Below are positions 1-64,000 of a DNA stretch of 64,000 bases, in pieces (the first letter of the stretch is position 1; each line of letters opens with the position of its first letter). The notes under the pieces were generated by a model. It was not told the DNA's origin. It made no database searches and saw only the letters and a list, made by a program, of their open reading frames with translations. A program made the translations under genes and the position numbers. This DNA comes from Nocardia bhagyanarayanae. GTDB lineage: Bacteria > Actinomycetota > Actinomycetes > Mycobacteriales > Mycobacteriaceae. The stretch spans positions 372,001 through 436,000 of the forward strand of contig NZ_VFPG01000002.1 in NCBI RefSeq assembly GCF_006716565.1. Reading direction: 5' to 3'.

Positions 1-1
1 G

Positions 2-181
2 GTAGCGCTGCCACGCAGTTGCTGGGCGAAACTGGTAGTCGATGAGGTTGCGAGTCAGCATCCGTCGTTGGTCAAGGATCGGAACCAAGCCTTGCGGAAG
101 GCCCGGGGAGTTGCCCGACACCACTACGGCGTGCTGAAACTGACCGACGCAGAACTCCAGTCGGAAATCAGTCTGAGATAG
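2..181 (+). CDS. C-terminal end of an unrecognised protein, cut by the window start
   Basis: An open frame without a start codon runs in from the left edge and stops with TAG, giving 59 residues of a protein C-terminus. The visible part is charged and probably helical (for example KLVVDEVASQHPSLVKDRNQ), with no motif I recognise. A perfect palindromic terminator begins one base after the stop, which supports a real gene end. Base composition is clearly less GC-rich than the holA region to the right, consistent with an acquired segment. Function unknown. Confidence 0.55.
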   Translation, partial: VALPRSCWAKLVVDEVASQHPSLVKDRNQALRKARGVARHHYGVLKLTDAELQSEISLR

Positions 182-217
182 AAAGTGGCGGGCACCTTCG
201 AAGGTGCCCGCCACTTT
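182..217. terminator. Perfect 36-bp palindromic terminator
   Basis: AAAGTGGCGGGCACCTT at 182-198 pairs with its exact reverse complement at 201-217 across a central CG, and the right arm ends in a T run. It directly follows the stop of the partial gene at 2-181, so it looks like an intrinsic terminator that could work in either direction. Confidence 0.85.
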
Positions 218-415
218 TGATGTAACAAAGCGGGGCTCTACTGCTTGAGCTATCGGTTTGGCGAGCCGCACCGATCGGGATATCAACCCCGAATCTCCAC
301 GCTTCTGTGGAACGCCCGGTTGCGAACCGGTAGGACCAAGTCCCGCTCCTGTCGAAAACGGTATCAGATGAGCACGTCGGCGGGGGTGTCGGTGGGGGAA
401 CGTAGGATCGCTGGC

Positions 416-497
416 GTGAGCGAACGCAGTGAGCGAACCATGTGTCGGCGCGCTTCGCGCACGCCGGGGCCGAGCGCTAGCGAGGCGCAGGCGTGAG
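416..497 (+). repeat. Intergenic repeat, copy 1, ending in a Shine-Dalgarno and GTG start
   Basis: This element matches 49537-49620 in order and in most bases. Both begin GTGAGCGA, continue through an AGCGAGCGAACC/AGTGAGCGAACC block and ATG, and end GAGG-N7-GTGAG. Here the terminal GAGG and GTG serve as ribosome binding site and start codon of holA. The first GTG at 416 opens a 26-codon frame whose TGA (494-496) overlaps the holA GTG (493-495), the layout of translational coupling. A -10-like TAGGAT (403-408) lies 7 bases before GTG 416, so the short frame could be leaderless. Confidence 0.7.
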
Positions 498-1464
498 CGA
501 ACGGTCTGCGGCGGTGCATCTGGTCCTCGGGGAGGAAGAGCTGTTGATCGAGCGCGCGGTGGCGGGGATTACCGCGCAGGTCAGGGCGGGGGCGCCGGAT
601 CCGGAGGCGGTGCCGGTCGACCGGCTGCGGGCGGGGGACGCGAGTACCGCGGAGCTGGCGGAGCTGTTGAGCCCGTCGCTGTTCGCGGAGGACCGAGTGA
701 TCGTTCTGGAGTCGGCGGCGGAGGCGGGGAAGGACGCCGTCGCGGTGATCACGGAGGCCGCCGCGGATCCGCCCGACGGCGTGGTGCTGGTTGTGCTGCA
801 CTCGGGCGGCGGACGGGCCAAGGCGCTGGCGCCCGCGTTGCAGAAGGCCGGGGCGACGGTGCACAACTGCGCGAAGCTGACCAAGGCCGCCGAACGGGTG
901 GAGTTCGTGCGCGGCGAGTTCCGTGCCGCGGGGGTGCGGGTCGCGGGGGACGTCGTGCAGGTGGTTTTGGAGGCGGTCGGCTCGGACCTGCGTGAATTGG
1001 CCGCGGCCTGTTCGCAATTGGCGGCCGACACCGGCGGCAAGATCGACGTCGCGGCGGTGCGGCAGTACTACTCGGGCAAGGCGGAGGTGTCGGGATTCGA
1101 CGTGGCGGAGCTCGCCGTCGCGGGCGACCGGCCCGGCGCGATGGAGGCGCTGCGGTGGGCCAACGACCGCGGCGTTCCGCACGTGCTGCTCGCCGACGCG
1201 CTCGCCGATTCGGTGCACACCATCGCGCGGGTCGGTTCGGCAGGGCGCGGCGATCCGTTCAAGCTCGCCCAGCAGTTGGGCATGCCGCCCTGGAAGGTGA
1301 AGAAGGCGCAAGCCCAGGCGCGCGACTGGACCCCGGCCACCATCGGCTCGGCCATGCAAGTGGTCGCGACCTTGAACGCCGACGTGAAGGGCGGCGCAGC
1401 GGACTCCAGCTACGCCCTGGAACACGCACTCATGAGCATTCTCGACCTGCACGGCGCGGGCTGA
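493..1464 (+). CDS. holA: DNA polymerase III subunit delta
   Basis: HolA is the clamp-loader subunit that opens the beta sliding clamp during replication. The 323-residue product has the usual length and the three-part delta arrangement: an AAA-like N-terminal half beginning with the [16 protein letters not shown] segment, then helical domains ending in a conserved [10 protein letters not shown] segment. No Walker A is present, as expected for delta. The GTG start at 493 is preceded by GAGG seven bases upstream, both supplied by an intergenic repeat. Position next to rpsT and lepA genes matches mycobacterial genomes (Rv2413c neighbourhood). It is separated from the downstream LCP gene by 61 bases. 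Confidence 0.93.
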
Positions 1465-1525
1465 CCAGAGATCTACCCTCAATCGGCAAATAGTTAGTTA
1501 CCTGATCCGTGTCAAACTGGATTGG

Positions 1526-3109
1526 GTGGACGAGCCAACAGCGCGAGTTCCCCGCACGGGCGATTCCGGACGCTCCGGACGACGTCGTGCGATCGGTGGC
1601 GCGCACCGGCGACCGACCCCGCGGCGCCGCGACATCGCCCGCACCGTGGCGAAGGTGGTCGCGGGCGGACTGTCGGCGCTGGTCCTTGCGGGCACCGCGG
1701 TGGGCTGGACCACCGAGAACGGCTTCGACGACGGCTTCGGCCGCTCCCACGCCCTGGATGACGACGCGCCGCGATCGCTCGACGGCGCGATGAACATCCT
1801 GCTGATCGGCCTCGACACCCGAAAAGACCAGAACGGCAACGACCTCCCGCAAGAAATACTCGATCAGCTGCACGCGGGGGACAGCGACCAGGGCGGCTAC
1901 AACGCCAACACGCTGATCCTGGTGCACATCCCCGCCGACCTGAAGAAGATCACCGCGGTCTCCATTCCGCGCGACAACTACGTAGCCGTCTCCGGCATCC
2001 CGGGCTACACGCACATGAAGATCAAGGAGGCGTACGGCCTGAAGAAGGCCGTGGTGCAGGAGCGACTGGAGGCCCAGGGCGTGACCGACCGCGCGAAGCT
2101 GGAGCACGCGGGCCGGGAGGCGGGCCGCGCCGCCATCGTGCAGGCCGTGCGCAATCTGACCGGCGTTCCGATCGACCGGTTCGCCGAGATCACCCTCGCC
2201 GGCTTCTACGACCTGGCCAAGGCGCTCAACGGGGTCGAGGTGTGCCTGCGCAAGCCGGTCCAAGATCTCGAATACTCCGGCGCCGATTTCCCCGCCGGTC
2301 GCCAGCGCTTGGATCCGGCCCAGTCGCTGGCCTTCGTTCGTCAGCGTCACGGCCTGGAGAACGGCGATCTGGACCGCACGCACCGGCAGCAGGCCTTCCT
2401 CACCTCGGTCGCCAAGGAGTTGCGCAACGCGGGTACGTTCACCGACGTCGGCAAGCTCTCGGCCCTGATGGACGTCGCGCACCGCAATATCGTGCTCTCC
2501 GATGGCTGGAACCTCGTCGACCTCCTGCGCACCGTCGGCTCCGCCGCGAGCCCCACCGTCGAGTTCCGCACCCTGCCGGTGCTGCGCTACGACGTGATCA
2601 ACGGGCAGGATGTGAACATCATCGACCCCGCCGCCATCCGCCGGGAGGTGCGCCGCGCCTTCGGCGAGCCCGAGCCGACCGCGCCGCAGCGGCCGTCCAG
2701 CACCGTCGACGTGTTCGACGCCGGAAGCGAAGAGGGTTACGCCGCAAAGGTTTCCACCGCGCTGACCGGTCGCGGCTACCGCAAGGGGTCGGTCGGCCAC
2801 GCCGCGTCCTCCGACGGCTGGACCTCGGCCGTGTACTACGGTCCGGGCGACGAGGCCGAAGCCGCCCGCCTCGCGGACACCCTCGGCCTCCCCGTCATCG
2901 AGTCCGTGACCGTGCCCGAGGGCCGCATCAGAGTCGTGCTCGGCTCGGACTTCACCATGCCCCCGGCCCTGACCGGCGCGTCGACCACCGCCACAGCGAC
3001 GCCGACCACCAGGCTCACCCCGACCACCCAGGCCCCGACCGCCACGCCGGACGTCGGCAAACCGGTGGACGCCACCATCACCGGCAACGACATCCCCTGT
3101 GTGAACTAG
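1526..3109 (+). CDS. LytR-CpsA-Psr family cell-wall ligase with LytR_C domain
   Basis: LCP proteins transfer lipid-linked glycopolymers to peptidoglycan outside the membrane; in mycolata this links arabinogalactan to the wall. The 527-residue product has a short basic cytoplasmic N-terminus, one membrane segment around residues 50-70, an LCP catalytic domain at about 88-300 and a LytR_C domain at about 395-475, then a Thr/Pro-rich tail. Visible LCP signatures are GLDTRKD, TLILVHIPAD, SIPRDNYV and the DRTHRQQ block with its conserved Asp and Arg. The GTG start gives an Arg-rich leader before the membrane helix. No operon partner is evident; 61 bases separate it from holA. The exact glycopolymer is inferred, not shown. 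Confidence 0.88.
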   Translation: MDEPTARVPRTGDSGRSGRRRAIGGAHRRPTPRRRDIARTVAKVVAGGLSALVLAGTAVGWTTENGFDDGFGRSHALDDDAPRSLDGAMNILLIGLDTRKDQNGNDLPQEILDQLHAGDSDQGGYNANTLILVHIPADLKKITAVSIPRDNYVAVSGIPGYTHMKIKEAYGLKKAVVQERLEAQGVTDRAKLEHAGREAGRAAIVQAVRNLTGVPIDRFAEITLAGFYDLAKALNGVEVCLRKPVQDLEYSGADFPAGRQRLDPAQSLAFVRQRHGLENGDLDRTHRQQAFLTSVAKELRNAGTFTDVGKLSALMDVAHRNIVLSDGWNLVDLLRTVGSAASPTVEFRTLPVLRYDVINGQDVNIIDPAAIRREVRRAFGEPEPTAPQRPSSTVDVFDAGSEEGYAAKVSTALTGRGYRKGSVGHAASSDGWTSAVYYGPGDEAEAARLADTLGLPVIESVTVPEGRIRVVLGSDFTMPPALTGASTTATATPTTRLTPTTQAPTATPDVGKPVDATITGNDIPCVN

Positions 3110-3171
3110 CCTCCAAGACAGCGCTTTTCGTTACCGCAGGTTCAGCGGCGACTCGGACTGGCGCGAAAAGG

Positions 3172-3288
3172 GCCCTCGGACTGCGCGCCCGCCGTGCGCG
3201 CTTGCACCCCGAGGACGTCGGCCTCCCGGTCCGTCGGCAGGTTCGCCGCACGCCGGGGCTGCGCCGCGAGGAGGTGGCCTGGCCGGGG
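3172..3288 (+). pseudogene. Remnant of an XRE/MmyB-type transcriptional regulator
   Basis: A 39-codon stretch carries the N-terminal signature of helix-turn-helix regulators of the MmyB-like type: LRARRARLHPEDVGLP, then RRTPGLRREEVA. Family members continue with LLAGVS and a further 200 or so residues. Here the match stops after EEVA, there is no nearby start codon with a ribosome binding site, and the rest of the gene is missing. It lies between the LCP gene and a convergent TetR gene. Best read as the leftover of a deleted regulator gene. Confidence 0.7.
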
Positions 3289-3322
3289 ACACGGCGTCCA
3301 GCGCGGACGGATGTCCACGCGG

Positions 3323-4069
3323 TCAGTGGTCAGCCGCGAGACGGTCCAGCCACTCTCGAAGGAGGTGTTGCTCGGCGGTGGTGAGTGTCGTTTCGTCGGG
3401 GAGGGTGGCGCGGAGGGCGCGGGCCGCGCCGGCCGGGCCGGTGTCCTGGATGGCCGGGCGTTCGTTGGTGACGGCGGTGACCATGGCCTCTCGGAGGGCG
3501 GTGAGCAGGGCCGGGTCGCGGTCGGCTTCCGGGAGGGACAGCCACGTCAAGACCGCGCCCCGGGCTGTGGCGTGGATGATCCCGGCCGCGAGTTGCTCGT
3601 CTACACGTAACCAGCCGCCTGCGGCGAGGCGGCGGATCCGTCCCCGCAGGATCTTCAGTCCGGCCTGGAATGCGGCCGACTTGGTGCCGGCGGGTTCGCT
3701 GTACATGAGGGTGTAGAGCGCGGGGTTGGACAGGCCGAACTCGACCGCGAGGTCCCACCCGGCCCGGAGGTCTTCGATGAGGTCGGCGGGGTTTGGGTCG
3801 ACGTGTTTGCCGGCGAGGAATTTCGCGAAACCGTACTCCGCCACCGCTTCCAGCAGCCCGTCCTTGTCGCCGAACAGCCGGTAGATCGCCGGTGGTTGCA
3901 ACCCTGCTGCGTCGGCGACTGCGCGAGTGGTCACCGCGTCCCGACCCGCACGCTCGAGCAGGTCGGCGGCAGCTTCGATGACGCGCTGCCGGTGCTGTTC
4001 GCGAGCCGACGCCGTGTCGTCGGGTTCGACGGTCGTCGTGCCGTTCCTGCGTGGCGTGGGCCGTGTCAT
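3323..4069 (-). CDS. TetR family transcriptional regulator
   Basis: The 248-residue product has a standard TetR N-terminal DNA-binding domain at about residues 27-73, with TTRAVADAAGLQPPAIYRLFGDKDGLLEAV covering the helix-turn-helix and the following helix. The C-terminal ligand-binding half is Ala- and Leu-rich and belongs to no subfamily I can name. It is transcribed away from an NmrA-type oxidoreductase gene 87 bases off, with repeat-rich DNA between them, so it probably represses that gene and itself. The effector is unknown. Confidence 0.88.
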   Translation of the reverse strand: MTRPTPRRNGTTTVEPDDTASAREQHRQRVIEAAADLLERAGRDAVTTRAVADAAGLQPPAIYRLFGDKDGLLEAVAEYGFAKFLAGKHVDPNPADLIEDLRAGWDLAVEFGLSNPALYTLMYSEPAGTKSAAFQAGLKILRGRIRRLAAGGWLRVDEQLAAGIIHATARGAVLTWLSLPEADRDPALLTALREAMVTAVTNERPAIQDTGPAGAARALRATLPDETTLTTAEQHLLREWLDRLAADH

Positions 4070-4089
4070 GAATCAACGATAACGCTTGA

Positions 4090-4138
4090 CTGTTTCCAAC
4101 GAAAGTATCACTGTTAACGTGTTAACGTTTCCAATGGA
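4090..4138. promoter_or_regulatory. Candidate operator between tetR and NmrA-type gene
   Basis: The AT-rich spacer holds two copies of GTTTCCAA about 37 bases apart, a doubled GTTAAC separated by two bases, and the odd palindrome TTCCA-A-TGGAA. Such repeated and inverted sequence between divergent genes is typical of TetR operators. Which repeat is bound cannot be decided by eye. Confidence 0.5.
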
Positions 4139-4156
4139 ATCAGGATGGAGAACAGC

Positions 4157-5020
4157 ATGATCATCGTGACCGGAGCCACCGGGCTACTGGGCCGTCGGAT
4201 TGTCGAGAGCCTGCTGATGCGAGTGCCCGCCGACCAAGTGGGTGTGAGCGTCCGCGACCCGCGAAAGGCGCAGGACCTGGCCGACCGCGGAGTACGGGTG
4301 CGACAGGGCAGCTTCACCGACCCGGACAGCCTGTCCCACGCTTTCGAAGGTGCAAGCCAGGTGCTCATCGTGTCGGTCGACAAGCTCGGCGCCGAAGCCA
4401 TCCGGCAGCACCGGGCGGCCATCGACGGTGCCGTCGCGGTCGGCGCACGCCGCATCCTCTACACCAGCCATATGGGCGCCGGGCCGGCCTCGCGGTTCGA
4501 GCCCTGCCGCGACCACGCCGCCGACGAGGAGATGCTGAAGGCCTGCGGCGTGCCGTTCACCTCGCTCCGCAACGGGTTTTACGCCGCCAGCGCACTGCGG
4601 TTTTTCGGACAGGCCGCCGAGACCGGACAGCTCGTGTTGCCCGCCGATGGGGCGGTGAGCTGGACCGCGCATGCCGACCTCGCAGATGCGGCCGCGGCGA
4701 TCCTTGCCGAGGAAGGCCGATTCGACGGTCCCACACCGCCATTGACCGCTGCCCGGGCCATCGACTTCGACGAGGTTACCGCCATCGCCGCCGAGCTCAC
4801 GGGCCGAACCATCAAGCGCGTCACCGTATCCGACGAGGAATTCCGGCAACAGATGGCGGGCTACGGGGTCCCGGCCGAGCAGGCGGACCTGATGGTGGAC
4901 ATCTTCGCCGCCAGCCGAGCCGGTGAATTCGCCGCGGTCGACCCGACATTGGCGAAGTTGATCGGCCGCGAGCCGATCAGCTTCGATACGGTTCTGCGCG
5001 AGGCGTTGTCGGCGAGCTGA
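4157..5020 (+). CDS. NmrA/QorB-like NAD(P)H-binding oxidoreductase
   Basis: The 287-residue product is an atypical short-chain dehydrogenase of the NmrA/quinone oxidoreductase 2 type. The N-terminus IIVTGATGLLGRRIVESLL is the Rossmann glycine motif GxxGxxG. The YTSHMGAG region and the absence of a YxxxK catalytic pair suit NmrA-like proteins, which may be quinone or aldehyde reductases or redox sensors. I place the start at ATG 4157 because GGAG (4147-4150) sits six bases upstream; an earlier ATG at 4145 would use the same bases as coding sequence. Divergent from a TetR gene, which likely controls it. Confidence 0.85.
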   Translation: MIIVTGATGLLGRRIVESLLMRVPADQVGVSVRDPRKAQDLADRGVRVRQGSFTDPDSLSHAFEGASQVLIVSVDKLGAEAIRQHRAAIDGAVAVGARRILYTSHMGAGPASRFEPCRDHAADEEMLKACGVPFTSLRNGFYAASALRFFGQAAETGQLVLPADGAVSWTAHADLADAAAAILAEEGRFDGPTPPLTAARAIDFDEVTAIAAELTGRTIKRVTVSDEEFRQQMAGYGVPAEQADLMVDIFAASRAGEFAAVDPTLAKLIGREPISFDTVLREALSAS

Positions 5021-5081
5021 TTGCTCTGCGCACCCACTCCTCTGGGGCGGCCAAACGCACCATATTGCCGATGAGCGGATG

Positions 5082-5480
5082 TCAACCGGCGAACTTCGCG
5101 GCGGCCTGCGCGGTGACCGGGGTGAAGAGGTTGATCAGGTTGCCGTCGGGGTCGCGAAACAGCAAAGACCGGTTCCCCCACGGCATCGTCGTGGGCTCGT
5201 TGACGAAATCCTCGACCGTATCTCGCAACCGCCGGTAATCGGCATCGACGTCGGGGACCAAGAATTCGAGGATCGCGGTGTGATTGTCGGCTGGGTGCGC
5301 GCTGCCCGCGGCGAACAGCGCCACGGTGCGGGTGCTTCCGATCGCGAGGGTGCCGGCCGGTGTGACGATTTCGGCGAAATCCGGTGTAGCCCAGTTTGCT
5401 TCGACGCCGGTCACGTGCTGATAGAAACTGACCAGCCGCTGGATGTCGTCGGTGATCAGACGGATCGAGACGAGCTTCAT
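5082..5480 (-). CDS. VOC family (glyoxalase/bleomycin-resistance fold) protein
   Basis: The 132-residue product is a single vicinal-oxygen-chelate domain: two beta-alpha-beta-beta-beta units, beginning MKLVSIRLITDDIQRLVSFY and ending with the typical FRDPDGNLINLF segment. Members bind a metal or a small molecule and act as dioxygenases, isomerases, glyoxalases or drug-binding proteins; the substrate is not evident. The start at 5480 is chosen because AGGAG lies eight bases upstream; an upstream ATG at 5597 would overlap the divergent WYL gene. It forms a divergent pair with that regulator. Confidence 0.87.
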   Translation of the reverse strand: MKLVSIRLITDDIQRLVSFYQHVTGVEANWATPDFAEIVTPAGTLAIGSTRTVALFAAGSAHPADNHTAILEFLVPDVDADYRRLRDTVEDFVNEPTTMPWGNRSLLFRDPDGNLINLFTPVTAQAAAKFAG

Positions 5481-5540
5481 TGGGTGCTCCTGCTGTCGGA
5501 TGAGGCGGAGGTTCCACCGCCGCACGCCACGGTAGAGCCG

Positions 5541-5565
5541 ATACCGGACAGTTTCCGCCCGGTAT
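5541..5565. promoter_or_regulatory. Inverted repeat ATACCGG-N11-CCGGTAT, candidate WYL operator
   Basis: Perfect 7-base arms at 5541-5547 and 5559-5565 lie in the 103-base spacer between the VOC gene and the WYL-regulator gene. The right arm ends 18 bases before the regulator start. Position and symmetry suggest the regulator binds here to control itself and the VOC gene. Confidence 0.55.
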
Positions 5566-5583
5566 GGATGCGAGAATTTCCCG

Positions 5584-6597
5584 ATGACGCGCCCCACCGC
5601 CCGAGTGCTGGCCCTGCTCGAGCTGTTGCAGACCGGCGGTACTCATACCGTCGGCGAACTCGCCGGACGGCTCGGCGTCGATGAACGCACCGTCAGGCGA
5701 TACGTCACACATCTCACCGATCTGGATATCCCGGTCCGATCGGTGCGGGGCCGCTACGGCGGCTACCGGCTCGCTCCCGGATACCGAATGCCACCGCTGA
5801 TGCTGACCGACGACGAGGCGGTGGCCGTGTTGCTCGGGCTCCTCACCAGCCGCGGCGCCGACCGGCCGACAGCGGCCGCCCGCGCAGCCGACAGCGCGAC
5901 GGCCAAACTCCGCCGCGTCCTACCCCCACGTCTGACGGCCCGGCTGGACGCACTGATCAACACCGTCGAATTCACCGCTGACGCGCGCCCGGAAGTGGTT
6001 GTCGAGACCGCCGTCCTGCTCCGGCTCGCCGAGGCCACCCGCGAGCACCGACCGGTCGAAATCGGGTACACCGACCGAAACGGGCGGTCCAGCCAACGCA
6101 CCGTGCACCCCTACGGGCTCGTCGACCACTCGGGCCGGTGGTATCTGACAGGGATGGACAGCAACAGCGCCGAACTACGCCAGTTCCGGCTGGACCGCAT
6201 CACCGCGGTGACCACACGACCCGGAACGTTCGCTCCGCCCACCGAATTCGAGCCAGCCGCTCATCTGCTGTCCGCATTGGCCAACGCGCCCTATCGGCAC
6301 GAGGTATCGATCCGAGTCCAGGGCACACTCACCCAGGTCCGCCCGCTGCTCCCTGCGACGATCGCGACCGTGCATGAGATCGACTCGCAACCCGCTGACA
6401 CCAACCCGTGGGTCCGCATCCGAATCCGCGCCGAACGACTCGACTGGATTCCCGCCCTGCTCGCCGGCCTGCACCGCCCCTTCATCATCGAGCACCCCGA
6501 CACACTCAACGACGCCGTACGCGACCTGGCCCGCCGACTCACCGCGGCCGCCGACGGCCGATACAAACCCATAGGTAGCAGCCCGGGCGCTCGGTAA
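5584..6597 (+). CDS. YafY/DeoR-like HTH regulator with WYL domain
   Basis: The 337-residue product has an N-terminal winged helix (residues about 5-60, with the recognition segment RLGVDERTVRRYVTHL), a linker and a WYL domain from about 140 to 220. The WYL domain includes the VHPYGLVDHSGRWYLTGMD block followed by the FRLDRITAV segment. WYL domains sense small ligands or nucleic acids; many members regulate a neighbouring gene. Divergence from a VOC gene with a perfect inverted repeat between them suggests local control. The ATG start overlaps no other gene. Confidence 0.88.
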   Translation: MTRPTARVLALLELLQTGGTHTVGELAGRLGVDERTVRRYVTHLTDLDIPVRSVRGRYGGYRLAPGYRMPPLMLTDDEAVAVLLGLLTSRGADRPTAAARAADSATAKLRRVLPPRLTARLDALINTVEFTADARPEVVVETAVLLRLAEATREHRPVEIGYTDRNGRSSQRTVHPYGLVDHSGRWYLTGMDSNSAELRQFRLDRITAVTTRPGTFAPPTEFEPAAHLLSALANAPYRHEVSIRVQGTLTQVRPLLPATIATVHEIDSQPADTNPWVRIRIRAERLDWIPALLAGLHRPFIIEHPDTLNDAVRDLARRLTAAADGRYKPIGSSPGAR

Positions 6598-6759
6598 TGA
6601 CTCCCCTTTCCAGCCACACCCGCACGGTAACCCGGCGGGCGCAAGCCATTAGCGAGCCACGCCAATACTGCTGACGGGCAGCCGCTTAGAGAGCCTCCCA
6701 CCGGGTACCTGGGACTGATCCTGGCCGGGACCAAGTCCTATCGCCAGTCTCGAGTAGCC

Positions 6760-7170
6760 GATTATGTGATGGTCCGTCTGCATCACACGGCTGACACTGC
6801 CATGAGCAACCGACATGGCCGTGTCCCCGCCCGGGGACTGATTTCGGCGCAGCCAGCCCGCGATCTGCTGCGGTGACCGGCGTTGGACCAGTTTCTCGGC
6901 CATCAGCGCCGCCGACCGGGGATCGCGCGACAGTTTCGTCGGTTTCGGGCGCACCGCCCACGCCGCTCGATCCGCCGGCATGGCCCGATGGACGAAGCGA
7001 CCGCCGCGTTCGGCGACCTCGCGGGAGATCGTCGATGGCGCTCGTCCCAGGCCGCGGGCGATACTGCGCGGCGAATCCCCGGCCGCCAATCCATGTGAGA
7101 TCTCTTCGCGTTCAGCCAGACTCACATGACGGCCGTGCGGCGGCGCGGGACGGGCCGGACGCAGCGGATC
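6760..7170 (-). pseudogene. Degenerate IS30 family transposase fragment
   Basis: Read on the minus strand, the segment contains the IS30 N-terminal signature SLAEREEISHGLAAGDSPRS, then GRAPSTISREVAERGG, ADRAAW, RPKPTKL and QRRSPQQIAGWLRR. The DDE catalytic domain is absent: after AMSVAHGSVSR (where active copies read VSHETIYR) the frame runs into unrelated sequence. There is no convincing start or terminal inverted repeat. This is an old, truncated insertion marking a site of past transposition between the WYL gene and the small gene before rpsT. Confidence 0.78.
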
Positions 7171-7317
7171 ATCATCTATCGGGCCGCCGACGCCGACTCG
7201 CAGGTGGCGTTGAACCGCCTGACGGCCGGAATCGCGGTAAGGGAGCCGCGCGCGGCGGAGCTGAGCCCGCCGAGCTGAGCTTGTAGAACCGAACTGTGGA
7301 ACCGGAGCGGCGAACGC

Positions 7318-7566
7318 TCACTCCGCCGGGGTGAACACCAACTCGTCGTCGTCCTCGTCCGACTCCTCGAATCGGCCTTCCCATTCGTCGTACACGGGCA
7401 CTTCGTCTTCCCGGGTCACGATCCACTCCAGCGAGTAACCACCGTCGTCGTCGGGGACCATGACGTTCTCGATCTTCAGGCCGAGCCCGAGCACCTCGGC
7501 GGCGCGGATGACCTCCGGAAGGTCCTCGCCTCTGACCACGGTCTGATTCGCGTACACGGTTACCAT
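7318..7566 (-). CDS. Small acidic hypothetical protein
   Basis: An 82-residue protein starting MVTVYANQTVV, with a short beta-rich N-terminus and a very acidic C-terminus containing EESDEDDDELVF. No known domain is recognised. I chose the ATG at 7566; a start ten codons upstream (7596) is possible, and neither has a strong ribosome binding site. It lies downstream of rpsT on the same strand, beyond a terminator-like hairpin, so it is probably transcribed separately. Confidence 0.6.
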   Translation of the reverse strand: MVTVYANQTVVRGEDLPEVIRAAEVLGLGLKIENVMVPDDDGGYSLEWIVTREDEVPVYDEWEGRFEESDEDDDELVFTPAE

Positions 7567-7652
7567 GCGCGGAATCGTAGCCCTCGACACCGACATCTCG
7601 GCTACGGTCCGGTGAACTCGTCGACGAAGCTCGGATTCGAAGCGGACACGAC

Positions 7653-7686
7653 AAAAGCCGCCGTGGTCGTCGAGGCCGCGGCGGCT
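7653..7686 (-). terminator. Terminator downstream of rpsT
   Basis: On the minus strand AGCCGCCGCGG is followed by a short loop and CCACGGCGGCTTTT, ending in a run of U. It lies 41 bases after the rpsT stop and fits an intrinsic terminator for that short transcript. Confidence 0.75.
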
Positions 7687-7727
7687 GGCGTCAGAAGAAT
7701 TCGGTCCCGGATACGGGGACCGGCGAA

Positions 7728-7991
7728 TCAGCCGAGCTTGTTGTAGGCCAGCGCGAGCGCCGACTTCTTGTTGGCGGCCTGGTTGGCGTGGATGACGCCC
7801 TTCGAGGCGGCCTTGTCCAGCTTGCGGCTGGCGAACTGGAGACGCTCGCCGGCCTGCTCCTTGTCACCGGCGGCAGCGGCTTCCCGGAAGCTGCGGATCG
7901 CGGTGCGCAGCGCGGACTTGACCGACTGGTTGCGCTTGCGCGCCGCCTCGTTGGTACGGATCCGCTTCATCTGGGACTTGATGTTGGCCAC
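7728..7991 (-). CDS. rpsT: 30S ribosomal protein S20
   Basis: S20 is a helical primary rRNA-binding protein of the small subunit. The 87-residue product has the family signature: [20 protein letters not shown] at the N-terminus and [16 protein letters not shown] near the C-terminus. The GTG start at 7991 has GAGGA upstream at a good distance; longer in-frame extensions have no family similarity. It is a single-gene unit with its own terminator, divergent from the aquaporin gene. Confidence 0.97.
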
Positions 7992-8416
7992 GCCTGTTTC
8001 CTCGTGTTCCTGTCGCTGAGTGGTATGTACTGAGAAGTCTTGCGCGTGCGACACGCCCGATGTGAACGGGTATCGCGACGCCGAAGATCGAGGGTACCAG
8101 CCGCCGCGCGGCACACGAAATCGCCGCGTCGGGGTCCGTTCACCGGTGCCGACCGTGAACGGACCGCGAGGGCGGGGCGACCACAACGGACGAGCAACCT
8201 CGGGGCATTCCTTTTCGCTGTCCGGTCGCGAGGGCCCGCTCGGCCTGCGAGACCCGGAAGTCGCCGCACTCGTCGCGGATGCGAAGTCGTTGTAGAGAGC
8301 ACCCGTCTGGCGTAGCGTCCCCACTGCAAGCACCGTTTGATCTTGAATGGTCGGATTTCGCAGCAATACCTCGTCTACCGGTAGCAATGGCTCGAGATGG
8401 CGGAAGGTGTGTCTGT
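7992..8416. other. 425-bp divergent intergenic region between rpsT and aqpZ
   Basis: No gene is supported here although several frames stay open because of high GC. It should hold the rpsT promoter and the aquaporin promoter. A 10-base palindrome CTACCGGTAG at 8375-8384 sits 33 bases before the aquaporin start and could be an operator. No clear -35/-10 pair was picked out. Confidence 0.5.
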
Positions 8417-9205
8417 ATGTCTCCCACGGCGCAGGAAGTCGTCGAAGAACTGGCCGAGGAAAGGCCGATTCCCGACGTGAAGAAATGGGCGGCCGAGGCG
8501 CTCGGCACGTTCGTTCTGGTGATGGGCGGTGTCGGCACGGCGGTGCTGGCCGGTGAGCGGGTCGGCGCGCTGGGAGTGGCGCTCGCCTTCGGTCTCACGC
8601 TGATGTTCCTGGTGTACGCGATCGGACCGATCTCGGGGTGCCACGTCAACCCCGCGGTCACCCTCGGCCAGCTCATCATGGGCAGGCTGACCCCGCTCAA
8701 CGCGGGCGGCTACGTGATCGCGCAGTTGATCGGCGCGTTCATCTCCGGTCTCGTGCTGTTCGCGATCGCGAAGAATCTGCCCTCCTACGACCGCAGGGTC
8801 GACGGCCTCGGCGCCAACGGCTGGGGCGCGCACAGCCCGTCGGCCAAGACCGGCCCGCTGGGTGAGGTCGTCGTGCAGAACGGCTACGGCATGGCCTCGA
8901 TGATCATCATCGAGGTGATGCTCACCGCGCTGCTGGTCTTCGTGGTGCTCGCCTCCACCGACCAGATCTCCGACGTGCCGCTGGCCGGTCTGTCCATCGG
9001 CGTCACCCTCGCGGTGATCCACCTGATCTCCATCCCGGTGGACAACACCTCGGTGAACCCCGCGCGCAGCCTCGGCGTCGCGTTCTATCAGGAGGGCGCG
9101 GCCGGGCAGGTGTGGGCGTTCATCGTCTTCCCGCTGATCGGCGGCGTGCTCGGCGCGCTGATCTACGGCCTGCTGTACGGCCGGAGCCGGGAGATGATCA
9201 GCTGA
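8417..9205 (+). CDS. aqpZ: Aquaporin Z-like water channel (MIP family)
   Basis: The 262-residue protein is a six-helix major intrinsic protein of the plasma membrane. Both pore motifs are intact: HVNPAVTLG after helix 2 and [11 protein letters not shown] after helix 5. The second is preceded by HLISIPVDN, closely matching E. coli AqpZ, whose selectivity filter uses that His, a Thr and the Arg of NPAR; this favours water over glycerol. The start at ATG 8417 is supported by GGAAGG nine bases upstream and removes a non-homologous extension. It ends facing the PemK-like gene across a shared hairpin. Confidence 0.9.
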
Positions 9206-9256
9206 GTTGGCCGCCGACCCGGCCGACCGGGGCGGACGATGGTAGATCGGACGAGT

Positions 9257-9290
9257 GGCCCCGATTCCGGCACCGGCTGGAACCGGGGCC
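9257..9290. terminator. Bidirectional hairpin between aqpZ and the PemK-like gene
   Basis: GGCCCCG (9257-9263) pairs with CGGGGCC (9284-9290), and the inner TTCC/GGAA and GC/GC pairs extend the stem around an ACCG loop, with two mismatches. It lies between convergent genes and probably ends both transcripts. Confidence 0.65.
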
Positions 9291-9298
9291 GCTTCGTG

Positions 9299-9850
9299 TC
9301 AGCTCCAGTGGTACTCGACGACGAGCCGGTGGGCGACCAGATCGAAGGTCTTGCGGGCGAGGATGGCGCCCTCGCGGCGGATGCCCGCCTCGGGAACGTC
9401 GAGCACCCGGTCCAGGCGCACCCAGCTCGGCCTGCCGTCGTGGTCCCAGCTCCCGCTGCCGATGCCGAGCCAGTTACGGTCGTGTGCGCGTTCGGGATTC
9501 GAGGAGAGCATCAGGCCGAGCAGCGTGCGGCGGTCGCGGCCGACCACCAGCACCGGGCGGTCCTTGCCGTTGTTCGGGTCCTCCTCGTAGGGCACCCAGG
9601 TCCACACGATCTCGCCGGGATCGGCACGGCCGTCCAGGTGCGGGCAGTAGACGATCTGCCTGGCCCGCTGCGCGGTGGGCACCGGCGGCGACGCCGCGGG
9701 ACGCACGGATACGCCCCCGTCGCGGCGCTGCGCGAGCGAGCCGACCAGCCGATCCACCAGCCGAGGTCCCTGCTGCCGGACGATCTTGGGACCCTGCTCC
9801 TTCGCGATCAGGCTCAACTGCTTGCCGAGAGAGTTCCAACTTCGCGCCAT
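9299..9850 (-). CDS. PemK/MazF-fold family protein
   Basis: The 183-residue product has a helical N-terminus and a C-terminal PemK/MazF-like beta-barrel from about residue 75. The recognisable core is GEIVWTWVPYEED, then NNGKDRPVLVVGRD, and SWVRLDRVLDV. True MazF toxins are about 110 residues and sit beside an antitoxin; here there is no antitoxin gene and the N-terminal extension is unusual, so toxicity is not implied. The ATG at 9850 gives the MARSWNSLGKQL start. A homologue lies next to lepA in M. tuberculosis (Rv2405), so the position is conserved. Confidence 0.82.
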   Translation of the reverse strand: MARSWNSLGKQLSLIAKEQGPKIVRQQGPRLVDRLVGSLAQRRDGGVSVRPAASPPVPTAQRARQIVYCPHLDGRADPGEIVWTWVPYEEDPNNGKDRPVLVVGRDRRTLLGLMLSSNPERAHDRNWLGIGSGSWDHDGRPSWVRLDRVLDVPEAGIRREGAILARKTFDLVAHRLVVEYHWS

Positions 9851-9961
9851 CGTTGGAGGATAACGGTGTGGTGACGACTTCTCATCGGACCAGTGGACCG
9901 CGCCCACCCGCACCCATGGGACGATAGAGGGCAGTTTGCCGATACCCAGCTGAGGAGTGGA

Positions 9962-11812
9962 GTGCCCGCCAGCTTCGCCGACACGACGTTCACCGATCCG
10001 TCCCGGATCCGGAACTTCTGCATCATCGCGCACATCGACCACGGCAAGTCGACGCTGGCCGACCGGATGCTGCAGCTCACCGGTGTGGTCGAGGAGCGGG
10101 CGATGCGCGCCCAGTACCTGGACCGGATGGACATCGAGCGCGAACGCGGCATCACCATCAAGGCGCAGAACGTGCGGCTGCCGTGGCAGGTGGACGGCAC
10201 CGACTATGTGCTGCACCTCATCGACACCCCGGGCCACGTCGACTTCACCTACGAGGTGTCGCGCGCGCTGGAGGCCTGTGAGGGCGCGATCCTGCTGGTC
10301 GACGCCGCGCAGGGTATCGAAGCGCAGACCTTGGCCAACCTGTACCTGGCCATGGAACGGGATCTGACCATCATCCCGGTGCTGAACAAGATCGACCTAC
10401 CGGCCGCCGATCCGGATCGCTACGCCGCCGAGCTCGCCCACATCGTGGGTTGTGAGCCGGAGGACGTGCTGCGCGTCTCGGGCAAGACCGGAGTGGGCGT
10501 GCCGGAGCTGCTGAACAAGGTGATCGACCAGGTCCCGCCCCCGGTCGGCCAGGCCGACGCGCCCGCGCGCGCCCTGATCTTCGACTCGGTCTACGACACC
10601 TATCGCGGCGTGGTCACGTACGTGCGTGTGGTCGACGGCAAGCTGACCCCGCGCCAGAAGATCAAGATGATGTCCACCGGCGCCACCCACGAGCTGCTGG
10701 AGATCGGCATCGTCTCGCCCGAGCCCAAGCCCACCCAGGGCCTCGGTGTCGGCGAGGTGGGTTATCTGATCACCGGCGTGAAGGACGTGCGCCAGTCCAA
10801 GGTCGGTGACACCGTCACCACCGCGCGCGAGGGCGCGACCGAGGCGCTGACCGGTTATCGCGAACCGCGGCCGATGGTCTACTCCGGCTTGTACCCCGTC
10901 GACGGTTCGGACTACCCGGACCTGCGTGACGCCCTGGACAAGCTGCAGCTCAACGACGCCGCGCTGACCTACGTCCCGGAGACCTCGGTGGCGCTGGGCT
11001 TCGGCTTCCGCTGCGGCTTCCTGGGTCTGCTGCACATGGAGATCACCCGCGAGCGCCTGCAGCGCGAGTTCGGCCTGGACCTGATCTCGACCGCGCCCAA
11101 CGTGATCTACCGCGTGGTCATGGAGGACGGGCGCGAGCACATCGTCACCAACCCCTCGTACTGGCCGGAAGGCAAGGTGCGCCAGGCCTTCGAACCGGTC
11201 ACCAAGTGCACCGTCATCGCGCCGAGCGAGTTCATCGGCACCATCATGGAGCTGTGCCAGTCGCGGCGCGGTGAGCTGCTCGGCATGGACTACCTGTCCG
11301 AGACCCGCGTCGAGATGCGCTACATGCTGCCGATGGCGGAGATCATCTTCGATTTCTTCGATTCGCTGAAGTCGCGCACGCGCGGCTACGCCAGCCTGGA
11401 TTACGAAGAGGCGGGCGAGCAGGAGGCCGCGCTGGTGAAGGTGGACATCCTGCTGCAGGGTGAGGCCGTGGACGCGTTCAGTGCCATCGTGCACAAGGAC
11501 GCGGCTCAGGCCTACGGCAACAAGATGACCACCAAGCTGCGCGAGCTGATCCCGCGGCAGCAGTTCGAGGTCCCCATCCAGGCGGCGATCGGTTCGAAGA
11601 TCATCGCCCGCGAGAACATTCGCGCCATCCGTAAGGACGTGCTCGCCAAGTGCTACGGCGGTGACATCAGCCGTAAGCGCAAGCTGCTGGAGAAGCAGAA
11701 GGAGGGCAAGAAGCGCATGAAGACCATCGGTCGCGTGGACGTCCCCCAGGAAGCCTTCGTCGCGGCCCTCTCCTCGGATGCCCAGGCGGACAAGCCGAAA
11801 GACAAGAAGTAA
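9962..11812 (+). CDS. lepA: Elongation factor 4 (LepA) GTPase
   Basis: LepA is a translational GTPase acting on stalled or initiating ribosomes. The 616-residue product shows G1 AHIDHGKST (residues 23-31), G2 [11 protein letters not shown]3 DTPGHVDF and G4 NKID, followed by EF-G-like domains and the LepA-specific C-terminal domain with [17 protein letters not shown]. The GTG start at 9962 has GAGGAGTG upstream; the longer in-frame extension to 9893 lacks family similarity. It is transcribed divergently from the PemK-like gene, 111 bases away. Confidence 0.96.
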
Positions 11813-12040
11813 GGGAGTTTTCGGGCGCGGGCCGAGTGGTCGTGCAGTCCACCGTGCCCGCGAAAAGGGGGCTTCCGTTCCGGTTGGCAGGATGGCAAGG
11901 TTGTTGTGCTCGTCACCGTCATGCGCTCCGCTTTCCTGGAGAATGTGACAACTGGGTTTTCCGGAAATATCCTCGAGTGATCTTCACTCGGTCTTCCCGG
12001 GGTGGTGAGGATTGCTGGAAACCCGAGATGTGGAGCTTGC
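11813..12040. other. 228-bp intergenic region after lepA
   Basis: CGCGGGC (11826-11832) pairs with GCCCGCG (11856-11862) around a 23-base loop; this may terminate lepA but has no U-run. The rest is less GC-rich than the flanks and probably holds the promoter of the downstream large gene. No gene is seen. Confidence 0.4.
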
Positions 12041-14224
12041 ATGACGCGTGACCTGCCTTTCGACGACGACACCGAGGTTGCCGAGCCCGAGGGGGACATC
12101 GCGTACCGTGTGGCGACCGGCGTCGCGCGCGTCGCGAGGGCCGGAGCGTACGTGACCGGCGGCGCCCTGATCGCCTCCAACGGCGGCGGAGTTCCGGCCC
12201 AACCGGATGGACAGCGTCTGGACAGCTGGAACGCGGGCTGGGCGCAAACGACCGACCCGGATCCCGATGTGCCGAGCCCCGTTGTCACCTTCCCGGATCC
12301 GGACCCCGATTCGCTGCCGCTCGCGCCGCCGCTCACCGCGGGTCCGCCGAACGCCGTCACCGCGCCGCTGCCGTCCACGCCCGGGTTCGAGCTCGGGCCC
12401 GCGCCCAAGCCGTCCGAGGACTACTGGACCAACAACCGCCCCGGCGAAACGGAGACCGAGTCGCCGTACGAGTGGTGGGACAGTCAGGGCGCCCCGAGCC
12501 CCGGCTTCGCCCCGACGCCGGGGTTCTCCGAGACTCCGGAGTACGGGGAGTGGAACCAGAGCCCGAGCGCGCCCGCCGAGTCCGCGCCCGGTTCGGCGTC
12601 GCCGTACGAATGGTGGGATCAGCAGGGTTTCGGCCTGCCGGGCCACGGACTGGGCCCGGCAGGGCACGGTTTCGGTATGCCGGGTAGTGACGGCTTCGTC
12701 GCGCCGGGCTCCAATCCGTTTGCGCTGCCGAAGATCCCCGCCGCCAAGGAGGCGAGCGACGGCGCGTCCGCCGGTGACAGCGCCCTGCCCGCCGACAACC
12801 TGTTCCGGACCGGCGACATGTTCGACGGGGTGGGGGCCGCGCCGGGGGACTTCGGCGTGTACCTGGGCGCCGACGCGAGCGCGGAGATCTGGACCCACTT
12901 GGACGTCGATTTCGGCGTCACCCCCGAAGGCGTGTACCTGACCACCGATCTGCGGGTCGAGGCCTCCGCGGGACTTACCGTGAAGTCGGCGGCGGGCACC
13001 AACATCGGCGACCAGCTCGACAACTTCTCGGACTGGCTCGAGGGTTCGCGCCCGGAGAGCGGCGCCGCCCGTGGCGCGGACCAGCAGCAGCCCGGTGCGA
13101 CGGCCGGTGGCACCGGTCTCGCGAGCGGTCTCTCGACTTCTGCCGCGCCTGCACCCGCGCCGGTCGCGCACGCGGCGCCCGCGCTCGCCGCACCGCAGCC
13201 GGTCGCTCCCGCGGTGGCCGCGGCGCCCGCGCCCGTGGCTCATGTCGCGACGTCCGCGCCCGTGGCTCCCGCGGTGGCCGCGCCCGCGGCCGTCGCCGCG
13301 CCCGCCGCTGTCGCCGCCCCCGTGGCGGCGACTCCGCTGCAGACCACGATTCAGCCGGAGGCCGCGACGACGCCCATCGCGAACGTCTTCGGCACGCCGG
13401 CGGGTCCGTCCCCGCTGACCGCGCCCGCGGCCGCGGTGCCCGCGCTGTTCGATCAGCACGTGCGGCCGACCACCGGCCCGTCGCCGGTGACCGGCGTCCC
13501 CAACCCGGCCGACACCTACCCGGGGACCACCGCGCCGACCACGATCACCCAGACGGTGCCGACGCCCAGCGTGCCGACTCCGACCAAGCCGGACACCGGC
13601 ACCGTGCCGACCCTGGAACCGGGCGTCACCAAGGTGCCGGGCGTGACCGTCCTGCCCACGCCGGGCGGCGGCGCCGACGTGATCACCAAGACGCCCGGCG
13701 TCACGGTGACCCCGCAGCCGTCCACCCCCGACGTCGACATCACCACCCCGGGCGGCGGAACCACCGGCGGCGGCACCGGAACGACCGGCGGAAGCACGGG
13801 GACCACGGGCGGCAACACCGGCGGCGGCGCCGGGACGGGCGGCGGCACCGGCACCGGCGGTACGGCCAACCCGGGCACGACCTACCCCACCGGCGGCCAG
13901 AGCACCCCCGACGTCCCCACGGTCTCGGTGCCTTCGCAGCCCCCGACGTACGACGCGCCGACGCAGGCGCCTACCGTTCCTTCTGTCGATGTCGACGCGC
14001 CGTCGGTCGTCGTGCCGACGCCGGTCACGCCGGTCAAGCCGCCGGTACTGGTCGAGCCGCCGAAGACGCGCCCGATCAGCGACGAGCTCGACCACGCGAG
14101 CTACCACCAGGTGGTCGCGCAGATGCCGATCGAGCACGGCGGACTGGGCGCGGGGCTGCTGCCGGGGACCACCATGACCGAGACACACCACCCGATCGCG
14201 GGACCGGACGTAACCCTGGTCTGA
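12041..14224 (+). CDS. Large Pro/Ala/Gly/Thr-rich protein upstream of a dynamin-like gene
   Basis: A 727-residue protein not recognised as any named family. The acidic N-terminus is followed by one modest hydrophobic stretch (about residues 20-47), then low-complexity sequence with a twice-repeated SPYEWWD motif (about 141-147 and 187-193). A non-repetitive block at about 270-335 (FGVYLGADASAEIW, GVYLTTDLRVEASAGL) looks folded and beta-rich. The remainder is Ala/Pro-rich, then Thr/Pro- and Gly-rich. I start at ATG 12041 (MTRDLPFDDD) rather than 12002. It lies 73 bases before a dynamin-like GTPase gene and is probably co-transcribed, so an IniB-like partner role is possible, but the IniB N-terminal domain is not evident. 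Confidence 0.7.
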   Translation: MTRDLPFDDDTEVAEPEGDIAYRVATGVARVARAGAYVTGGALIASNGGGVPAQPDGQRLDSWNAGWAQTTDPDPDVPSPVVTFPDPDPDSLPLAPPLTAGPPNAVTAPLPSTPGFELGPAPKPSEDYWTNNRPGETETESPYEWWDSQGAPSPGFAPTPGFSETPEYGEWNQSPSAPAESAPGSASPYEWWDQQGFGLPGHGLGPAGHGFGMPGSDGFVAPGSNPFALPKIPAAKEASDGASAGDSALPADNLFRTGDMFDGVGAAPGDFGVYLGADASAEIWTHLDVDFGVTPEGVYLTTDLRVEASAGLTVKSAAGTNIGDQLDNFSDWLEGSRPESGAARGADQQQPGATAGGTGLASGLSTSAAPAPAPVAHAAPALAAPQPVAPAVAAAPAPVAHVATSAPVAPAVAAPAAVAAPAAVAAPVAATPLQTTIQPEAATTPIANVFGTPAGPSPLTAPAAAVPALFDQHVRPTTGPSPVTGVPNPADTYPGTTAPTTITQTVPTPSVPTPTKPDTGTVPTLEPGVTKVPGVTVLPTPGGGADVITKTPGVTVTPQPSTPDVDITTPGGGTTGGGTGTTGGSTGTTGGNTGGGAGTGGGTGTGGTANPGTTYPTGGQSTPDVPTVSVPSQPPTYDAPTQAPTVPSVDVDAPSVVVPTPVTPVKPPVLVEPPKTRPISDELDHASYHQVVAQMPIEHGGLGAGLLPGTTMTETHHPIAGPDVTLV

Positions 14225-14297
14225 ACCGGATCAGCGGTGGTCCGGGAGCACGCACGCCGTATTCGTCGAGCGCGAGAACGAGGAGTTAGGAGGAGGC

Positions 14298-16088
14298 TTG
14301 TCTGCCGCAGCCGGGCTGGAGTCCGCGACGGTGAAACACCCGGACGCGATGGCACCGCTCATCCGGGTACTGGACGAACTGCGGGAGATGGCTCGCTCCG
14401 CGGGCCGCGACGACCTCGGCGGTCGGCTGAGCATGGTTCGTGCCAGGATCGGGGACCCGCGGGTCCGTCTCGTCGTTGTCGGCGATCCGAAGAACGGCAT
14501 GAGCACGCTCGTCAACAGCCTGGTAGGGGCGCAGGTGAGCGCCACCGAGACGGCACTGAGCGCACCGGTGATCGTGGAGTACGGCCCGGAGCCGACCGCC
14601 ACGCTGGTCAGGTCGACCGGGCCGGGCCGCACCGAGCGCCAGCCGGTGGACCCGCTGAATCCCGGTCCCGCGCTGGCCGCGCACGGCGTGATCCGCGCCG
14701 AATTCACCGAGCCGAGTGCGCTGCTCGCCGACGGCATCGTCCTGATGGACGCGCCGGGCTCCGGCGACGAGCACACCCGCTGGTCGATGATCGCGGCCGC
14801 CGACGCCGTGCTCTACGTCGCGGAGGCGTCGGCCGAGCTGACCCCCGTGCAGCTGGAGTATCTGCAGCGGGTGCAGCAGCTCTGTCCGACGGTCATCTGC
14901 GTGCTCAACAAGATCGACGTGCACCCGCAGTGGTCGCACGTGCAGCAGCGCAACCGCGATCTGCTCGACGCGGCCGGTCTCGGCTTCGCGGTGGCGCCGG
15001 TCTCCGCGCTGCTGCACCGGCAGGCGGGCAGCTACCAGCGCGACATCGAGTCCGGGGTGCCGCAGCTGATCGACCACCTGCGCGACTACGTGGTGGCGCG
15101 CGCCGATGCGGTGGCCCGTGACGCGGCCCTGCGTGACATCCGGCTTGTGGCAGACCATCTCGCGGTCACCCTGTACACCGAGGCCGAGGCGCTGCGCGAT
15201 CCGCGCCGCCGCGCCCAGATCACCGAGCAGCTGATCGCGGCCCGCGACGAGGCCGATCAGTTGCGCCAGCGCACCGCCAACTGGCAGGTCGCCTTGGCCG
15301 ACGGCGCCACCGAGCTGATGGCCGATATCGAGCACGACCTGCGCCACCGGCTGCGCAGCCTGGTGCGCGACGCCGAGGCCGAGATCGCGCAGACCGATCC
15401 GGCGCGCGGCTGGAAGGAGTTCGGCGCCGACCTGGACGCGCGCATCTGCGAGGCCGTCGAGGAGAACTTCGTCATGGCGCACTACCGGTCGGTGGAGCTG
15501 TGCGAGCAGGTGGCCGCGAAGTTCCCCGCCGACAATCGCACCCCGCCGCTGCCCGACCTACGCCTGACCAACCCTGGTGAGGTGCTGGAGGCAGTGGCTC
15601 CGCTGGAGTCGCTCGACAGCGCGAAAGGCGGTGTGACCGAACAGATTCTGTCCGGTCTGCGCGGTTCCTACGGCGGTATCCTGATGGTCGGTCTCGCCAC
15701 CAGCCTGCTCGGCATGTCGCTGGTGAACTGGTACTCGGCGGGCGCGGGCGTGCTGCTCGGCGTCAACGCGATCTGGGACGACCGCAAGAACCGCAAGCTG
15801 CGCCGTCGCGCCGAGGCCAAGGTCGCGGTGGCCAGGCTGATGGACGACGTGATCTTCCAGGTGAGCAAGGAATCGCGAAACCGGTTGCGCGCCATGCAGC
15901 GAACGCTGCGCGACCACTTCACCGACATCGCCACCGACGCGCTGCGCACGGCCGACGAGGCACTGCGCGTCGCGGAGGACGCCTACGGCAAGTACGGCGA
16001 CCGTCGCGAGGACCGCATCGCCGAACTCGACAGCAGTCTCGGCAAGCTGCGGGCCGTCCGCGACCGCGCCGACACCCTCGCCGCCTGA
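14298..16088 (+). CDS. Dynamin-like GTPase of the IniA/IniC type
   Basis: The 596-residue product has a GTPase domain with G1 GDPKNGMST (62-70), G3 DAPG (151-154) and G4 NKID (204-207), long helical regions, and a hydrophobic segment at about 459-493 that resembles the membrane-inserting paddle of bacterial dynamins. In mycobacteria IniA and IniC are induced by cell-wall drugs and remodel membranes. The G1 loop has Met where most P-loops have Lys (GMST, not GKST), which may change nucleotide handling. The TTG start follows AGGAGG four bases upstream; ATG 14349 is an alternative. Likely one operon with the upstream low-complexity gene. Confidence 0.85.
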   Translation: MSAAAGLESATVKHPDAMAPLIRVLDELREMARSAGRDDLGGRLSMVRARIGDPRVRLVVVGDPKNGMSTLVNSLVGAQVSATETALSAPVIVEYGPEPTATLVRSTGPGRTERQPVDPLNPGPALAAHGVIRAEFTEPSALLADGIVLMDAPGSGDEHTRWSMIAAADAVLYVAEASAELTPVQLEYLQRVQQLCPTVICVLNKIDVHPQWSHVQQRNRDLLDAAGLGFAVAPVSALLHRQAGSYQRDIESGVPQLIDHLRDYVVARADAVARDAALRDIRLVADHLAVTLYTEAEALRDPRRRAQITEQLIAARDEADQLRQRTANWQVALADGATELMADIEHDLRHRLRSLVRDAEAEIAQTDPARGWKEFGADLDARICEAVEENFVMAHYRSVELCEQVAAKFPADNRTPPLPDLRLTNPGEVLEAVAPLESLDSAKGGVTEQILSGLRGSYGGILMVGLATSLLGMSLVNWYSAGAGVLLGVNAIWDDRKNRKLRRRAEAKVAVARLMDDVIFQVSKESRNRLRAMQRTLRDHFTDIATDALRTADEALRVAEDAYGKYGDRREDRIAELDSSLGKLRAVRDRADTLAA

Positions 16089-16130
16089 CACCGTCCGACG
16101 CCGATCCGTGGGCGGGTCCGCCCGAGCCGC

Positions 16131-18119
16131 TCAGACCGGGCCGATCGGCGGGGAATGGGCGGGCTGGAACTGTCCGGCCTCACGCCGCTCCTCGGCCCTG
16201 ATCACGTGCGTCACCGCGTTGATCAGCGCCAGATGGGTGAACGCCTGCGGGTAGTTGCCCAGATGACGTCCGCTGCGCGGGTCGATCTCCTCGGCGTAGA
16301 GGCGCAGCGGGCTGGCGAAGCCGAGCAGACGCTCGCACAGGTGCCTGGCCCGCTGCAGTTCGCCGATCTCGACCAGCGCGGACACCAGCCAGAACGAGCA
16401 GATCGTGAAAGTGCCCTCCTCGCCGGACAGCCCGTCGTCGGTGGTCTCGGTGCGATAGCGCAGCACCAGCCCGTTGTCGGTGAGCCGGTCGGCGATGGCG
16501 AGCACGGTGGCCCGCACGCGGTGATCGTCGGGCGGCAGGAATCGGGTCAGCACCACCAGCAGCAGCGAGGCGTCCAAGGTGTTCCCGCCGTAGGTCTGGG
16601 TGAAGACGCCTTCGCTGGTCACGCCGTTGGCGAGGACGTCGTCCCTGATCTCCTCGGCGATCGCGTACCACTCGGTGGCGCGCTGGAACTGGCCGTGCAT
16701 CTCGGCGAGTTTGGCGCCGCGATCCAGCGCCACCCAGCACATCACCTTCGAGGACGTGAAGTGCTGGGTTTCCCCGCGCACCTCCCAAATGCCTCGGTCG
16801 GGCTCGCGCCAGTGCTTGATCGCGGCGTTCACCTGCCGCTCCAGCAGCGGCCACAGCGTTTCCGGAACCTGCTGGCGCGACTTCACATACAGATACACCG
16901 TGTCGAGCATGGTGCCCCAGATGTCGTGCTGGTCCTGGTTGAACGCGGCGTTGCCGATGCGGACCGGCTGGGCGCCGTCGTAGCCCTTCAGATACTCCAG
17001 TTCGCTCTCGACGATGTCGCGTTCGCCGCCGATGCCGTAAAGCACTTGGAGCTCGACGGGTTCGCCGTGCGCACCGGTGGTCGCGTCGTTGAGGAAGCAG
17101 AAGAAGTCGTCGGCCTCGCGGTCGAGTCCGAGTGTGTACAGGCCCCACAGCGCGAAGCTGGAGTCGCGCACCCAGCTGTAGCGGTAGTCCCAATTGCGTT
17201 CCCCGCCCGGGGTTTCCGGAAGTGACGTGGTTGCCGCGGCCATCAGCGCTCCGGTCGGCGCGTAGGTCAGGCCCTTGAGTGTCAACGCGCTGCGCTGTAA
17301 GTAGTTGCGCCACGGGTGATCCGGGAAATTGCCGAGGGTGATCCACTGCCGCCAGCATTCGATGGTGGCCCACATCTTCTGCGCCGCCTCCTCGAACGTC
17401 CGCGGGGCGGGCAGATCCGACCAGGTGAGCGCGACGAAGATCTGATCGCCTTCCTTCATCCTGGTACGCGCGCGAGCTTCGCGCCCCTCCAGGCCGAGGC
17501 GCAGATCGGTGGTGAGCACCAGGCTCGGGCCGCCGCTGGGATCGATGGTGCGCACCGCGGTGGCCTCTTCGTAGACCTTGCCGGTGTATTCCCAGCGGGC
17601 GGTGTCACGGTGGTAATCGAAGGAAGGCTGGCAGCTCATCTCCAGCTCGGCGGTGCCGTTCACGCACTTCACCGTGCGCAGCAACACGTGCTCGGCGTCC
17701 CAGTCCATCGGCGTGCGGCGGTAGGTCTTGCTGCGCTGATCGTTGTTGTGCCACGGGCCGAGTACCAGCGCGTCGCGCACGATGAGCCAGCCGGTCTCGG
17801 TCTGCCAAGTGGTCTCCAGGATCATGCCGCCGGGCAGGTAGCGACGCGCCGCCGGCACGTTGACGCCGTACGGGCCGATCCGGAAGTGCCCGGCGCTGCG
17901 ATCGAGCATCGCGCCGAAAATGCTGGGGGAGTCGGGGCGCGGTACGCACATCCACTCGACCGCGCCGTTGCTCGCGACCAGGCAATTGGTCTCGCAGTCG
18001 GAGAGGAAGGCGTAGTCGTCGATGGGCGGATGAGCGCCGCGGTGCCTGCTCGGAGACAGCGCACTCAGCACTGGCAGGTCGTCGGGCTTGTCGATGCTCA
18101 GATCATCCGTTGACGCCAT
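16131..18119 (-). CDS. Glycoside hydrolase family 15 protein, probable trehalase
   Basis: The 662-residue product matches the GH15 glucoamylase/trehalase family: an N-terminal beta-sandwich with YAFLSDCETNCLVASNGAVEW and a C-terminal (alpha/alpha)6 barrel with GGERNWDYRYSWVRDSSFAL and LYAEEIDP, which carry the usual catalytic acid region and the second conserved Glu. In M. tuberculosis the homologue at this locus (Rv2402) is described as a trehalase that hydrolyses trehalose to glucose. The start at ATG 18119 gives MASTDDLSID; a start 12 codons earlier lacks support. No signal peptide, so cytoplasmic. Convergent with the dynamin gene. Confidence 0.92.
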   Translation of the reverse strand: MASTDDLSIDKPDDLPVLSALSPSRHRGAHPPIDDYAFLSDCETNCLVASNGAVEWMCVPRPDSPSIFGAMLDRSAGHFRIGPYGVNVPAARRYLPGGMILETTWQTETGWLIVRDALVLGPWHNNDQRSKTYRRTPMDWDAEHVLLRTVKCVNGTAELEMSCQPSFDYHRDTARWEYTGKVYEEATAVRTIDPSGGPSLVLTTDLRLGLEGREARARTRMKEGDQIFVALTWSDLPAPRTFEEAAQKMWATIECWRQWITLGNFPDHPWRNYLQRSALTLKGLTYAPTGALMAAATTSLPETPGGERNWDYRYSWVRDSSFALWGLYTLGLDREADDFFCFLNDATTGAHGEPVELQVLYGIGGERDIVESELEYLKGYDGAQPVRIGNAAFNQDQHDIWGTMLDTVYLYVKSRQQVPETLWPLLERQVNAAIKHWREPDRGIWEVRGETQHFTSSKVMCWVALDRGAKLAEMHGQFQRATEWYAIAEEIRDDVLANGVTSEGVFTQTYGGNTLDASLLLVVLTRFLPPDDHRVRATVLAIADRLTDNGLVLRYRTETTDDGLSGEEGTFTICSFWLVSALVEIGELQRARHLCERLLGFASPLRLYAEEIDPRSGRHLGNYPQAFTHLALINAVTHVIRAEERREAGQFQPAHSPPIGPV

Positions 18120-18202
18120 ACCCCATGATGTGTGCCACGCGCGCCCGCCGTCCACCGAATGCGCCGGTCGGTTGCTCGGCTCGGGCCAGTAGGCTGGTAT
18201 TC

Positions 18203-18478
18203 GTGCATCGCGTTGCAGGTTGGTGGGACGGTTTCGAGCTGTGGGTCGCGGGATTGCCGTTCATCCCGCAGTTCCTCGTGGTCCTCGTCGGCATGGTCCC
18301 GGTGAGCTTCGCCATCGCGTACCTGCTCGATCGCGCGCTGCGCGCCACGCTTCAGCTGCTCGGGCGCGACAGCCAGGTCGCCGAACTCGCCGACGCCGCG
18401 GTGCTCGCCGAACCCGCCCCGATTCTGGTCGAGGAGCCGATCACCGACCGCAGGCCCGTGCAGAGCGGAGCGCGTTGA
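18203..18478 (+). CDS. Small single-pass membrane protein
   Basis: A 91-residue protein with GTG start (VHRVAGWWDG) and one clear membrane helix at about residues 16-42 (LPFIPQFLVVLVGMVPVSFA), followed by an acidic soluble tail rich in Ala and Glu. Small membrane proteins occupy the matching position beside the trehalase gene in mycobacteria (Rv2401A region). Its TGA overlaps the ATG of the next 25-codon gene. Function unknown. Confidence 0.72.
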   Translation: MHRVAGWWDGFELWVAGLPFIPQFLVVLVGMVPVSFAIAYLLDRALRATLQLLGRDSQVAELADAAVLAEPAPILVEEPITDRRPVQSGAR

Positions 18479-18555
18479 TGCCGCGCTCCCGGGTCCAGCT
18501 GGCCCTGCTCGCCCTGCTCGTGCTCGTCGTCATCGCCTGGTTCTTCACCCGCTGA
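18478..18555 (+). CDS. 25-residue membrane microprotein
   Basis: The ATG overlaps the stop of the preceding gene (TGATG), a coupled arrangement. The product is a basic tetrapeptide-like start (MPRSR) followed by VQLALLALLVLVVIAWFFTR, a single hydrophobic helix ending in Arg. Length and composition fit a small membrane-embedded partner of the upstream 91-residue membrane protein. A strong hairpin follows 8 bases after the stop. Function unknown; the coupled position is the main support. Confidence 0.6.
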   Translation: MPRSRVQLALLALLVLVVIAWFFTR

Positions 18556-18562
18556 CACTCTC

Positions 18563-18598
18563 CACGCCGCGCAGGTCGCCTTGGACCCGCGCGGCGTG
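18563..18598. terminator. Hairpin between convergent small gene and M48 protease gene
   Basis: CACGCCGCGC at 18563-18572 pairs exactly with GCGCGGCGTG at 18589-18598. It lies between two convergent gene ends and can serve both strands. Confidence 0.65.
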
Positions 18599-18619
18599 CC
18601 AGGGCGACGGGATCTCCGT

Positions 18620-19684
18620 TCAGTTGGATGATCCGTCGCCGTTGCGCCAGTCGTCCAGCCGCTTGCCGATCTTGGACACGGTCTCGCCGACCTCTTGGCC
18701 GACCGTGCCGACCGCCGCGCCCACATCGCGACCGAGGTTGCGCACCGTGCGGACGAGCGCGTCCTCGGACTGGTCGAAGTTCTGCCGGTAGGCCCGCGCC
18801 GCGTCCTTGATCTCCGCGCTGATGCTGGCGTTCTTGTCGTGCTCGCGGCGCGGGTAGTCGCCGGCGAGCACGCGGTTGTACTCGCCGCTCTGGATCCAGC
18901 GGCGCAGTTCGGCGGCGCGCAGCACCGAGAACGGATGCGACTGGAGTTCCAGGTTCAACAGCTTGAGCACCCCGTCGCGCAGATCGCCGGAACGCTCGTA
19001 GTCGTCCGCCTGGGCCAGGAACGCGCCGTGATTCATCTCCCGCACCCACGCGCCACCCGCGGTCTTCATGTGCACCCGCACCGACGCCTCGACGTCCTGA
19101 CCGCACAGCAGTCCCGCCCGATCGCCGGACAACTCCGACTTCCGGCTCCACTCCATCAGCGCGGCAACGATGGCGCGCAGCGCCCAGCCGCCGCCCGGCA
19201 TCCAGCCGACGCTCGCGCTCAGGCGCAGCAGGTGCATGAGCATGGTGCGGTACACCGCGTGCCCGGACAGCGCGTGCCCGAGTTCGTGGCCGACCACGAA
19301 GCGCAGCTCCTCGGTGTCCATCAGGTCGATCAGCGCGGTGGTCAACACGATGAACGGGCGGTCCATGCCGATGGTGAAGGCGTTCACGTGCGGGCTCTGC
19401 AGCACGAACATCTCCGGCGTGGTGCGCGCGTCCAGGATCTCCACGCAGTCGGCGCGCAAGTCGTGCAGCGTGCGGAACTGGCGCTCGTCGACCCGCACCG
19501 CGGTGGCCAGGTAGAGCAGCCGGTGCTGGCGTTCTCGGAGCAAACCGGACAGGGCCCGTAGGACGGTGTCGAATCCCGCCAGCGAGCGCAGCGCCACCAG
19601 CGCGGTGCGGTCGGCGGGATGCTCCCACGCGCGCGTGCTGATGCCGGGCAAACGGGTGCGGACCCGATCCGGACTGATCGTCAT
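18620..19684 (-). CDS. M48 family zinc metallopeptidase
   Basis: The 354-residue product has the zinc motif HELGH (in VVGHELGHALSGHAV) and a downstream SELSGDRAGLL segment providing the third ligand, as in HtpX/Ste24-like M48 peptidases. Unlike HtpX it shows no obvious set of four membrane helices, so it is probably soluble or peripheral. The C-terminus has an amphipathic VGQEVGETVSKIGKRL region. The start at ATG 19684 has AGAGGGGG upstream; the longer frame to 19861 would run through the promoter and leader peptide of the sulfate operon on the other strand. Substrate unknown. Confidence 0.88.
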   Translation of the reverse strand: MTISPDRVRTRLPGISTRAWEHPADRTALVALRSLAGFDTVLRALSGLLRERQHRLLYLATAVRVDERQFRTLHDLRADCVEILDARTTPEMFVLQSPHVNAFTIGMDRPFIVLTTALIDLMDTEELRFVVGHELGHALSGHAVYRTMLMHLLRLSASVGWMPGGGWALRAIVAALMEWSRKSELSGDRAGLLCGQDVEASVRVHMKTAGGAWVREMNHGAFLAQADDYERSGDLRDGVLKLLNLELQSHPFSVLRAAELRRWIQSGEYNRVLAGDYPRREHDKNASISAEIKDAARAYRQNFDQSEDALVRTVRNLGRDVGAAVGTVGQEVGETVSKIGKRLDDWRNGDGSSN

Positions 19685-19719
19685 GGGATGAAACCCCCCT
19701 CTGTTCAGGAACTCTTCGA

Positions 19720-19750
19720 TTCGAACTCGTGCGCCGAGCTCTGCTACAGT
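19720..19750 (+). promoter_or_regulatory. Probable promoter of the sulfate transport operon leader
   Basis: TACAGT at 19745-19750 fits the actinobacterial -10 TANNNT and lies six bases before a GTG start at 19757, the spacing expected for a leaderless transcript. A weak -35 (TTCGAA, 19720-19725) sits about 19 bases upstream. Confidence 0.55.
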
Positions 19751-19756
19751 CTGCCC

Positions 19757-19846
19757 GTGTCTTCGAGTGCCGTCCCGCAGGTCCGCCATGAATTGGCGTT
19801 GATCGCTGTCGGCAATCTCGCGGTCGCGGACATTCTCTGTCGTTGA
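19757..19846 (+). CDS. Putative leader peptide of the sulfate transport operon
   Basis: A 29-codon frame starts GTG directly after a -10-like element and ends AVADILCR-stop. Actinobacteria commonly carry tiny ORFs ending in Cys-Arg or with clustered Cys codons before sulfur-uptake and Cys-synthesis operons. The single Cys28 codon just before the stop would make ribosome pausing sensitive to charged tRNA-Cys. The peptide itself probably has no function. It ends 209 bases before the subI start, leaving room for the hairpins at 19856-19911. Confidence 0.65.
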   Translation: MSSSAVPQVRHELALIAVGNLAVADILCR

Positions 19847-19855
19847 TCGGTGACC

Positions 19856-19911
19856 GGGCACGTCTGCGCGTCCCTGCCCCGTAGACTGGCGTGCAATTTT
19901 TTCGCAGACGT
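19856..19911 (+). promoter_or_regulatory. Candidate attenuator: two mutually exclusive stems around a T6 tract
   Basis: Stem 1 pairs GCACG (19858-19862) with CGTGC (19890-19894), followed at once by AATTTTTT (19895-19902), a terminator layout though the stem is short. Stem 2 pairs ACGTCTGCG (19860-19868) with CGCAGACGT (19903-19911), enclosing the T tract. The 5' arms overlap, so only one can form. The region starts nine bases after the leader-peptide stop, within reach of a ribosome paused on it. Function is inferred. Confidence 0.5.
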
Positions 19912-20055
19912 CCCCGACCCCTCAGTCGGCCGTTCCGGCCGGTAGCCGCGCCACTGCCGCATTCATCGGCGGCAGGTCTACCCGATCGACACGAAATCTC
20001 AGCCCCCACGGTTCCTCGCGGCCGTGTGGTGGTCCGCAGGAAAGGTCCCACTCCG

Positions 20056-21102
20056 ATGTCTCGCAACACTTGGCTCGCCCCGCGCCGACGCTATGCCGCC
20101 GCCGCGCTAACAGCGGTAGCGGCGGTCGTGCTCACCGCCTGCGGCGGCGGAGCCAGCGATACCGCGGGCGGAGGTGGGGCCGACGGCAGCGGCGGCACCC
20201 TGAACTTGTACGCCTACGCCGTCCCGAAGCCCGGATTCGACAAGGTCGTTCCCGAGTTCAACAAGACCGAGGCGGGCAAGGGCGTGCAGATCCAGCCGTC
20301 CTACGGCGCCTCGGGCGACCAGTCCCGCAAGGTCAAGGACGGCGCCGAGGCCGACGTCGTGAACTTCTCGGTGGAGCCCGACATCACCCGTCTCGTCGAC
20401 GCGGGCTTGGTCGACGCCAGCTGGAATGCCGACGCCAACAAGGGAATTCCGTTCGGCTCCGTGGTCGCGATCGTGGTGCGCCCCGGTAATCCGAAGGGCA
20501 TCAAGGACTGGGACGACCTGCTGAAGCCGGGCGTCGAGGTGGTCACCCCCAACCCGTTCAGCTCCGGCTCGGCCAAGTGGAACCTGCTCGCGCCGTACGC
20601 GGCCAAGTCCGACGGCGGCAAGAACCCGCAGGCCGGTCTCGACTACCTGAGCCAGCTGGTTTCCAAGGAGCACATCAAGGTGCAGCCGAAGTCGGGCCGG
20701 GAAGCCACCGAGACCTTCCTTCAGGGCACCGGTGACGTGCTGCTGAGCTACGAGAACGAGGCGCTGTTCTCCGAGCGCAAGGGCGACCCGATCGAGCACG
20801 TCATCCCGCCGACCACGTTCAAGATCGAGAACCCGGTCGCGGTGCTGAAGAACAGCAAGAACCCGGAGAAGGCCGTCGCTTTCCGCGACTTCCTGTTCAC
20901 CCCGGCCGCGCAGAAGGCATGGGCCGAGGCCGGTTTCCGCCCGGTCGACCCGCAGGTCGCCAGCGACTTCGCCAAGGACTTCCCGACCCCGCAGAAGTTG
21001 TGGACGATCGACGACCTCGGCGGCTGGAAGACCGTGGACAAGGAACTGTTCGCCCCCAACTCCGGCAAAGTCGCGGTCATCTACGACAACGCCACCAAGT
21101 AG
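20056..21102 (+). CDS. subI: Sulfate ABC transporter, substrate-binding lipoprotein
   Basis: The 348-residue product binds sulfate outside the membrane and delivers it to CysTW. A lipoprotein signal (Arg-rich start, hydrophobic core, lipobox LTAC with Cys at about residue 28) is followed by a Gly-rich linker and a type-II periplasmic-binding domain of the sulfate/thiosulfate family (GTLNLYAYAVPKPGFDKVVP, ADVVNFSVEPDI, NPFSSGSAKWN). The ATG start has AGGAAAGG upstream. First structural gene of a four-gene operon; orthologous to Rv2400c. Likely repressed when cysteine is plentiful through the upstream leader. Confidence 0.94.
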   Translation: MSRNTWLAPRRRYAAAALTAVAAVVLTACGGGASDTAGGGGADGSGGTLNLYAYAVPKPGFDKVVPEFNKTEAGKGVQIQPSYGASGDQSRKVKDGAEADVVNFSVEPDITRLVDAGLVDASWNADANKGIPFGSVVAIVVRPGNPKGIKDWDDLLKPGVEVVTPNPFSSGSAKWNLLAPYAAKSDGGKNPQAGLDYLSQLVSKEHIKVQPKSGREATETFLQGTGDVLLSYENEALFSERKGDPIEHVIPPTTFKIENPVAVLKNSKNPEKAVAFRDFLFTPAAQKAWAEAGFRPVDPQVASDFAKDFPTPQKLWTIDDLGGWKTVDKELFAPNSGKVAVIYDNATK

Positions 21103-21138
21103 CCGGGTGACCCAGCGCACACGGGATACTGGACGATT

Positions 21139-22029
21139 GTGACTGACAGCAGTACCGCCGAGACCGGGGCCGCCCCCGGTCTCGGCGTAACCAAGAAACC
21201 GGCACGTCCCGGGCGCTCGCCGTCGTCGTGGCTGCGGGTGAGCGGGTCGGTCGGGCCGCTCGGCATCGCGACCACGGTGCTGTGGCTCAGCATCATCGTG
21301 CTCCTGCCGCTCGCCGCGCTGACCGTGACCTCCTTCGAGGAGGGCTGGTCCGGCTTCTGGGACGCGATCACCGCGCCCGCCGCGCTCGACTCGCTACGCA
21401 TCACCGTCTTCGTCTCGGTGATCGTCGCGCTGATCAACGTGGTGATGGGCACCCTGATCGCCTGGGTTCTGGTGCGCGACGACTTCCCAGGCAAGGGCAT
21501 CGTCAACGCGCTGATCGACCTGCCGTTCGCGCTGCCGACCATCGTCGCCAGCATCGTGCTGCTGTCGCTGTACGGTCCGCAGAGCCCGATCGACATCCAC
21601 CTCAACGCGACACAGCCCGGCCTGGTTGTCGCGCTGGCGTTCGTCACACTGCCGTTCGTGGTGCGCTCGGTGCAGCCGGTGCTGATGGAGGCCGACCGCG
21701 AGGTCGAGCAAGCCGCGCTGTCGCTCGGCGCGGACAACTGGACGACGTTTCGCCGGATCGTCCTGCCGACGCTGACGCCCGCGATCATCAGCGGCGGCGG
21801 TCTCGCCTTCGCCCGCGCGATCGGCGAGTACGGCTCGGTGGTCCTGATCGGCGGCGCCATCCCGCGTAAGACCGAGATGGCCTCGCAGTACATCCAGAAG
21901 CAGATCGAGATCGACCGGCCGGTGAACGCGGCGGCCGTGTCGGTGGCGCTGCTGGCGATCTCGTTCGTGACGTTGCTCGTGCTGCGTCTGCTCGCGGACC
22001 GCAGCGCGCGTAAGGAGCAGGCGAGCTGA
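21139..22029 (+). CDS. cysT: Sulfate ABC transporter permease CysT
   Basis: A 296-residue inner-membrane permease with about six hydrophobic helices and the ABC permease EAA loop in [21 protein letters not shown]. The [16 protein letters not shown] segment is typical of CysT. It forms the transport channel with CysW. GTG start at 21139; its stop overlaps the CysW start (TGATG), indicating translational coupling within subI-cysT-cysW-cysA. Confidence 0.94.
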
Positions 22030-22835
22030 TGAAACCGTCCGCGCTCACCCGCATTTCGCTTCGGACGGTGGCACTGGGCTACCTGTTCGTCCTGCTGCTG
22101 CTTCCGCTGATCATCATTCTGTGGCGCACCTTCGAGAACGGCATCGGCGCGTTCATCGAGTCGATCACCACCCCCGCGGCCCAATCGGCGTTCCAGCTGT
22201 CGCTGCTCATCGTGGCGATCGTGGTGCCGGTGAACGTCGTCTTCGGTGTGGTCACCGCCATCGCGCTGGTGCGTGGCCGATTCCCCGGTCGCAATCTGGT
22301 GCAGGGCATCGTCGACCTGCCGTTCGCGGTCTCGCCGGTCGTGGTCGGTGTCGCGCTGATCCTGTTCTGGGGCGCGGGCGGCTGGCTCGGCGGTATCGAG
22401 AACCTCGGCCTGAAGGTGATCTTCAACCTGCCCGGCATGGTGATCGCCACCATCTTCGTGACGCTGCCGTTCGTGGTGCGCGAGGTGGAGCCGGTGCTGC
22501 ACGAGATCGGCGACGACCAGGAGCAGGCCGCGGCCACCCTCGGCGCGTCGCGGTGGCAGACCTTCTGGCGGATCACGCTGCCCGCGATCCGCTGGGGCCT
22601 GACCTACGGCGTGGTGCTCACCGTCGCGCGTGCGCTCGGCGAGTTCGGCGCGGTCATCATGGTGTCCTCGGCGCTGCCCGGTCAGTCGCTGACGCTGACG
22701 CTGCTGGTGCACGGCCGCTACATCAACGACCACAACAGCTTCGGCGCGTACTGTGCCGCGACCCTGCTGATGGGGATGGCCCTCGTCGTTCTTCTGCTCA
22801 TGACCCTCCTCGAACGCAAGCGGGGCGCCAAATGA
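22029..22835 (+). CDS. cysW: Sulfate ABC transporter permease CysW
   Basis: A 268-residue partner permease with six predicted helices and an EAA loop in [21 protein letters not shown]. The [21 protein letters not shown] segment is a CysW hallmark. Start ATG overlaps the cysT stop and its own stop overlaps the cysA start (ATGA), so all three are translated as a unit. Confidence 0.94.
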
Positions 22836-23827
22836 TTACCGTGACCAACGCACGCAAGAACTACGGCACCTTCGCCGCGCTGGACGACGTCACCATCGAC
22901 ATCCCGTCCGGCGAGCTGACCGCGCTGCTCGGTCCGTCCGGTTCCGGCAAGTCGACGCTGCTGCGTTCCATCGCCGGGCTGGAGTCGCTGGACTCCGGCA
23001 TCGTCACCATCGCGGGCAACGACGTCACCCGGGTGCCGCCGCAGAAGCGCGACATCGGCTTCGTCTTTCAGCACTACGCCGCGTTCAAGCACATGACCGT
23101 GCGCGACAACGTGGCCTTCGGCCTGAAGATCCGCAAGCGCCCCAAGGCCGAGATCGCGAAGCGGGTCGACGAGCTGCTCGGCATCGTCGGGTTGGACGGC
23201 TTCCAGCACCGCTACCCGGCGCAGCTGTCCGGCGGCCAGCGCCAGCGCATGGCCCTGGCCCGCGCGCTCGCGGTGGACCCGCAGGTGCTGCTGCTGGACG
23301 AGCCGTTCGGCGCGCTGGACGCCAAGGTCCGCGCCGATCTGCGCACCTGGCTGCGCCGCCTGCACGAAGAGGTCCACGTGACCACCGTGCTGGTGACCCA
23401 CGACCAGGAGGAGGCGCTCGACGTCGCCGACCGCATCGCCGTGATGAACAAGGGGCGCATCGAGCAGATCGGCACCCCCGAGGACGTCTACGACCGGCCG
23501 TCCAACGAGTTCGTCATGTCCTTCCTCGGTGATGTCGCTCGCCTGAACGGACATCTGGTGCGCCCGCACGACATTCGCGTCGGCCGCGACTCGAGCATGG
23601 CGCTCGCCGCGCACGAGGGCACCGCGGAATCGGCGGGCGTCACCCGCGCGACCGTCGAGCGGGTCGTGCACCTGGGCTTCGAGGTGCGCGTGGAACTGCG
23701 CAACGCGGCCACCGGCGACCACTTCGCCGCGCAGGTCACCCGCGGTGACGCCGAGGCGCTGCGGCTGTCCGAGGGCGAGACGGTCTACGCCCGCGCCACC
23801 CGGATCCCGGAGCTGCCCGACAGCTGA
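22832..23827 (+). CDS. cysA: Sulfate/thiosulfate ABC transporter ATP-binding protein CysA
   Basis: The 331-residue ATPase powers sulfate import on the cytoplasmic face. Walker [11 protein letters not shown]-loop [12 protein letters not shown], signature LSGGQRQR, Walker [12 protein letters not shown] and switch VTHDQEEA are all intact, followed by a short C-terminal TOBE-like regulatory domain. ATG at 22832 overlaps the cysW stop. Last gene of the operon; no obvious terminator follows. Confidence 0.95.
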
Positions 23828-24361
23828 TCCCGGCGCGGGTCCGGGTGCTCGTACCGTCTCCACTCGCGGCGCACATGTCGTGCGGCGTGCGGACGTGGAC
23901 GACCGCACGCCGGTCGTGGAGTGCGGTGACCGGACTCGGTGCGCATCCGTGTGCGAAGCCGCGTCGGTCGTGGGGTGCGGCGACCGGAACGATGCGGTGC
24001 GGAACACGCTGTGCGAGAACGTATCCGGCGTAACTCGGCCGAGATTCTCTGGACTGCTGGGATTTTGCTGTCGTCGCCGTCACACGCGGCGGCGCGACCG
24101 GCGCTTCGCCGAGTCGCCTGCCGCCCGGCAAATATCCGGCGGCGACCGGCGGGGCACGACACGCCGGTAGGCGACGGTGGCTACTCGCGTTTCTCAGGGA
24201 AGACAGGGCAGGTCGGATGCCATCGGGGCCGGCGCGGCGGACAGCGCGTGGCGGGCGGCGGGGTGCGGACAACCGGCTGTCCGGTGGTTGGCACGGCGGT
24301 CGCGGGGTGGTTGCGTGGTCGGTGTTCGAAGCACATCGGCTCGTCGATCGGGTGAATCGCG
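23828..24361. other. 534-bp intergenic region with imperfect direct repeats
   Basis: No gene is supported. Two similar units start at about 23911 and 23966 (CGGTCGTGGAGTGCGGTGAC and CGGTCGTGGGGTGCGGCGAC), giving a period of about 55 bases, and each continues with a TGTGCGA-containing half. A related GTGCGG-rich stretch precedes them. The right part probably contains the promoter for the Hsp70-like gene; none was identified with confidence. Confidence 0.5.
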
Positions 24362-25477
24362 ATGGCAGTTGGTCTTGGTTTGAGCATCGGCACGGTCAAT
24401 TCGGTGACCGCGCTGGCGGACACGGCATCGGCCAAAGCGCCGCCGGGTCGGCTCGGTCACCGTCGGCACGCGCGGCCAACGCCCTCCGTCACCCGGCGCA
24501 CCACCTTGACCTTCGACAGCACCGGTTCCGCGCGGGTCGGCCTGATTCCGCGGCACGGCCGCGCCATCACCGAATTCGCCGACCTCGGCCTGCGCGACGG
24601 CATGACGGCCAGGGTCGGCCACCGCACGCTCCGGCCCGCGGATCTCGTCGCGGTGGTCACCGACTGCCTCATCACCGAGGCGATGAGCGATCGGAAGGCG
24701 GTCGGCGCGGAGGTCGCGCTGACCCACCCGGCGGGCTACGGGACGGACGAGCTGGCCGAGCTACGCGGCGCGCTGGACGCGGTCGGTCTGCACCACGTCG
24801 CGCTGGTCGCCGAACCGGTCGCGGCGGCGGCCTGGCTGGAGGCGGCGCACGGTCCGCTGATGCCCGGCCTCGCGCTGGTCTACGACCTCGGTGGCGCGAG
24901 TCTGGACGTCACGCTGGTCCGGGTCGGCGCGGGCAGGCCGCGCGATCCGATCGTCGGGGTTCCGCTGCGTTCCCCGGAGTTCGGCGGGCGCGCGTTCGGC
25001 GCGCTGCTCGCGGCGCGGGGGAGCGGGGCGTCCTCGGTGGCGGGAACAGCGAACGATCTCGCCGACGAGTTGCGCGCCGAGCACGCGCGCGCCTCGCTGG
25101 AACTGGTCTACCGCTGCTTGAGCACGGCCGACGTCACCATGGCCGACGTCGACTGCGTGCTGGTGGCGGGTGGCGCGGCCCGGCCGCCGGAGATCTCCGG
25201 CGTGCTCGCCGCGGAATTGGCGCGACCGGTGGTGATCGCGCCCGATCCGGAACGCACGATCGCGGACGGCGCGGCGCTGCTCGCGCGGCAGACGGCGGCG
25301 TCCGCCGAGGAAGCGGCCGCGGGAGCGCACCGCAGGGGTAAGGGCCTGCTGCGCTCGCGGCGCAAGCTGACCAGGGTGGCGTCGGCCGCGGCGTTGTCCG
25401 CGGGCGGTGTCGTGCTCGCTTTCGCACTGCCCGCAGACGGTGCGGTCGCGGGGTTGGCACCGTTCGGACTGCTCTGA
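24362..25477 (+). CDS. Hsp70-like ATPase without substrate-binding domain, C-terminal membrane anchor
   Basis: The 371-residue product carries an actin/Hsp70-type nucleotide-binding fold: phosphate-1 LSIGTVNS (7-14), the AEPVAAA motif (150-156), phosphate-2 YDLGGAS (174-180) and adenosine motif VLVAGGAARPP (266-276). The loops differ from DnaK (for example DLGT replaced by SIGT). The Hsp70 substrate-binding domain is missing. Instead an Arg/Lys-rich stretch (RRGKGLLRSRRK, about 324-335) precedes a hydrophobic helix (339-357), the positive-inside layout of a single membrane anchor. A paralogue lies at 29589. Such genes occur near dynamin-like genes in mycolata; function unknown. A strong terminator follows. 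Confidence 0.82.
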   Translation: MAVGLGLSIGTVNSVTALADTASAKAPPGRLGHRRHARPTPSVTRRTTLTFDSTGSARVGLIPRHGRAITEFADLGLRDGMTARVGHRTLRPADLVAVVTDCLITEAMSDRKAVGAEVALTHPAGYGTDELAELRGALDAVGLHHVALVAEPVAAAAWLEAAHGPLMPGLALVYDLGGASLDVTLVRVGAGRPRDPIVGVPLRSPEFGGRAFGALLAARGSGASSVAGTANDLADELRAEHARASLELVYRCLSTADVTMADVDCVLVAGGAARPPEISGVLAAELARPVVIAPDPERTIADGAALLARQTAASAEEAAAGAHRRGKGLLRSRRKLTRVASAAALSAGGVVLAFALPADGAVAGLAPFGLL

Positions 25478-25488
25478 CCCTGGTCACA

Positions 25489-25525
25489 ACGGCGGCGGTC
25501 GGGTGGATCACCCGGCCGCCGCCGT
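25489..25525 (+). terminator. Terminator after the first Hsp70-like gene
   Basis: ACGGCGGCGGTCGGGTG pairs with CACCCGGCCGCCGCCGT across a GAT loop with a single G-U-type mismatch, a 17-base stem just after the gene. There is no strong U-run. Confidence 0.7.
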
Positions 25526-25638
25526 CTGATGTGTGGGTACCGCGGGCTCGGGCCGGGCGGCACCCGACCGCGTGAGTTGACGTCACTCGTCGTAGGTGTA
25601 ACTATGGGGTACAGGTAATACGTCCCCCGAGGAAGGCA

Positions 25639-26652
25639 GTGACGACGATGTCGACAGCCGAGAAGCACGCTATCGATCCCGATCTCGAGCAGGCGCAGAA
25701 ATACGCCGCGAAGCTGCTGCTGCTGTCCGAGGGCTCGGTGAACAAGCACTTCGACCCGTTCGAGGACATCGACTGGGACAACCCCGACTACGCCGCCGAC
25801 GCGGGCGAAGAGCGCTGGATCCTGCCGCGCTCGGCCGACCCGCTCGGCCGCCACCCCTGGTACCTGGCCCTGCCGAAGGACAAGCAGATCGAACTCGGCA
25901 AGTACCGTCAGGCCAACGTCGCCAAGGTCGGTCTGCAGTTCGAGTCGATCCTGATCAGCGGCATGGTCATCCACAACTTCGGCCTGCCCAACGGTTCGCC
26001 CGAGTTCCGGTACTGCTCCCACGAGATGATCGAGGAGCACAACCACACCCTGATGTTCCAGGAGATGGTGAACCGGATCGGCATCGACGTGCCCGGCATG
26101 GGCCCGCTGGTGAGCATGTTCAAGTACCTCGCCGCGCCGGTCGCCGCGAAGATGCCGAACCTGTTCTTCATGGCCGTGCTCGCCGGCGAGGAGCCGATCG
26201 ACCACATCCAGAAGGAGATCCTGCGCTCCGGCGAAGAGGTTCACCCGATCATGCTCGGCGTGATGGCCATCCACGTCGCCGAGGAGGCGCGCCACATCTC
26301 CTTCGCGCACGAGTTCCTCAAGAAGCACGTGCCCGAGCAGGGCAAGCTCAACAAGTTCGTGCTGTCGATCGCGATGCCGGTCATCATGTGGATCCTCGGC
26401 CGCTCCATCGCGACCCCGCCGAAGACGTTCTTCAAGGAGTTCGACATCCCGGAGAAGGTCCGCAAGGAGCTGTTCTACGGCTCCAAGGAGGCCAAGCAGG
26501 TCTTCGCCGACTACTTCGTGGACGTGCGGGCGCTGGCCAAGGACCTCGGCCTGATCAACCCGGTCTCCAAGCGGGTGTGGAAGCTGCTGGGCATCGACGG
26601 CCCGATGAGCCGCTACCGCTCGGAGCCGCTGCGCGTCGTGCACGCGAGCTGA
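25639..26652 (+). CDS. AurF-like diiron oxygenase
   Basis: The 337-residue product fits the diiron oxygenase family containing the N-oxygenase AurF. Four-helix-bundle iron ligands are visible as E in QFESILISG, EMIEEHNH (ExxH), E in AGEEPIDHIQKE and HVAEEARHISFAHE (ExxH). Such enzymes oxidise amines or hydroxylate small molecules using O2 and electrons. GTG 25639 has GAGGA five bases upstream; ATG 25648 is an alternative. The next gene, 13 bases on, encodes a ferredoxin-NADP reductase with a ferredoxin domain, probably its electron donor. Substrate unknown. Confidence 0.85.
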   Translation: MTTMSTAEKHAIDPDLEQAQKYAAKLLLLSEGSVNKHFDPFEDIDWDNPDYAADAGEERWILPRSADPLGRHPWYLALPKDKQIELGKYRQANVAKVGLQFESILISGMVIHNFGLPNGSPEFRYCSHEMIEEHNHTLMFQEMVNRIGIDVPGMGPLVSMFKYLAAPVAAKMPNLFFMAVLAGEEPIDHIQKEILRSGEEVHPIMLGVMAIHVAEEARHISFAHEFLKKHVPEQGKLNKFVLSIAMPVIMWILGRSIATPPKTFFKEFDIPEKVRKELFYGSKEAKQVFADYFVDVRALAKDLGLINPVSKRVWKLLGIDGPMSRYRSEPLRVVHAS

Positions 26653-26665
26653 GCGGCGGTCCACC

Positions 26666-28252
26666 ATGCCCTACGTCGTCACCCAATCCTGTTGCAGCGA
26701 CGCGTCTTGCGTGTACGCCTGCCCGGTCAACTGCATCCATCCCACGCCCGACGAGCCCGACTTCCTGACGGCGGAGATGCTGTACGTCGACCCGAAGGCC
26801 TGCGTGGACTGCGGCGCGTGCGCCACGGCCTGCCCCGTCGACGCCATCACCTCGTCGAAGAAGCTGACCGAGGAGCAGAAGCCCTTCATCGAGATCAACG
26901 CCGACTTCTACCGGCAGACCCGGCCGCGCCCGCTGCTGGCCCGCCCGGTGCCCGCGGCGGAGATCCGCACCGAGCGCGCGCCGCTGCGGGTGGCGATCGT
27001 CGGTTCCGGCCCGTCGGCGATGTACGCCGCGGACGAGCTGCTGACCCAGCCGAACGTGTCCGTCACCGTGTTCGACCGGCTGCCGGTGCCCTACGGTCTG
27101 GCCCGGCACGGCGTCGCGCCGGACCATGCCAAGACCAGGCAGGTCAGCAGGCTGTTCGACGTGATCTCGGCGCAGCCCGGCTTCGGCTCGTACCTGAACG
27201 TCGAGGTCGGCTCGCACGTGACGCACGAGGAGCTGCTCGGCCACTTCCACGCGGTGATCTACGCCGTCGGCGCGTCCTCGGACCGCAAGCTCGGCATCCC
27301 CGGTGAGGGCCTGCCGGGCAACGTCTCGGCCACCGACTTCGTCGCTTGGTACAACGGTCATCCCGATCACGCCGACGCGCGGTTCGATCTGTCGCAGAAG
27401 CGCGCGGTGATCGTCGGCAACGGCAACGTCGCGCTGGACGTGGCCCGCATCCTGGCCAGTGACCCGGAGACCCTCGTCGGCACCGACATCGCGCCGCACG
27501 CGCTGCGGGCGTTGCGGGAGAGCAAGATCGAAGAGGTGGTCGTGCTCGGCCGCCGCGGTCCGGCCGAATCCGCGTTCACCGTCCCCGAGTTCGTGGGTCT
27601 GCTCGGCTCCGACGTGGACATCGCGATCGAGGGCGAGCTGCCGGAGATCACCGCGGACCTGCCGTACAAGATCGAACAGAAGCTGCGCCTGCTGCACAGC
27701 GTCGCCGATCGCCCGTTCGGCGACCGCAAGCGAATCGTGTTCCGCTACTTGGCCGCGCCCACCGCCGTGCTCGGCGATGACCAGGTGACCGGCCTGGAGA
27801 TCGGTCGCAACGAGCTCGTCAGCGGGGCCGACGGACGCACCACGGCCGTCGCCACCGGCGAGACCGAGCGGATCGAGGCCGGGCTCGTGCTCACCTCGGT
27901 CGGCTACCGCGGTGTGCCGTTGCGCGGGCTGCCCTTCGACGAGCGGGCGGGTGTGATCCCGAACGAGAACGGCCGGGTGCTCGGCGAAGCGGGTGGCGCG
28001 GTGCTGCCCGGCGCCTACGTGACCGGCTGGATCAAGCGCGGTCCCACCGGCTTCATCGGCACCAACAAGTCCTGCGCGCAGGAGACCGTCCGGCAGCTGG
28101 CCGACGACTACAACGCCGGTCGCCTGCCCGAACCCGCGCGCGGCGCCGCCGATTTCGATCGGCTGGTGCGCGGCCGCAGGCCCGAGGTCGTCGCGAGCGG
28201 CAACGTGGTCGGGCAGCCGAAGCCGTTGCGCAGGCTGCTCGCCCGGGTCTGA
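26666..28252 (+). CDS. fprB: Ferredoxin/ferredoxin-NADP reductase, FprB type
   Basis: A 528-residue fusion of an N-terminal bacterial ferredoxin (residues 1-75; CCSDASCVYACPVNC and CVDCGACATACPVD cysteine clusters for 7Fe or 2x4Fe centres) with an adrenodoxin-reductase-like FAD/NADP domain. The FAD motif is VAIVGSGPSAMYAADELL and the NADP motif AVIVGNGNVALDVARIL. This matches mycobacterial FprB. It moves electrons from NADPH to its own or another ferredoxin. The 13-base gap after the diiron oxygenase gene indicates an operon and a donor role. Cytoplasmic. Confidence 0.92.
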   Translation: MPYVVTQSCCSDASCVYACPVNCIHPTPDEPDFLTAEMLYVDPKACVDCGACATACPVDAITSSKKLTEEQKPFIEINADFYRQTRPRPLLARPVPAAEIRTERAPLRVAIVGSGPSAMYAADELLTQPNVSVTVFDRLPVPYGLARHGVAPDHAKTRQVSRLFDVISAQPGFGSYLNVEVGSHVTHEELLGHFHAVIYAVGASSDRKLGIPGEGLPGNVSATDFVAWYNGHPDHADARFDLSQKRAVIVGNGNVALDVARILASDPETLVGTDIAPHALRALRESKIEEVVVLGRRGPAESAFTVPEFVGLLGSDVDIAIEGELPEITADLPYKIEQKLRLLHSVADRPFGDRKRIVFRYLAAPTAVLGDDQVTGLEIGRNELVSGADGRTTAVATGETERIEAGLVLTSVGYRGVPLRGLPFDERAGVIPNENGRVLGEAGGAVLPGAYVTGWIKRGPTGFIGTNKSCAQETVRQLADDYNAGRLPEPARGAADFDRLVRGRRPEVVASGNVVGQPKPLRRLLARV

Positions 28253-28270
28253 AGCCAGGGCGCAGACGCT

Positions 28271-28303
28271 CGAACGCCACGACGATGATCGTCGTGGCGT
28301 TCG
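28271..28303. terminator. Perfect 15-bp stem between fprB and SDR gene
   Basis: CGAACGCCACGACGA and its exact reverse complement flank a TGA loop. It lies between two convergent genes and probably terminates transcription from both sides despite lacking a U-run. Confidence 0.75.
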
Positions 28304-28314
28304 TCGTCGTGTGC

Positions 28315-29076
28315 TCAGCGCGCGGTGAACCCGCCGTCGATCGCGAGGGCCGCGCCGGTGACGAAGCTCGCCTCGCTGCTGAGCAGATAGGCGCAGAACG
28401 AGGCGATCTCGTCCGGCGCGGCGATCCGACCGAGCGGGTGCAGCGCCGCGATGGCCGCCTCCCCTTCGGGCGTGGCGCCCATCGAATTCCGAAACGCCGG
28501 GGTGTCCACCGCGCCGGACACCAGCGCGTTCACCCGGACGCCCTGTTCGGCGGACTCCAGCGCGACGGCCTTGGTCAGCCCGACGACGCCGTGCTTGGCG
28601 GCCACGTAGGGCGCCACCGAACCCATGCCGACTACACCCAGGTTCGACGCGTTGTTCAGGATCGCGCCGCCACCCGAGGCGACGAGCGCCGGGACCTGAT
28701 GGCGCAGGCCGTAGAACACGGCCGTGAGATTGAGTTCCAGATCCGCGCGCCAGCCCGCCTCGTCGATCTCGGCCACCGGACCGAACGCCTGCACCGCCCC
28801 CGCGTTGTTGAATGCCATGTCCAGACGGCCGTATTCGCTGACGGCGACTTCGGTCAGCCTGGCGACGTCGGCCTCCACCGTGACGTCGGTCGGGACGAAC
28901 AGCGCTCGGCCGCCCGCCCCGCGGATCTCCTCGGCGACTCGTTCACCAGCGTCCTTGCCGCGCGCCCCGAGAACCACCGCGGCGCCCTCGGCGGCCAGAC
29001 GCAGCGCCACCGCCTTACCGATGCCCGAGCTCGCGCCCGTGATCACCGCGACCTGCTCCGCGAACCGTGTCGACAT
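28315..29076 (-). CDS. Short-chain dehydrogenase/reductase (classical SDR)
   Basis: The 253-residue product has the full classical SDR set: cofactor loop TGASSGIG (14-21), NNAG, catalytic Ser region, and YVAAK with catalytic Tyr and Lys, ending with the usual VTGAALAIDGGFTAR. It reduces or oxidises a carbonyl/alcohol with NAD(P); the Arg after the first strand (LGARGKDAG) favours NADPH. Substrate unknown. It is convergent with fprB and stands alone; a palindromic site about 170 bases upstream may regulate it. Confidence 0.9.
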   Translation of the reverse strand: MSTRFAEQVAVITGASSGIGKAVALRLAAEGAAVVLGARGKDAGERVAEEIRGAGGRALFVPTDVTVEADVARLTEVAVSEYGRLDMAFNNAGAVQAFGPVAEIDEAGWRADLELNLTAVFYGLRHQVPALVASGGGAILNNASNLGVVGMGSVAPYVAAKHGVVGLTKAVALESAEQGVRVNALVSGAVDTPAFRNSMGATPEGEAAIAALHPLGRIAAPDEIASFCAYLLSSEASFVTGAALAIDGGFTAR

Positions 29077-29588
29077 CTGTGCCCACTTTCCTTCTCGTTC
29101 TTGCCTTTTCGCTGTGGCGGAGGGTGCCGCCGTATTCAGTCAACCGAGGGCACGACGGCATCGCTGGCGGTAATCGGACGTGGCGTTTGATGTGTCATCT
29201 AAATGGGCGCGAGGCGCGCCTGTGTGAAATTAGTGGCGCTGGCTAAGTACTGGTTACCGACCAGTCGGTGTGTGTCGACCGATGTGCCGATCGCGCCCGG
29301 TGGCTGGTTCCGGCTACCTGCCGGTAGTGAAACGAAGTCGCTGTGCGATAGCGGGACCGTGTGCCCCGCAGACGCTCTCCGGCGTGTCGAGGGGGCTGAA
29401 CCGTTTCGGATGGTGCTGTCTACCTGGTCATTCGAATGATCATTGCCGGAACCCAAACGTTCCATATCAATTCAGCATCCGGAAAGTTCCATCAGCAGCT
29501 AACCTGTGGGGGCTGTTTGGAAGACGACCGCGGCCACACGGCTCGACTGTGTGCTGGACGTGGTCACGGTGCGTTGACGGGATAGCGA
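29077..29588. promoter_or_regulatory. 512-bp divergent region with overlapping palindromes
   Basis: This AT-richer spacer separates the SDR gene from the second Hsp70-like gene. ACTGGT-N5-ACCAGT (29249-29265) overlaps ACCGAC-CA-GTCGGT (29256-29269), a form common in TetR-type operators. No regulator gene is adjacent. An 88-codon minus frame (29199-29465) has no family features and is not called. Confidence 0.5.
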
Positions 29589-31910
29589 ATGACTACATGT
29601 CTGGGTTTCAGCATCGGTTCAGTGAACTCCATAGCGGCTTCCGTGACCGAAGGTCTGATTCGACCCACGGTGCGCACCAGGCGCACGGCACTCACGTTCG
29701 ACAACGCGGGCGGCGCCCGCATCAGTGGCATTCCCCAGTTCAGTTCGGCCATCACCGATTTCGCCGACCTGGCGCGCGACCCGGAACACTTGGTCGTCGG
29801 CGGCAGGATCTTCTCCCCGGCGAACCTCGTCGCCGCGGTGGTGACCGGACTGCTGGAGGCGGCCGAGCCGAGCGCGGGTGTGGTGGCCACCTATCCGGCC
29901 ATCTACACCGACAAGCAGCTCGCTCTACTACGCCAGGCGCTCGACCTCAACGGCGCCCGGCACGTCATGCTGATACCCGAGCCGGTCGCCGCGGCCGAAT
30001 GGCTCGAATACGAGCACGGTCCGCTGGAGACCGGCTTCGTCCTCGTCTACGACCTCGGCGGCACCAGCCTCGACGTGTCCGTCGTGCGCGTCGGACCGGA
30101 CTGGGGTAACCATCCCATCGTCGGAAAGCCGCAGCGCTCCTACGATTTCGGCGGCCGCCCGCTCGGCGGCATGATCGCACGGTACGCACGCACCGGCGTC
30201 CCCGCCGCCACACTGTCGATGACCTCCATCGTCGATGTCGACGGCCTGCGCGCCGAACACATCAGGGATTCCTTCGATGTGGTGCGCGCCTGCCTGCGCT
30301 CCACCGGCCTCAGCCTCTCCGAAATCGGACGCGTGCTGGTCGTCGGCGGCGCGTCCCGGCCCGCCGAGGTCGCCGGGACGCTGGCCGAGCTCGGCCGCCC
30401 GGTGGTGCGATCGGCCGATCCAGGCCAGGTGGTCGCCGTCGGGGCCGCGCAGTTCGCGGTGCGCACCTTCGCCCCGGCGAGCACCGGGGAACGGCCCGCC
30501 CCGCGCGTGGCCGTATTCTCCAGCGCCGCAGTGGCTTCGGCGCTCGCCATGTCGGCGGCCACCGTCTTCGGCGGCTCCGGCGACACCGGTCTGCTCCCGG
30601 TGCTGGACCGCTTCCCGGCCGCCGCGCCGGTACCCGCCGACGCGCTGCTCTACGAGCCCAACGGCGGTACCGCGTTCGATCAGGCCGTGCGGCAGGGCCT
30701 TCCGGCGCCCGCGGCGCAGTACGCGTTCTCCGGCGGCGGTTACGACCGATTCGTCTCTTCGGTCGGGCGCAGCGCGCCGCTCGGACCGTCGATCGGCGAG
30801 TCGCGCGGCGGGTCGCACAACGATTCCCGAACCTGCTGCGGCGATGGCCGATACGCGGGGACCCAGTACGCCAACCCCGCCCAGTTCATCAACCCGCTGC
30901 CCTTCACCAAGCGCGTGCCGCGGGTGAGCCTCCCGGCCTGGGAGCGGCTGAACCCCTCGCTTCCGGGCATCGGCCTGCCGTCGGAGCCGAACACCAATCC
31001 GGCCCCGAACCCCTCGGCCCCGAATCCGTCCGCTCCGAACCCGTCGGCGCCGGTGGATCCCTCGACCCCGGGCAACACTCAGCCCGGCTCGGGCACACCG
31101 TCCACGCCCGGATCGGGCGGGTCGACCACCGGGGGCGCGACGTCGCCCGGTGGGACCGATACGTCGACGGGCGGGGCCGGTTCCGATGGGTCGGGCGGAA
31201 ATTCGACGCCGGGCGGGGACACGTCGGGCGGCGCTTCGGGGGGATCGTCCGGCGGCACCGGTGGCGCGTCCGGGGGCGGCACCGGTGGGGCGTCGGACGG
31301 CGCGGGCGGTGCGTCCGGCGGTGGTGCTGACGGTAGCTCCGGTGGTGCCTCGTCGGGTGGTGCGTCCGGAGACGGTGGTTCGGATGGCGGTTCGTCCGGT
31401 GGTGCTTCGGGCGGCGGTGCTTCCGCCGGTGGAGGAGCTTCGTCCGGCGGTGATTCGTCTGGCGGTGGGGCGTCTTCCGGCGGTGGTGCGTCCTCGGGCG
31501 GTGGCGCGTCGAGTGGCGGTGCTTCCGCCGGTGGAGGAGCCTCGGGCGGCGGTGAATCGGCCGGTGGCGGAGCGTCATCGGGTGGTGGCGCATCGAGTGG
31601 CGCCTCGGGTGGCGGAGCGTCTTCCAGCGGCACATCCTCGGGCGGCGGCACATCCTCGGGCGGCGGCACATCCTCGGGCGGCGGAACCTCCGCGGGCGGC
31701 GGGGCCTCCTCGGGTGGTACGTCGTCCGGCGGTGCCTCCTCGGGCCGCTCAGGCGGAACCTCCCCCGGCGGTTCGACTTCCGGCGGCTCCGGCGGCAGCT
31801 CGAAACCCGGCGGTTCTGGTGCGGGCGGCGGCTCCAAGGTGGGCGGCGGTGCTGGCGGCGCTGGTGGTGCCGGCGGCGGAGGAGCTGCCGGTGGTGGCGC
31901 CCGGCGCTGA
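29589..31910 (+). CDS. Hsp70-like ATPase with membrane anchor and long Gly/Ser-rich tail
   Basis: A 773-residue paralogue of the 24362 gene. Residues 1-295 form the Hsp70-type nucleotide-binding fold: FSIGSVNS (7-14), PEPVAAA (130-136), YDLGGTS (154-160), VLVVGGASRPAE (249-260). A hydrophobic segment at about 307-327 suggests a membrane anchor. The tail begins with an ordered-looking Cys-containing region (RTCCGDG), continues with SAPNP repeats (about 475-488), and ends in some 280 residues of Gly/Ser/Ala repeats with few other residues. No Hsp70 substrate-binding domain exists. Topology (ATPase inside, tail outside) is inferred. The repeat tract is prone to length change. Confidence 0.8.
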   Translation: MTTCLGFSIGSVNSIAASVTEGLIRPTVRTRRTALTFDNAGGARISGIPQFSSAITDFADLARDPEHLVVGGRIFSPANLVAAVVTGLLEAAEPSAGVVATYPAIYTDKQLALLRQALDLNGARHVMLIPEPVAAAEWLEYEHGPLETGFVLVYDLGGTSLDVSVVRVGPDWGNHPIVGKPQRSYDFGGRPLGGMIARYARTGVPAATLSMTSIVDVDGLRAEHIRDSFDVVRACLRSTGLSLSEIGRVLVVGGASRPAEVAGTLAELGRPVVRSADPGQVVAVGAAQFAVRTFAPASTGERPAPRVAVFSSAAVASALAMSAATVFGGSGDTGLLPVLDRFPAAAPVPADALLYEPNGGTAFDQAVRQGLPAPAAQYAFSGGGYDRFVSSVGRSAPLGPSIGESRGGSHNDSRTCCGDGRYAGTQYANPAQFINPLPFTKRVPRVSLPAWERLNPSLPGIGLPSEPNTNPAPNPSAPNPSAPNPSAPVDPSTPGNTQPGSGTPSTPGSGGSTTGGATSPGGTDTSTGGAGSDGSGGNSTPGGDTSGGASGGSSGGTGGASGGGTGGASDGAGGASGGGADGSSGGASSGGASGDGGSDGGSSGGASGGGASAGGGASSGGDSSGGGASSGGGASSGGGASSGGASAGGGASGGGESAGGGASSGGGASSGASGGGASSSGTSSGGGTSSGGGTSSGGGTSAGGGASSGGTSSGGASSGRSGGTSPGGSTSGGSGGSSKPGGSGAGGGSKVGGGAGGAGGAGGGGAAGGGARR

Positions 31911-32065
31911 GCAGCGGGTGGTCGCCCGCATCGAGTCGATGTCCCTGTGAGGGGCCGAAATACCGGTCGGCATGGACCGACGAGCTCGTTGGCGCAGGTG
32001 GCTGTTCCGAGAGCACGGCGGCGATACGTCGGCTAGCGGTCGCGCGCTTCATCCGGCGGCAGCAA

Positions 32066-32242
32066 CCGTCCGGCGGTGGTGTGTCTTTCGGCGGCGCCTC
32101 TAGGGCCGATTCCGTCGGGTTGATCTCTCCCAGCGGCACAGGCAACGGGGCGTCTGGCGGCGGCTCCAAGGTAGGCGGGGACGCAGGCGGTGCTGGCGGT
32201 GCCGGTGGCGGAGGAGCTGGCGATGGTGGCGCGCGTCGCTGA
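32066..32242 (+). pseudogene. Broken duplicate of the Hsp70-like Gly/Ser tail
   Basis: About 160 bases after the second Hsp70-like gene, an open stretch ends GASGGGSKVGG, then GGAGGAGGGGAGDGGARR and TGA, almost the same as that gene's end (GAGGGSKVGG ... GGGARR). Similarity continues past both stops (GAGCAGC..., then a CGAAAT...CGACGAG.TCGTTGGCG block). Upstream, the frame is broken and no ATPase domain or start codon remains. It is a decayed tandem copy of the gene's 3' end; a weaker third copy may follow to about 32450. Confidence 0.72.
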
Positions 32243-32588
32243 GCAGCCGACGGCCGCCACGGCCGGCCGTCGTTGGGAGTGGTCGAAATGCCGGGCGGCG
32301 ACCCGACGAGTTCGTTGGCGCGAGTAGCAGTTCCAAGCCCGGCGGTTTCGATGATGCGGGCGGCGGGCCCAACTAGCGGCTCGAGGGTTACGGCGGTGTG
32401 GTGCGGGCCTCTTAGCAGCCGGTGGCCGCCGTGTCGAGGCATTGTCGGGGTCGTCGCCCGAAGCACTCGGGGGCGACGCCGTCCTTCTACTCGCGTGTGG
32501 CCCTGCAGGGCAACGACTATCACCGCGCTCGGCAGTGGACCGGCTCGAACCGCGAACGCGCGGTCGGCTCACACGGCACAATGGGCAG
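32243..32588. other. 346-bp region of decayed repeat copies before the HAD gene
   Basis: Sequence after 32242 again resembles DNA following the second Hsp70-like gene (for example GACGAGTTCGTTGGCGCGAG at about 32305 against the 31980 region). It then degrades into GC-rich DNA with no supported gene. The HAD gene promoter should lie near its right end. Confidence 0.45.
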
Positions 32589-33386
32589 GTGAAAGCGCTT
32601 GGGGGAGGGCCGCGGCTGATCGCGTTGGATGTGGACGGCACGCTGCTCGAGACGGGATCGCCGGTCAGTGCGCGGGTGGCCGCGGCGGTGGCGGCGGCCG
32701 TCGCGGCCGGGGCGCATGTCGTCGTGACGACCGGACGCACGCTGTTGACGACGCGTCCGGTGCTCGCCGAACTCGGGTTGGTCGAGGGGCACGCGCTGTG
32801 TTCCAACGGGGCGGTGCACATCGATGTGGCCAAGGGCGTCCCGGTGGCGGTGCAGGCGTTCGATCCGGCACCCGCGGTCGCCGCGTTGCGCGCCCTCTTC
32901 CCGGCGATGATCTTCGCGGTGGAGAAGGTCGGCGTCGGCACCTGGGCGACCGGTGACGGTCCCGGCGAATTCTCCATCGGCGAATACCTTCTCGTCGATC
33001 ACGGTGCGCTGAGCAGCGAGCCGACGCCGCGCCTCAACGGCTGGTGGCCGGACGGGACGCTGGACGAGATGCTGGCGCTGTTGCGGACCTTCCAGGTGCC
33101 CGACGCGAGTTGGGTGCACGGGGAGTTCGGCCCGTGGCTGACGGTGTCGCGCCGCGGAGTGTCCAAGGGCTGGGCATTGGAACGACTGCGCCTTTCCCTC
33201 GGCATTCCCCGCGCCGCGACGCTGGCCATCGGCGACGGCTACAACGACCGCGAAATGCTCCGCTGGGCCGGGTATTCCGTCGCCATGGCCAACGCGGCGG
33301 ACGACATCCGCGCGCTGGCCGACGAGGTGACGGGTGACGTCGCCGCCGACGGTGTCGCCACGGTGCTGGAGCGCTGGTTCCGCTGA
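32589..33386 (+). CDS. HAD-superfamily Cof-type hydrolase
   Basis: The 265-residue product is a Cof/YbiV-type phosphatase: motif I DVDGTLLE, motif II TTGRT, motif III Lys in SKGWALERL, and motif IV GDGYNDREML. These enzymes dephosphorylate sugar phosphates or cofactors such as FMN or pyridoxal phosphate; the substrate cannot be told. GTG 32589 is preceded by GGGCAGG. It converges on a VOC gene one base beyond its stop. Confidence 0.9.
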   Translation: MKALGGGPRLIALDVDGTLLETGSPVSARVAAAVAAAVAAGAHVVVTTGRTLLTTRPVLAELGLVEGHALCSNGAVHIDVAKGVPVAVQAFDPAPAVAALRALFPAMIFAVEKVGVGTWATGDGPGEFSIGEYLLVDHGALSSEPTPRLNGWWPDGTLDEMLALLRTFQVPDASWVHGEFGPWLTVSRRGVSKGWALERLRLSLGIPRAATLAIGDGYNDREMLRWAGYSVAMANAADDIRALADEVTGDVAADGVATVLERWFR

Positions 33387-33387
33387 T

Positions 33388-33801
33388 CTACACGCCGCCG
33401 GTCTTGGCGACGACCTCGCGGTAGTGCGGGTTGGACATGATCCCGATGATGTTGCCGAACGGGTCGACGACCGCGGCGGTGACGAAGCCTCCGCCGTTGC
33501 CGCGCGGGGTGATCGGGTCGTACTCCTCGGCACCGAGGTCGAGCAGCCGCTGGAAGGTGGCTTCCAGATCGTCGACGTGCCAGTTCAGGATGCCGCCGCC
33601 GCCAGGAGGGTTGTGCGCGCCCGCCGGCGCGTAGGCGCGGTTCACGATGCCCAGCTCGGCCTGATAATCGCCGATGCGGAACTCGTAGTACCCGTTCGGC
33701 ACGTGGTAGTACGGCGCGACGCCGAGGAATTCGGCGTACCAGTCCTTGGCGGCCTCGAGGTCGTCGGCGTAGTAGGTGACGGTGGCCATTCCGCGCAACA
33801 T
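33388..33801 (-). CDS. VOC family protein
   Basis: A 137-residue single-domain VOC/glyoxalase-fold protein with VTYYADDLEAAKDWYAEFLG at the N-terminus and VVDPFGNIIGIM near the end. Substrate unknown. AAGGAG seven bases upstream of ATG 33801 supports that start. It is divergent from a WYL regulator, the same arrangement as the VOC/WYL pair at 5082-6597, but sequence differences show the two pairs are not recent copies. Confidence 0.87.
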   Translation of the reverse strand: MLRGMATVTYYADDLEAAKDWYAEFLGVAPYYHVPNGYYEFRIGDYQAELGIVNRAYAPAGAHNPPGGGGILNWHVDDLEATFQRLLDLGAEEYDPITPRGNGGGFVTAAVVDPFGNIIGIMSNPHYREVVAKTGGV

Positions 33802-33863
33802 GTCGTGCTCCTTCGGTTCGTCTTCGGGGTTCTGTTCTTGCTGGTGAAACCATTCTCGCGGGC

Positions 33864-33888
33864 AAAGTGCTCACCAATTGAGCACTTT
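33864..33888. promoter_or_regulatory. Operator-like inverted repeat AAAGTGCTCA-N5-TGAGCACTTT
   Basis: Perfect 10-base arms separated by CCAAT lie between the divergent VOC and WYL genes, 20 bases before the regulator start. This is the strongest operator candidate in the window; the WYL protein is the likely ligand. Confidence 0.7.
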
Positions 33889-33907
33889 CTGCGGCAGAAT
33901 TTCCGAT

Positions 33908-34855
33908 ATGCGCGCGGATCGTCTGGTGGCCACCTTGCTGCTGATGCAGGCCCGAGGCCGGGTGACCGCCGCCGAGGTCGCCGAGGAGTTGGAGGTCTCG
34001 GTGGCGACGGCTCGGCGCGACCTCGAGGCGCTCTCGGCGGCGGGCATCCCGGTCTATCCGCAGCCGGGTCGGGGCGGCGGCTGGTCGCTGATCGGGGGTG
34101 CGCGCACGGATCTCAGCGGTCTGTCCGAACCCGAGGCGCGGGCGCTTTTCCTGCTGGCCGGCGCGTCGGCGAGCGCGAACCCGGAGGTGAAATCCGCACT
34201 GCGCAAGCTCGTTCGGGCCCTGCCGCAGACCTTCCGCGCGGGTGCGGAGGCGGCGGCCGACGCGGTGATCATCGATCCCGCGCGGTGGGGGCAGCGCGAC
34301 CGGAACCGGCCCGGCGTGGTGGATTTGTTGCAACGCGCGGTCGTTCAGCGGCGACGGGTCCGACTGGAGTACGAGCGGGCGGGCGCGCGCACCACGCGGA
34401 AGGTCGACCCGTGGGGCTTGGTCGACAAGGACGCCATCTGGTACCTGATCGCGGGCACCGAGCGCGGCAGCAGAACCTTCCGGGTGGACCGGATCGTGGA
34501 CGCTTCCGTCACCGACGAAACCTTCGAACGTCCGGCCGATTTCGACCTGTCCGGAGCATGGGAGGAGGTCGTCGGGGCGATGGAGCAGCGGCGCGCGGCC
34601 ACCGCGGCGACGGCCCTGATCGCGCCCGCACTGCTCCCCGTGCTGCGCGAGCAGCAGGGCAGGCACTGTGAAGTCGACGGTCCGGTGGCCGACGGGCGGG
34701 TCCAGGTTCGGGTCACCGCGCCGACGCCGTGGATGATCGCCCAGCAGCTGGCGGGGTGGGGTGCGGACATCGAGGTGCTAGGGCCGCCGGAGGTGTGCGA
34801 GCAACTCGCGCTGCTCGGTGCGGAACTGGTCCGGCGATACGGGACGGCGCCATAG
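33908..34855 (+). CDS. HTH/WYL-domain transcriptional regulator
   Basis: A 315-residue regulator with an N-terminal winged helix (AAEVAEELEVSVATARRDLE) and a WYL domain (VDPWGLVDKDAIWYLIAGTE, then FRVDRIVDA) with a C-terminal extension. ATG 33908 gives MRADRLVATLLL; the ten-codon upstream extension would enter the operator-like repeat. It probably represses or activates the divergent VOC gene in response to an unknown ligand. Confidence 0.88.
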   Translation: MRADRLVATLLLMQARGRVTAAEVAEELEVSVATARRDLEALSAAGIPVYPQPGRGGGWSLIGGARTDLSGLSEPEARALFLLAGASASANPEVKSALRKLVRALPQTFRAGAEAAADAVIIDPARWGQRDRNRPGVVDLLQRAVVQRRRVRLEYERAGARTTRKVDPWGLVDKDAIWYLIAGTERGSRTFRVDRIVDASVTDETFERPADFDLSGAWEEVVGAMEQRRAATAATALIAPALLPVLREQQGRHCEVDGPVADGRVQVRVTAPTPWMIAQQLAGWGADIEVLGPPEVCEQLALLGAELVRRYGTAP

Positions 34856-35165
34856 CTCGAACTCGCAGCCGCCCCAGCGCTTCTCGGCTGAACGGGCGCT
34901 ACCCGGGCCAGCCCCGAGGCGCACTTCGGTGCCGCCGACCGGCCGATCGGCGCCGGTTCGGGCATCCGCGCCGGGCGTCCGCCGAGCCGACACGGTTCGT
35001 CGCCATACAGCGTGCCGCATTCATCGGCAACTCGCCGTTGCTGTACGGTTACCAGCGCTGTACCGATCGATTGCGCGTCCCCTCGAGCACACGCCGAATT
35101 CCACACGGTGGTTGTGCGAGTTCGTTTCTGAAAGTTCCGTTTCGACGACGTTCGACTGGAGCGTA
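34856..35165. other. 310-bp intergenic region before the MspA porin gene
   Basis: No gene is seen. The right half is less GC-rich and should contain the porin promoter. No inverted repeat stands out. Confidence 0.4.
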
Positions 35166-35882
35166 ATGACCCGCAAGCATTCACATGTCCTGGCTGGAGT
35201 CACCGCGGTGATGATGGCCGTCGCCGGTGCTTTCGCCATTTCCCACAGCGCGGCCTACGCTGAACCGGGGGAGGCCAGCGGAGGAGGGATGCGACTGGTC
35301 GCGTCGGTGGACACCAATGTCGTCGTGTCCACCGGTGATCTCGCATTGGGGGTGCCTTTCGCGCATTCCGCCAAGGTCTCCGGAAACTTCACGGCCACCC
35401 TCGACGGAGCCTCGTCGCTGCGCGGCGGGCTGCTGGTGGCCGGGTATTTGGTCGGCTGCGCGGTCGACATCTCCGACGGGATCGATATCAGCATCGCCGC
35501 GGCCACCGGTGCCAACGTCGACGTGACGCCCGAGCTTCTCGGTCTCGGTGTCGGTCTCGGCCTCGATCTGGACATGCCGCCCGATGTCGCTCTCGATCTC
35601 GATCTCGGTCTCGGTGGGGACGTCACCTTCGGGGTCTTCGGGGAAGTCGGCGGTGAGATCACCGTGAGCGTGAATCCGGGCAGTGTGACAGTCCTGGCGA
35701 TCGCCGAGGCGGAACTGGACGAGGAGTCGACGTTCCCCTTCACCTTCGCGCACTCCAACACCGCGCTGAATGTCAACGGATGTCTCTCCCCGGCATCGGC
35801 CATACCCTTCCTCACCGTGCGCGCCGACGCCCGCAACGGCATCGTGCAAACGACTGGCTACGGCCCGCACTTTGTGTTCTGA
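35166..35882 (+). CDS. MspA family mycomembrane porin
   Basis: The 238-residue product has an N-terminal signal peptide (MTRKHSH, hydrophobic core, AYA at about residue 32) and an MspA-type beta domain with GYLVGCAVDISDGIDIS, then alternating Leu/Asp/Gly strands (LGLGVGLGLDLDMP, LDLDLGLGGDVTFG) and a C-terminal Phe. MspA proteins form octameric channels through the mycolic-acid outer membrane; Nocardia farcinica has NfpA and NfpB. Two Cys residues are present, as in some Nocardia members. Presence confirms a mycolata host. Confidence 0.88.
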   Translation: MTRKHSHVLAGVTAVMMAVAGAFAISHSAAYAEPGEASGGGMRLVASVDTNVVVSTGDLALGVPFAHSAKVSGNFTATLDGASSLRGGLLVAGYLVGCAVDISDGIDISIAAATGANVDVTPELLGLGVGLGLDLDMPPDVALDLDLGLGGDVTFGVFGEVGGEITVSVNPGSVTVLAIAEAELDEESTFPFTFAHSNTALNVNGCLSPASAIPFLTVRADARNGIVQTTGYGPHFVF

Positions 35883-36072
35883 GCCGCCATGGCGGGTGCC
35901 ACCCGCCCGGAGGCGCCTGCCCCTAAACCTCTTCCAGCTGTGATCTGCGACACTGTTTTTGCGCTCCCGAGATCACAGCGACAAGGATGATCTTGCTCCG
36001 CCTCGGCCCTCGTCGTGGCGGAGCAGTCATGTGTTGCAAGGACATTCGATATCTATCGGGGGTCGGGGAGAG

Positions 36073-36519
36073 ATGAGAACCACTATGGTCCGTGGGACCT
36101 TCAAGAACGCAGGCCGCAAGCTGATCGCCGGTGTGCTGCCGTTCGCGGCCGCCGTCGCACTCGTCGGGGTCGCCGCCCCCGCGCAGGCGGCTCCGGTGCA
36201 GGCGCCCGCTCCGGTCGTGCAGCAGGTCGCCGAGCCGGCGCAGGTCGTCGCGGCGGGTTCGGGCATTCCGCTCGAGGAGATCGCGACGAACCCGGAGGCG
36301 AAGAACTCCGATCCGCTGGCCAACGGTGCGGCCGCCGGCGCCGCCGCTGGTGCGGCGGGTTCTGGTGCGCTCGCCGCGGCGTCGTGCCTGCCGGGCTTCA
36401 TCGTCCTCGCGGTGCCGTGCGGCATCGCGGGCGCGATCAACGGTGCGATCATCGGTACGGTCGTCGGCCTGCTCGTCGGCGCCATCGCGCCGGAGGCGGT
36501 GCCGCAGGTGCTGCCCTGA
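36073..36519 (+). CDS. Small secreted protein with glycine-zipper C-terminus
   Basis: A 148-residue protein with a Sec signal peptide (FKNAGRKLIAGVLPFAAAVA, cleavage after AQA near residue 39) and a mature part ending in two Cys (CLPGFIVLAVPC) and a GxxxG-rich hydrophobic stretch AINGAIIGTVVGLLVGAI. This could insert in a membrane or pair with the preceding MspA-type porin, but no family is recognised. GGGGAG lies just upstream of ATG 36073; ATG 36085 is an alternative start. Confidence 0.68.
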   Translation: MRTTMVRGTFKNAGRKLIAGVLPFAAAVALVGVAAPAQAAPVQAPAPVVQQVAEPAQVVAAGSGIPLEEIATNPEAKNSDPLANGAAAGAAAGAAGSGALAAASCLPGFIVLAVPCGIAGAINGAIIGTVVGLLVGAIAPEAVPQVLP

Positions 36520-36531
36520 TCGAGGGGCGTA

Positions 36532-36583
36532 CCTCCGCATTGGCTCCGGCCATACGCGGACTGTCGACGGACTTCGTCCGGCG
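36532..36583. repeat. Intergenic repeat family B, copy 1
   Basis: CCTCCGCATTGGCTCCGGCC and the following CGCGGACTG...GGACTTCGTCCGG segment match 57973-58026 with scattered changes. It lies just after the small secreted-protein gene. Confidence 0.6.
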
Positions 36584-36619
36584 GCGCCATCAGGCGGTTC
36601 CACCGGAACCGTACAGACC

Positions 36620-36665
36620 ACTGGGCCGTGTCCCGGGGGCGAAAGCCCCTGGGGCACGGCCCAGT
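36620..36665. terminator. Long hairpin with GAAA loop between convergent genes
   Basis: ACTGGGCCGTG...GGGGC, a GAAA loop and GCCCC...CACGGCCCAGT form a stem of about 20 pairs with a few mismatches. It separates the small secreted-protein gene from the SGNH hydrolase gene. Confidence 0.75.
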
Positions 36666-36678
36666 TCGTTGTCGGATC

Positions 36679-37371
36679 TCAGTTCGCGGCGGCGTCGGCG
36701 AGGACGCGTGCGCTCAGCGCGCGCACCATTTCCGTGGCGACCACCGCGTGGCCGCTCGTGCTGAAGTGGATCAGGTCGGCGCTCATCAGCTGCGGTCGCA
36801 GCCGCAGCGGGTGGTCCCAGAAGTCGACGAGCACCGCGTCGTAGCGGTCGGCCACCTCCCGGATGACGTCGTTGAGCGCGGCCATCCGCTCCCGCATCGG
36901 CCGCATCGGCGCCATACGCTCGACGTCCCAGACATCGGCGAGGGTGAACGTCGAGACCTGCGCGCCGCCGCGGCTCACGGCGGCGAACAACGCGTCGAGG
37001 TTCGCGCGCACCTGGCCGAGATCACCGCCCGGCAGGAAAAGATCGTTGCCGGCGCAGCTCACGTGGACCAAGTCCGGCTCGAACTCCAATATCCGCCCGA
37101 GTTGTTCGTCGCGCACCTCGGCCGTCGTCGCCCCGATGCGTCCGGTGTTGAGGTAGGCGAGGCCGGGCCGCACGGACGTGAGCAGGGCGGCGAGCCGATC
37201 GGCCCAGCCCTTGGCTTCGTATCCGGGACTCGGGTCGCCGACGCCCTGGGCGATGGAGTCGCCGAGTACCGCGAAACGGCGCCACGGCGCGTCCGCGAGC
37301 AGTACGCGTGCGGCGTCGGGGCTGAGCAGCATCGGATCGTCGGCTTCGGTGTGAATGTCGTTGTGTGTCAT
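36679..37371 (-). CDS. SGNH/GDSL hydrolase
   Basis: The 230-residue product has block I GDSIAQGVGD, block III CAGNDLF (GxND type) and the C-terminal DLIHFSTSGH block, giving the Ser, Asn, and Asp/His catalytic set of SGNH esterases. There is no signal peptide, so it is likely cytoplasmic. Substrate unknown. ATG 37371 lies 8 bases after the stop of the upstream MFS exporter gene, so the two form an operon controlled from the TetR-associated promoter. Confidence 0.88.
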   Translation of the reverse strand: MTHNDIHTEADDPMLLSPDAARVLLADAPWRRFAVLGDSIAQGVGDPSPGYEAKGWADRLAALLTSVRPGLAYLNTGRIGATTAEVRDEQLGRILEFEPDLVHVSCAGNDLFLPGGDLGQVRANLDALFAAVSRGGAQVSTFTLADVWDVERMAPMRPMRERMAALNDVIREVADRYDAVLVDFWDHPLRLRPQLMSADLIHFSTSGHAVVATEMVRALSARVLADAAAN

Positions 37372-37379
37372 GCGAACTC

Positions 37380-38801
37380 CTAGTGGACGGGGACGGCTGT
37401 GGCGGCCGGATCGGGCTGCCGGGTCGGTACCGCGCACAGGCAGGCCGCGACCACGGCGATGCCCGCGCAGACCGCGAAGAGGGTGTGGAAGCCGGCGAGC
37501 GCGTCATCGGGATGGGCGGCGAACACCGCCGCGAGCACGGCGACGCCCAGCGCGCCGCCGACCTGCCGCGCCGTCAGGTTCATGCCGACGCCCGCCGCGA
37601 ACTGCTGCGGCGGAAGCGAGCTCGCCGCGGCGGTGCCCAGCGTCGTCACCACGATGCCGACCGCTCCGCCGCCGAGCAGTCCGGCGGGGATCCACGCCGA
37701 CCACAGCGCGGGATTCGGCCCGAACGCGTCGGTGCTCATCCAGACGAGGCTCGCGGTGAACAGCAGCGCCCCGAGCACTCCGACCCAGCGGCGCGCCGCG
37801 GGCGCGGTGATCCGTCCGGCCAGGGTGGCGGTGACCATCGACGCGACCGCGCCGACGGTCAGCGCGGCGGCCGAGCCGAGCACCGAATAGCCCCAGATCC
37901 CATCCAGGAACAACGGTCCGGCAAGCAGCCAGGCGAACATCGCCGCGCCGAAGACGAACGACGCGGCATTGGCCAGCGCGTACGGCCTGCTCTGCCAGAG
38001 TTCGACCGCGATCGCCGGATTGTGGTGCCGCGCCGACCGCACCAGCGCGGCGACGAGCAGCGCCGCACCGACGCCCAGCACGGCCAGCGTTCCCGGCGAG
38101 GTCCAGCCCCACCGCTGTCCTTCGGTGACACCGGCGACCAGTCCGCCGAACCCGAGCGCGACGGCCACGGTGCCGAGCGGATCCGGCATTGCGCTACCGA
38201 CGGGTCGCGAATCGGACACCGGGATGCGCAGGCCCGCCAGCGCGAGCGCGAGGGCGACCGGCACGTTGATCACGAAGACCGAGCGCCAGCCGAACGCCTC
38301 CACCAGACCGCCGCCGATCGCCGGGCCGACGACCGCGGCGAATCCGCCCGCCGCCGACCACGCGCCGATGGCCGCGCCGATCCGTTCGCGCGGGGTCACG
38401 CTCAGGACCAAACCCAGCGCCGCGGGCACCATGAGCGCGGCCGTCGCGCCTTGGAGCAGGCGTCCGGCGATGAGCCACGCCGCGTTCGGCGCCAGCCCGC
38501 ACAGCAGCGAGGTGAGCGCGAAACCGGCGAGCGCGACGAGGAAGAGCCTGCGCCGCCCGAGCGCGTCGGCGAACCGGCCTCCGGGGGTGAGCAGTGCGGC
38601 GAACGCGACGGCATAACCGCTGACGACCCAGGTCAGCGTGGTCGCCGCGGTGCCGGAGTAGTCGCGCGCGATGGCGGGGAAGGCGATGTTGACCACGGAG
38701 AGATCGAGAAAGGCGATGAACGCCGCGCCGCACGCGATCAGCAGCGTGGTCTTGGCGTTCGTCGCGGGGGGACTGGCGGGCCGTGCGGACACATCGGTCA
38801 T
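37380..38801 (-). CDS. MFS exporter, DHA2 (EmrB/QacA) type
   Basis: A 473-residue protein with about 14 membrane helices. The DHA2 motifs LDLSVVNIAFPAIA (helix 1), GGRFADALGRRRLF (loop 2-3) and helix-5 motif C region (VVGPAIGGGLVEAFGWRSVF) are present. It exports drugs or other small compounds by proton antiport. GAAGG before ATG 38801 supports the start; the longer frame to 39587 runs through the divergent TetR gene. Likely de-repressed when that TetR binds a ligand. Confidence 0.92.
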   Translation of the reverse strand: MTDVSARPASPPATNAKTTLLIACGAAFIAFLDLSVVNIAFPAIARDYSGTAATTLTWVVSGYAVAFAALLTPGGRFADALGRRRLFLVALAGFALTSLLCGLAPNAAWLIAGRLLQGATAALMVPAALGLVLSVTPRERIGAAIGAWSAAGGFAAVVGPAIGGGLVEAFGWRSVFVINVPVALALALAGLRIPVSDSRPVGSAMPDPLGTVAVALGFGGLVAGVTEGQRWGWTSPGTLAVLGVGAALLVAALVRSARHHNPAIAVELWQSRPYALANAASFVFGAAMFAWLLAGPLFLDGIWGYSVLGSAAALTVGAVASMVTATLAGRITAPAARRWVGVLGALLFTASLVWMSTDAFGPNPALWSAWIPAGLLGGGAVGIVVTTLGTAAASSLPPQQFAAGVGMNLTARQVGGALGVAVLAAVFAAHPDDALAGFHTLFAVCAGIAVVAACLCAVPTRQPDPAATAVPVH

Positions 38802-38832
38802 GGCAGATCCTTCGGGAAACGAAAACAAAACG

Positions 38833-38873
38833 TACGACCGTTCGTGCAAATAAAGTACGACCGACCGTTCGTA
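38833..38873. promoter_or_regulatory. Two TetR-type operators between exporter and tetR
   Basis: TACGACCGTTCGT (38833-38845) and TACGACCGACCGTTCGTA (38856-38873) are near-palindromes sharing TACGACC and GTTCGT. Both lie in the 102-base divergent spacer and fit binding by the adjacent TetR protein. Confidence 0.7.
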
Positions 38874-38903
38874 TTTGCAAGACCGCAGTGGAAGAATGGG
38901 GAC

Positions 38904-39503
38904 ATGGCCGAGACGACAACCGATCAGCGCCTGGCCAAAGGCGCCCGCTCCCGTGCATCGATCGCCCGGCACGCCGCCGATGTGGCGTCCGTCGAAGGGC
39001 TCAACGGTGTGAGCATCGGGCGACTCGCCGCCGACCTCGGGATCAGTAAGAGCGGTATCGCCACGCTGTTCGGGTCGAAGGAATCCCTCCAGCTCGCCGC
39101 GGTACAGGCCGCGCGCGAGGTCTTCACGGCCAGGGTGATCGAGCCGAGTCTCGGCGTGCCGCGCGGTGTGCCGCGGCTCCGGACGTTGGTCGACCGCTGG
39201 TTCACCCACGTGACCGAACCGGTCTTCCCCGGCGGCTGCTTCCGCACCGCCACCCTGGTCGAATTCGACAGCAGGCCCGGCCCGGTGCGCGACGCGGTCG
39301 CGGCCGACCACGAGGACTGGATCGGCTTCCTCACCACCGAGATTCGCAAAGCCCAGGATCAGGGCGAGCTGACCGGCCGCGACGCGGACGCGCTCGCCTT
39401 CGAATTGGACGCCGTCATCAGCGCGGTCAGCACGGCACGCCAACTCGGCGACGAAACCAAAGTGCACACCGCCCGCGCGATCGTCGACCGCCTGCTGGCC
39501 TGA
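38904..39503 (+). CDS. TetR family regulator of the divergent MFS/SGNH operon
   Basis: The 199-residue product has an N-terminal helix-turn-helix (GVSIGRLAADLGISKSGIAT, then LFGSKESLQLA) and a C-terminal domain with PVFPGGCFRTATLVEFDSRPG, typical of the TetR_C subfamily found next to exporters. ATG 38904 is preceded by GAAGAATGGGG. It most likely represses the divergent exporter operon and itself via the two operators at 38833-38873. Confidence 0.9.
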   Translation: MAETTTDQRLAKGARSRASIARHAADVASVEGLNGVSIGRLAADLGISKSGIATLFGSKESLQLAAVQAAREVFTARVIEPSLGVPRGVPRLRTLVDRWFTHVTEPVFPGGCFRTATLVEFDSRPGPVRDAVAADHEDWIGFLTTEIRKAQDQGELTGRDADALAFELDAVISAVSTARQLGDETKVHTARAIVDRLLA

Positions 39504-39700
39504 AGAAGTTTCGGCGGCTGTGCCAGCCGGGCAGAAAGCGGCTCGGTCGTAGTCGGTACGCCGCGGTCGGCTCCGGGCGGCGCGCAACGGCGAGGTGAAA
39601 GTCGATCAGCGCGGTAAGAAGCTCGACGGCGGCGGCGCCGTGGAAGGGCGCGGTCGAAGACCATCGATGGGTCTGTGACGGTAGCCCGGTGCTGGGATGC

Positions 39701-40606
39701 TCAGGCGGAGAGGGGCAGGGTGGTGGCGCGGGCCGTGTCGTAGCGGTCCCAGACGATCTCGGTCATGGCGTGGTGTGCGCCGATGACGTTGGCGTGCAGG
39801 AGGTCGGGGGCCGCGGTCGCCAGCCGGTCGGTGAGCAAGCCCAGGGCGAGGAACCAAGGGGCGAGCAGGACGCGATCGGCGCCGCGAGCGCGCAGCCGGG
39901 AAACCGCTTCGTGGACAGTGGGTTCCGTGGTGGCGAAGCAGATTTCGGTGGGCAGGCCGGTCATCGCGGACAGTTGTCGGGCGACGTCGGCGGTGCGTGC
40001 GTTGGCGGCGGAGGACGAGGACCCGACGGCGGCCACCGCGATACCGAGCCGAGTGTCCGCCGTGTTCGGAAAAGCCTGTGACCGAGTGGCGTTCGAAACG
40101 CCCGATGCCGCCGGAGCGTTGCGACCGGCCGACGTCCCGAGAGCTTCCATGGCGCGGTCCTTCAGCGCCCCGACCAGGCGCGGATCGGGGCCGAGTACGT
40201 CCGCCTGGGTGAGCCGCAGACGCGGACGCCTCGCGCGGCACTCGTCCAGCAGACCGGGCAGGTCGATCCGCGCGTGAAAGGCGCTGCCCAACAACAGCGG
40301 CGCCACGATCGCATGGGTATGGCCCTGCGTCGCGACGGCGTCGACCACTTGCTCGACCGAGGGCGCGCTCAGGTCGAGGAAGGCGAGGTGCACGTCGATA
40401 TCGGGTCGGGCCGCCGCGATCTCGGCGACCACCGCCGCCATAGTGGCGGCCGAGCGCGGATCACGGCTGCCGTGCGCGACCGCTATCAACGCGGGCGCGG
40501 TGGCGGCTTGCGTCGGCGCGGTGGCGATCCGCGCGGTGAATCGACGGTCGCCGCGCGACGGCACCGGCGACGCGCCGATCCCGTGCGCGGCGAACACGTC
40601 GGTCAT
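39701..40606 (-). CDS. Sirohydrochlorin ferrochelatase-like protein (CbiX family)
   Basis: The 301-residue product has two CbiX/SirB-like halves: LIAVAHGSRDPRSAATM with the metal-binding His in the first, and VLLAPWFLALGLLTDRL in the second. Such chelatases insert Fe into sirohydrochlorin to make siroheme, the cofactor of NirA. It is the last gene of the nirA-cysH-cysD-cysN operon, starting three bases after cysN; mycobacteria carry a similar gene near nirA (Rv2393). A low-complexity Ala/Ser linker lies between the halves. Confidence 0.88.
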   Translation of the reverse strand: MTDVFAAHGIGASPVPSRGDRRFTARIATAPTQAATAPALIAVAHGSRDPRSAATMAAVVAEIAAARPDIDVHLAFLDLSAPSVEQVVDAVATQGHTHAIVAPLLLGSAFHARIDLPGLLDECRARRPRLRLTQADVLGPDPRLVGALKDRAMEALGTSAGRNAPAASGVSNATRSQAFPNTADTRLGIAVAAVGSSSSAANARTADVARQLSAMTGLPTEICFATTEPTVHEAVSRLRARGADRVLLAPWFLALGLLTDRLATAAPDLLHANVIGAHHAMTEIVWDRYDTARATTLPLSA

Positions 40607-40608
40607 CC

Positions 40609-41904
40609 TCAAACTCCCGTGCCGACCTCGACCGCGGTCAGCACATCGCCGACCAGGCCCGCGCCGAGCGTGTTGCCGCCCGCGGGGTCGATCAGCAGGA
40701 AGCTGCCGGTGTGCCGGTTGGCCCGGTAGTCGTCGGCCGCGATCGGCTCGGCGACGCGCACCGAGATGCGCCCGATGTCGTTGAGCCCCAACGCTTCCGG
40801 ATTCGGGTCCGCGGCGAGCCGCTGCTCGTCGAAGCGCTCGATGAGCGCGCCGACGATGGCCTGGGTGGTGCGGGTGCCGTGCTTGAGCAGCAGCCGGGCG
40901 CCGGGGCGCAGCGGCTTGTCGCCCAGCCAGCAGACCGTCGCGTCGAAGCTGTCGATCGGTTCCGGCGCGTCGGCGACGGCGGCGATGATGTCGCCGCGCG
41001 AGATGTCGACCTCGTCGGTCAGGATCAGCGTCACGCTGCGCCCGGCCTGCGCGACGGCGAGCTCGCCGTCCGGGGTGTCGATGCGCTCCACGGTCGTGCG
41101 CACGCCGGAGGGCAGCACCACGATCTCGTCGCCGGGCGCCACCGAACCGGCCGCGATCTGACCCGCGTAGCCGCGGTAGTCGGGATATTCGGCGGTGCGC
41201 GGGCGGATCACGTACTGCACGGGGAAACGCAGACCGAGCGAGTGCGCGCCGGTGTTGTCCGCGTCGACCGGCACCGACTCCAGGTGCTCGATCAGCGACG
41301 GCCCGTCGTAGTACGGCGTGTTCTCGGAGCGGCTGGCGATGTTGTCGCCGTGCAGCGCCGAGACCGGGATCTCCAGCACGTCATCGGCCGCCCAGCCCAG
41401 GGTGCTGGTGAGCTTGTTGAACTCGGCGGAGATCTCGGCGAACACGCTCGCGGCGTCGTCGACGAGATCGATCTTGTTCACCGCGAGCACCAGCTTCGGC
41501 ACGCCGAGCAGCGCGAGCACCGCCGCGTGCCTGCGGGTCTGCTCGATGACGCCCTTGCGCGCGTCGACGAGCAGGATCACCAGCTGCGCGGTGGACGCGC
41601 CGGAAACGGTGTTGCGGGTGTACTGCACGTGCCCGGGGGTGTCCGCGAGCACGAAAGACCGCTTGGGCGTTGCGAAGTAGCGGTAGGCGACATCGATGGT
41701 GATGCCCTGCTCCCGCTCCGCGCGCAGCCCGTCCACGAGCAGCGAGAGATCCGGGGTGGCCAGACCCTTGTCCACCGACGCGCGGGTGACGGCGTCGATC
41801 TGGTCGGCGAGCACGGACTTCGTGTCGTAGAGCAGCCGTCCGACCAAGGTGGACTTACCGTCGTCGACAGAACCGGCGGTGGCCAGCCTCAATAGGTCGG
41901 ACAT
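40609..41904 (-). CDS. cysN: Sulfate adenylyltransferase GTPase subunit CysN
   Basis: The 431-residue product couples GTP hydrolysis to APS synthesis with CysD. GTPase motifs G1 GSVDDGKST, G2 EREQGITIDVAYR, G3 DTPGHVQY and G4 NKIDLV are intact, followed by EF-Tu-like barrels. It stops after the GTPase part, lacking the APS-kinase (CysC) fusion seen in many mycobacterial CysNC proteins, so PAPS is not made by this gene. This fits the APS-type CysH upstream. TGA of cysD and ATG of cysN are one base apart. Confidence 0.95.
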   Translation of the reverse strand: MSDLLRLATAGSVDDGKSTLVGRLLYDTKSVLADQIDAVTRASVDKGLATPDLSLLVDGLRAEREQGITIDVAYRYFATPKRSFVLADTPGHVQYTRNTVSGASTAQLVILLVDARKGVIEQTRRHAAVLALLGVPKLVLAVNKIDLVDDAASVFAEISAEFNKLTSTLGWAADDVLEIPVSALHGDNIASRSENTPYYDGPSLIEHLESVPVDADNTGAHSLGLRFPVQYVIRPRTAEYPDYRGYAGQIAAGSVAPGDEIVVLPSGVRTTVERIDTPDGELAVAQAGRSVTLILTDEVDISRGDIIAAVADAPEPIDSFDATVCWLGDKPLRPGARLLLKHGTRTTQAIVGALIERFDEQRLAADPNPEALGLNDIGRISVRVAEPIAADDYRANRHTGSFLLIDPAGGNTLGAGLVGDVLTAVEVGTGV

Positions 41905-41905
41905 G

Positions 41906-42838
41906 TCAGAAGTAACCCTCTCGCTTGCGGTCTTCCATCGCGGCTTCGGAAACCCGGTCGTCGCCACGGGTGGCGCCACGTTCGGTCAGTCGGGACGCGG
42001 CCACCTCGGCGAGGATCGCCTCGTTGTCGGCAGCGTCGGAAATGATGGCGCCGGTGGTGGAGCCGTCGCCCACGGTGCGGTATCGCACCGAGCGGGTCTC
42101 CAGCACCTCGCCCTCGCGCGGGCCGCCCCAGACGCCCGGCGTCATCCACATGCCGTCGCGCTGGTACACCGGGCGCTCGTGCGCGTAGTAGATGGTGGCG
42201 AGTTCGACGTTCTCCCTGGCGATGTAGCGCCAGATGTCGAGCTCGGTCCAGTTGCTCAGCGGGAACACCCGCACGTGCTCGCCCGGCGCGTGCCTGCCGT
42301 TGTACAGGTTCCACAGCTCGGGACGTTGCCGCTTCGGGTCCCACTGACCGAAGGCGTTGCGCAGCGAGAAGATTCGCTCCTTGGCGCGGGAGCGCTCCTC
42401 GTCGCGGCGGCCGCCGCCGAACACCGCGTCGAAGCGGTTCTCGGAGATGGCGTCCAGCAGCGGGACGGTCTGCAGCGGGTTGCGGATACCGTCCGGGCGC
42501 TCGGTGAGCCTGCCGTCGGCCAGGTAGTCCTCGACGCTGGCGACGTGCAGGCGCAGCCCGTACTTCTCGACCACCTTGTCGCGGAACTCCAGCACCTCGG
42601 GCAGGTTGTGGCCGGTGTCCACGTGCAGCAGCGCGAACGGCAGCGGCGCCGGCCAGAAGGCCTTGAGCGCCAAGTGCAGCAGGACGGTGGAGTCCTTGCC
42701 GCCGGAGAACAGGATCACCGGCCGCTCGAACTCGCCCGCGACCTCGCGGAAGATGTGGATGGCCTCCGACTCGAGCGCCGCGAGGGTGTCGAAGTCGGTG
42801 ATGCCGAGGGAGCGTTCACTTCTGATGGTCTCGGTCAT
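41906..42838 (-). CDS. cysD: Sulfate adenylyltransferase subunit CysD
   Basis: The 310-residue catalytic subunit makes APS from ATP and sulfate. It has the PP-loop VILFSGGKDSTVLLHL and FPLSNWTELDIWRYIARE, and ends with the usual MEDRKREGYF. ATG 42838 overlaps the cysH stop (ATGA); the longer frame to 43183 overlaps cysH fully and is rejected. Acts in the cytoplasm with CysN. Confidence 0.96.
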   Translation of the reverse strand: MTETIRSERSLGITDFDTLAALESEAIHIFREVAGEFERPVILFSGGKDSTVLLHLALKAFWPAPLPFALLHVDTGHNLPEVLEFRDKVVEKYGLRLHVASVEDYLADGRLTERPDGIRNPLQTVPLLDAISENRFDAVFGGGRRDEERSRAKERIFSLRNAFGQWDPKRQRPELWNLYNGRHAPGEHVRVFPLSNWTELDIWRYIARENVELATIYYAHERPVYQRDGMWMTPGVWGGPREGEVLETRSVRYRTVGDGSTTGAIISDAADNEAILAEVAASRLTERGATRGDDRVSEAAMEDRKREGYF

Positions 42839-43554
42839 GATTGATGCAACCCGCATTCGGTCTTGGCGAGGCCGGCCCAACGGCCGCTTCGCGGATCGGA
42901 TCCCGGCTCCGGCTTCCGTGTGCACGGAGCGCAGCCGATGGACGGATATCCCTCCTCCACCAGGGGATTGACGAGGATGCCGTGCTGTTCGATGTAGGCA
43001 TGCATCTCGTCGTCGGACCACGGTGCGATCGGATTGATCTTCACCAGGCCGAAGGCTTCGTCGTAGGAGATCAGCGGCGCGTTGGCGCGGGTGGGCGCCT
43101 CTACCCGGCGGATGCCGGTGACCCAGGCGTTGTAGCCGGTCAGCGACTTCTTCAGCGGCACGACCTTGCGCAAGCGGCAGCACTCGCCCGCGTCGCGCGC
43201 GAACAGATCCTTGCCGAGCAGCTCGTCCTGCTCGGCGACGGTGTGCTCGGGCCGGACGTTGATCACGTTGACCCCGTACACGGCCTCGACCGCGTCCCGG
43301 GTGCCGATGGTCTCGGCGAAGTGATAGCCCGTATCCAGGAACAGCACGTCGACGCCGGAACGGACCTGCGCCGCGAGGTGCACGAGCACGCCGTCCTGCA
43401 TGTTGGAGGCGACGATGTAGCCGGAGCCGAAGGTCTCGTCGGTCCAGCGCAGCAGGTCGAGTGCCGAGGCGTCGGGGCCGAGTTCGGCCGCGCCGCGTTC
43501 GGCGATCGCCCGCAGCTCGTCTTCGGCGAGCTTGTTCGCGAGTTTGGTTGTCAC
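42835..43554 (-). CDS. cysH: Assimilatory APS reductase CysH
   Basis: The 239-residue enzyme reduces adenylyl sulfate to sulfite using thioredoxin. The 4Fe-4S ligand pairs ECCRLRK and CAPC are both present, which marks an APS-type rather than PAPS-type reductase; the catalytic Cys lies in KTECGLH at the C-terminus. The GTG start has GGGAG upstream. It lies 34 bases after nirA and overlaps cysD by four bases. Confidence 0.96.
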   Translation of the reverse strand: MTTKLANKLAEDELRAIAERGAAELGPDASALDLLRWTDETFGSGYIVASNMQDGVLVHLAAQVRSGVDVLFLDTGYHFAETIGTRDAVEAVYGVNVINVRPEHTVAEQDELLGKDLFARDAGECCRLRKVVPLKKSLTGYNAWVTGIRRVEAPTRANAPLISYDEAFGLVKINPIAPWSDDEMHAYIEQHGILVNPLVEEGYPSIGCAPCTRKPEPGSDPRSGRWAGLAKTECGLHQS

Positions 43555-43588
43555 AGTTGATCTCCCGTCAGCCGAGTCACGATCGTGC

Positions 43589-45385
43589 TCATCGCAGGTC
43601 GGCCTCGTCGGCGCGCACCGCCCATTGGGCGAACCGCTCGTCCGCGTTCCGGTTCTTGACGAAGTTGCGCACCACGCGCTCGATGTAGTCGCCGAGTTCG
43701 GCGCTGGTCACCTTGTGCTGGCGCAGCTTTCGGCCGAAGCCGCTGTCGAGTCCGAGGCTGCCACCGAGGTGAACCTGGAAGCCCTCGACTTGATTCCCCT
43801 CGCCGTCGTCCACCAGCTGGCCCTTGAAGCCGATGTCGGCGATCTGGGACCGGCCGCAGGAGTTCGGGCAACCGTTGATGTTCACCGTGATCGGCACGTC
43901 GAGCTGAGCGTTGACGTCGGCGAGCCGCTGCTCGAGCTCCGGCGCGAGCACCTGGGAGCGCTTACGGGTCTCGACGAAGGAGAGCTTGCAGAACTCGATA
44001 CCACTGCACGCCAGCAGGTTTCGCCGCCAGATGGACGGACGAGCCTGCAGGCCGAGGGGTTCGAGTTCGGTGATGAGCTGCTCGACCTTGTCGTCGGCGA
44101 CGTCGAGCACGATCAGCTTCTGGTACGGGGTGAAGCGGATACGGTCGGCGCCGATCTTCTCGACCGCGTCGGCCACCTTGGTCAGCACGGTGCCCGAGAC
44201 GCGACCCGCGATGGGGGAGAAGCCGACGGCGTTGAGGCCGTTGCGCAGCCGCTGCACGCCCACGTGGTCGATCGGCTTGGCGGGCTGCTCCGGCGCGGGA
44301 CCGTCGATCAGCTTGCGCTTCAGGTACTTCTCCTCGAGCACCTCGCGGAACTTCTCGATGCCCCAATCCTTGACCAGGAACTTCAGCCGCGCCTTGGTGC
44401 GCAGGCGGCGGTAGCCGTAGTCGCGGTAGAGGGAGACGACGGCCTCCCATACGTCGGGCACCTCGTCCAGCGGGACCCAGGCGCCGACGCGCTGCGCGAG
44501 CATCGGGTTGGTGGACAAGCCACCGCCGACCCAAAGATCAAGGCCCGGACCGTGTTCGGGGTGCTCGACGCCGATGAACGCGACGTCGTTGATCTCGTGC
44601 ACCACGTCCTGCTGACCCGAGATCGCGGTCTTGAACTTGCGCGGCAGGTTCGAGTACTTCTTGTCGCCGATGTAGCGGCGCACGATCTCCTGGATCGCCG
44701 GGGTGGTGTCGATGATCTCGTCCAGCGATTCACCGGCCAGCGGCGAGCCGAGCACGACGCGGGGGCAGTCGCCGCACGCCTCGGTGGTCTGCAGGCCGAC
44801 CTCCTCGAGCCGCCGCCAGATCTCCGGCACGTTCTCGATCTCGATCCAGTGGTACTGGACGTTCTCGCGGTCGGACAGGTCCGCGGTGTCGCGGCCGAAC
44901 TCGGTGGAGATCTGGCCGAGCGTGCGCAGCTGGGCCACGTTCAGCGCGCCGCCGTCGCAGCGCACCCGCATCATGAAGTACTTGGCCTCGAGCAGGTCGA
45001 TGTTCTCGTCGCCGGTGAAGGTGCCGTCGTAGCCCTGCTCGCGCTGGGTGTAGAGGCCCCACCAGCGGAACCGGCCGCGCAGATCGGCCTTGTCGATGCT
45101 GTCGAATCCGCCCTTGGCGTAGATGTTCTCGATGCGGGCGCGGACGTTGAGCGGGTTGTCGTCCTTCTTGCTCTGTTCGTTCGGGTTCAGCGGTTCCCGG
45201 TAGCCGAGCGCCCACTGGCCCTCGGACTTGCGGCGCACGGGCTTGCCGGTGCGGGCGCGCGGCGCCGTCGACGCCTCGGGACGCGGGCGGTCCGGCCGTA
45301 CGCGGCGCTCGGTGGCCGGGCGTTCGGGACGCGCCTGCCGGGGTGTCGGCTGATCGCTGGGACCGGCGTCGGTGCTCGACGTCAT
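43589..45385 (-). CDS. nirA: Ferredoxin-dependent sulfite reductase NirA
   Basis: The 598-residue enzyme reduces sulfite to sulfide with electrons from ferredoxin, using siroheme and a 4Fe-4S cluster. Cluster ligands are ACSGIEFC and NGCPNSCG. The GACGDCPR-like segment (TEACGDCPRVVLGSP) and two NIR/SIR ferredoxin-like half-domains are in the normal order. An Arg/Pro-rich leader of about 55 residues precedes the conserved part. ATG 45385 has AGGAG upstream; GTG/ATG starts farther up are not needed. First structural gene of the reduction operon, behind a poly-Cys leader peptide at 45514-45606. Orthologous to Rv2391. Confidence 0.95.
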   Translation of the reverse strand: MTSSTDAGPSDQPTPRQARPERPATERRVRPDRPRPEASTAPRARTGKPVRRKSEGQWALGYREPLNPNEQSKKDDNPLNVRARIENIYAKGGFDSIDKADLRGRFRWWGLYTQREQGYDGTFTGDENIDLLEAKYFMMRVRCDGGALNVAQLRTLGQISTEFGRDTADLSDRENVQYHWIEIENVPEIWRRLEEVGLQTTEACGDCPRVVLGSPLAGESLDEIIDTTPAIQEIVRRYIGDKKYSNLPRKFKTAISGQQDVVHEINDVAFIGVEHPEHGPGLDLWVGGGLSTNPMLAQRVGAWVPLDEVPDVWEAVVSLYRDYGYRRLRTKARLKFLVKDWGIEKFREVLEEKYLKRKLIDGPAPEQPAKPIDHVGVQRLRNGLNAVGFSPIAGRVSGTVLTKVADAVEKIGADRIRFTPYQKLIVLDVADDKVEQLITELEPLGLQARPSIWRRNLLACSGIEFCKLSFVETRKRSQVLAPELEQRLADVNAQLDVPITVNINGCPNSCGRSQIADIGFKGQLVDDGEGNQVEGFQVHLGGSLGLDSGFGRKLRQHKVTSAELGDYIERVVRNFVKNRNADERFAQWAVRADEADLR

Positions 45386-45427
45386 GAGGTCGCTCCTGCT
45401 GGGTGGGTGGTACATCCGTGCTGAGGG

Positions 45428-45465
45428 CGCGAGGGGCTGATCTCGCGTCCGCGGTGTCAGCGGAC
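45428..45465 (-). promoter_or_regulatory. Tandem hairpins in the nirA leader
   Basis: Read on either strand, GTCCGC (45447-45452) pairs with GCGGAC (45460-45465), and next to it CGCGAG (45428-45433) pairs with CTCGCG (45442-45447). They lie between the leader-peptide stop and the nirA start and share base 45447, so they compete at the edge. No U-run follows, so any attenuation may be Rho-dependent or translational. Confidence 0.45.
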
Positions 45466-45513
45466 CGATGCGATGGGAATCGCCGGGGAACCCGGAAGAA
45501 GGGCGCCGCTGAG

Positions 45514-45606
45514 CTACCGGTGAGAACCGGGCAGACAGCAGGCGCTACAGACGCGCTTGTAGTCGACGTGGCGACGTGCCACAAGTCGTACTCCCGATGC
45601 GCGCAT
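45514..45606 (-). CDS. Poly-Cys leader peptide of the nirA-cysHDN operon
   Basis: A 30-codon frame encodes LVARRHVDYKRVCSACC in its middle, with Cys at positions 20, 23 and 24, then seven more residues and TAG. This is the pattern (RRHVD followed by clustered Cys) of the small actinobacterial ORFs before cysteine and sulfur operons; poly-Cys leaders acting as cysteine-responsive attenuators are known in mycobacteria at the nirA locus. A CACAAT -10-like element ends seven bases before the ATG, consistent with a leaderless transcript. The stop is 128 bases before nirA. Not a functional protein in itself. Confidence 0.85.
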   Translation of the reverse strand: MRASGVRLVARRHVDYKRVCSACCLPGSHR

Positions 45607-45820
45607 GAGGCCTATTGTGCCATGTCAGAAAGGGCGTTCCGACCGTCATGCCGGTATTTCCCGCGAAATAGGGGGAAATTCCCTGGACCGCGGGGTCTAT
45701 TTGTGATGGTCGTCATATTTCCCGGCGCGAATGCGGCCGGTGATTCGCCCGAAGTGTCCGATGTGAACCGCGGCACGCCCCGTTGACCTCGAGTTACCTC
45801 GAGGTACGAGTGTGTATCCC

Positions 45821-46228
45821 ATGAGTACCGCACCTGTCGACACAGAAGTCGAAGTAGCCGCCATCCGCCAGGTCGTCGCCACCGTGGAGCACGTGCAGCA
45901 GCACGAACTCGTCGACGAATTCGTCGCGCTGTTCCGTGCAGACGCCATCTGGACCACGGGTCACGGCAAGCGCCTGTTCGGCCGCGACGCCATCGCCGAG
46001 TTCACCGCCGCGGTCCTGCCCGGCGCGACCGCGCACGGCAAGGCGACCTACGAGCTCGAGCACGTGCTGTTCATCCGGCCCGACGTGGCCGCGGTGAAGG
46101 TGCGCCAGCGGTACTTCAGCAACGAGGGTGTTCTGGAGAGCGAGGGCAGCCCGATGTACGTGATGGCCAAGGAGGACGGCCGCTGGCTGCTCACTGCTAA
46201 CCAGAACACCCCGATCGTCGCGGACTGA
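45821..46228 (+). CDS. SnoaL/SgcJ-like NTF2-fold protein
   Basis: A 135-residue protein with the SgcJ/EcaC-type NTF2 fold: helical start (EVAAIRQVVATVEHVQQHEL), FRADAIWTTGHGKRLFGRDAIAEF, and a C-terminal beta sheet (YVMAKEDGRWLLTANQNTPI). Members bind small hydrophobic molecules and few have known activity. ATG 45821 is preferred over three codons upstream. It is divergent from the nirA leader and converges on an SDR gene 11 bases away. Confidence 0.82.
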   Translation: MSTAPVDTEVEVAAIRQVVATVEHVQQHELVDEFVALFRADAIWTTGHGKRLFGRDAIAEFTAAVLPGATAHGKATYELEHVLFIRPDVAAVKVRQRYFSNEGVLESEGSPMYVMAKEDGRWLLTANQNTPIVAD

Positions 46229-46239
46229 GTGGTGTTGGC

Positions 46240-47013
46240 TCAGGCGGCCTGCTCGTCCTGGTGCGCGCCGCCGAGTCCCTGACCCCAGCCGCCGTCGACC
46301 GGCAGTTCGACGCCGGTGGTGAAGGTGGCGTCGAAGGCGAGGAAGAGCGCCGCCTTGGCGACCTCCTCGACGGTGCCGTTGCGGCGCAGCGGCGTGCTCC
46401 GCTCGCCCTGGCGCAGGAAGTCGGCGCGCTGTTCGGCGGTCAGCCCGACCACGCCCATCGTGGGGGTCTCGATGAAGCCGGGCGCCACGGCGTTGACACG
46501 GATCCGGCGCGGCAACAGCTCCGCGGCCAGCACCTGGGAGATCGCGCGCAGCGCCTCCTTCGACCCGGAGTACGCGCTGAGGCCGGGAAAGATGACGTCG
46601 TTGGCCACGGTGGTGAAGACGATCGAGCCGCCGTCGGTGAGCAGCGGGGCCAGCCTGCGCACGGTGAAGAACGCGCCCTTGGTGTTGATGGCGAACTGCC
46701 GGTCGAACGACTCCTCGGTGGCCTCCGCCAGGGTCTGGAACTCGGCGGTCCCGTGATTGACGAACAGCGCGTCGACGCGTCCGAGCCGCTCCTCGACCAG
46801 GGCGCCCAGCGTCTCGATGTCGCCCATGTCGGCGGCGTCCGAGGCGACCACGTGCGCCTTCCGTCCGGCCAGCCGCTCCCGCGCCTGCTCGATCGTCTGC
46901 AGATTGCGGCCGGTCAGCACCACCTCCGCGCCTTGGTCGAGCAGCGCCTCGACGATGGCCAAGCCCATTCCGTGGGTGCCGCCCGTGACCACTGCCTTCT
47001 TGTCGCCGTGCAT
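46240..47013 (-). CDS. Short-chain dehydrogenase/reductase
   Basis: The 257-residue classical SDR has TGGTHGMG cofactor loop, NHG, YSGSK with catalytic Tyr/Lys, and the usual PGFIETPT segment and C-terminal VDGGWGQG. An Arg after strand 2 (LTGRNLQ) favours NADPH. Substrate unknown. A perfect 11-base inverted repeat lies 30 bases upstream of its start, so it is likely regulated by a dimeric repressor that is not encoded next door. Confidence 0.9.
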   Translation of the reverse strand: MHGDKKAVVTGGTHGMGLAIVEALLDQGAEVVLTGRNLQTIEQARERLAGRKAHVVASDAADMGDIETLGALVEERLGRVDALFVNHGTAEFQTLAEATEESFDRQFAINTKGAFFTVRRLAPLLTDGGSIVFTTVANDVIFPGLSAYSGSKEALRAISQVLAAELLPRRIRVNAVAPGFIETPTMGVVGLTAEQRADFLRQGERSTPLRRNGTVEEVAKAALFLAFDATFTTGVELPVDGGWGQGLGGAHQDEQAA

Positions 47014-47043
47014 TGCCGGTTCCTTTCTCGGTTCCTGATGAGC

Positions 47044-47070
47044 ATCTCGGTTACTTCTGGTAACCGAGAT
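47044..47070. promoter_or_regulatory. Perfect inverted repeat ATCTCGGTTAC-N5-GTAACCGAGAT
   Basis: Eleven-base arms flank TTCTG just upstream of the SDR gene, and another half-site-like CGGTTACCG appears about 50 bases farther up at 47123-47131. This is a strong operator candidate for an HxlR-, MarR- or TetR-type repressor; none is encoded within 300 bases. Confidence 0.65.
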
Positions 47071-47367
47071 GATCTTCGGGCACCGGGTCTGAACTGGGAA
47101 GACCGCACTTTTTTGTCAGTCGGTTACCGCGCGGATACCAATCAGGACCTCCCGCTGGGGCGCGCTCGGCGGTCGGCGTCGAGCGCGAACCGCCTCGGAT
47201 TGCCGGGTCGTCGGCTTCGCGAGCCGCGTCCGGATGCCGGGCCACGGGGATCCGCACCCGAGCCGGGTCCCGGAGATTCGGGACCGTGATGGAGGTCGTC
47301 AGCACATCAGGGTCGCCCGGAAGGTCCCGGGCGGAGGGCGTCGCGGTTCGGCGGGCACACTGGACAG
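47071..47367. other. 297-bp divergent intergenic region before hemW
   Basis: Contains a partial repeat of the SDR operator and a CTTTTTTG tract near 47110. No gene is supported. The right end should carry the hemW promoter. Confidence 0.4.
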
Positions 47368-48573
47368 GTGAGTTCCGCCGTATCCCTCTCGGAGATCGAC
47401 GCCGACGCGCCCGTGCTGCGCGACTTCGGCGGCGGCCCGTTCGGCGTGTACGTGCACGTGCCGTTCTGCGCGACGCGCTGCGGATACTGCGACTTCAACA
47501 CCTACACCGCCGGTGAGCTGGGCAGTTCCGCTTCGCCGCAGTCGTGGCTCGCGGCGCTGCGCGGCGAATTGACCGAAGCCGCCGAGCAGTTCGGCAGGCT
47601 GCCGTCGGCCACGCCCGAGGTCTCGACCGTCTTCGTCGGCGGTGGCACGCCGTCGCTGCTCGGCGGGGACGGTCTCGCCGAGGTGCTCGACGCCGTCCGC
47701 TCGGCGTTCACCCTCGCGCCCGACGCCGAGGTGACCACCGAGTCCAATCCGGAATCCACGTCGCCGGAGTTCTTCGCGCGGATCAGGGCGGCCGGATACA
47801 CCCGCGTCTCGCTGGGGATGCAGTCGGCCGCGCGCCATGTGCTCGCCGTGCTGGACCGCACCCACACACCGGGCCGCGCGGTCGCCGCCGCCCGGGAGGC
47901 GCGCGCCGCGGGCTTCGAACACGTCAACCTGGATCTGATCTACGGAACGCCCGGCGAGCGCGACGCCGATCTCGACGCCAGCCTGGACGCGGTGCTCGAC
48001 GCCGGAGTCGACCATGTCTCCGCCTATTCGCTCATCGTCGAGGACGGCACCGCGCTGGCGCGCAAGGTGCGCCGCGGCGAATTGCCGGCGCCCGACGAGG
48101 ACGTGCTCGCCGCCCGCTACGAACGTATCGACTCCCGCCTCACCGCCGCCGGTCTCACCTGGTACGAGGTATCCAATTGGGCGGCAAACGATTCCGCTCG
48201 GTGCAGGCACAACCTCGGCTACTGGGACGGCGGCGACTGGCTCGGCGCGGGCCCCGGCGCGCACAGCCACCTCGGCGGGGTGCGCTGGTGGAACATCAAG
48301 CACCCGGCCCGGTACGCCGAGCGCGTCACCCGCGGCGGCCTGCCCGCCGCGGGCTGGGAGTCCCTCACCGACGACGAGCGCTACTTCGAGCGCGTCATGC
48401 TGACGATGCGCCTGCGCACCGGCCTTCCCCTCACCGACCTCGCGCCCTCCGCCGCCCCCGCCGTCGACCGAGTCGTCGCCGACGGCTTGGTATTCCGGTC
48501 CGCCGACCACCTCGTCCTCACCGACCGCGGCCGCCTGCTCGCCGACGCCGTCGTCCGCGACCTCCTCACCTGA
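47368..48573 (+). CDS. hemW: Radical SAM family heme chaperone HemW
   Basis: The 401-residue protein has the radical SAM cluster motif PFCATRCGYCDFN (Cys34, 38, 41) and the HemN-like GGTPSLL and GLQSA-type (GMQSA) motifs. HemW proteins insert heme into respiratory enzymes; coproporphyrinogen oxidase activity is unlikely because HemN-specific N-terminal residues are missing. GTG start. In M. tuberculosis the homologue lies at the same place (Rv2388c), upstream of hrcA. Confidence 0.93.
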   Translation: MSSAVSLSEIDADAPVLRDFGGGPFGVYVHVPFCATRCGYCDFNTYTAGELGSSASPQSWLAALRGELTEAAEQFGRLPSATPEVSTVFVGGGTPSLLGGDGLAEVLDAVRSAFTLAPDAEVTTESNPESTSPEFFARIRAAGYTRVSLGMQSAARHVLAVLDRTHTPGRAVAAAREARAAGFEHVNLDLIYGTPGERDADLDASLDAVLDAGVDHVSAYSLIVEDGTALARKVRRGELPAPDEDVLAARYERIDSRLTAAGLTWYEVSNWAANDSARCRHNLGYWDGGDWLGAGPGAHSHLGGVRWWNIKHPARYAERVTRGGLPAAGWESLTDDERYFERVMLTMRLRTGLPLTDLAPSAAPAVDRVVADGLVFRSADHLVLTDRGRLLADAVVRDLLT

Positions 48574-48694
48574 ACCCCCGCGTCAGTTCCTTTCGCCGCG
48601 CTGACCGGCGTCGCACCGATTCGGGTCGACCGCCATTTCTCTCCCGTCGATAGGGAATTGGCGGTTCTGATGGGCCGCAGGGCTTTCGGATCGG

Positions 48695-49450
48695 CTACCG
48701 CGCGGGGTATTTGCGGTCCAGCCATTCGTCGAAGGTCGGGCCCGCGAGGATCGCGTCGGGACCCGGCAACAGCGCGCCCTCGGCTTGGAGTTCGTGGTTC
48801 GGGTCCGTGGTGTCGACGATCTCCTCGACGCGGGACGGTTTGCCAAGGCGTGCGGCGAGTTTCGTCACCGCCGCGGCGAGGTTGAGTTCTTCGGGGCCCG
48901 CGATCTCGACCACGTCGGACGACTCGTCGGCGACGGCGAGCGCGGCCAGTTCCTCGGCGACGACGCGCGCCGCGACGAGCTGTGCGCGGTAGCGCGGCAC
49001 GTAGGCCGCGTCGTCGCGGGTGGTCCAGTCGAGCATCATCTCGGTGAACTCGTGGAACTGCGCCGCGCGCAGGACCCGCACCGGCACCGGACCTTCGCGG
49101 TAGGCCGCCTCGTGCGCCAGCTTCCCTGCGTAGTGCCCCGCGGTGAACCGATCGATGCCGATGATCGACAGGACCGCGATCCGCCGCACGCCCGCCGCGG
49201 CAGCTTCCCGCTGCACGTTGCGGCCGATGGTGCGGAAGTAGTCCGTCACGGCCGCGGTGTCGGTGGTGTTCGCGTTGACCGCGTCGACCACGATGTCCAC
49301 CCCGGCCAGCGCGCCGTCCAGTCCCGCGCCGGTGTAGACGTCAACGCCCGCACCACGACTGATCGCCACCACCTCGTGGCCCTGGTTCCTCAGCACGTCG
49401 ACCACTTCGCGACCGATCCGCCCGCTCGCACCAACTACTGCGATTCGCAT
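48695..49450 (-). CDS. NmrA-like NAD(P)-binding protein
   Basis: A 251-residue Rossmann protein starting MRIAVVGASGRIGREVVDVL, with the GxSGxIG glycine loop but no YxxxK pair, as in NmrA/SDR-a atypical members. It may be a reductase or a redox-sensing regulator. It stands alone, convergent with hemW; 121 bases between them hold no feature. Substrate unknown. Confidence 0.85.
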   Translation of the reverse strand: MRIAVVGASGRIGREVVDVLRNQGHEVVAISRGAGVDVYTGAGLDGALAGVDIVVDAVNANTTDTAAVTDYFRTIGRNVQREAAAAGVRRIAVLSIIGIDRFTAGHYAGKLAHEAAYREGPVPVRVLRAAQFHEFTEMMLDWTTRDDAAYVPRYRAQLVAARVVAEELAALAVADESSDVVEIAGPEELNLAAAVTKLAARLGKPSRVEEIVDTTDPNHELQAEGALLPGPDAILAGPTFDEWLDRKYPAR

Positions 49451-49536
49451 CCGGTGACTCCTCCATGTCGATACCTACGCCGAGACGACGATGTGCTGAC
49501 CCGAGGTGTGACACGTATGTCCGAGAACGTCCTGCT

Positions 49537-49620
49537 GTGAGCGAGCGTAGCGAGCGAACCATGGACGCAGCGCGCTAGGGCGCACGACGGAGCCGAGCGC
49601 CGGCGAGGCGAAGTTGTGAG
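49537..49620 (+). repeat. Intergenic repeat, copy 2
   Basis: Matches 416-497: GTGAGCGAGCGTAGCGAGCG, AACCATG, a variable centre, then GGCGAGGCG and a terminal GTGAG. As at holA, GAGG sits seven bases before the last GTG. In this copy the downstream gene uses its own ATG 56 bases later, and the first GTG frame stops after 13 codons. Confidence 0.7.
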
Positions 49621-49675
49621 CACTATCGCAGATCGGAGAAGCCGCGTAGGCTCCGGCTCGACACCGAGGAGTCCT

Positions 49676-49891
49676 ATGCCACAGGCACGAGACGTCGACC
49701 AGTATCCGGTTCATGGCGAATTCGCCGAGGCGAGGGCCGCCGAAAAGGCGGAGAACGCACGCCAGCACGCCATCGCCGCCCGCACTGTCGCCGGATACGC
49801 CCAAGATGCCGCCGATTGCGAGTCCCTGCTTGCCATGCTCGGGCTCGATGCCATGGCGGGCAAGCGCGCCAAGGGTTTCGACAGCCGCTGA
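49676..49891 (+). CDS. Small Ala-rich hypothetical protein
   Basis: A 71-residue soluble protein (MPQARDVDQYPVHGEF, then helical AEARAAEKAENARQHA and ESLLAMLGLDAMAGK). GAGGAG five bases before ATG 49676 decides the start; a longer frame from GTG 49616 starts inside the intergenic repeat. No family recognised. Located upstream of hrcA on the same strand but 264 bases away. Confidence 0.7.
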   Translation: MPQARDVDQYPVHGEFAEARAAEKAENARQHAIAARTVAGYAQDAADCESLLAMLGLDAMAGKRAKGFDSR

Positions 49892-50155
49892 GCGTCGCCG
49901 ATGCGCGAACCGGGCGGTGATCATCGCCCGATGCCCGGCACGGGCTCCCGGGCGGGTCGACCGTGCCCGTTGCGGTTCGCGACATCTTCGCCGAGAATGC
50001 CTGCCTGCGGCCCTGTCGCGCGCCCGCGGGACGGGCGATTGGCGGGTCGGCAACTAAACTGGATACTCAGACGACCGGGAGGCCGCGGCGTTTCACGCGC
50101 CCCCGAATGCGTCGGCGGGCCCGCGGCGTATCGAGAAGGCGAGGAGGTGGGGCCG

Positions 50156-51187
50156 ATGTCGAGCACCGAGGATCGGCGCTTCGAGGTCCTGCGCGCGATC
50201 GTCGCGGACTATGTCGCCACCAAGGAACCGATCGGCTCGAAAACCCTGGTGGAACGGCACAATCTGGGCGTCTCCAGCGCGACGGTCCGCAACGACATGG
50301 CGGTGCTCGAGGCCGAGGGCTACATCACCCAGCCGCACACCAGCTCCGGGCGCATCCCCACCGACAAGGGCTACCGGCAGTTCGTCGATCGCATCTCCGA
50401 AGTGAAGCCGCTCTCGCCGGCCGAACGGCGCGCGATCATGGAGTTCCTGGAATCCGGCGTCGATCTCGACGATGTGCTGCGCCGCGGCGTGCGGCTGCTG
50501 GCCCAGCTGACCAGGCAGGTGGCGGTGGTGCAGTACCCGACGGTGTCGGCGTCGACGGTGCGCCACATTGAGGTCGTCGCGCTGAACCCGGCGCGGCTGT
50601 TGCTCGTGGTGATCACCGACACCGGCCGGGTCGATCAGCGCCTGGTCGAGCTCGGCGCGGTGATCGACGACGAGGACCTGGCCGCGCTGCGCGCCATGCT
50701 CGGCGGCGCGATGGACGGCAAGCGCCTGGCCGCCGCCTCGGCCGCGGTCGCCGAACTCCCCGAACGCGCCCCGCGCCAGCTGCGCGACGTGCTGATCCGG
50801 GTGTCGACCGTGCTGGTGGAGACCCTGGTCGAGCATCCCGAGGAGCGGCTGGTGCTTGGCGGCACCGCGAACCTGACCCGCAATGCCGCCGATTTCGGTC
50901 TGCCCGGCTCGCTGCGTCAGGTGCTGGAGGCGCTGGAGGAGCAGGTGATCGTGCTCAAATTGCTGGCCGCCGCGCAGCATCCCGGCACGGTGACGGTGCG
51001 GATCGGCGAGGAGACCCAGGTCGAGCAGATGCGCAGCACGTCGGTGGTCTCCACCGGCTACGGCGTCGAGGGCGCGGTGCTCGGCGGCATGGGTGTGCTC
51101 GGCCCGACGCGGATGGACTACCCGGGCACCATCGCCTCGGTCGCGGCCGTGGCGCGCTACATCGGCGAGGTGCTGGCCGAGCGCTGA
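50156..51187 (+). CDS. hrcA: Heat-inducible transcriptional repressor HrcA
   Basis: The 343-residue protein represses chaperone genes at CIRCE sites. The winged-helix N-terminus ([20 protein letters not shown], then [14 protein letters not shown]) and the GAF-like and C-terminal parts ([31 protein letters not shown]) are complete. ATG 50156 follows GAGGAGG by eight bases. Adjacent to dnaJ2 as in mycobacteria. I found no CIRCE element (TTAGCACTC-N9-GAGTGCTAA) before hrcA or dnaJ2. Confidence 0.95.
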
Positions 51188-51255
51188 CGCCGAACCGTGC
51201 CAACGGCGCTGCTACCCTCGAACCTCTGGCCGGATAAAGTTGAGTGCATCCGACT

Positions 51256-51276
51256 AATGCCGATGGTGTCGGCATT
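51256..51276. promoter_or_regulatory. Inverted repeat AATGCCGA-N5-TCGGCATT before dnaJ2
   Basis: Perfect 8-base arms lie 51 bases before the dnaJ2 start in the hrcA-dnaJ2 spacer. It does not match CIRCE. It could be an operator or an mRNA hairpin in the leader. Confidence 0.5.
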
Positions 51277-51327
51277 CGGTTGGAGCGGCACAGGCGAGTC
51301 ACAGCGACCAAGGACTAGAGAACTCAA

Positions 51328-52485
51328 GTGGCACGGGACTACTACGGACTGCTCGGCGTCGCGAAGAACGCGACCGACCAGGAGATCAAGCGCGCCTACC
51401 GCAAGCTGGCCCGCGAACTCCACCCGGACGTCAACCCCGACGAGGCCGCGCAGGCCAAGTTCAAGGACGTGTCGGCGGCCTACGAGGTGCTCTCCGATCC
51501 GGAGAAGCGCCGGATCGTCGACATGGGCGGCGACCCGCTCGAGTCCGGTGGCGCCGGCGGCGCCGGCTTCTCCGGCGCGGGCTTCGGCGGCCTCGGCGAC
51601 GTGTTCGAGGCGTTCTTCGGCGGCATGAGCGGCGCGGGCGGCGGTCAGCGCAAGCCGCGCGGCCGGGTGCAGCCCGGTGCCGACTCGCTGCTGCGCACCC
51701 GCTTGAGCCTCGCCGAATGCGCGGTGGGCGTCACCAAGCACCTGACCGTCGACACCGCCATCCTCTGTGACAACTGCCACGGCGCGGGCACCAACGGCAA
51801 CTCCAAGCCGGTGCGCTGCGAAACCTGCGGCGGCGCAGGCGAAGTCCAGTCCGTGCAGCGCTCGTTCCTCGGCCAGGTGCTCACCTCGCGGCCGTGCCCG
51901 ACCTGCCGCGGCGCGGGCGAGACCATCCCCGACCCCTGCCACAAGTGCGGCGGCGACGGCCGGGTGCGCGCTCGTCGCGAGATCGCCGCGCCCATCCCGG
52001 CGGGCGTGGCCAACGGCATGCGGGTCCGGCTGGCCGCACAGGGCGAGGTCGGCCCGGGCGGCGGCCACGCGGGCGATCTGTACGTGGAGATCGTGGAGCA
52101 GCCGCACGACGTGTTCGTCCGCGACGGCGACGACCTGCACTGCACCATCCGGGTGCCGATGGTGGACGCCGCGCTGGGCACCACCGTGGTCATCGACACG
52201 ATCCTGGACGGCCCGACCGAGCTGACCATCGCACCGGGCACCCAGCCCAACGAAGTCTCCGTGCTGCGCGGGCACGGCATGCCGCGGCTGCGCTCGGGCG
52301 CCCGCGGTGACCTGATCGCGCACCTGGACATCGTGGTGCCGACCAAGTTGGACGGCAAGCAGACCGAGCTGCTGCGCAAGTACAAGGGCATGCGCGAGCG
52401 CGACCGCGCCGAGGTGATGACGGCGCAGTCCGAGCACAACAGCGGCCTGTTCGCGCGGCTGCGCGCCTCGTTCAGCGGGCGCTGA
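51328..52485 (+). CDS. dnaJ2: Chaperone protein DnaJ, second paralogue
   Basis: The 385-residue co-chaperone has a J domain with HPD at residues 32-34, a short Gly-rich linker, four zinc-finger repeats ([32 protein letters not shown]) and the C-terminal client-binding barrels. It stimulates DnaK ATPase. GTG start. Between hrcA and rsmE as in mycobacteria (Rv2373c). Confidence 0.96.
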
Positions 52486-52489
52486 GCCG

Positions 52490-53230
52490 TTGGCCGCCAC
52501 GGTCTTCTACCTCGACGACATCCCCGAGCCCGGCGCGATCGCGGTGCTCGACGGTCCGGAGGGGCGGCACGCCGCGACCGTGCGGCGCATCCGGGTCGGC
52601 GAGCCGATCACCCTGTCCGACGGACGCGGTGTGCTCGCCGAATCGGAGGTTGTCGCCGCCCAGCGCGACCGGCTCGATCTGAAGGTGCTGAACAAGACCG
52701 TGGCGCAACCCGTCTCGCCGCGCGTCACGGTCGTGCAGGCGCTGCCGAAGTCGGACCGCTCGGAGCTGGCCGTCGAGCTGATGACCGAGGCGGGCGCCGA
52801 TGTCATCGTGCCGTGGCAGGCCGCGCGGTGCGTGGCCAACTGGGAGGGCAAGGCCGCCAAGGCGCTCGACAAGTGGCGCGCCGCGGCGCGCTCGGCGGCC
52901 CGCCAGTCCCGCCGCGCCTACATTCCCGAGGTCGCCGATCTGCACCGCACCCGCGATCTGCTCGAGCTGGTCCGAAAGGCCAAGGCCGCGGGCGCGATCG
53001 TAGCCGCGCTGCACGAATCCGGCCACGGCCGTTTCACCGAACTGCCGTTCGGCGGCGCGCCGGAAGTGGTTTTGATCGTGGGCCCGGAAGGCGGACTCGA
53101 CGATGCCGAGCTCACCGAACTCGCCGCGGCCGGGGCCGATGTCGTGCTGCTGGGGCCGACCGTGCTGCGCACCTCCACGGCGGCCGCGGTCGCGCTCGGT
53201 GCGCTGGGAGCGCTCACCCCGCGCTGGTGA
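52490..53230 (+). CDS. rsmE: 16S rRNA (uracil1498-N3)-methyltransferase
   Basis: The 246-residue SPOUT methyltransferase has an N-terminal PUA-like domain (GRHAATVRRIRVGEPITLSD) and the knotted SAM site with IVGPEGGLDDAE and LGPTVLRTSTAA. It methylates U1498 of 16S rRNA. TTG start four bases after dnaJ2, so it is co-translated. Confidence 0.93.
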   Translation: MAATVFYLDDIPEPGAIAVLDGPEGRHAATVRRIRVGEPITLSDGRGVLAESEVVAAQRDRLDLKVLNKTVAQPVSPRVTVVQALPKSDRSELAVELMTEAGADVIVPWQAARCVANWEGKAAKALDKWRAAARSAARQSRRAYIPEVADLHRTRDLLELVRKAKAAGAIVAALHESGHGRFTELPFGGAPEVVLIVGPEGGLDDAELTELAAAGADVVLLGPTVLRTSTAAAVALGALGALTPRW

Positions 53231-53372
53231 GCGACCGGATTCTTCGGTCCACCGCGTTCGCGCGCGCGTCGCGGTCGCGCCTACGGCCATCGCCGTTTGG
53301 GCTCGCCGCCGGGGGATATCCCGGAGGTAGCCGACGTGGCCGCACCGGGATGTGGAAGGGCTGGTTTCCCTA

Positions 53373-53792
53373 GTGGACGAGAAGGCGAAAGCCAAGGGCG
53401 AGCGGGGCGCGATGCCGTCCGACGTGAGCGGCAAGCTGTCGGTGTTCGACAAGTTCGCCACCGCGGCGAGCAACGTGGCGTCGCGGGCCGGATTCTTCAT
53501 GTTCTGCGTGCTGCTCGTGGTGCTGTGGGCGCCGACGTTCCTGGTGCTGCCCTCGATCGACACCTGGCAGCTGGTGATCAACACCGCCACCACGATCATC
53601 ACCTTCCTGATGGTGGCCCTGTTGCAGAACACCGAGTCGCGCTCCGGCGAAGCGCTACAGCAGAAGCTCAACGCGATCGCCGACGCGATGGCCGACTTGA
53701 TGGACGAGCTCAGCGCCGACCACCCCGAATTGCGCCGCCACCGAGCCGAATTGGCCGATGCCGTCGGTCTGGAGAATCGGGAGTCGACCTGA
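53373..53792 (+). CDS. Low-affinity iron permease-like small membrane protein
   Basis: A 139-residue protein with two hydrophobic helices (FFMFCVLLVVLWAPTFLVLP and INTATTIITFLMVALL) followed by LQNTESRSGEALQQKLNAI and an acidic tail. This is the compact bacterial form of the family annotated as low-affinity iron permease; transport activity is not proven. GTG 53373 is chosen; GTG 53352 seven codons earlier is possible. Confidence 0.75.
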   Translation: MDEKAKAKGERGAMPSDVSGKLSVFDKFATAASNVASRAGFFMFCVLLVVLWAPTFLVLPSIDTWQLVINTATTIITFLMVALLQNTESRSGEALQQKLNAIADAMADLMDELSADHPELRRHRAELADAVGLENREST

Positions 53793-53833
53793 CGATCGGT
53801 TAGCGACGAGGGAATCGGACGGGAGGACACGCC

Positions 53834-54313
53834 GTGGCACGTGAGTACAGTTCTTCCCCCGCGGATATCGACCCGCGCGATGTCGCGGAGATGCCGACGA
53901 TCTACAGCCTCGACGAACTCGCCGAGCTGGTCCAAGGCCGGGAGAACATCTACCTGCGGTACTCCCACGGGCCCGAGCGCGACCGGAGCTCCGGGCCGAG
54001 CCGGGATTTCGAGGCCGACGTCGCGCTGCCGGGCTGGTCGGTCACCACCGTCGCGCCGGAGGAGTGGTGGCCGCGTCCCACTCGCGAATGGGTGGCCCGC
54101 CGCCTGTGCAAGTACGCCGACCTCGGCGCGCAGGACGACAGCCGTTTCCCATGGCTGCTCACCGGCCGCGTGGTGGGGCGCGGTCCCGATCACGAACCGC
54201 TGGTCGCGGACTTCGCTCCGGTCGCCAGGGTCGCCAAATCCGTTGTCGAAGAAGGGCTTCGGGTCTATCGGCAGAGTTTCGACGTGGGCCGCGACTCCAC
54301 CGGTGACGCCTAG
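53834..54313 (+). CDS. DUF6098-like protein
   Basis: A 159-residue soluble protein with MPTIYSLDELAELVQGRENI, YLRYSHGPERD, and PGWSVTTVAPEEWW, then WVARRLCKYADL. These match my memory of the actinobacterial DUF6098 family, which has no known function. Its stop overlaps that of the convergent MFS gene by three bases. Confidence 0.7.
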   Translation: MAREYSSSPADIDPRDVAEMPTIYSLDELAELVQGRENIYLRYSHGPERDRSSGPSRDFEADVALPGWSVTTVAPEEWWPRPTREWVARRLCKYADLGAQDDSRFPWLLTGRVVGRGPDHEPLVADFAPVARVAKSVVEEGLRVYRQSFDVGRDSTGDA

Positions 54314-55536
54314 GAGGACCGAACGACGTCGCCCGGACGGATCGTCGCGACGGCGAACAGGATCGCCCCTGCCGCGAGCAGCGCGCCGACGGCTCCGACC
54401 AGACCCGCCCAGCCCGCGTGCGCGAAGGCGAGGCCGGACAGGCCGCCGACGACCGCGCTGCCGAGGTAGTAGAAGAACAGGTACAGCGACGAGGCCGCCC
54501 CGCGATTGCCACGGGCCAGCGTGCCGACCCACGCGCTCGCGACCGTGTGTGCCGCGAAAAAGCCCGCCGTGTAGAGCAATACGCCCGCGACGACACAGCC
54601 CAGCCGATCCGGCAAGCTCAACGCCAGCCCGACGCCCATCACCGCCATCGACGCGGTCAGCATCCGCTGCCTGCCGACGCGGTCGGCGAGGCGACCGCCC
54701 CAAGCCGAGGTCACGGTGCCCGCCAGATACAGCAGGAACACCGAACCCGCGACGGCCGCGGGCAATTCGAAGGGGTGTTGGGTCAGCCGGTAGCCGAGGA
54801 AGTTGTAGATCGAGACGAAGCCGCCCATCAGGACGAAGGCCAAGCCGAACAGCGCGAGCAACTGACGGTGTCGAAGTTGCTGCCCCAGATCGCCGAGGAC
54901 CGTGCGCACTCCGGCGGGCCGTGCGACGAAACCGCGCGAGGGCGGCAGCAGCCGGACGAACCACACCGTGCAGGCCGCGGCGGCCACGCCGACCGCCGCC
55001 GCGGCCCAGCGCCAGGACGCCACGTCGAGGGTGAACGAGGGAATCAGGCGCCCGGCCAGACCGCCGATCGTGGTGCCCGCGACGTACACGCCCATCGCGG
55101 CGCCGAGCCCTTCGCCGCCGATCTCCTCCGCCAGGTACGCCATCGCCACCGCCGGTACCCCGGCCAGCGCGATGCCCTGCACCGCCCGCCCGGCGAGCAG
55201 CGCGTCGAGCGAGGGACTGAACGGAATCAGCAGACCGATGACCGCGGCCGCCGCCGCCGAACCGATCATCACCCTGGTCCGGCCGATCCGGCTGGACAGC
55301 GCGCTCACCGGCACGATGGCCAGCGCGAGACAGCCGGTGGTGAGCGAGACCGCGAGCGCCGCGCGGGCGGGCGTCGCGCCGAACGCCGCGGACAAGCTGG
55401 GCAGCAGCGCCTGCGCGTTGTACATCGAGGCGAAGGTGGTGAGGCCCGCCGCGAACAGCGCGACGGTGATCCGGCGGTCGTGCGCCGCGTCGGCGCCGGT
55501 GGTGTGCTGCGCGATCGTGCTTGCCGTGGTGGTCAT
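54310..55536 (-). CDS. MFS transporter, DHA1/YnfM type
   Basis: A 408-residue protein with 12 predicted helices, an N-terminal SMYNAQALLPSLS segment and the loop motif SSRIGRTRVMIGSA and GGRLADRVGRQRML. It resembles YnfM-type exporters. Divergent from a LysR regulator 100 bases away, which likely controls it. Substrate unknown. Confidence 0.9.
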   Translation of the reverse strand: MTTTASTIAQHTTGADAAHDRRITVALFAAGLTTFASMYNAQALLPSLSAAFGATPARAALAVSLTTGCLALAIVPVSALSSRIGRTRVMIGSAAAAAVIGLLIPFSPSLDALLAGRAVQGIALAGVPAVAMAYLAEEIGGEGLGAAMGVYVAGTTIGGLAGRLIPSFTLDVASWRWAAAAVGVAAAACTVWFVRLLPPSRGFVARPAGVRTVLGDLGQQLRHRQLLALFGLAFVLMGGFVSIYNFLGYRLTQHPFELPAAVAGSVFLLYLAGTVTSAWGGRLADRVGRQRMLTASMAVMGVGLALSLPDRLGCVVAGVLLYTAGFFAAHTVASAWVGTLARGNRGAASSLYLFFYYLGSAVVGGLSGLAFAHAGWAGLVGAVGALLAAGAILFAVATIRPGDVVRSS

Positions 55537-55568
55537 GGCTACCTCCTGTCTTTCAGCATTGCCACCGC

Positions 55569-55581
55569 CCTTTCCGAAAGG
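55569..55581. promoter_or_regulatory. Palindrome CCTTTC-C-GAAAGG between MFS and LysR genes
   Basis: A perfect 13-base odd palindrome lies in the 100-base divergent spacer near the MFS start. LysR regulators often bind such symmetric sites, though T-N11-A is the usual form. Confidence 0.5.
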
Positions 55582-55636
55582 AAATGAATAATGAACAGGG
55601 ACTTGATGCCGCAGCTACATATAGGGAGGTAGCAAG

Positions 55637-56569
55637 GTGCTCGGCGAAGATTTGCAGTGGTTCACGACACTCGCCGAACTGGAGCGGATGAGCGCGGCCG
55701 CGGAACGCCTGCACATCGCCCAGCCGACGCTCTCGCGCATGCTGGCCCGCCTGGAACGCAGGCTCGGCGCGGAATTGTTCGATCGGCGCGGAAAGCGGAT
55801 CGCGCTCAACGAATTCGGTCGCGTCTATTACGAACACGCGCGTCGCGCGCAGGCCGAACTGGACGCCGCGGGACAAGCCGTCGCCGATCTCGCCAATCCT
55901 GCGCGCGGCGTGGTGCGGTTGTCGTTCCTGCATTCCTTCGGCGGCTGGCTGGTGCCGCAGTTGATCGCCGGTTTCCGGCGCAACGCGGGCCGGGTCACCG
56001 TGACGTTGCGCCAGGGCGCCGCCGAGAAGATCACCCGCCAGGTCCTCGACGGCGCGGCCGATCTCGCCGTCGTCTCGCCGCGTCCGACCGCGCCCGGCCT
56101 CGGCTGGCGCGGCCTGCTGCGCCAGCCGCTGGTGCTCGCCGTGCCCGCAGAGCACCGGCTGGCCGGGCGCAGGCAGGCGCGCCTCGCCGACCTGGGCGGC
56201 GCTGAATTCATCACCATGCATCCCGGGTTCGGTATGCGGCGCATCTTCGACGAACTGTGCGCGGCAGCGGACATCCGCCCGCGCGTCGCCTTCGAGGCGA
56301 GCGACCTGGTCACCGCCACCGGGCTGGTCTCGGCGGGCCTCGGTGTCGCGCTGCTCCCGCTGGCGGATCCCGCGCCGTCCGCGGCGCGCTCGGGACTGGC
56401 GCTGGTGCCGCTGGCGGACGAAGGCGCGTGGCGCGAGGTGGGACTGATCTGGTCGGCCGCCGCGGCGCCGTCGGACGCGGTGCGACGTTTCCGTGACTTC
56501 GCCGAGGATTGGTCCGACGGCCACGGGGGAATATCCAGCACACGGCGGGAATGGCCGCCGCATCGGTAG
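55637..56569 (+). CDS. LysR family transcriptional regulator
   Basis: The 310-residue product has an N-terminal winged helix (RLHIAQPTLSRMLARLERRL, then GAELFDRRGKRIALNEFG) and a periplasmic-binding-type effector domain (GVVRLSFLHSFGGWLVP). GTG 55637 lies after GGGAGGTAGCAAG. It probably activates or represses the divergent MFS gene. Confidence 0.92.
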   Translation: MLGEDLQWFTTLAELERMSAAAERLHIAQPTLSRMLARLERRLGAELFDRRGKRIALNEFGRVYYEHARRAQAELDAAGQAVADLANPARGVVRLSFLHSFGGWLVPQLIAGFRRNAGRVTVTLRQGAAEKITRQVLDGAADLAVVSPRPTAPGLGWRGLLRQPLVLAVPAEHRLAGRRQARLADLGGAEFITMHPGFGMRRIFDELCAAADIRPRVAFEASDLVTATGLVSAGLGVALLPLADPAPSAARSGLALVPLADEGAWREVGLIWSAAAAPSDAVRRFRDFAEDWSDGHGGISSTRREWPPHR

Positions 56570-56660
56570 CCGTTTATTCACTGTGCGCTGTCGGTGGGGC
56601 GCGTTAAACTTTTGTCATTCACCACGGCTGTCGAGACCGGAAAGCAGGATGTAACCACTT

Positions 56661-57767
56661 TTGCGAACACAAGGCGAGATCGGCGACCCGACCAACCCCA
56701 CAGCAGGCATTGGCGCCCGCGACAACGGCTCGGGCCCCGCAGCACGCACCGTGCGCTCCAGCATCGAACTCGCTCCCGAATCCGTGTTCCCCTTCCTCGG
56801 TTCGGCCGACCAGAATCTGCGTGAGCTCGAGCAGTTGCTCGACGCGGACATTCACGTTCGCGGCAATTCCGTGACCCTCACCGGCAAGGCGGCCGACGTC
56901 GCCCTCGCCGAGCGGGTCATCGAACAGCTCATCGCGCTGACCGGCCGCAACCGGGTGGTGACGCCGGAGGCGGTGCGGCACACGGTGTCGATGCTGACCG
57001 AAGGTTCCTCGGATTCCCCCGCGGAGGTGCTCAGCCTGGACATCCTGTCCCGGCGCGGCAAGACCATCCGCCCCAAGACGCTGAACCAGAAGCGCTACGT
57101 CGACGCGATCGACGCCAACACCATCGTGTTCGGCATCGGTCCCGCGGGTACCGGCAAGACCTACCTGGCCATGGCCAAGGCCGTGCAGGCGCTGCAGACC
57201 AAGTCGGTCAACCGGATCATCCTGACCCGTCCCGCCGTCGAGGCGGGCGAGCGGCTCGGCTTCCTGCCCGGCACGCTCAACGAGAAGATCGACCCGTACC
57301 TGCGCCCGCTCTACGACGCGCTGCACGACATGATGGACCCCGAGGCGATCCCGAAGCTGATGGCCGCCGGCGTCATCGAGGTCGCGCCGCTGGCGTACAT
57401 GCGCGGTCGCACGCTCAACGACTCCTTCATCATTCTCGACGAGGCGCAGAACACCACCGCCGAGCAGATGAAGATGTTCCTGACGCGTCTGGGCTTCGGC
57501 TCCAAGATCGTGGTCACCGGCGACATCACCCAGGTCGACCTGCCCACCGGCGCCCGCTCCGGTCTGCGCGCCGCGTCGGAGATCCTCACCGAGATCGAGG
57601 ACATCCATTTCGCGGAGCTCACCAGCAGCGACGTCGTCCGGCATCGCCTGGTCTCCGACATCGTCGACGCCTACGACCGCTGGGAGTCGACCCGGCCGCA
57701 GGTCGCGGGCCCGCACTACCCGGGCAACCGCGCCCAGCGCCGCGCCGCAAGCCGCGACCGGCGCTGA
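56661..57767 (+). CDS. phoH: PhoH-like ATPase
   Basis: The 368-residue protein has an N-terminal KH-like/R3H-like domain ([12 protein letters not shown] region) and a PhoH ATPase domain: Walker [24 protein letters not shown], Walker [12 protein letters not shown] and [12 protein letters not shown]. PhoH-type proteins act on RNA and are linked to YbeY. TTG start. A strong terminator follows, so ybeY is not simply co-transcribed although the order is conserved (Rv2368c, Rv2367c). Confidence 0.94.
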
Positions 57768-57793
57768 GCTACGCGGACACCCCCGCCGAACAC

Positions 57794-57827
57794 ACCGGCC
57801 GCCGACTTCCTCGTCGGCGGCCGGTTT
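57794..57827 (+). terminator. Intrinsic terminator after phoH
   Basis: ACCGGCCGCCGAC and its exact reverse complement flank TTCCTC, giving a 13-base stem followed by TTT. It lies 27 bases after the phoH stop. Confidence 0.8.
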
Positions 57828-57918
57828 CGTCTGTCCTGGATCGGCCGCGACCCGTCGATCAGCCCGCCCTCGGCTGCCCGATGGAGCCGGTTCGGTAGTC
57901 GAATAGGCGCTACCTGGA

Positions 57919-58026
57919 CTTCGCTCGGCCATACGCCGGGCGGACCAGATCCGGCAGCGTCTGTCAGGCCGACCTCCGCCTTCGCTCCGGCCGTGCGCGG
58001 GGCTGCGGGCGGACTGCGTCCGCAGC
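57919..58026. repeat. Intergenic repeat family B, two copies
   Basis: CTTCGCTCGGCCATACGCCG with a degenerate tail (57919-57959) and CCTCCGCCTTCGCTCCGGCC with GCGGGCGGACTGCGTCCGC (57973-58026) belong to the same family as 36532-36583. They fill most of the gap between phoH and ybeY. Confidence 0.6.
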
Positions 58027-58044
58027 GTCGAATACGCTGTTCAG

Positions 58045-58599
58045 GTGAGCATCGAGATCGCCAACGAGTCGGGTATCGACGTACCCGAAGAAGACCTGGT
58101 CAGTGTTGCGCGGTTCGTGATCGCCCGGATGGACGTCCATCCGGCGGCCGAGCTGTCGATGGTGCTCGTCGATCTCGACACCATGGCCGACCTGCACATG
58201 CGCTGGATGGACCTGCCAGGCCCCACCGACGTGATGTCCTTCCCGATGGACGAGCTCGAGCCGGGCGGTCGGCCGGACAGCCCAGAGCCGGGCCCGTCGA
58301 TGCTCGGCGACATCGTGCTGTGCCCGGAGTTCGCGGCGGCGCAGGCGCGCAAGGCGGGGCATTCGCTCGAGCACGAGCTCGCGTTGCTCACCGTGCACGG
58401 CGTGCTGCACCTGCTCGGCTACGACCACGCCGAGCCGGAGGAGGAGAAGGAGATGTTCGCCCTCCAGGCCCGGCTGCTCGAGGAGTGGTACGAGAGCCTG
58501 CGCGAGGCACGGCGCCGCGCCGAACTCGCCGAGCGCGACGCCCGCCTGCTGGGCAAGGCCGGCTTCACCGGACCCGGAGACGCGCTGGGTCCGGCGTGA
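58045..58599 (+). CDS. ybeY: Endoribonuclease YbeY
   Basis: The 184-residue protein has the UPF0054 zinc signature [11 protein letters not shown] with three His ligands. It takes part in 16S rRNA maturation and ribosome quality control. An acidic helical C-terminal extension ([10 protein letters not shown] and beyond) exceeds the E. coli form. GTG start; its TGA overlaps the GTG of the next gene. Confidence 0.95.
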
Positions 58600-59948
58600 G
58601 CTCACCGACCCTGATACTGCTCGCCGTCTTGCTCGTGCCCGCGGGCGGCCTGTTCGCCGGCGTGGACGCGGCGCTGAACACGCTCTCCCCGGCCCGCCTC
58701 GGTGACATGGTGCGCGCCGATCGACCGGGCGCCGCGCGGTTGAGCCGCATCGTCGCCGACCGCGCTCGCTACGTGAACCTGATGGTGCTGCTGCGCGTGC
58801 TGTGCGAGATCGGCGCGACGGTGCTGCTCGCCGCGGCGCTCATCGAGATCTGGGACGACAACTGGGCGCTGCTGATCACCGCCGTGGTGATGGTGCTCGT
58901 CGACTACGTGGTGATCGGTGTCGGTCCGCGCACCCTCGGCCGCCAGCACGCCTACTCGCTCGCCTTGGCCGCCGCGCTGCCGCTGCAATTCATCGGCGCG
59001 CTGCTCGGCCCGGTCAGCAGGCTGCTGATCCTGATCGGTAACGCGATCACCCCCGGTAAGGGTTTCCGCAACGGTCCCTTCGCCTCGGAGATCGAGCTGC
59101 GCGAAGTCGTCGAGATGGCGAGCGAGCGCGGCGTGGTGGCCGACGACGAACGCCGCATGATCCAGTCGGTGTTCGAACTCGGCGACACCGCCGCCCGCGC
59201 GGTGATGGTGCCGCGCACCGAGATGGTGTGGATCGAGGCGGACAAGACGGCGGCGCAGGCCTTGTCGCTCGCGGTGCGCAGCGGCCACTCCCGCATCCCG
59301 GTGGTCGGCGAGAACGTCGACGACATCCTCGGCGTGGTCTATCTGAAAGACCTTGTGCCGTACGCGGATCGCAGCCGCAAGGTGCGGGTGCGCGACGTGA
59401 TGCGCCCCGCGGTGTTCATGCCCGACTCCAAGCCGCTGGACGACCTGCTCGACGAGATGCAGCGCCGCCGCAACCACATGGCGCTGCTCGTCGACGAATA
59501 CGGCGGCATCGCGGGCCTGGTGACCATCGAGGACGTGCTCGAGGAGATCGTCGGCGAGATCGCCGACGAGTACGACACCGACGAGACCCCGCCGGTCGAG
59601 GAACTCGGCGAGGGCCGTTTCCGGGTGTCGGCGCGGTTGTCGGTGGAGGATCTCGGCGAGCTCTACGGCATGGAGATCGAGGACGAGGACGTCGACACCG
59701 TGGGCGGTCTGCTCGCCCACGAACTGGGCCGGGTACCGCTGCCCGGTTCGAAGATCGTGGTGCACGGGCTGGTGCTGCGCGCCGAAGGCGGGCCCGATTC
59801 GCGCGGCCGGATGCGGGTCAACACGGTCCTGGTGCGCAAGGCGCCGGAGAAATCCGAGAAAGCGGGCGCCGCGGTGGCCGAGGGCGCAAAATCCAACGGC
59901 GGCAAGCGCAATGGCAACAAAGACGAGGATGGAGCAACCGATGACTGA
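58596..59948 (+). CDS. HlyC/CorC family transporter-like protein (DUF21-CBS-CorC_HlyC)
   Basis: The 450-residue product has an N-terminal DUF21 domain with three to four helices ([20 protein letters not shown] onward), two CBS domains ([13 protein letters not shown] and [16 protein letters not shown]) and a C-terminal CorC_HlyC domain. Members are linked to magnesium or cobalt transport. GTG start overlaps the ybeY stop. Lys/Gly-rich tail. Orthologous position to Rv2366c. Confidence 0.92.
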
Positions 59949-60300
59949 ACTGGACGCCGAGGACACCAAACTGCTGACCCTGGCGCGCGGCGCGATGGGC
60001 CGCACCGGCGGGACGGGCGGCGCGGCGATCCGCGACACCGACGGCCGCACCTATGCGGCGGGCGAGGTGGATCTGCACGCGCTGCGGCTGACCGCGTTGC
60101 AGGCCGCCGTCGCGGCGGCGATCTCCAGCGGCGCCGAGGGTTTCGAGGCGGCCGTGGTGGTCGGCGGCCGGTTCTCCGACGCCGGGGTCGCGGCGGTGCG
60201 CGAGGTCTCCGGTGCGGCGCGGATCATCTTCACCGATCGCGCGGGCGCGGTGTTCGACATCGTCGACGACGCGGCGAGCGCCGAGGTGCAGGGTGGCTGA
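59941..60300 (+). CDS. Cytidine deaminase-like protein lacking zinc ligands
   Basis: A 119-residue protein with a cytidine-deaminase-like fold ([17 protein letters not shown] where CDAs have the HAE helix; [12 protein letters not shown] strand). The zinc ligands are missing: no HAE and no PCxxC. It therefore probably does not deaminate cytidine by the usual route. Annotations usually call it cytidine deaminase (compare Rv2365c). It overlaps the upstream CBS gene by eight bases and the era gene by eight. Confidence 0.8.
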
Positions 60301-61210
60301 CAAGTCCGGCTCCACCGAATTCCGTTCCGGTTTCGTCTGTTTCGTCGGCAGGCCGAACACCGGCAAGTCGACGCTGACCAACGCGCTCGTCGGCGCGAAG
60401 ATCGCGATCACCTCCTCGCGACCGCAGACCACCCGCCACACCATCCGCGGCATCGTGCACCGCGACCACGCGCAGCTGATCCTGGTCGACACGCCGGGTC
60501 TGCACCGTCCGCGGACGCTGCTCGGCCAGCGGCTGAACGACCTGGTGCGAGACACGTACTCCGAGGTCGACGTGATCGCGATCTGCATCCCGGCCGACGA
60601 GAAGATCGGGCCGGGCGACCGCTGGATCGTGCAGCAGATCAAGCAGATGGCGCCGAAGACCACGGTGCTCGGCGTGGTCACCAAGATCGACAAGGTGAGT
60701 CGCGACCAAGTCGCCGCCCAGCTGCTGGCCGTCTCCGAGCTGCTCGGTCCCGAGGCCGACGTGGTGCCGGTGTCGGCGGTCAAGGGCGAGCAGGTCGAGG
60801 TCCTCGTCGACGTGATCGCCTCGAAGATGCCGGAGGGCCCGGCGTTCTATCCGGACGGCGAACTCACCGACGAGCCCGAGGAAACCCTCATGGCCGAGCT
60901 CATCCGCGAGGCCGCGCTGGAGGGCGTGCGCGACGAGCTGCCGCACTCGCTGGCCGTGGTGATCGAGGAGGTTCTCCCGCGCGAGGAGAACGAGGACATG
61001 TTGGACGTGCACGCGCTGTTGTACGTCGAACGTCCCAGCCAGAAGGCCATCGTCATCGGCAGGGGCGGCAGCCGCCTCAAAGAGGTCGGCACCAACGCGC
61101 GCAAGCAGATCGAGCACATCCTCGGTGTGCGGATCTATCTGCATCTGCACGTCAAGGTCGCCAAGGACTGGCAGCGCGATCCGAAACAGCTCGGCAAGCT
61201 GGGCTTCTGA
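60293..61210 (+). CDS. era: GTPase Era
   Basis: The 305-residue GTPase assists 16S rRNA maturation. G1 GRPNTGKST, G2 RPQTTRHTIRGI, G3 DTPGLHRP and G4 TKID are followed by a KH domain (VIGRGGSRLKEVGTNARKQI). GTG start overlaps the cdd-like gene. A short GCGAACG-GTA-CGTTCGC hairpin follows the stop. Confidence 0.96.
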   Translation: MADKSGSTEFRSGFVCFVGRPNTGKSTLTNALVGAKIAITSSRPQTTRHTIRGIVHRDHAQLILVDTPGLHRPRTLLGQRLNDLVRDTYSEVDVIAICIPADEKIGPGDRWIVQQIKQMAPKTTVLGVVTKIDKVSRDQVAAQLLAVSELLGPEADVVPVSAVKGEQVEVLVDVIASKMPEGPAFYPDGELTDEPEETLMAELIREAALEGVRDELPHSLAVVIEEVLPREENEDMLDVHALLYVERPSQKAIVIGRGGSRLKEVGTNARKQIEHILGVRIYLHLHVKVAKDWQRDPKQLGKLGF

Positions 61211-61339
61211 GCGAACGGTACGTTCGCGGACCGCGAACTCGAGCGAACAACCCGCCCGAGCCGGATTTGTACCGGTACAGTCCCGGTTGACGCCCGGGTG
61301 TGCGTCGCAGCAACGCATTCCACGGGGGAGGCCGTCGAA

Positions 61340-64000
61340 TTGACCGATACCGCCAACGATATCCCCAAGCTGTTGGAGCTGCTGCGGGCGCTGGAGGTGC
61401 CCGACGCCAAGCCGCGCGTGTTCCGCACGCTGCTGCGGCGCAGGCGTCCGCTGCCGCGTCCGGTCGTCGGTCTGGTCGGTGCGGGCGCGGGCGGCGCGCT
61501 GCTCGTCGAGATCTACCGCTGGCTCGGGGAATCCGGTGGCAGGCGGGCGACGCCGCGGGCACGGGTCGATCTCCAGGCGGCGGATCTGCCGCCCGACGCG
61601 CTCACGCCCGACCCGAACGCGACGGGCGAGGAGATCCAGGGGCACTGCCTGCCCATCGTGCAGCGGCTGGTCGAGGGCTTCTCCACCGACGACACGGCGA
61701 TGGGACCGATCAAGTTCCCGCGCTACCGCACCGCGGATTGGCTGACCCGCCAACGCGTTACGAGCGACGAGACCGAGGCGACGGTCGAGTTGCGTTCGCG
61801 GTTGCCGCGCCTGCTGCGCAGCGGCTCTCCGACGGACCGCTCCGACACCGCCGAGGGCGTCAGCGGCGACACCATCTCGCGGCTGGTGTTCGGCGTGCTC
61901 GCGCTGTGGCCGGTGTTGCGGCTGTGGCTGTGGATCAGCGGGCGCATCCCCGGCATGTCGAAGGTCACCCGCTGGTTCATGCGCCAGCGCTACCTCGCCC
62001 CCGAATTGTCCGACAGCTTCCTGGGTTTCGCGACCCGGCTGACCGCGTCGCGGCGCAGCGACGAGGACCAGGAGCAGGTCGCCAAGCTGCTCGTGCACGC
62101 CTTCCTCGAAGACATGCGCGACGCGTACCGCAAGCGGCTGTGGCGTCCATCGAGCTGGCGGCGCACCGCCTATCCGGTGGCGCTGCTCAGCGGGGTCGAC
62201 GAACACGGCGCCGGTATGCGATTGATCCAGTGGATCAACAACATTCGTAACGAGACCGGGCATTTCGACCCGCTGGTCGTGCTCGCCTGCCTGGATTACG
62301 ACCCCGCCCCGCCCGCTGAGCCCACCGAGCCCGACGACGCTCCGGGGCGGACGCCGCAGCTGGCCAGGATCGGCGATCTACAGCACCTCGACACCCTCGA
62401 AAGCCTGGTCGACCGCCCGTATTCCGGGCAGCAGCCGGATCCGCTGCAACGCTGGCTGCGCGACATCGACAACATGCGCACCAATCGGTCCGAGCACGCG
62501 TGGTTCCTGCCGCTGCGCGTGCGGCTGCCCGATCCGCTCGACGGCCGCGTGCGCGACCCCAGCCTGGCGCACCTCGCGGTGCCGCCGTCGCCGCCGCTCG
62601 CCGCCCGCAAGTGGTTCGTCGCGATGTGCGTGCTGATTCCGATCGCGCTGCTGGTGGCCGCCGCTCTGGTCTACATTCCGCCGCTGCGCGGCGCGCCGTG
62701 CGCGCACTGGCCGTGGACGCCGGGCATCTCGGTGCAGCAACGCGACGGCGAGTGCGTCGGCTACAGCGACAACGCCGACCAGATCTTCACCGACGACCCG
62801 GAGCTGACGGCGATGCAGCGCGAGGTCTTCCGGCTCAACGTCGCCGCCGCCGACGCGCGCCGCGACAACCCGCGACGGCCGATCATCACGCTGGTCTACT
62901 TCTCGGGGCTCAGCTACGTGGACACCAACGTGCGGTACCCGCACGCGCAGGTCGAGGAGCTCGCCGGACTCGCGGTGCAGCAGCGCCGCGCGCTGCTCGC
63001 CTCCGACGAGTCCGAACCGCTGCTGCGCGTCGTCGTCGCCAACGGCGGCTCGGACATGCGCCACGCGACGTGGGTGGTGGACCACCAGCTGCGCGGCCTG
63101 CTGAGCGACGAACCGGGCATCCTCGGCGTCGTCGGCATGGATCGCAGCAACGCCGAGACCCGCCGCGCCATCGGACGACTCGGCGAACTCGGCGTTCCGG
63201 TGGTCGCGACGACGCTCTCCGCCGACGGCCTGGAGAAGTCGTCACCGCTGTATTTTCAAGCGGCGCCGAGCAATACGACGCAGGCGAAGTTGATCGCGGA
63301 CTACGTGCAGGGCGCGCGCCATCCGGCGGGCGGGCCGCGCGCGGGTCAGCCGCGCTACAACCAGGTCGCCATCTACCACCCGAAGGCCGACGGCGACATC
63401 TACGTCGAGACTCTTGTCGAAGACCTGCGCGGCGAACTGGAGCGCCGGGGCGTGCCGTACCGCCGCATGGAGTGGACCGAGCAGCAGGAGCTCAATCGCT
63501 TTCCCGCGCCCTGCGAGACAACGGATTTCGATCGCGGCACCCTGCTGTTCTTCGCGGGCCGCAACGACGATTTCGCGACCTTCGCCAAATCGGTCAGCCG
63601 GGGCTGCCTGACCGGTGAGTCGCCCGCCATCCTCGGCAACGACACGGTGACCCGGCTGATCACCGATCAGAAGGCGATGGCGGCGCTGCCCGCCAATCTG
63701 TCGGTCCGCTACGTCGCCAAGGCCGCGCCCGTGATGCTCGGCGGCGCCGAATGCGTCCGCGGCAACGGCGAACTCGGCGACGAGCCGGTCGCCTTCGACT
63801 ACCAGCAGCTGTGCGCCGAGCTGGCCGTGCTGATCGACGACCTGCGCGCCTACCCGCAGATGGCCGACTACCAGCCATCCTGGCCCGGCGACCGGACCGG
63901 ACTCGCCTACGACGTGGTCGGGCTGTTCCTGCGCGCGGTGCGCACCGGGCCGCAGCACACCGACGGTGCGATCAACCGCACCGCCGTGGCGATGCAGCTG
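61340..64000 (+). CDS. Degenerate P-loop NTPase-TM-periplasmic-binding fusion, 3' end cut
   Basis: The frame stays open to the window end (887 codons). TTG 61340 follows GGGGAGG by eight bases. Residues 1-310 resemble an NTPase-like domain in which the Walker A is degenerate (VGLVGAGAGGALL, no Lys/Ser) and LVHAFLEDMRDAYRKRLW and YPVALLSGVDEHGAG segments follow. Helix at about 430-450 (WFVAMCVLIPIALLVAAAL) spans the membrane. After it lies a type-1 periplasmic-binding (ABC substrate-binding-like) domain (GLSYVDTNVRYPHA, VVVANGGSDMRHATWV, AIYHPKADGDIYVE). Topology puts the binding domain outside. Could sense an extracellular ligand; function unknown. Confidence 0.72.
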   Translation, partial: MTDTANDIPKLLELLRALEVPDAKPRVFRTLLRRRRPLPRPVVGLVGAGAGGALLVEIYRWLGESGGRRATPRARVDLQAADLPPDALTPDPNATGEEIQGHCLPIVQRLVEGFSTDDTAMGPIKFPRYRTADWLTRQRVTSDETEATVELRSRLPRLLRSGSPTDRSDTAEGVSGDTISRLVFGVLALWPVLRLWLWISGRIPGMSKVTRWFMRQRYLAPELSDSFLGFATRLTASRRSDEDQEQVAKLLVHAFLEDMRDAYRKRLWRPSSWRRTAYPVALLSGVDEHGAGMRLIQWINNIRNETGHFDPLVVLACLDYDPAPPAEPTEPDDAPGRTPQLARIGDLQHLDTLESLVDRPYSGQQPDPLQRWLRDIDNMRTNRSEHAWFLPLRVRLPDPLDGRVRDPSLAHLAVPPSPPLAARKWFVAMCVLIPIALLVAAALVYIPPLRGAPCAHWPWTPGISVQQRDGECVGYSDNADQIFTDDPELTAMQREVFRLNVAAADARRDNPRRPIITLVYFSGLSYVDTNVRYPHAQVEELAGLAVQQRRALLASDESEPLLRVVVANGGSDMRHATWVVDHQLRGLLSDEPGILGVVGMDRSNAETRRAIGRLGELGVPVVATTLSADGLEKSSPLYFQAAPSNTTQAKLIADYVQGARHPAGGPRAGQPRYNQVAIYHPKADGDIYVETLVEDLRGELERRGVPYRRMEWTEQQELNRFPAPCETTDFDRGTLLFFAGRNDDFATFAKSVSRGCLTGESPAILGNDTVTRLITDQKAMAALPANLSVRYVAKAAPVMLGGAECVRGNGELGDEPVAFDYQQLCAELAVLIDDLRAYPQMADYQPSWPGDRTGLAYDVVGLFLRAVRTGPQHTDGAINRTAVAMQL

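Follow-up and report, generated by a model that had tools for sequence, protein, structure and literature searches.

Closest described systems

IniB, IniA and IniC, together with IniR, form an isoniazid-inducible envelope-stress module. In type II secretion, GspL combines an actin-like cytoplasmic domain with one transmembrane (TM) helix and a domain outside. The mycobacterial proteins Rv0312 and MSMEG_0692 are described as having an Hsp70 domain, a single TM helix and a Pro/Thr-rich sequence. Here we analyse proteins A and B, encoded in a 64,000-nucleotide stretch of Nocardia bhagyanarayanae DNA (the window), which have a plan like that of Rv0312 and MSMEG_0692 as far as descriptions of those proteins allow comparison. 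Any likeness to GspL would be one of working principle.

An Hsp70-type fold without a substrate-binding domain

Both ORFs lie where the earlier note on this DNA had placed them, and their features are as follows.

24362..25477, + strand: protein A, 371 aa, Hsp70-type nucleotide-binding domain (NBD) without a substrate-binding domain, with a short C-terminal hydrophobic segment
24374..24403, + strand: A phosphate-1 motif LGLSIGTVNS, in which Ser8 replaces the catalytic Asp (22/22)
24881..24907, + strand: A phosphate-2 motif YDLGGASLD; Asp175 invariant, last Asp in 16/22
25157..25192, + strand: A adenosine motif VLVAGGAARPPE
25367..25435, + strand: A hydrophobic segment, residues 336-358, marginal; missing from 5/22 sequences
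29589..31910, + strand: protein B, 773 aa, Hsp70-type NBD, hydrophobic segment and presumed exported tail
29601..29630, + strand: B phosphate-1 motif LGFSIGSVNS, with Asp changed to Ser8 (34/35; Cys in 1)
30048..30074, + strand: B phosphate-2 motif YDLGGTSLD
30195..30236, + strand: B short loop substituting for most of lobe IIB (about residues 217-265 of the organism's own DnaK are missing)
30333..30371, + strand: B adenosine motif VLVVGGASRPAEV
30504..30569, + strand: B hydrophobic segment, residues 306-327; Ala/Ser positions near-invariant
30876..30905, + strand: B conserved block PAQFINPLPF, residues 430-439, C-terminal to the hydrophobic segment
30990..31088, + strand: B Pro/Asn-rich spacer, residues 468-500
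31089..31907, + strand: B Gly/Ser/Ala low-complexity repeats, residues 501-773

Sequence profiles and predicted models support the assignment of A and B to an Hsp70-type (actin-superfamily) fold that lacks a substrate-binding domain. The Pfam HSP70 score exceeds its cut-off in both proteins, with matching stretches confined to profile positions 100-208 and 301-372 of 599, within the NBD part, and in structure comparison the similarity to Hsp70 NBDs runs out at about residue 300 of B and 320 of A. The absence of a substrate-binding domain and the retention of phosphate-2 and adenosine motifs, both claimed in the earlier note, are borne out. The model of B is mostly below pLDDT 50 beyond residue 300, and that of A is of low confidence over its first 90 residues, phosphate-1 included. 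An MreB-type filament identity was set aside: like MreB/Mbl, A and B belong to the actin superfamily and give weak matches to the MreB Pfam profile, but their scores (21.8 and 12.4) fall below the cut-off of 27, and all 50 structure matches listed for each protein are Hsp70-type, although an MreB likeness could still exist beyond them.

The tail of B had been described as about 440 residues of Pro/Ser/Gly repeats. Its length is close to that (446 residues after the segment), but the repeats occupy residues 501-773 only and are not Pro-rich (47% G, 25% S, 13% A, 2% P), and the conserved block lies within residues 329-467.

Family relationships

B has every feature of an actinobacterial Hsp70-NBD/TM/tail family (an NBD, no substrate-binding domain, a hydrophobic segment and a tail), whereas A, with no long tail and with 5 of its 22 sequences ending before the segment, has them in part. 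Both have lost the phosphate-1 Asp and group in the single Asp-less Mycobacteriaceae clade of this family, and the tree places losses of catalytic residues in at least two branches of one lineage; the trees are quick searches with SH-aLRT support only, in which long branches may have come together. Phosphate-1 was counted across the family with patterns favouring D and S, which parsed 82 of 99 ORFs; four f15 ORFs from the 17 unparsed were added to the tree analysis.

Mycobacterium sequences of the Rv0312-type plan carry the same Asp-to-Ser change (28/28 parsed, 51/51 loci). Compared with that plan, known for Rv0312 itself by description, A and B lack most of lobe IIB and have weaker anchors, and B differs further in its Gly/Ser tail and PxxFxNPxPF block. 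The name Rv0312 stood on none of the 120 matches listed, and no M. tuberculosis records were among the 51 loci. A literature search joining Rv0312 with Rv2264c gave no match; the portions of the literature consulted on Rv2264c, and on ‘Hsp70 family protein’ with Nocardia, led nowhere for A or B, and the consulted parts of PMC6528289 and PMC4109909 held nothing of use for them. Pfam PF23717, a precomputed annotation on the paralogues, gave no match in a profile search at E 0.01.

The ini connection

Other members of the Hsp70-like family often adjoin, or lie inside, the iniBAC/IniR envelope-stress dynamin locus. A and B differ in their setting, with a P-loop-altered IniA-like dynamin 8 kb upstream of A.

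14331..16088, + strand: IniA-like dynamin, a candidate partner linked 8 kb upstream of A
14481..14507, + strand: altered P-loop GDPKNGMST of this dynamin (Lys changed to Met)

The most serious alternative, somewhat improbable in our estimation, is that the ini link is confined to other branches of the family, and that A and B have an unrelated function and a dynamin nearby by chance. Several unrelated genes occupy the 8 kb between dynamin and A, and the dynamin is unlinked in 3 of 22 genomes (G001, G011 and G019). IniB and IniR are absent from the window, and no IniR and IniB-type genes adjoin A or B; in a search of the whole genome, the only IniB_NTERM match and the only long IniR match are on contig C1. 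The NCBIfam IniR match of this genome scores under its cut-off. The Pro/Ala-rich ORF upstream of the window dynamin has no Pfam or NCBIfam match. Of the clade members outside A and B, 29 of 43 were not scored as ini-adjacent, as were 20 of 28 sampled Mycobacterium paralogues, in a hand scoring whose ‘not’ class also takes in rows without an adjacency check.

Against chance proximity, 16 of the 22 genomes have an IniA-like dynamin no more than 20 kb from B (3 others gave no call), and A and B sit in the half of the tree to which all sampled members with a scored IniA-type dynamin neighbour belong. The dynamin loci weigh partly the other way: 18 of 41, mostly of family f14 (14/18), have no listed family member within 10 kb; at least 23 have one. 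Because the 51 loci were retrieved with an ini-adjacent query, and 7 further loci via the paralogue itself, these preselected sets show conservation, not enrichment. The earlier note had suggested an envelope-associated cytoskeletal or secretion device; the part of the window's genes that was considered gave no evidence of either, and the neighbourhoods of the relatives point instead to the iniBAC/IniR envelope-stress dynamin module.

Hydrophobic segments and the membrane

In the predicted models the hydrophobic segment lies outside the fold, as the earlier note had it, and is thus not buried in the ATPase core. Its further reading as a membrane anchor is marginal. Predicted insertion energies, calculated with approximate parameters, range from +1.07 to +1.94 kcal/mol in B (34/34) and from -0.26 to +1.66 kcal/mol in the 17 of 22 A sequences that reach the segment. 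The positive control, an ABC permease of the window, gave a best value of -1.6, and the NBDs, as negative controls, gave minima of 1.55 to 4.06. Since the B values are positive throughout and, over all sequences, overlap the lowest NBD values, it is uncertain that the B segment crosses the membrane; in A, where 5 of 22 sequences have no such segment, the anchor is not conserved.

These marginal energies, the incomplete A sequences and the invariant Ala/Ser positions of B, which suggest helix packing, would all suit soluble or peripheral scaffolds, in which the segment forms an amphipathic helix or one used for packing and the B tail is cytoplasmic. We consider this unlikely, as clear TM segments follow the NBD in most relatives (negative insertion energy in 74 of 82 parsed ORFs) and the A segment is preceded by a basic flank.

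Loss of catalytic residues

As well as lacking a substrate-binding domain, A and B differ from DnaK/Hsp70 chaperones in the active site itself, whilst sharing with them the NBD fold, phosphate-2 and the adenosine motifs. Both proteins have lost the counterparts of DnaK D8, K70 and T199 but retain those of E171 and D194 along with the adenosine glycines; the D201 counterpart is present in 16/22 A and 35/35 B. The earlier note's statement that phosphate-1 is kept holds for the glycines but not for the Asp, which is Ser in 22/22 A and 34/35 B and Cys in one B (window proteins counted). Most of lobe IIB is deleted in both, as judged from aligned sequences (4 of A, 5 of B) and from a distance pattern that matches 22/22 A and 16/35 B. 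The label ‘ATPase’ is therefore unsupported, and a working chaperone or ATPase was set aside, although the residues that remain would make nucleotide binding possible.

It is accordingly very improbable that an alternative residue set drives ATP cycling in A and B as a chaperone or filament: the retained fold, phosphate-2 Asp, E171 and adenosine glycines, with D201 in most sequences, speak for such cycling, but the missing phosphate-1 Asp, catalytic Lys, T199, substrate-binding domain and most of IIB speak against it.

Conservation within the genus

B is too widespread for a chance find: 34 of the 35 same-genus genomes yielded an orthologue, the lone genome without B being 78% complete. A was found in 21 of 35. 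The start codon at the aligned position is ATG in 21/21 A and 33/34 B orthologues, and TTG in one B. Genes for a diiron oxygenase and a ferredoxin reductase separate A from B, and each occurs at 32 of 35 loci (from 34 genomes, G026 contributing two); as they persist in 11 of 14 loci without A, this arrangement is plain synteny, and a functional unit of these enzymes with A and B was set aside.

That A and B are decaying paralogues with no important role is scarcely credible, despite the patchy distribution of A, the missing catalytic residues and the largely deleted lobe IIB, given the near-universal presence of B, its near-invariant hydrophobic segment and tail block, and the many invariant columns across 22 A sequences.

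Proposed role

A reading consistent with sequence and predicted models, at about an even chance, is that A and B derive from Hsp70, work without hydrolysis and, associated with the membrane, serve the cell envelope as scaffolds or sensors. In such a model, the cytoplasmic pseudo-NBD of B would dock on a partner in the cytosol, for which a dynamin of the IniA/IniC type or some other envelope-growth protein is the likeliest candidate; the hydrophobic segment would span the membrane, and the tail may extend into the mycolate envelope and report on its state. A would be the tail-less partner of B.

More speculatively, and on balance doubtfully, the ini envelope-stress system may, in Mycobacterium, Nocardia and other lineages, include Hsp70-derived pseudo-ATPases as an overlooked constant part, serving as its membrane receptor or scaffold. 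The window would then hold a second, catalytically silenced ini offshoot, comprising a dynamin with a Met P-loop and two Hsp70-like proteins without ATPase residues, which might tune or template the active one. If true, an Hsp70-like pseudo-ATPase family found in the same locus across many mycobacteria and Nocardia would represent a new, testable partner, and the Hsp70 domain would have been recast as a scaffold in a lineage that has shed its catalytic residues more than once.

Distribution and relationships of A and B

The two Hsp70-like proteins of the window, A and B, carry an Hsp70-type nucleotide-binding domain (NBD) and no substrate-binding domain. The features concerned are as follows.

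24362-25477: A, 371 aa, intact ORF
Between A and B: AurF-type diiron oxygenase (Pfam)
Between A and B: ferredoxin/FAD reductase (Pfam)
Between A and B, opposite strand: short-chain dehydrogenase (by reading)
29589-31910: B, 773 aa, intact ORF

The aligned start codon is kept in all 21 A orthologues and in 33 of 34 B orthologues; one B has TTG. B was found in 34 of 35 same-genus genomes, the genome without it being 78% complete, and A in 21 of the 35, on the contig of B in 20 of those 21. At E 1e-10 the A profile, which finds B as well, matched nothing in 17 genomes from other genera of the same taxonomic family. At E 1e-12 a broader profile had matches in 146 out of 150 genomes from this order, a count that may include DnaK itself. 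Among the 120 matches listed, the named relatives of B all come from Nocardia; most bear the name ‘Hsp70 family protein’ and a few ‘hypothetical protein’ or ‘Hsp70 protein’. Elsewhere in the window’s genome there is a paralogue with 98% identity to a Nocardia amikacinitolerans protein.

Sequences from the window’s own taxonomic family form one clade (SH-aLRT 93 and 96 in two trees), nested in relatives that keep the phosphate-1 Asp, and A and B together form a single branch (support 100). Three Nocardia genomes (loci L148, L143 and L144) encode a short Hsp70-like paralogue (353-373 aa frame) with a phosphate-1 Ser and a tail of 24-28 residues. For the paralogues of the L036 type (P0123 and others), the precomputed Pfam assignment PF23717 was not reproduced by hmmscan.

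Loss of catalytic residues and of most of lobe IIB

The ATPase activity of A and B is probably dead, judging from their residues (DnaK numbering). The phosphate-1 Asp is replaced by Ser in 22/22 A and 34/35 B sequences, the remaining B having Cys, and Ser is likewise present in all 51 loci retrieved with a query from genus g23. This genus is Mycobacterium/Mycolicibacterium: 49 of the 51 loci are so titled and two are from an Actinomycetota MAG, and the organisms named among the 120 hits listed are only Mycobacterium, Mycolicibacterium or ‘Mycobacteriaceae bacterium’. When 52 sequences of the same taxonomic family (28 from Mycobacterium, 15 other Nocardia or g24 paralogues, four A and five B) were aligned with the DnaK of the window’s genome, D8, K70 and T199 were each kept in 0/52, and D194 and two adenosine glycines in 52/52. 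The retention of E171 (4/4 A and 5/5 B, in the same alignment) and of D201 (16/22 A and 35/35 B) speaks against the dead-ATPase reading.

In relatives belonging to other families of the order (38 sequences), D8, D194, T199 and D201 are kept in all, and K70 and E171 in 36 each. Four further ORFs of family f15, initially unparsed, have D8 and have lost K70 and D194, bringing the totals outside the window’s family to 42/42 for D8, 36/42 for K70 and 38/42 for D194. In the tree, the catalytic losses fall separately in f15 and in the window’s taxonomic family.

In the alignments, A and B depart further than the rest of their clade through the loss of most of lobe IIB (about 217-265 of the DnaK of the window’s genome), of which 5-18 residues are left, as against 38-63 in other groups. 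In Hsp70, a Lys of this stretch contacts adenine, and its equivalent lies in the part missing from A and B.

Hydrophobic segments and the tail of B

Membrane insertion energies were estimated for the hydrophobic segments. Predicted values were +1.07 to +1.94 kcal/mol for the B segment (34/34) and -0.26 to +1.66 kcal/mol for the A segment (17/22). NBD minima run from 1.55 to 4.06, so the ranges of segments and NBDs overlap; each B segment nonetheless scores below the lowest value within the NBD of the same protein, and an ABC permease control gave -1.6. The segment of the relatives is clearly hydrophobic, with a negative energy in 74 of 82 parsed ORFs. The five A orthologues without a segment (L043, L048, L051, L052 and L053) end in ...TRVAAI/L or ...ARVAAI; in the fetched loci of these same genomes, cysT/W/A hits are absent too.

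Conservation of the B segment is unusually strong: A313, A314, S317, A318, A320, S322 and A323 are found in 34/34 sequences and S311 in 32/34. C-terminal of it lies the block P430-x-x-F-x-N-P-x-P-F439, exact in 31/34, in which P430, F433, P438 and F439 are present in all 34, N435 in 31 and P436 in 33. Residues 501-773 are Gly/Ser/Ala repeats.

Ini-type neighbourhoods of the wider family

Some members of the wider family lie beside genes of the ini module, the IniB/IniA/IniC cell-envelope stress response with its regulator IniR. In the window’s genome this arrangement occurs at locus L037.

C1:1812000-1831500: ini-like cluster with an IniB-type ORF, two dynamins, an IniR-like regulator and two Hsp70-like proteins

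The L037 paralogue is flanked by the IniB-type ORF (IniB_NTERM, 65 bits; NCBIfam cut-off 40), then the two dynamin-like genes, and by the regulator, which is large, of LuxR type and matches IniR along its length (511 bits, below the NCBIfam cut-off of 750). These are the genome’s sole IniB_NTERM hit and sole long IniR hit. Two further ORFs of the cluster show weak similarity to a serine proteinase of the Rv1815 type. When Nocardia loci were selected with the L037 paralogue, an IniB-like ORF adjoined it in 7/7 and dynamin genes were present in 4/7, the other three loci ending before that point. In Mycobacterium sp. GA-0227b (L156), a dynamin, IniB and an Rv0340 family gene are followed, in divergent orientation, by an Hsp70-like gene, IniR (1424 bits against the cut-off of 750) and a further Hsp70-like gene.

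At least one ini gene lies near 35 of the 51 g23-query loci (IniB 34, Rv0340 34, IniR 31, IniA-type dynamin 29), figures that speak for conservation only, as the query was itself ini-adjacent. Starting from the dynamin gives a less biased count, for which 41 IniA-type loci in 39 genomes were compared by hand with the listings of family members. In at least 23 of the 41, a member of the family is encoded no more than 10 kb away on that contig, two of the 23 being of the window’s A-linked type; 18 have no listed member within 10 kb, 14 of these being in family f14. In the tree, the members scored ini-adjacent are confined to one half, of 63 rows (support 89); the opposite half, of 31 rows (support 97), contains no member with that score. 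The deepest ini-adjacent members (L068, L090 and L100) have the complete catalytic set.

Locus L207 (G044, family f10) shows the ini layout outside the window’s taxonomic family: two genes of dynamin type, a Gly-rich ORF that matches nothing in NCBIfam and, divergently oriented, an Hsp70-TM gene with the full catalytic set. A further dynamin/Hsp70-like/dynamin-type locus, L218 (G009, C252), has the phosphate-1 motif LGIKIG.

A dynamin in the window

The window contains neither IniB nor IniR, for which the whole genome was searched. It does hold an IniA-like dynamin.

12002-14224 (start approximate): Pro/Ala/Thr-rich long ORF directly upstream of the dynamin, no match in Pfam or NCBIfam
14331-16088: IniA-like dynamin, by similarity to the L037 dynamin and Pfam
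16134-18155, reverse strand: GH15 gene between the dynamin and A, closest to trehalases, below NCBIfam cut-offs

The window dynamin shares 38.9% identity with that of L037 (592 columns, E 4e-120) and matches Dynamin_N (35.9 bits; cut-off 27). Its P-loop is GDPKNGMST, with Met in place of Lys, and G-M-S-T is common to 12/12 fetched orthologues; five ini-type dynamins (L037, L156, L207, L217 and L218) have G-K-S. Orthologues occur in 22 of 23 same-genus genomes. In 16 of the 22 the gene and B share a contig and are less than 20 kb apart (gaps 9.9 to 18.6 kb); in three (G001, G011, G019) they are unlinked, and in three (G003, G004, G009) contig ends hide the linkage. The GH15 gene adjoins this dynamin, and free trehalose is described as inducing iniBAC, a cell-wall-stress operon under IniR control, in the sections retrieved from PMC5760070.

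Proposed role of A and B

In the open-licence papers searched, as far as their accessible text extends, no link between an Hsp70-like protein and the ini locus was found. The term ‘heat shock’ is absent from the sections retrieved from the iniBAC/IniR paper, ‘Hsp70’ and ‘DnaK’ from those of PMC13413693, and ‘transmembrane’ from those of PMC8265645 and PMC11019930. In the retrieved text of PMC11898655, MSMEG_0692/Rv0312 (‘proline and threonine-rich’, 1 TMH) is one of 25 proteins exclusive to FhaA pull-downs, a set that also includes MviN, CwsA and SecD. That of PMC11126594 ascribes an Hsp70 domain to Rv0312 and places it under the MtrA regulon.

The earlier note had read A and B as Hsp70-type ATPases with probable membrane anchors, possibly belonging to an envelope-associated cytoskeletal or secretion device. 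Our findings bear out a membrane-associated Hsp70 fold and lend no support to an ATPase driving such a device, as the phosphate-1 Asp, K70 and T199 are lost and the ATPase is probably dead. The fold, the residue losses, the clade and the gene neighbourhoods are seen directly in the data; from them we infer a topology, a partner and a sensing role. B would be a membrane-associated scaffold, its cytoplasmic pseudo-NBD holding a partner and its tail sitting in the envelope, and A would be its companion without a tail. The partner of B would most likely be an ini-type dynamin or else a protein of envelope growth, for instance FhaA.
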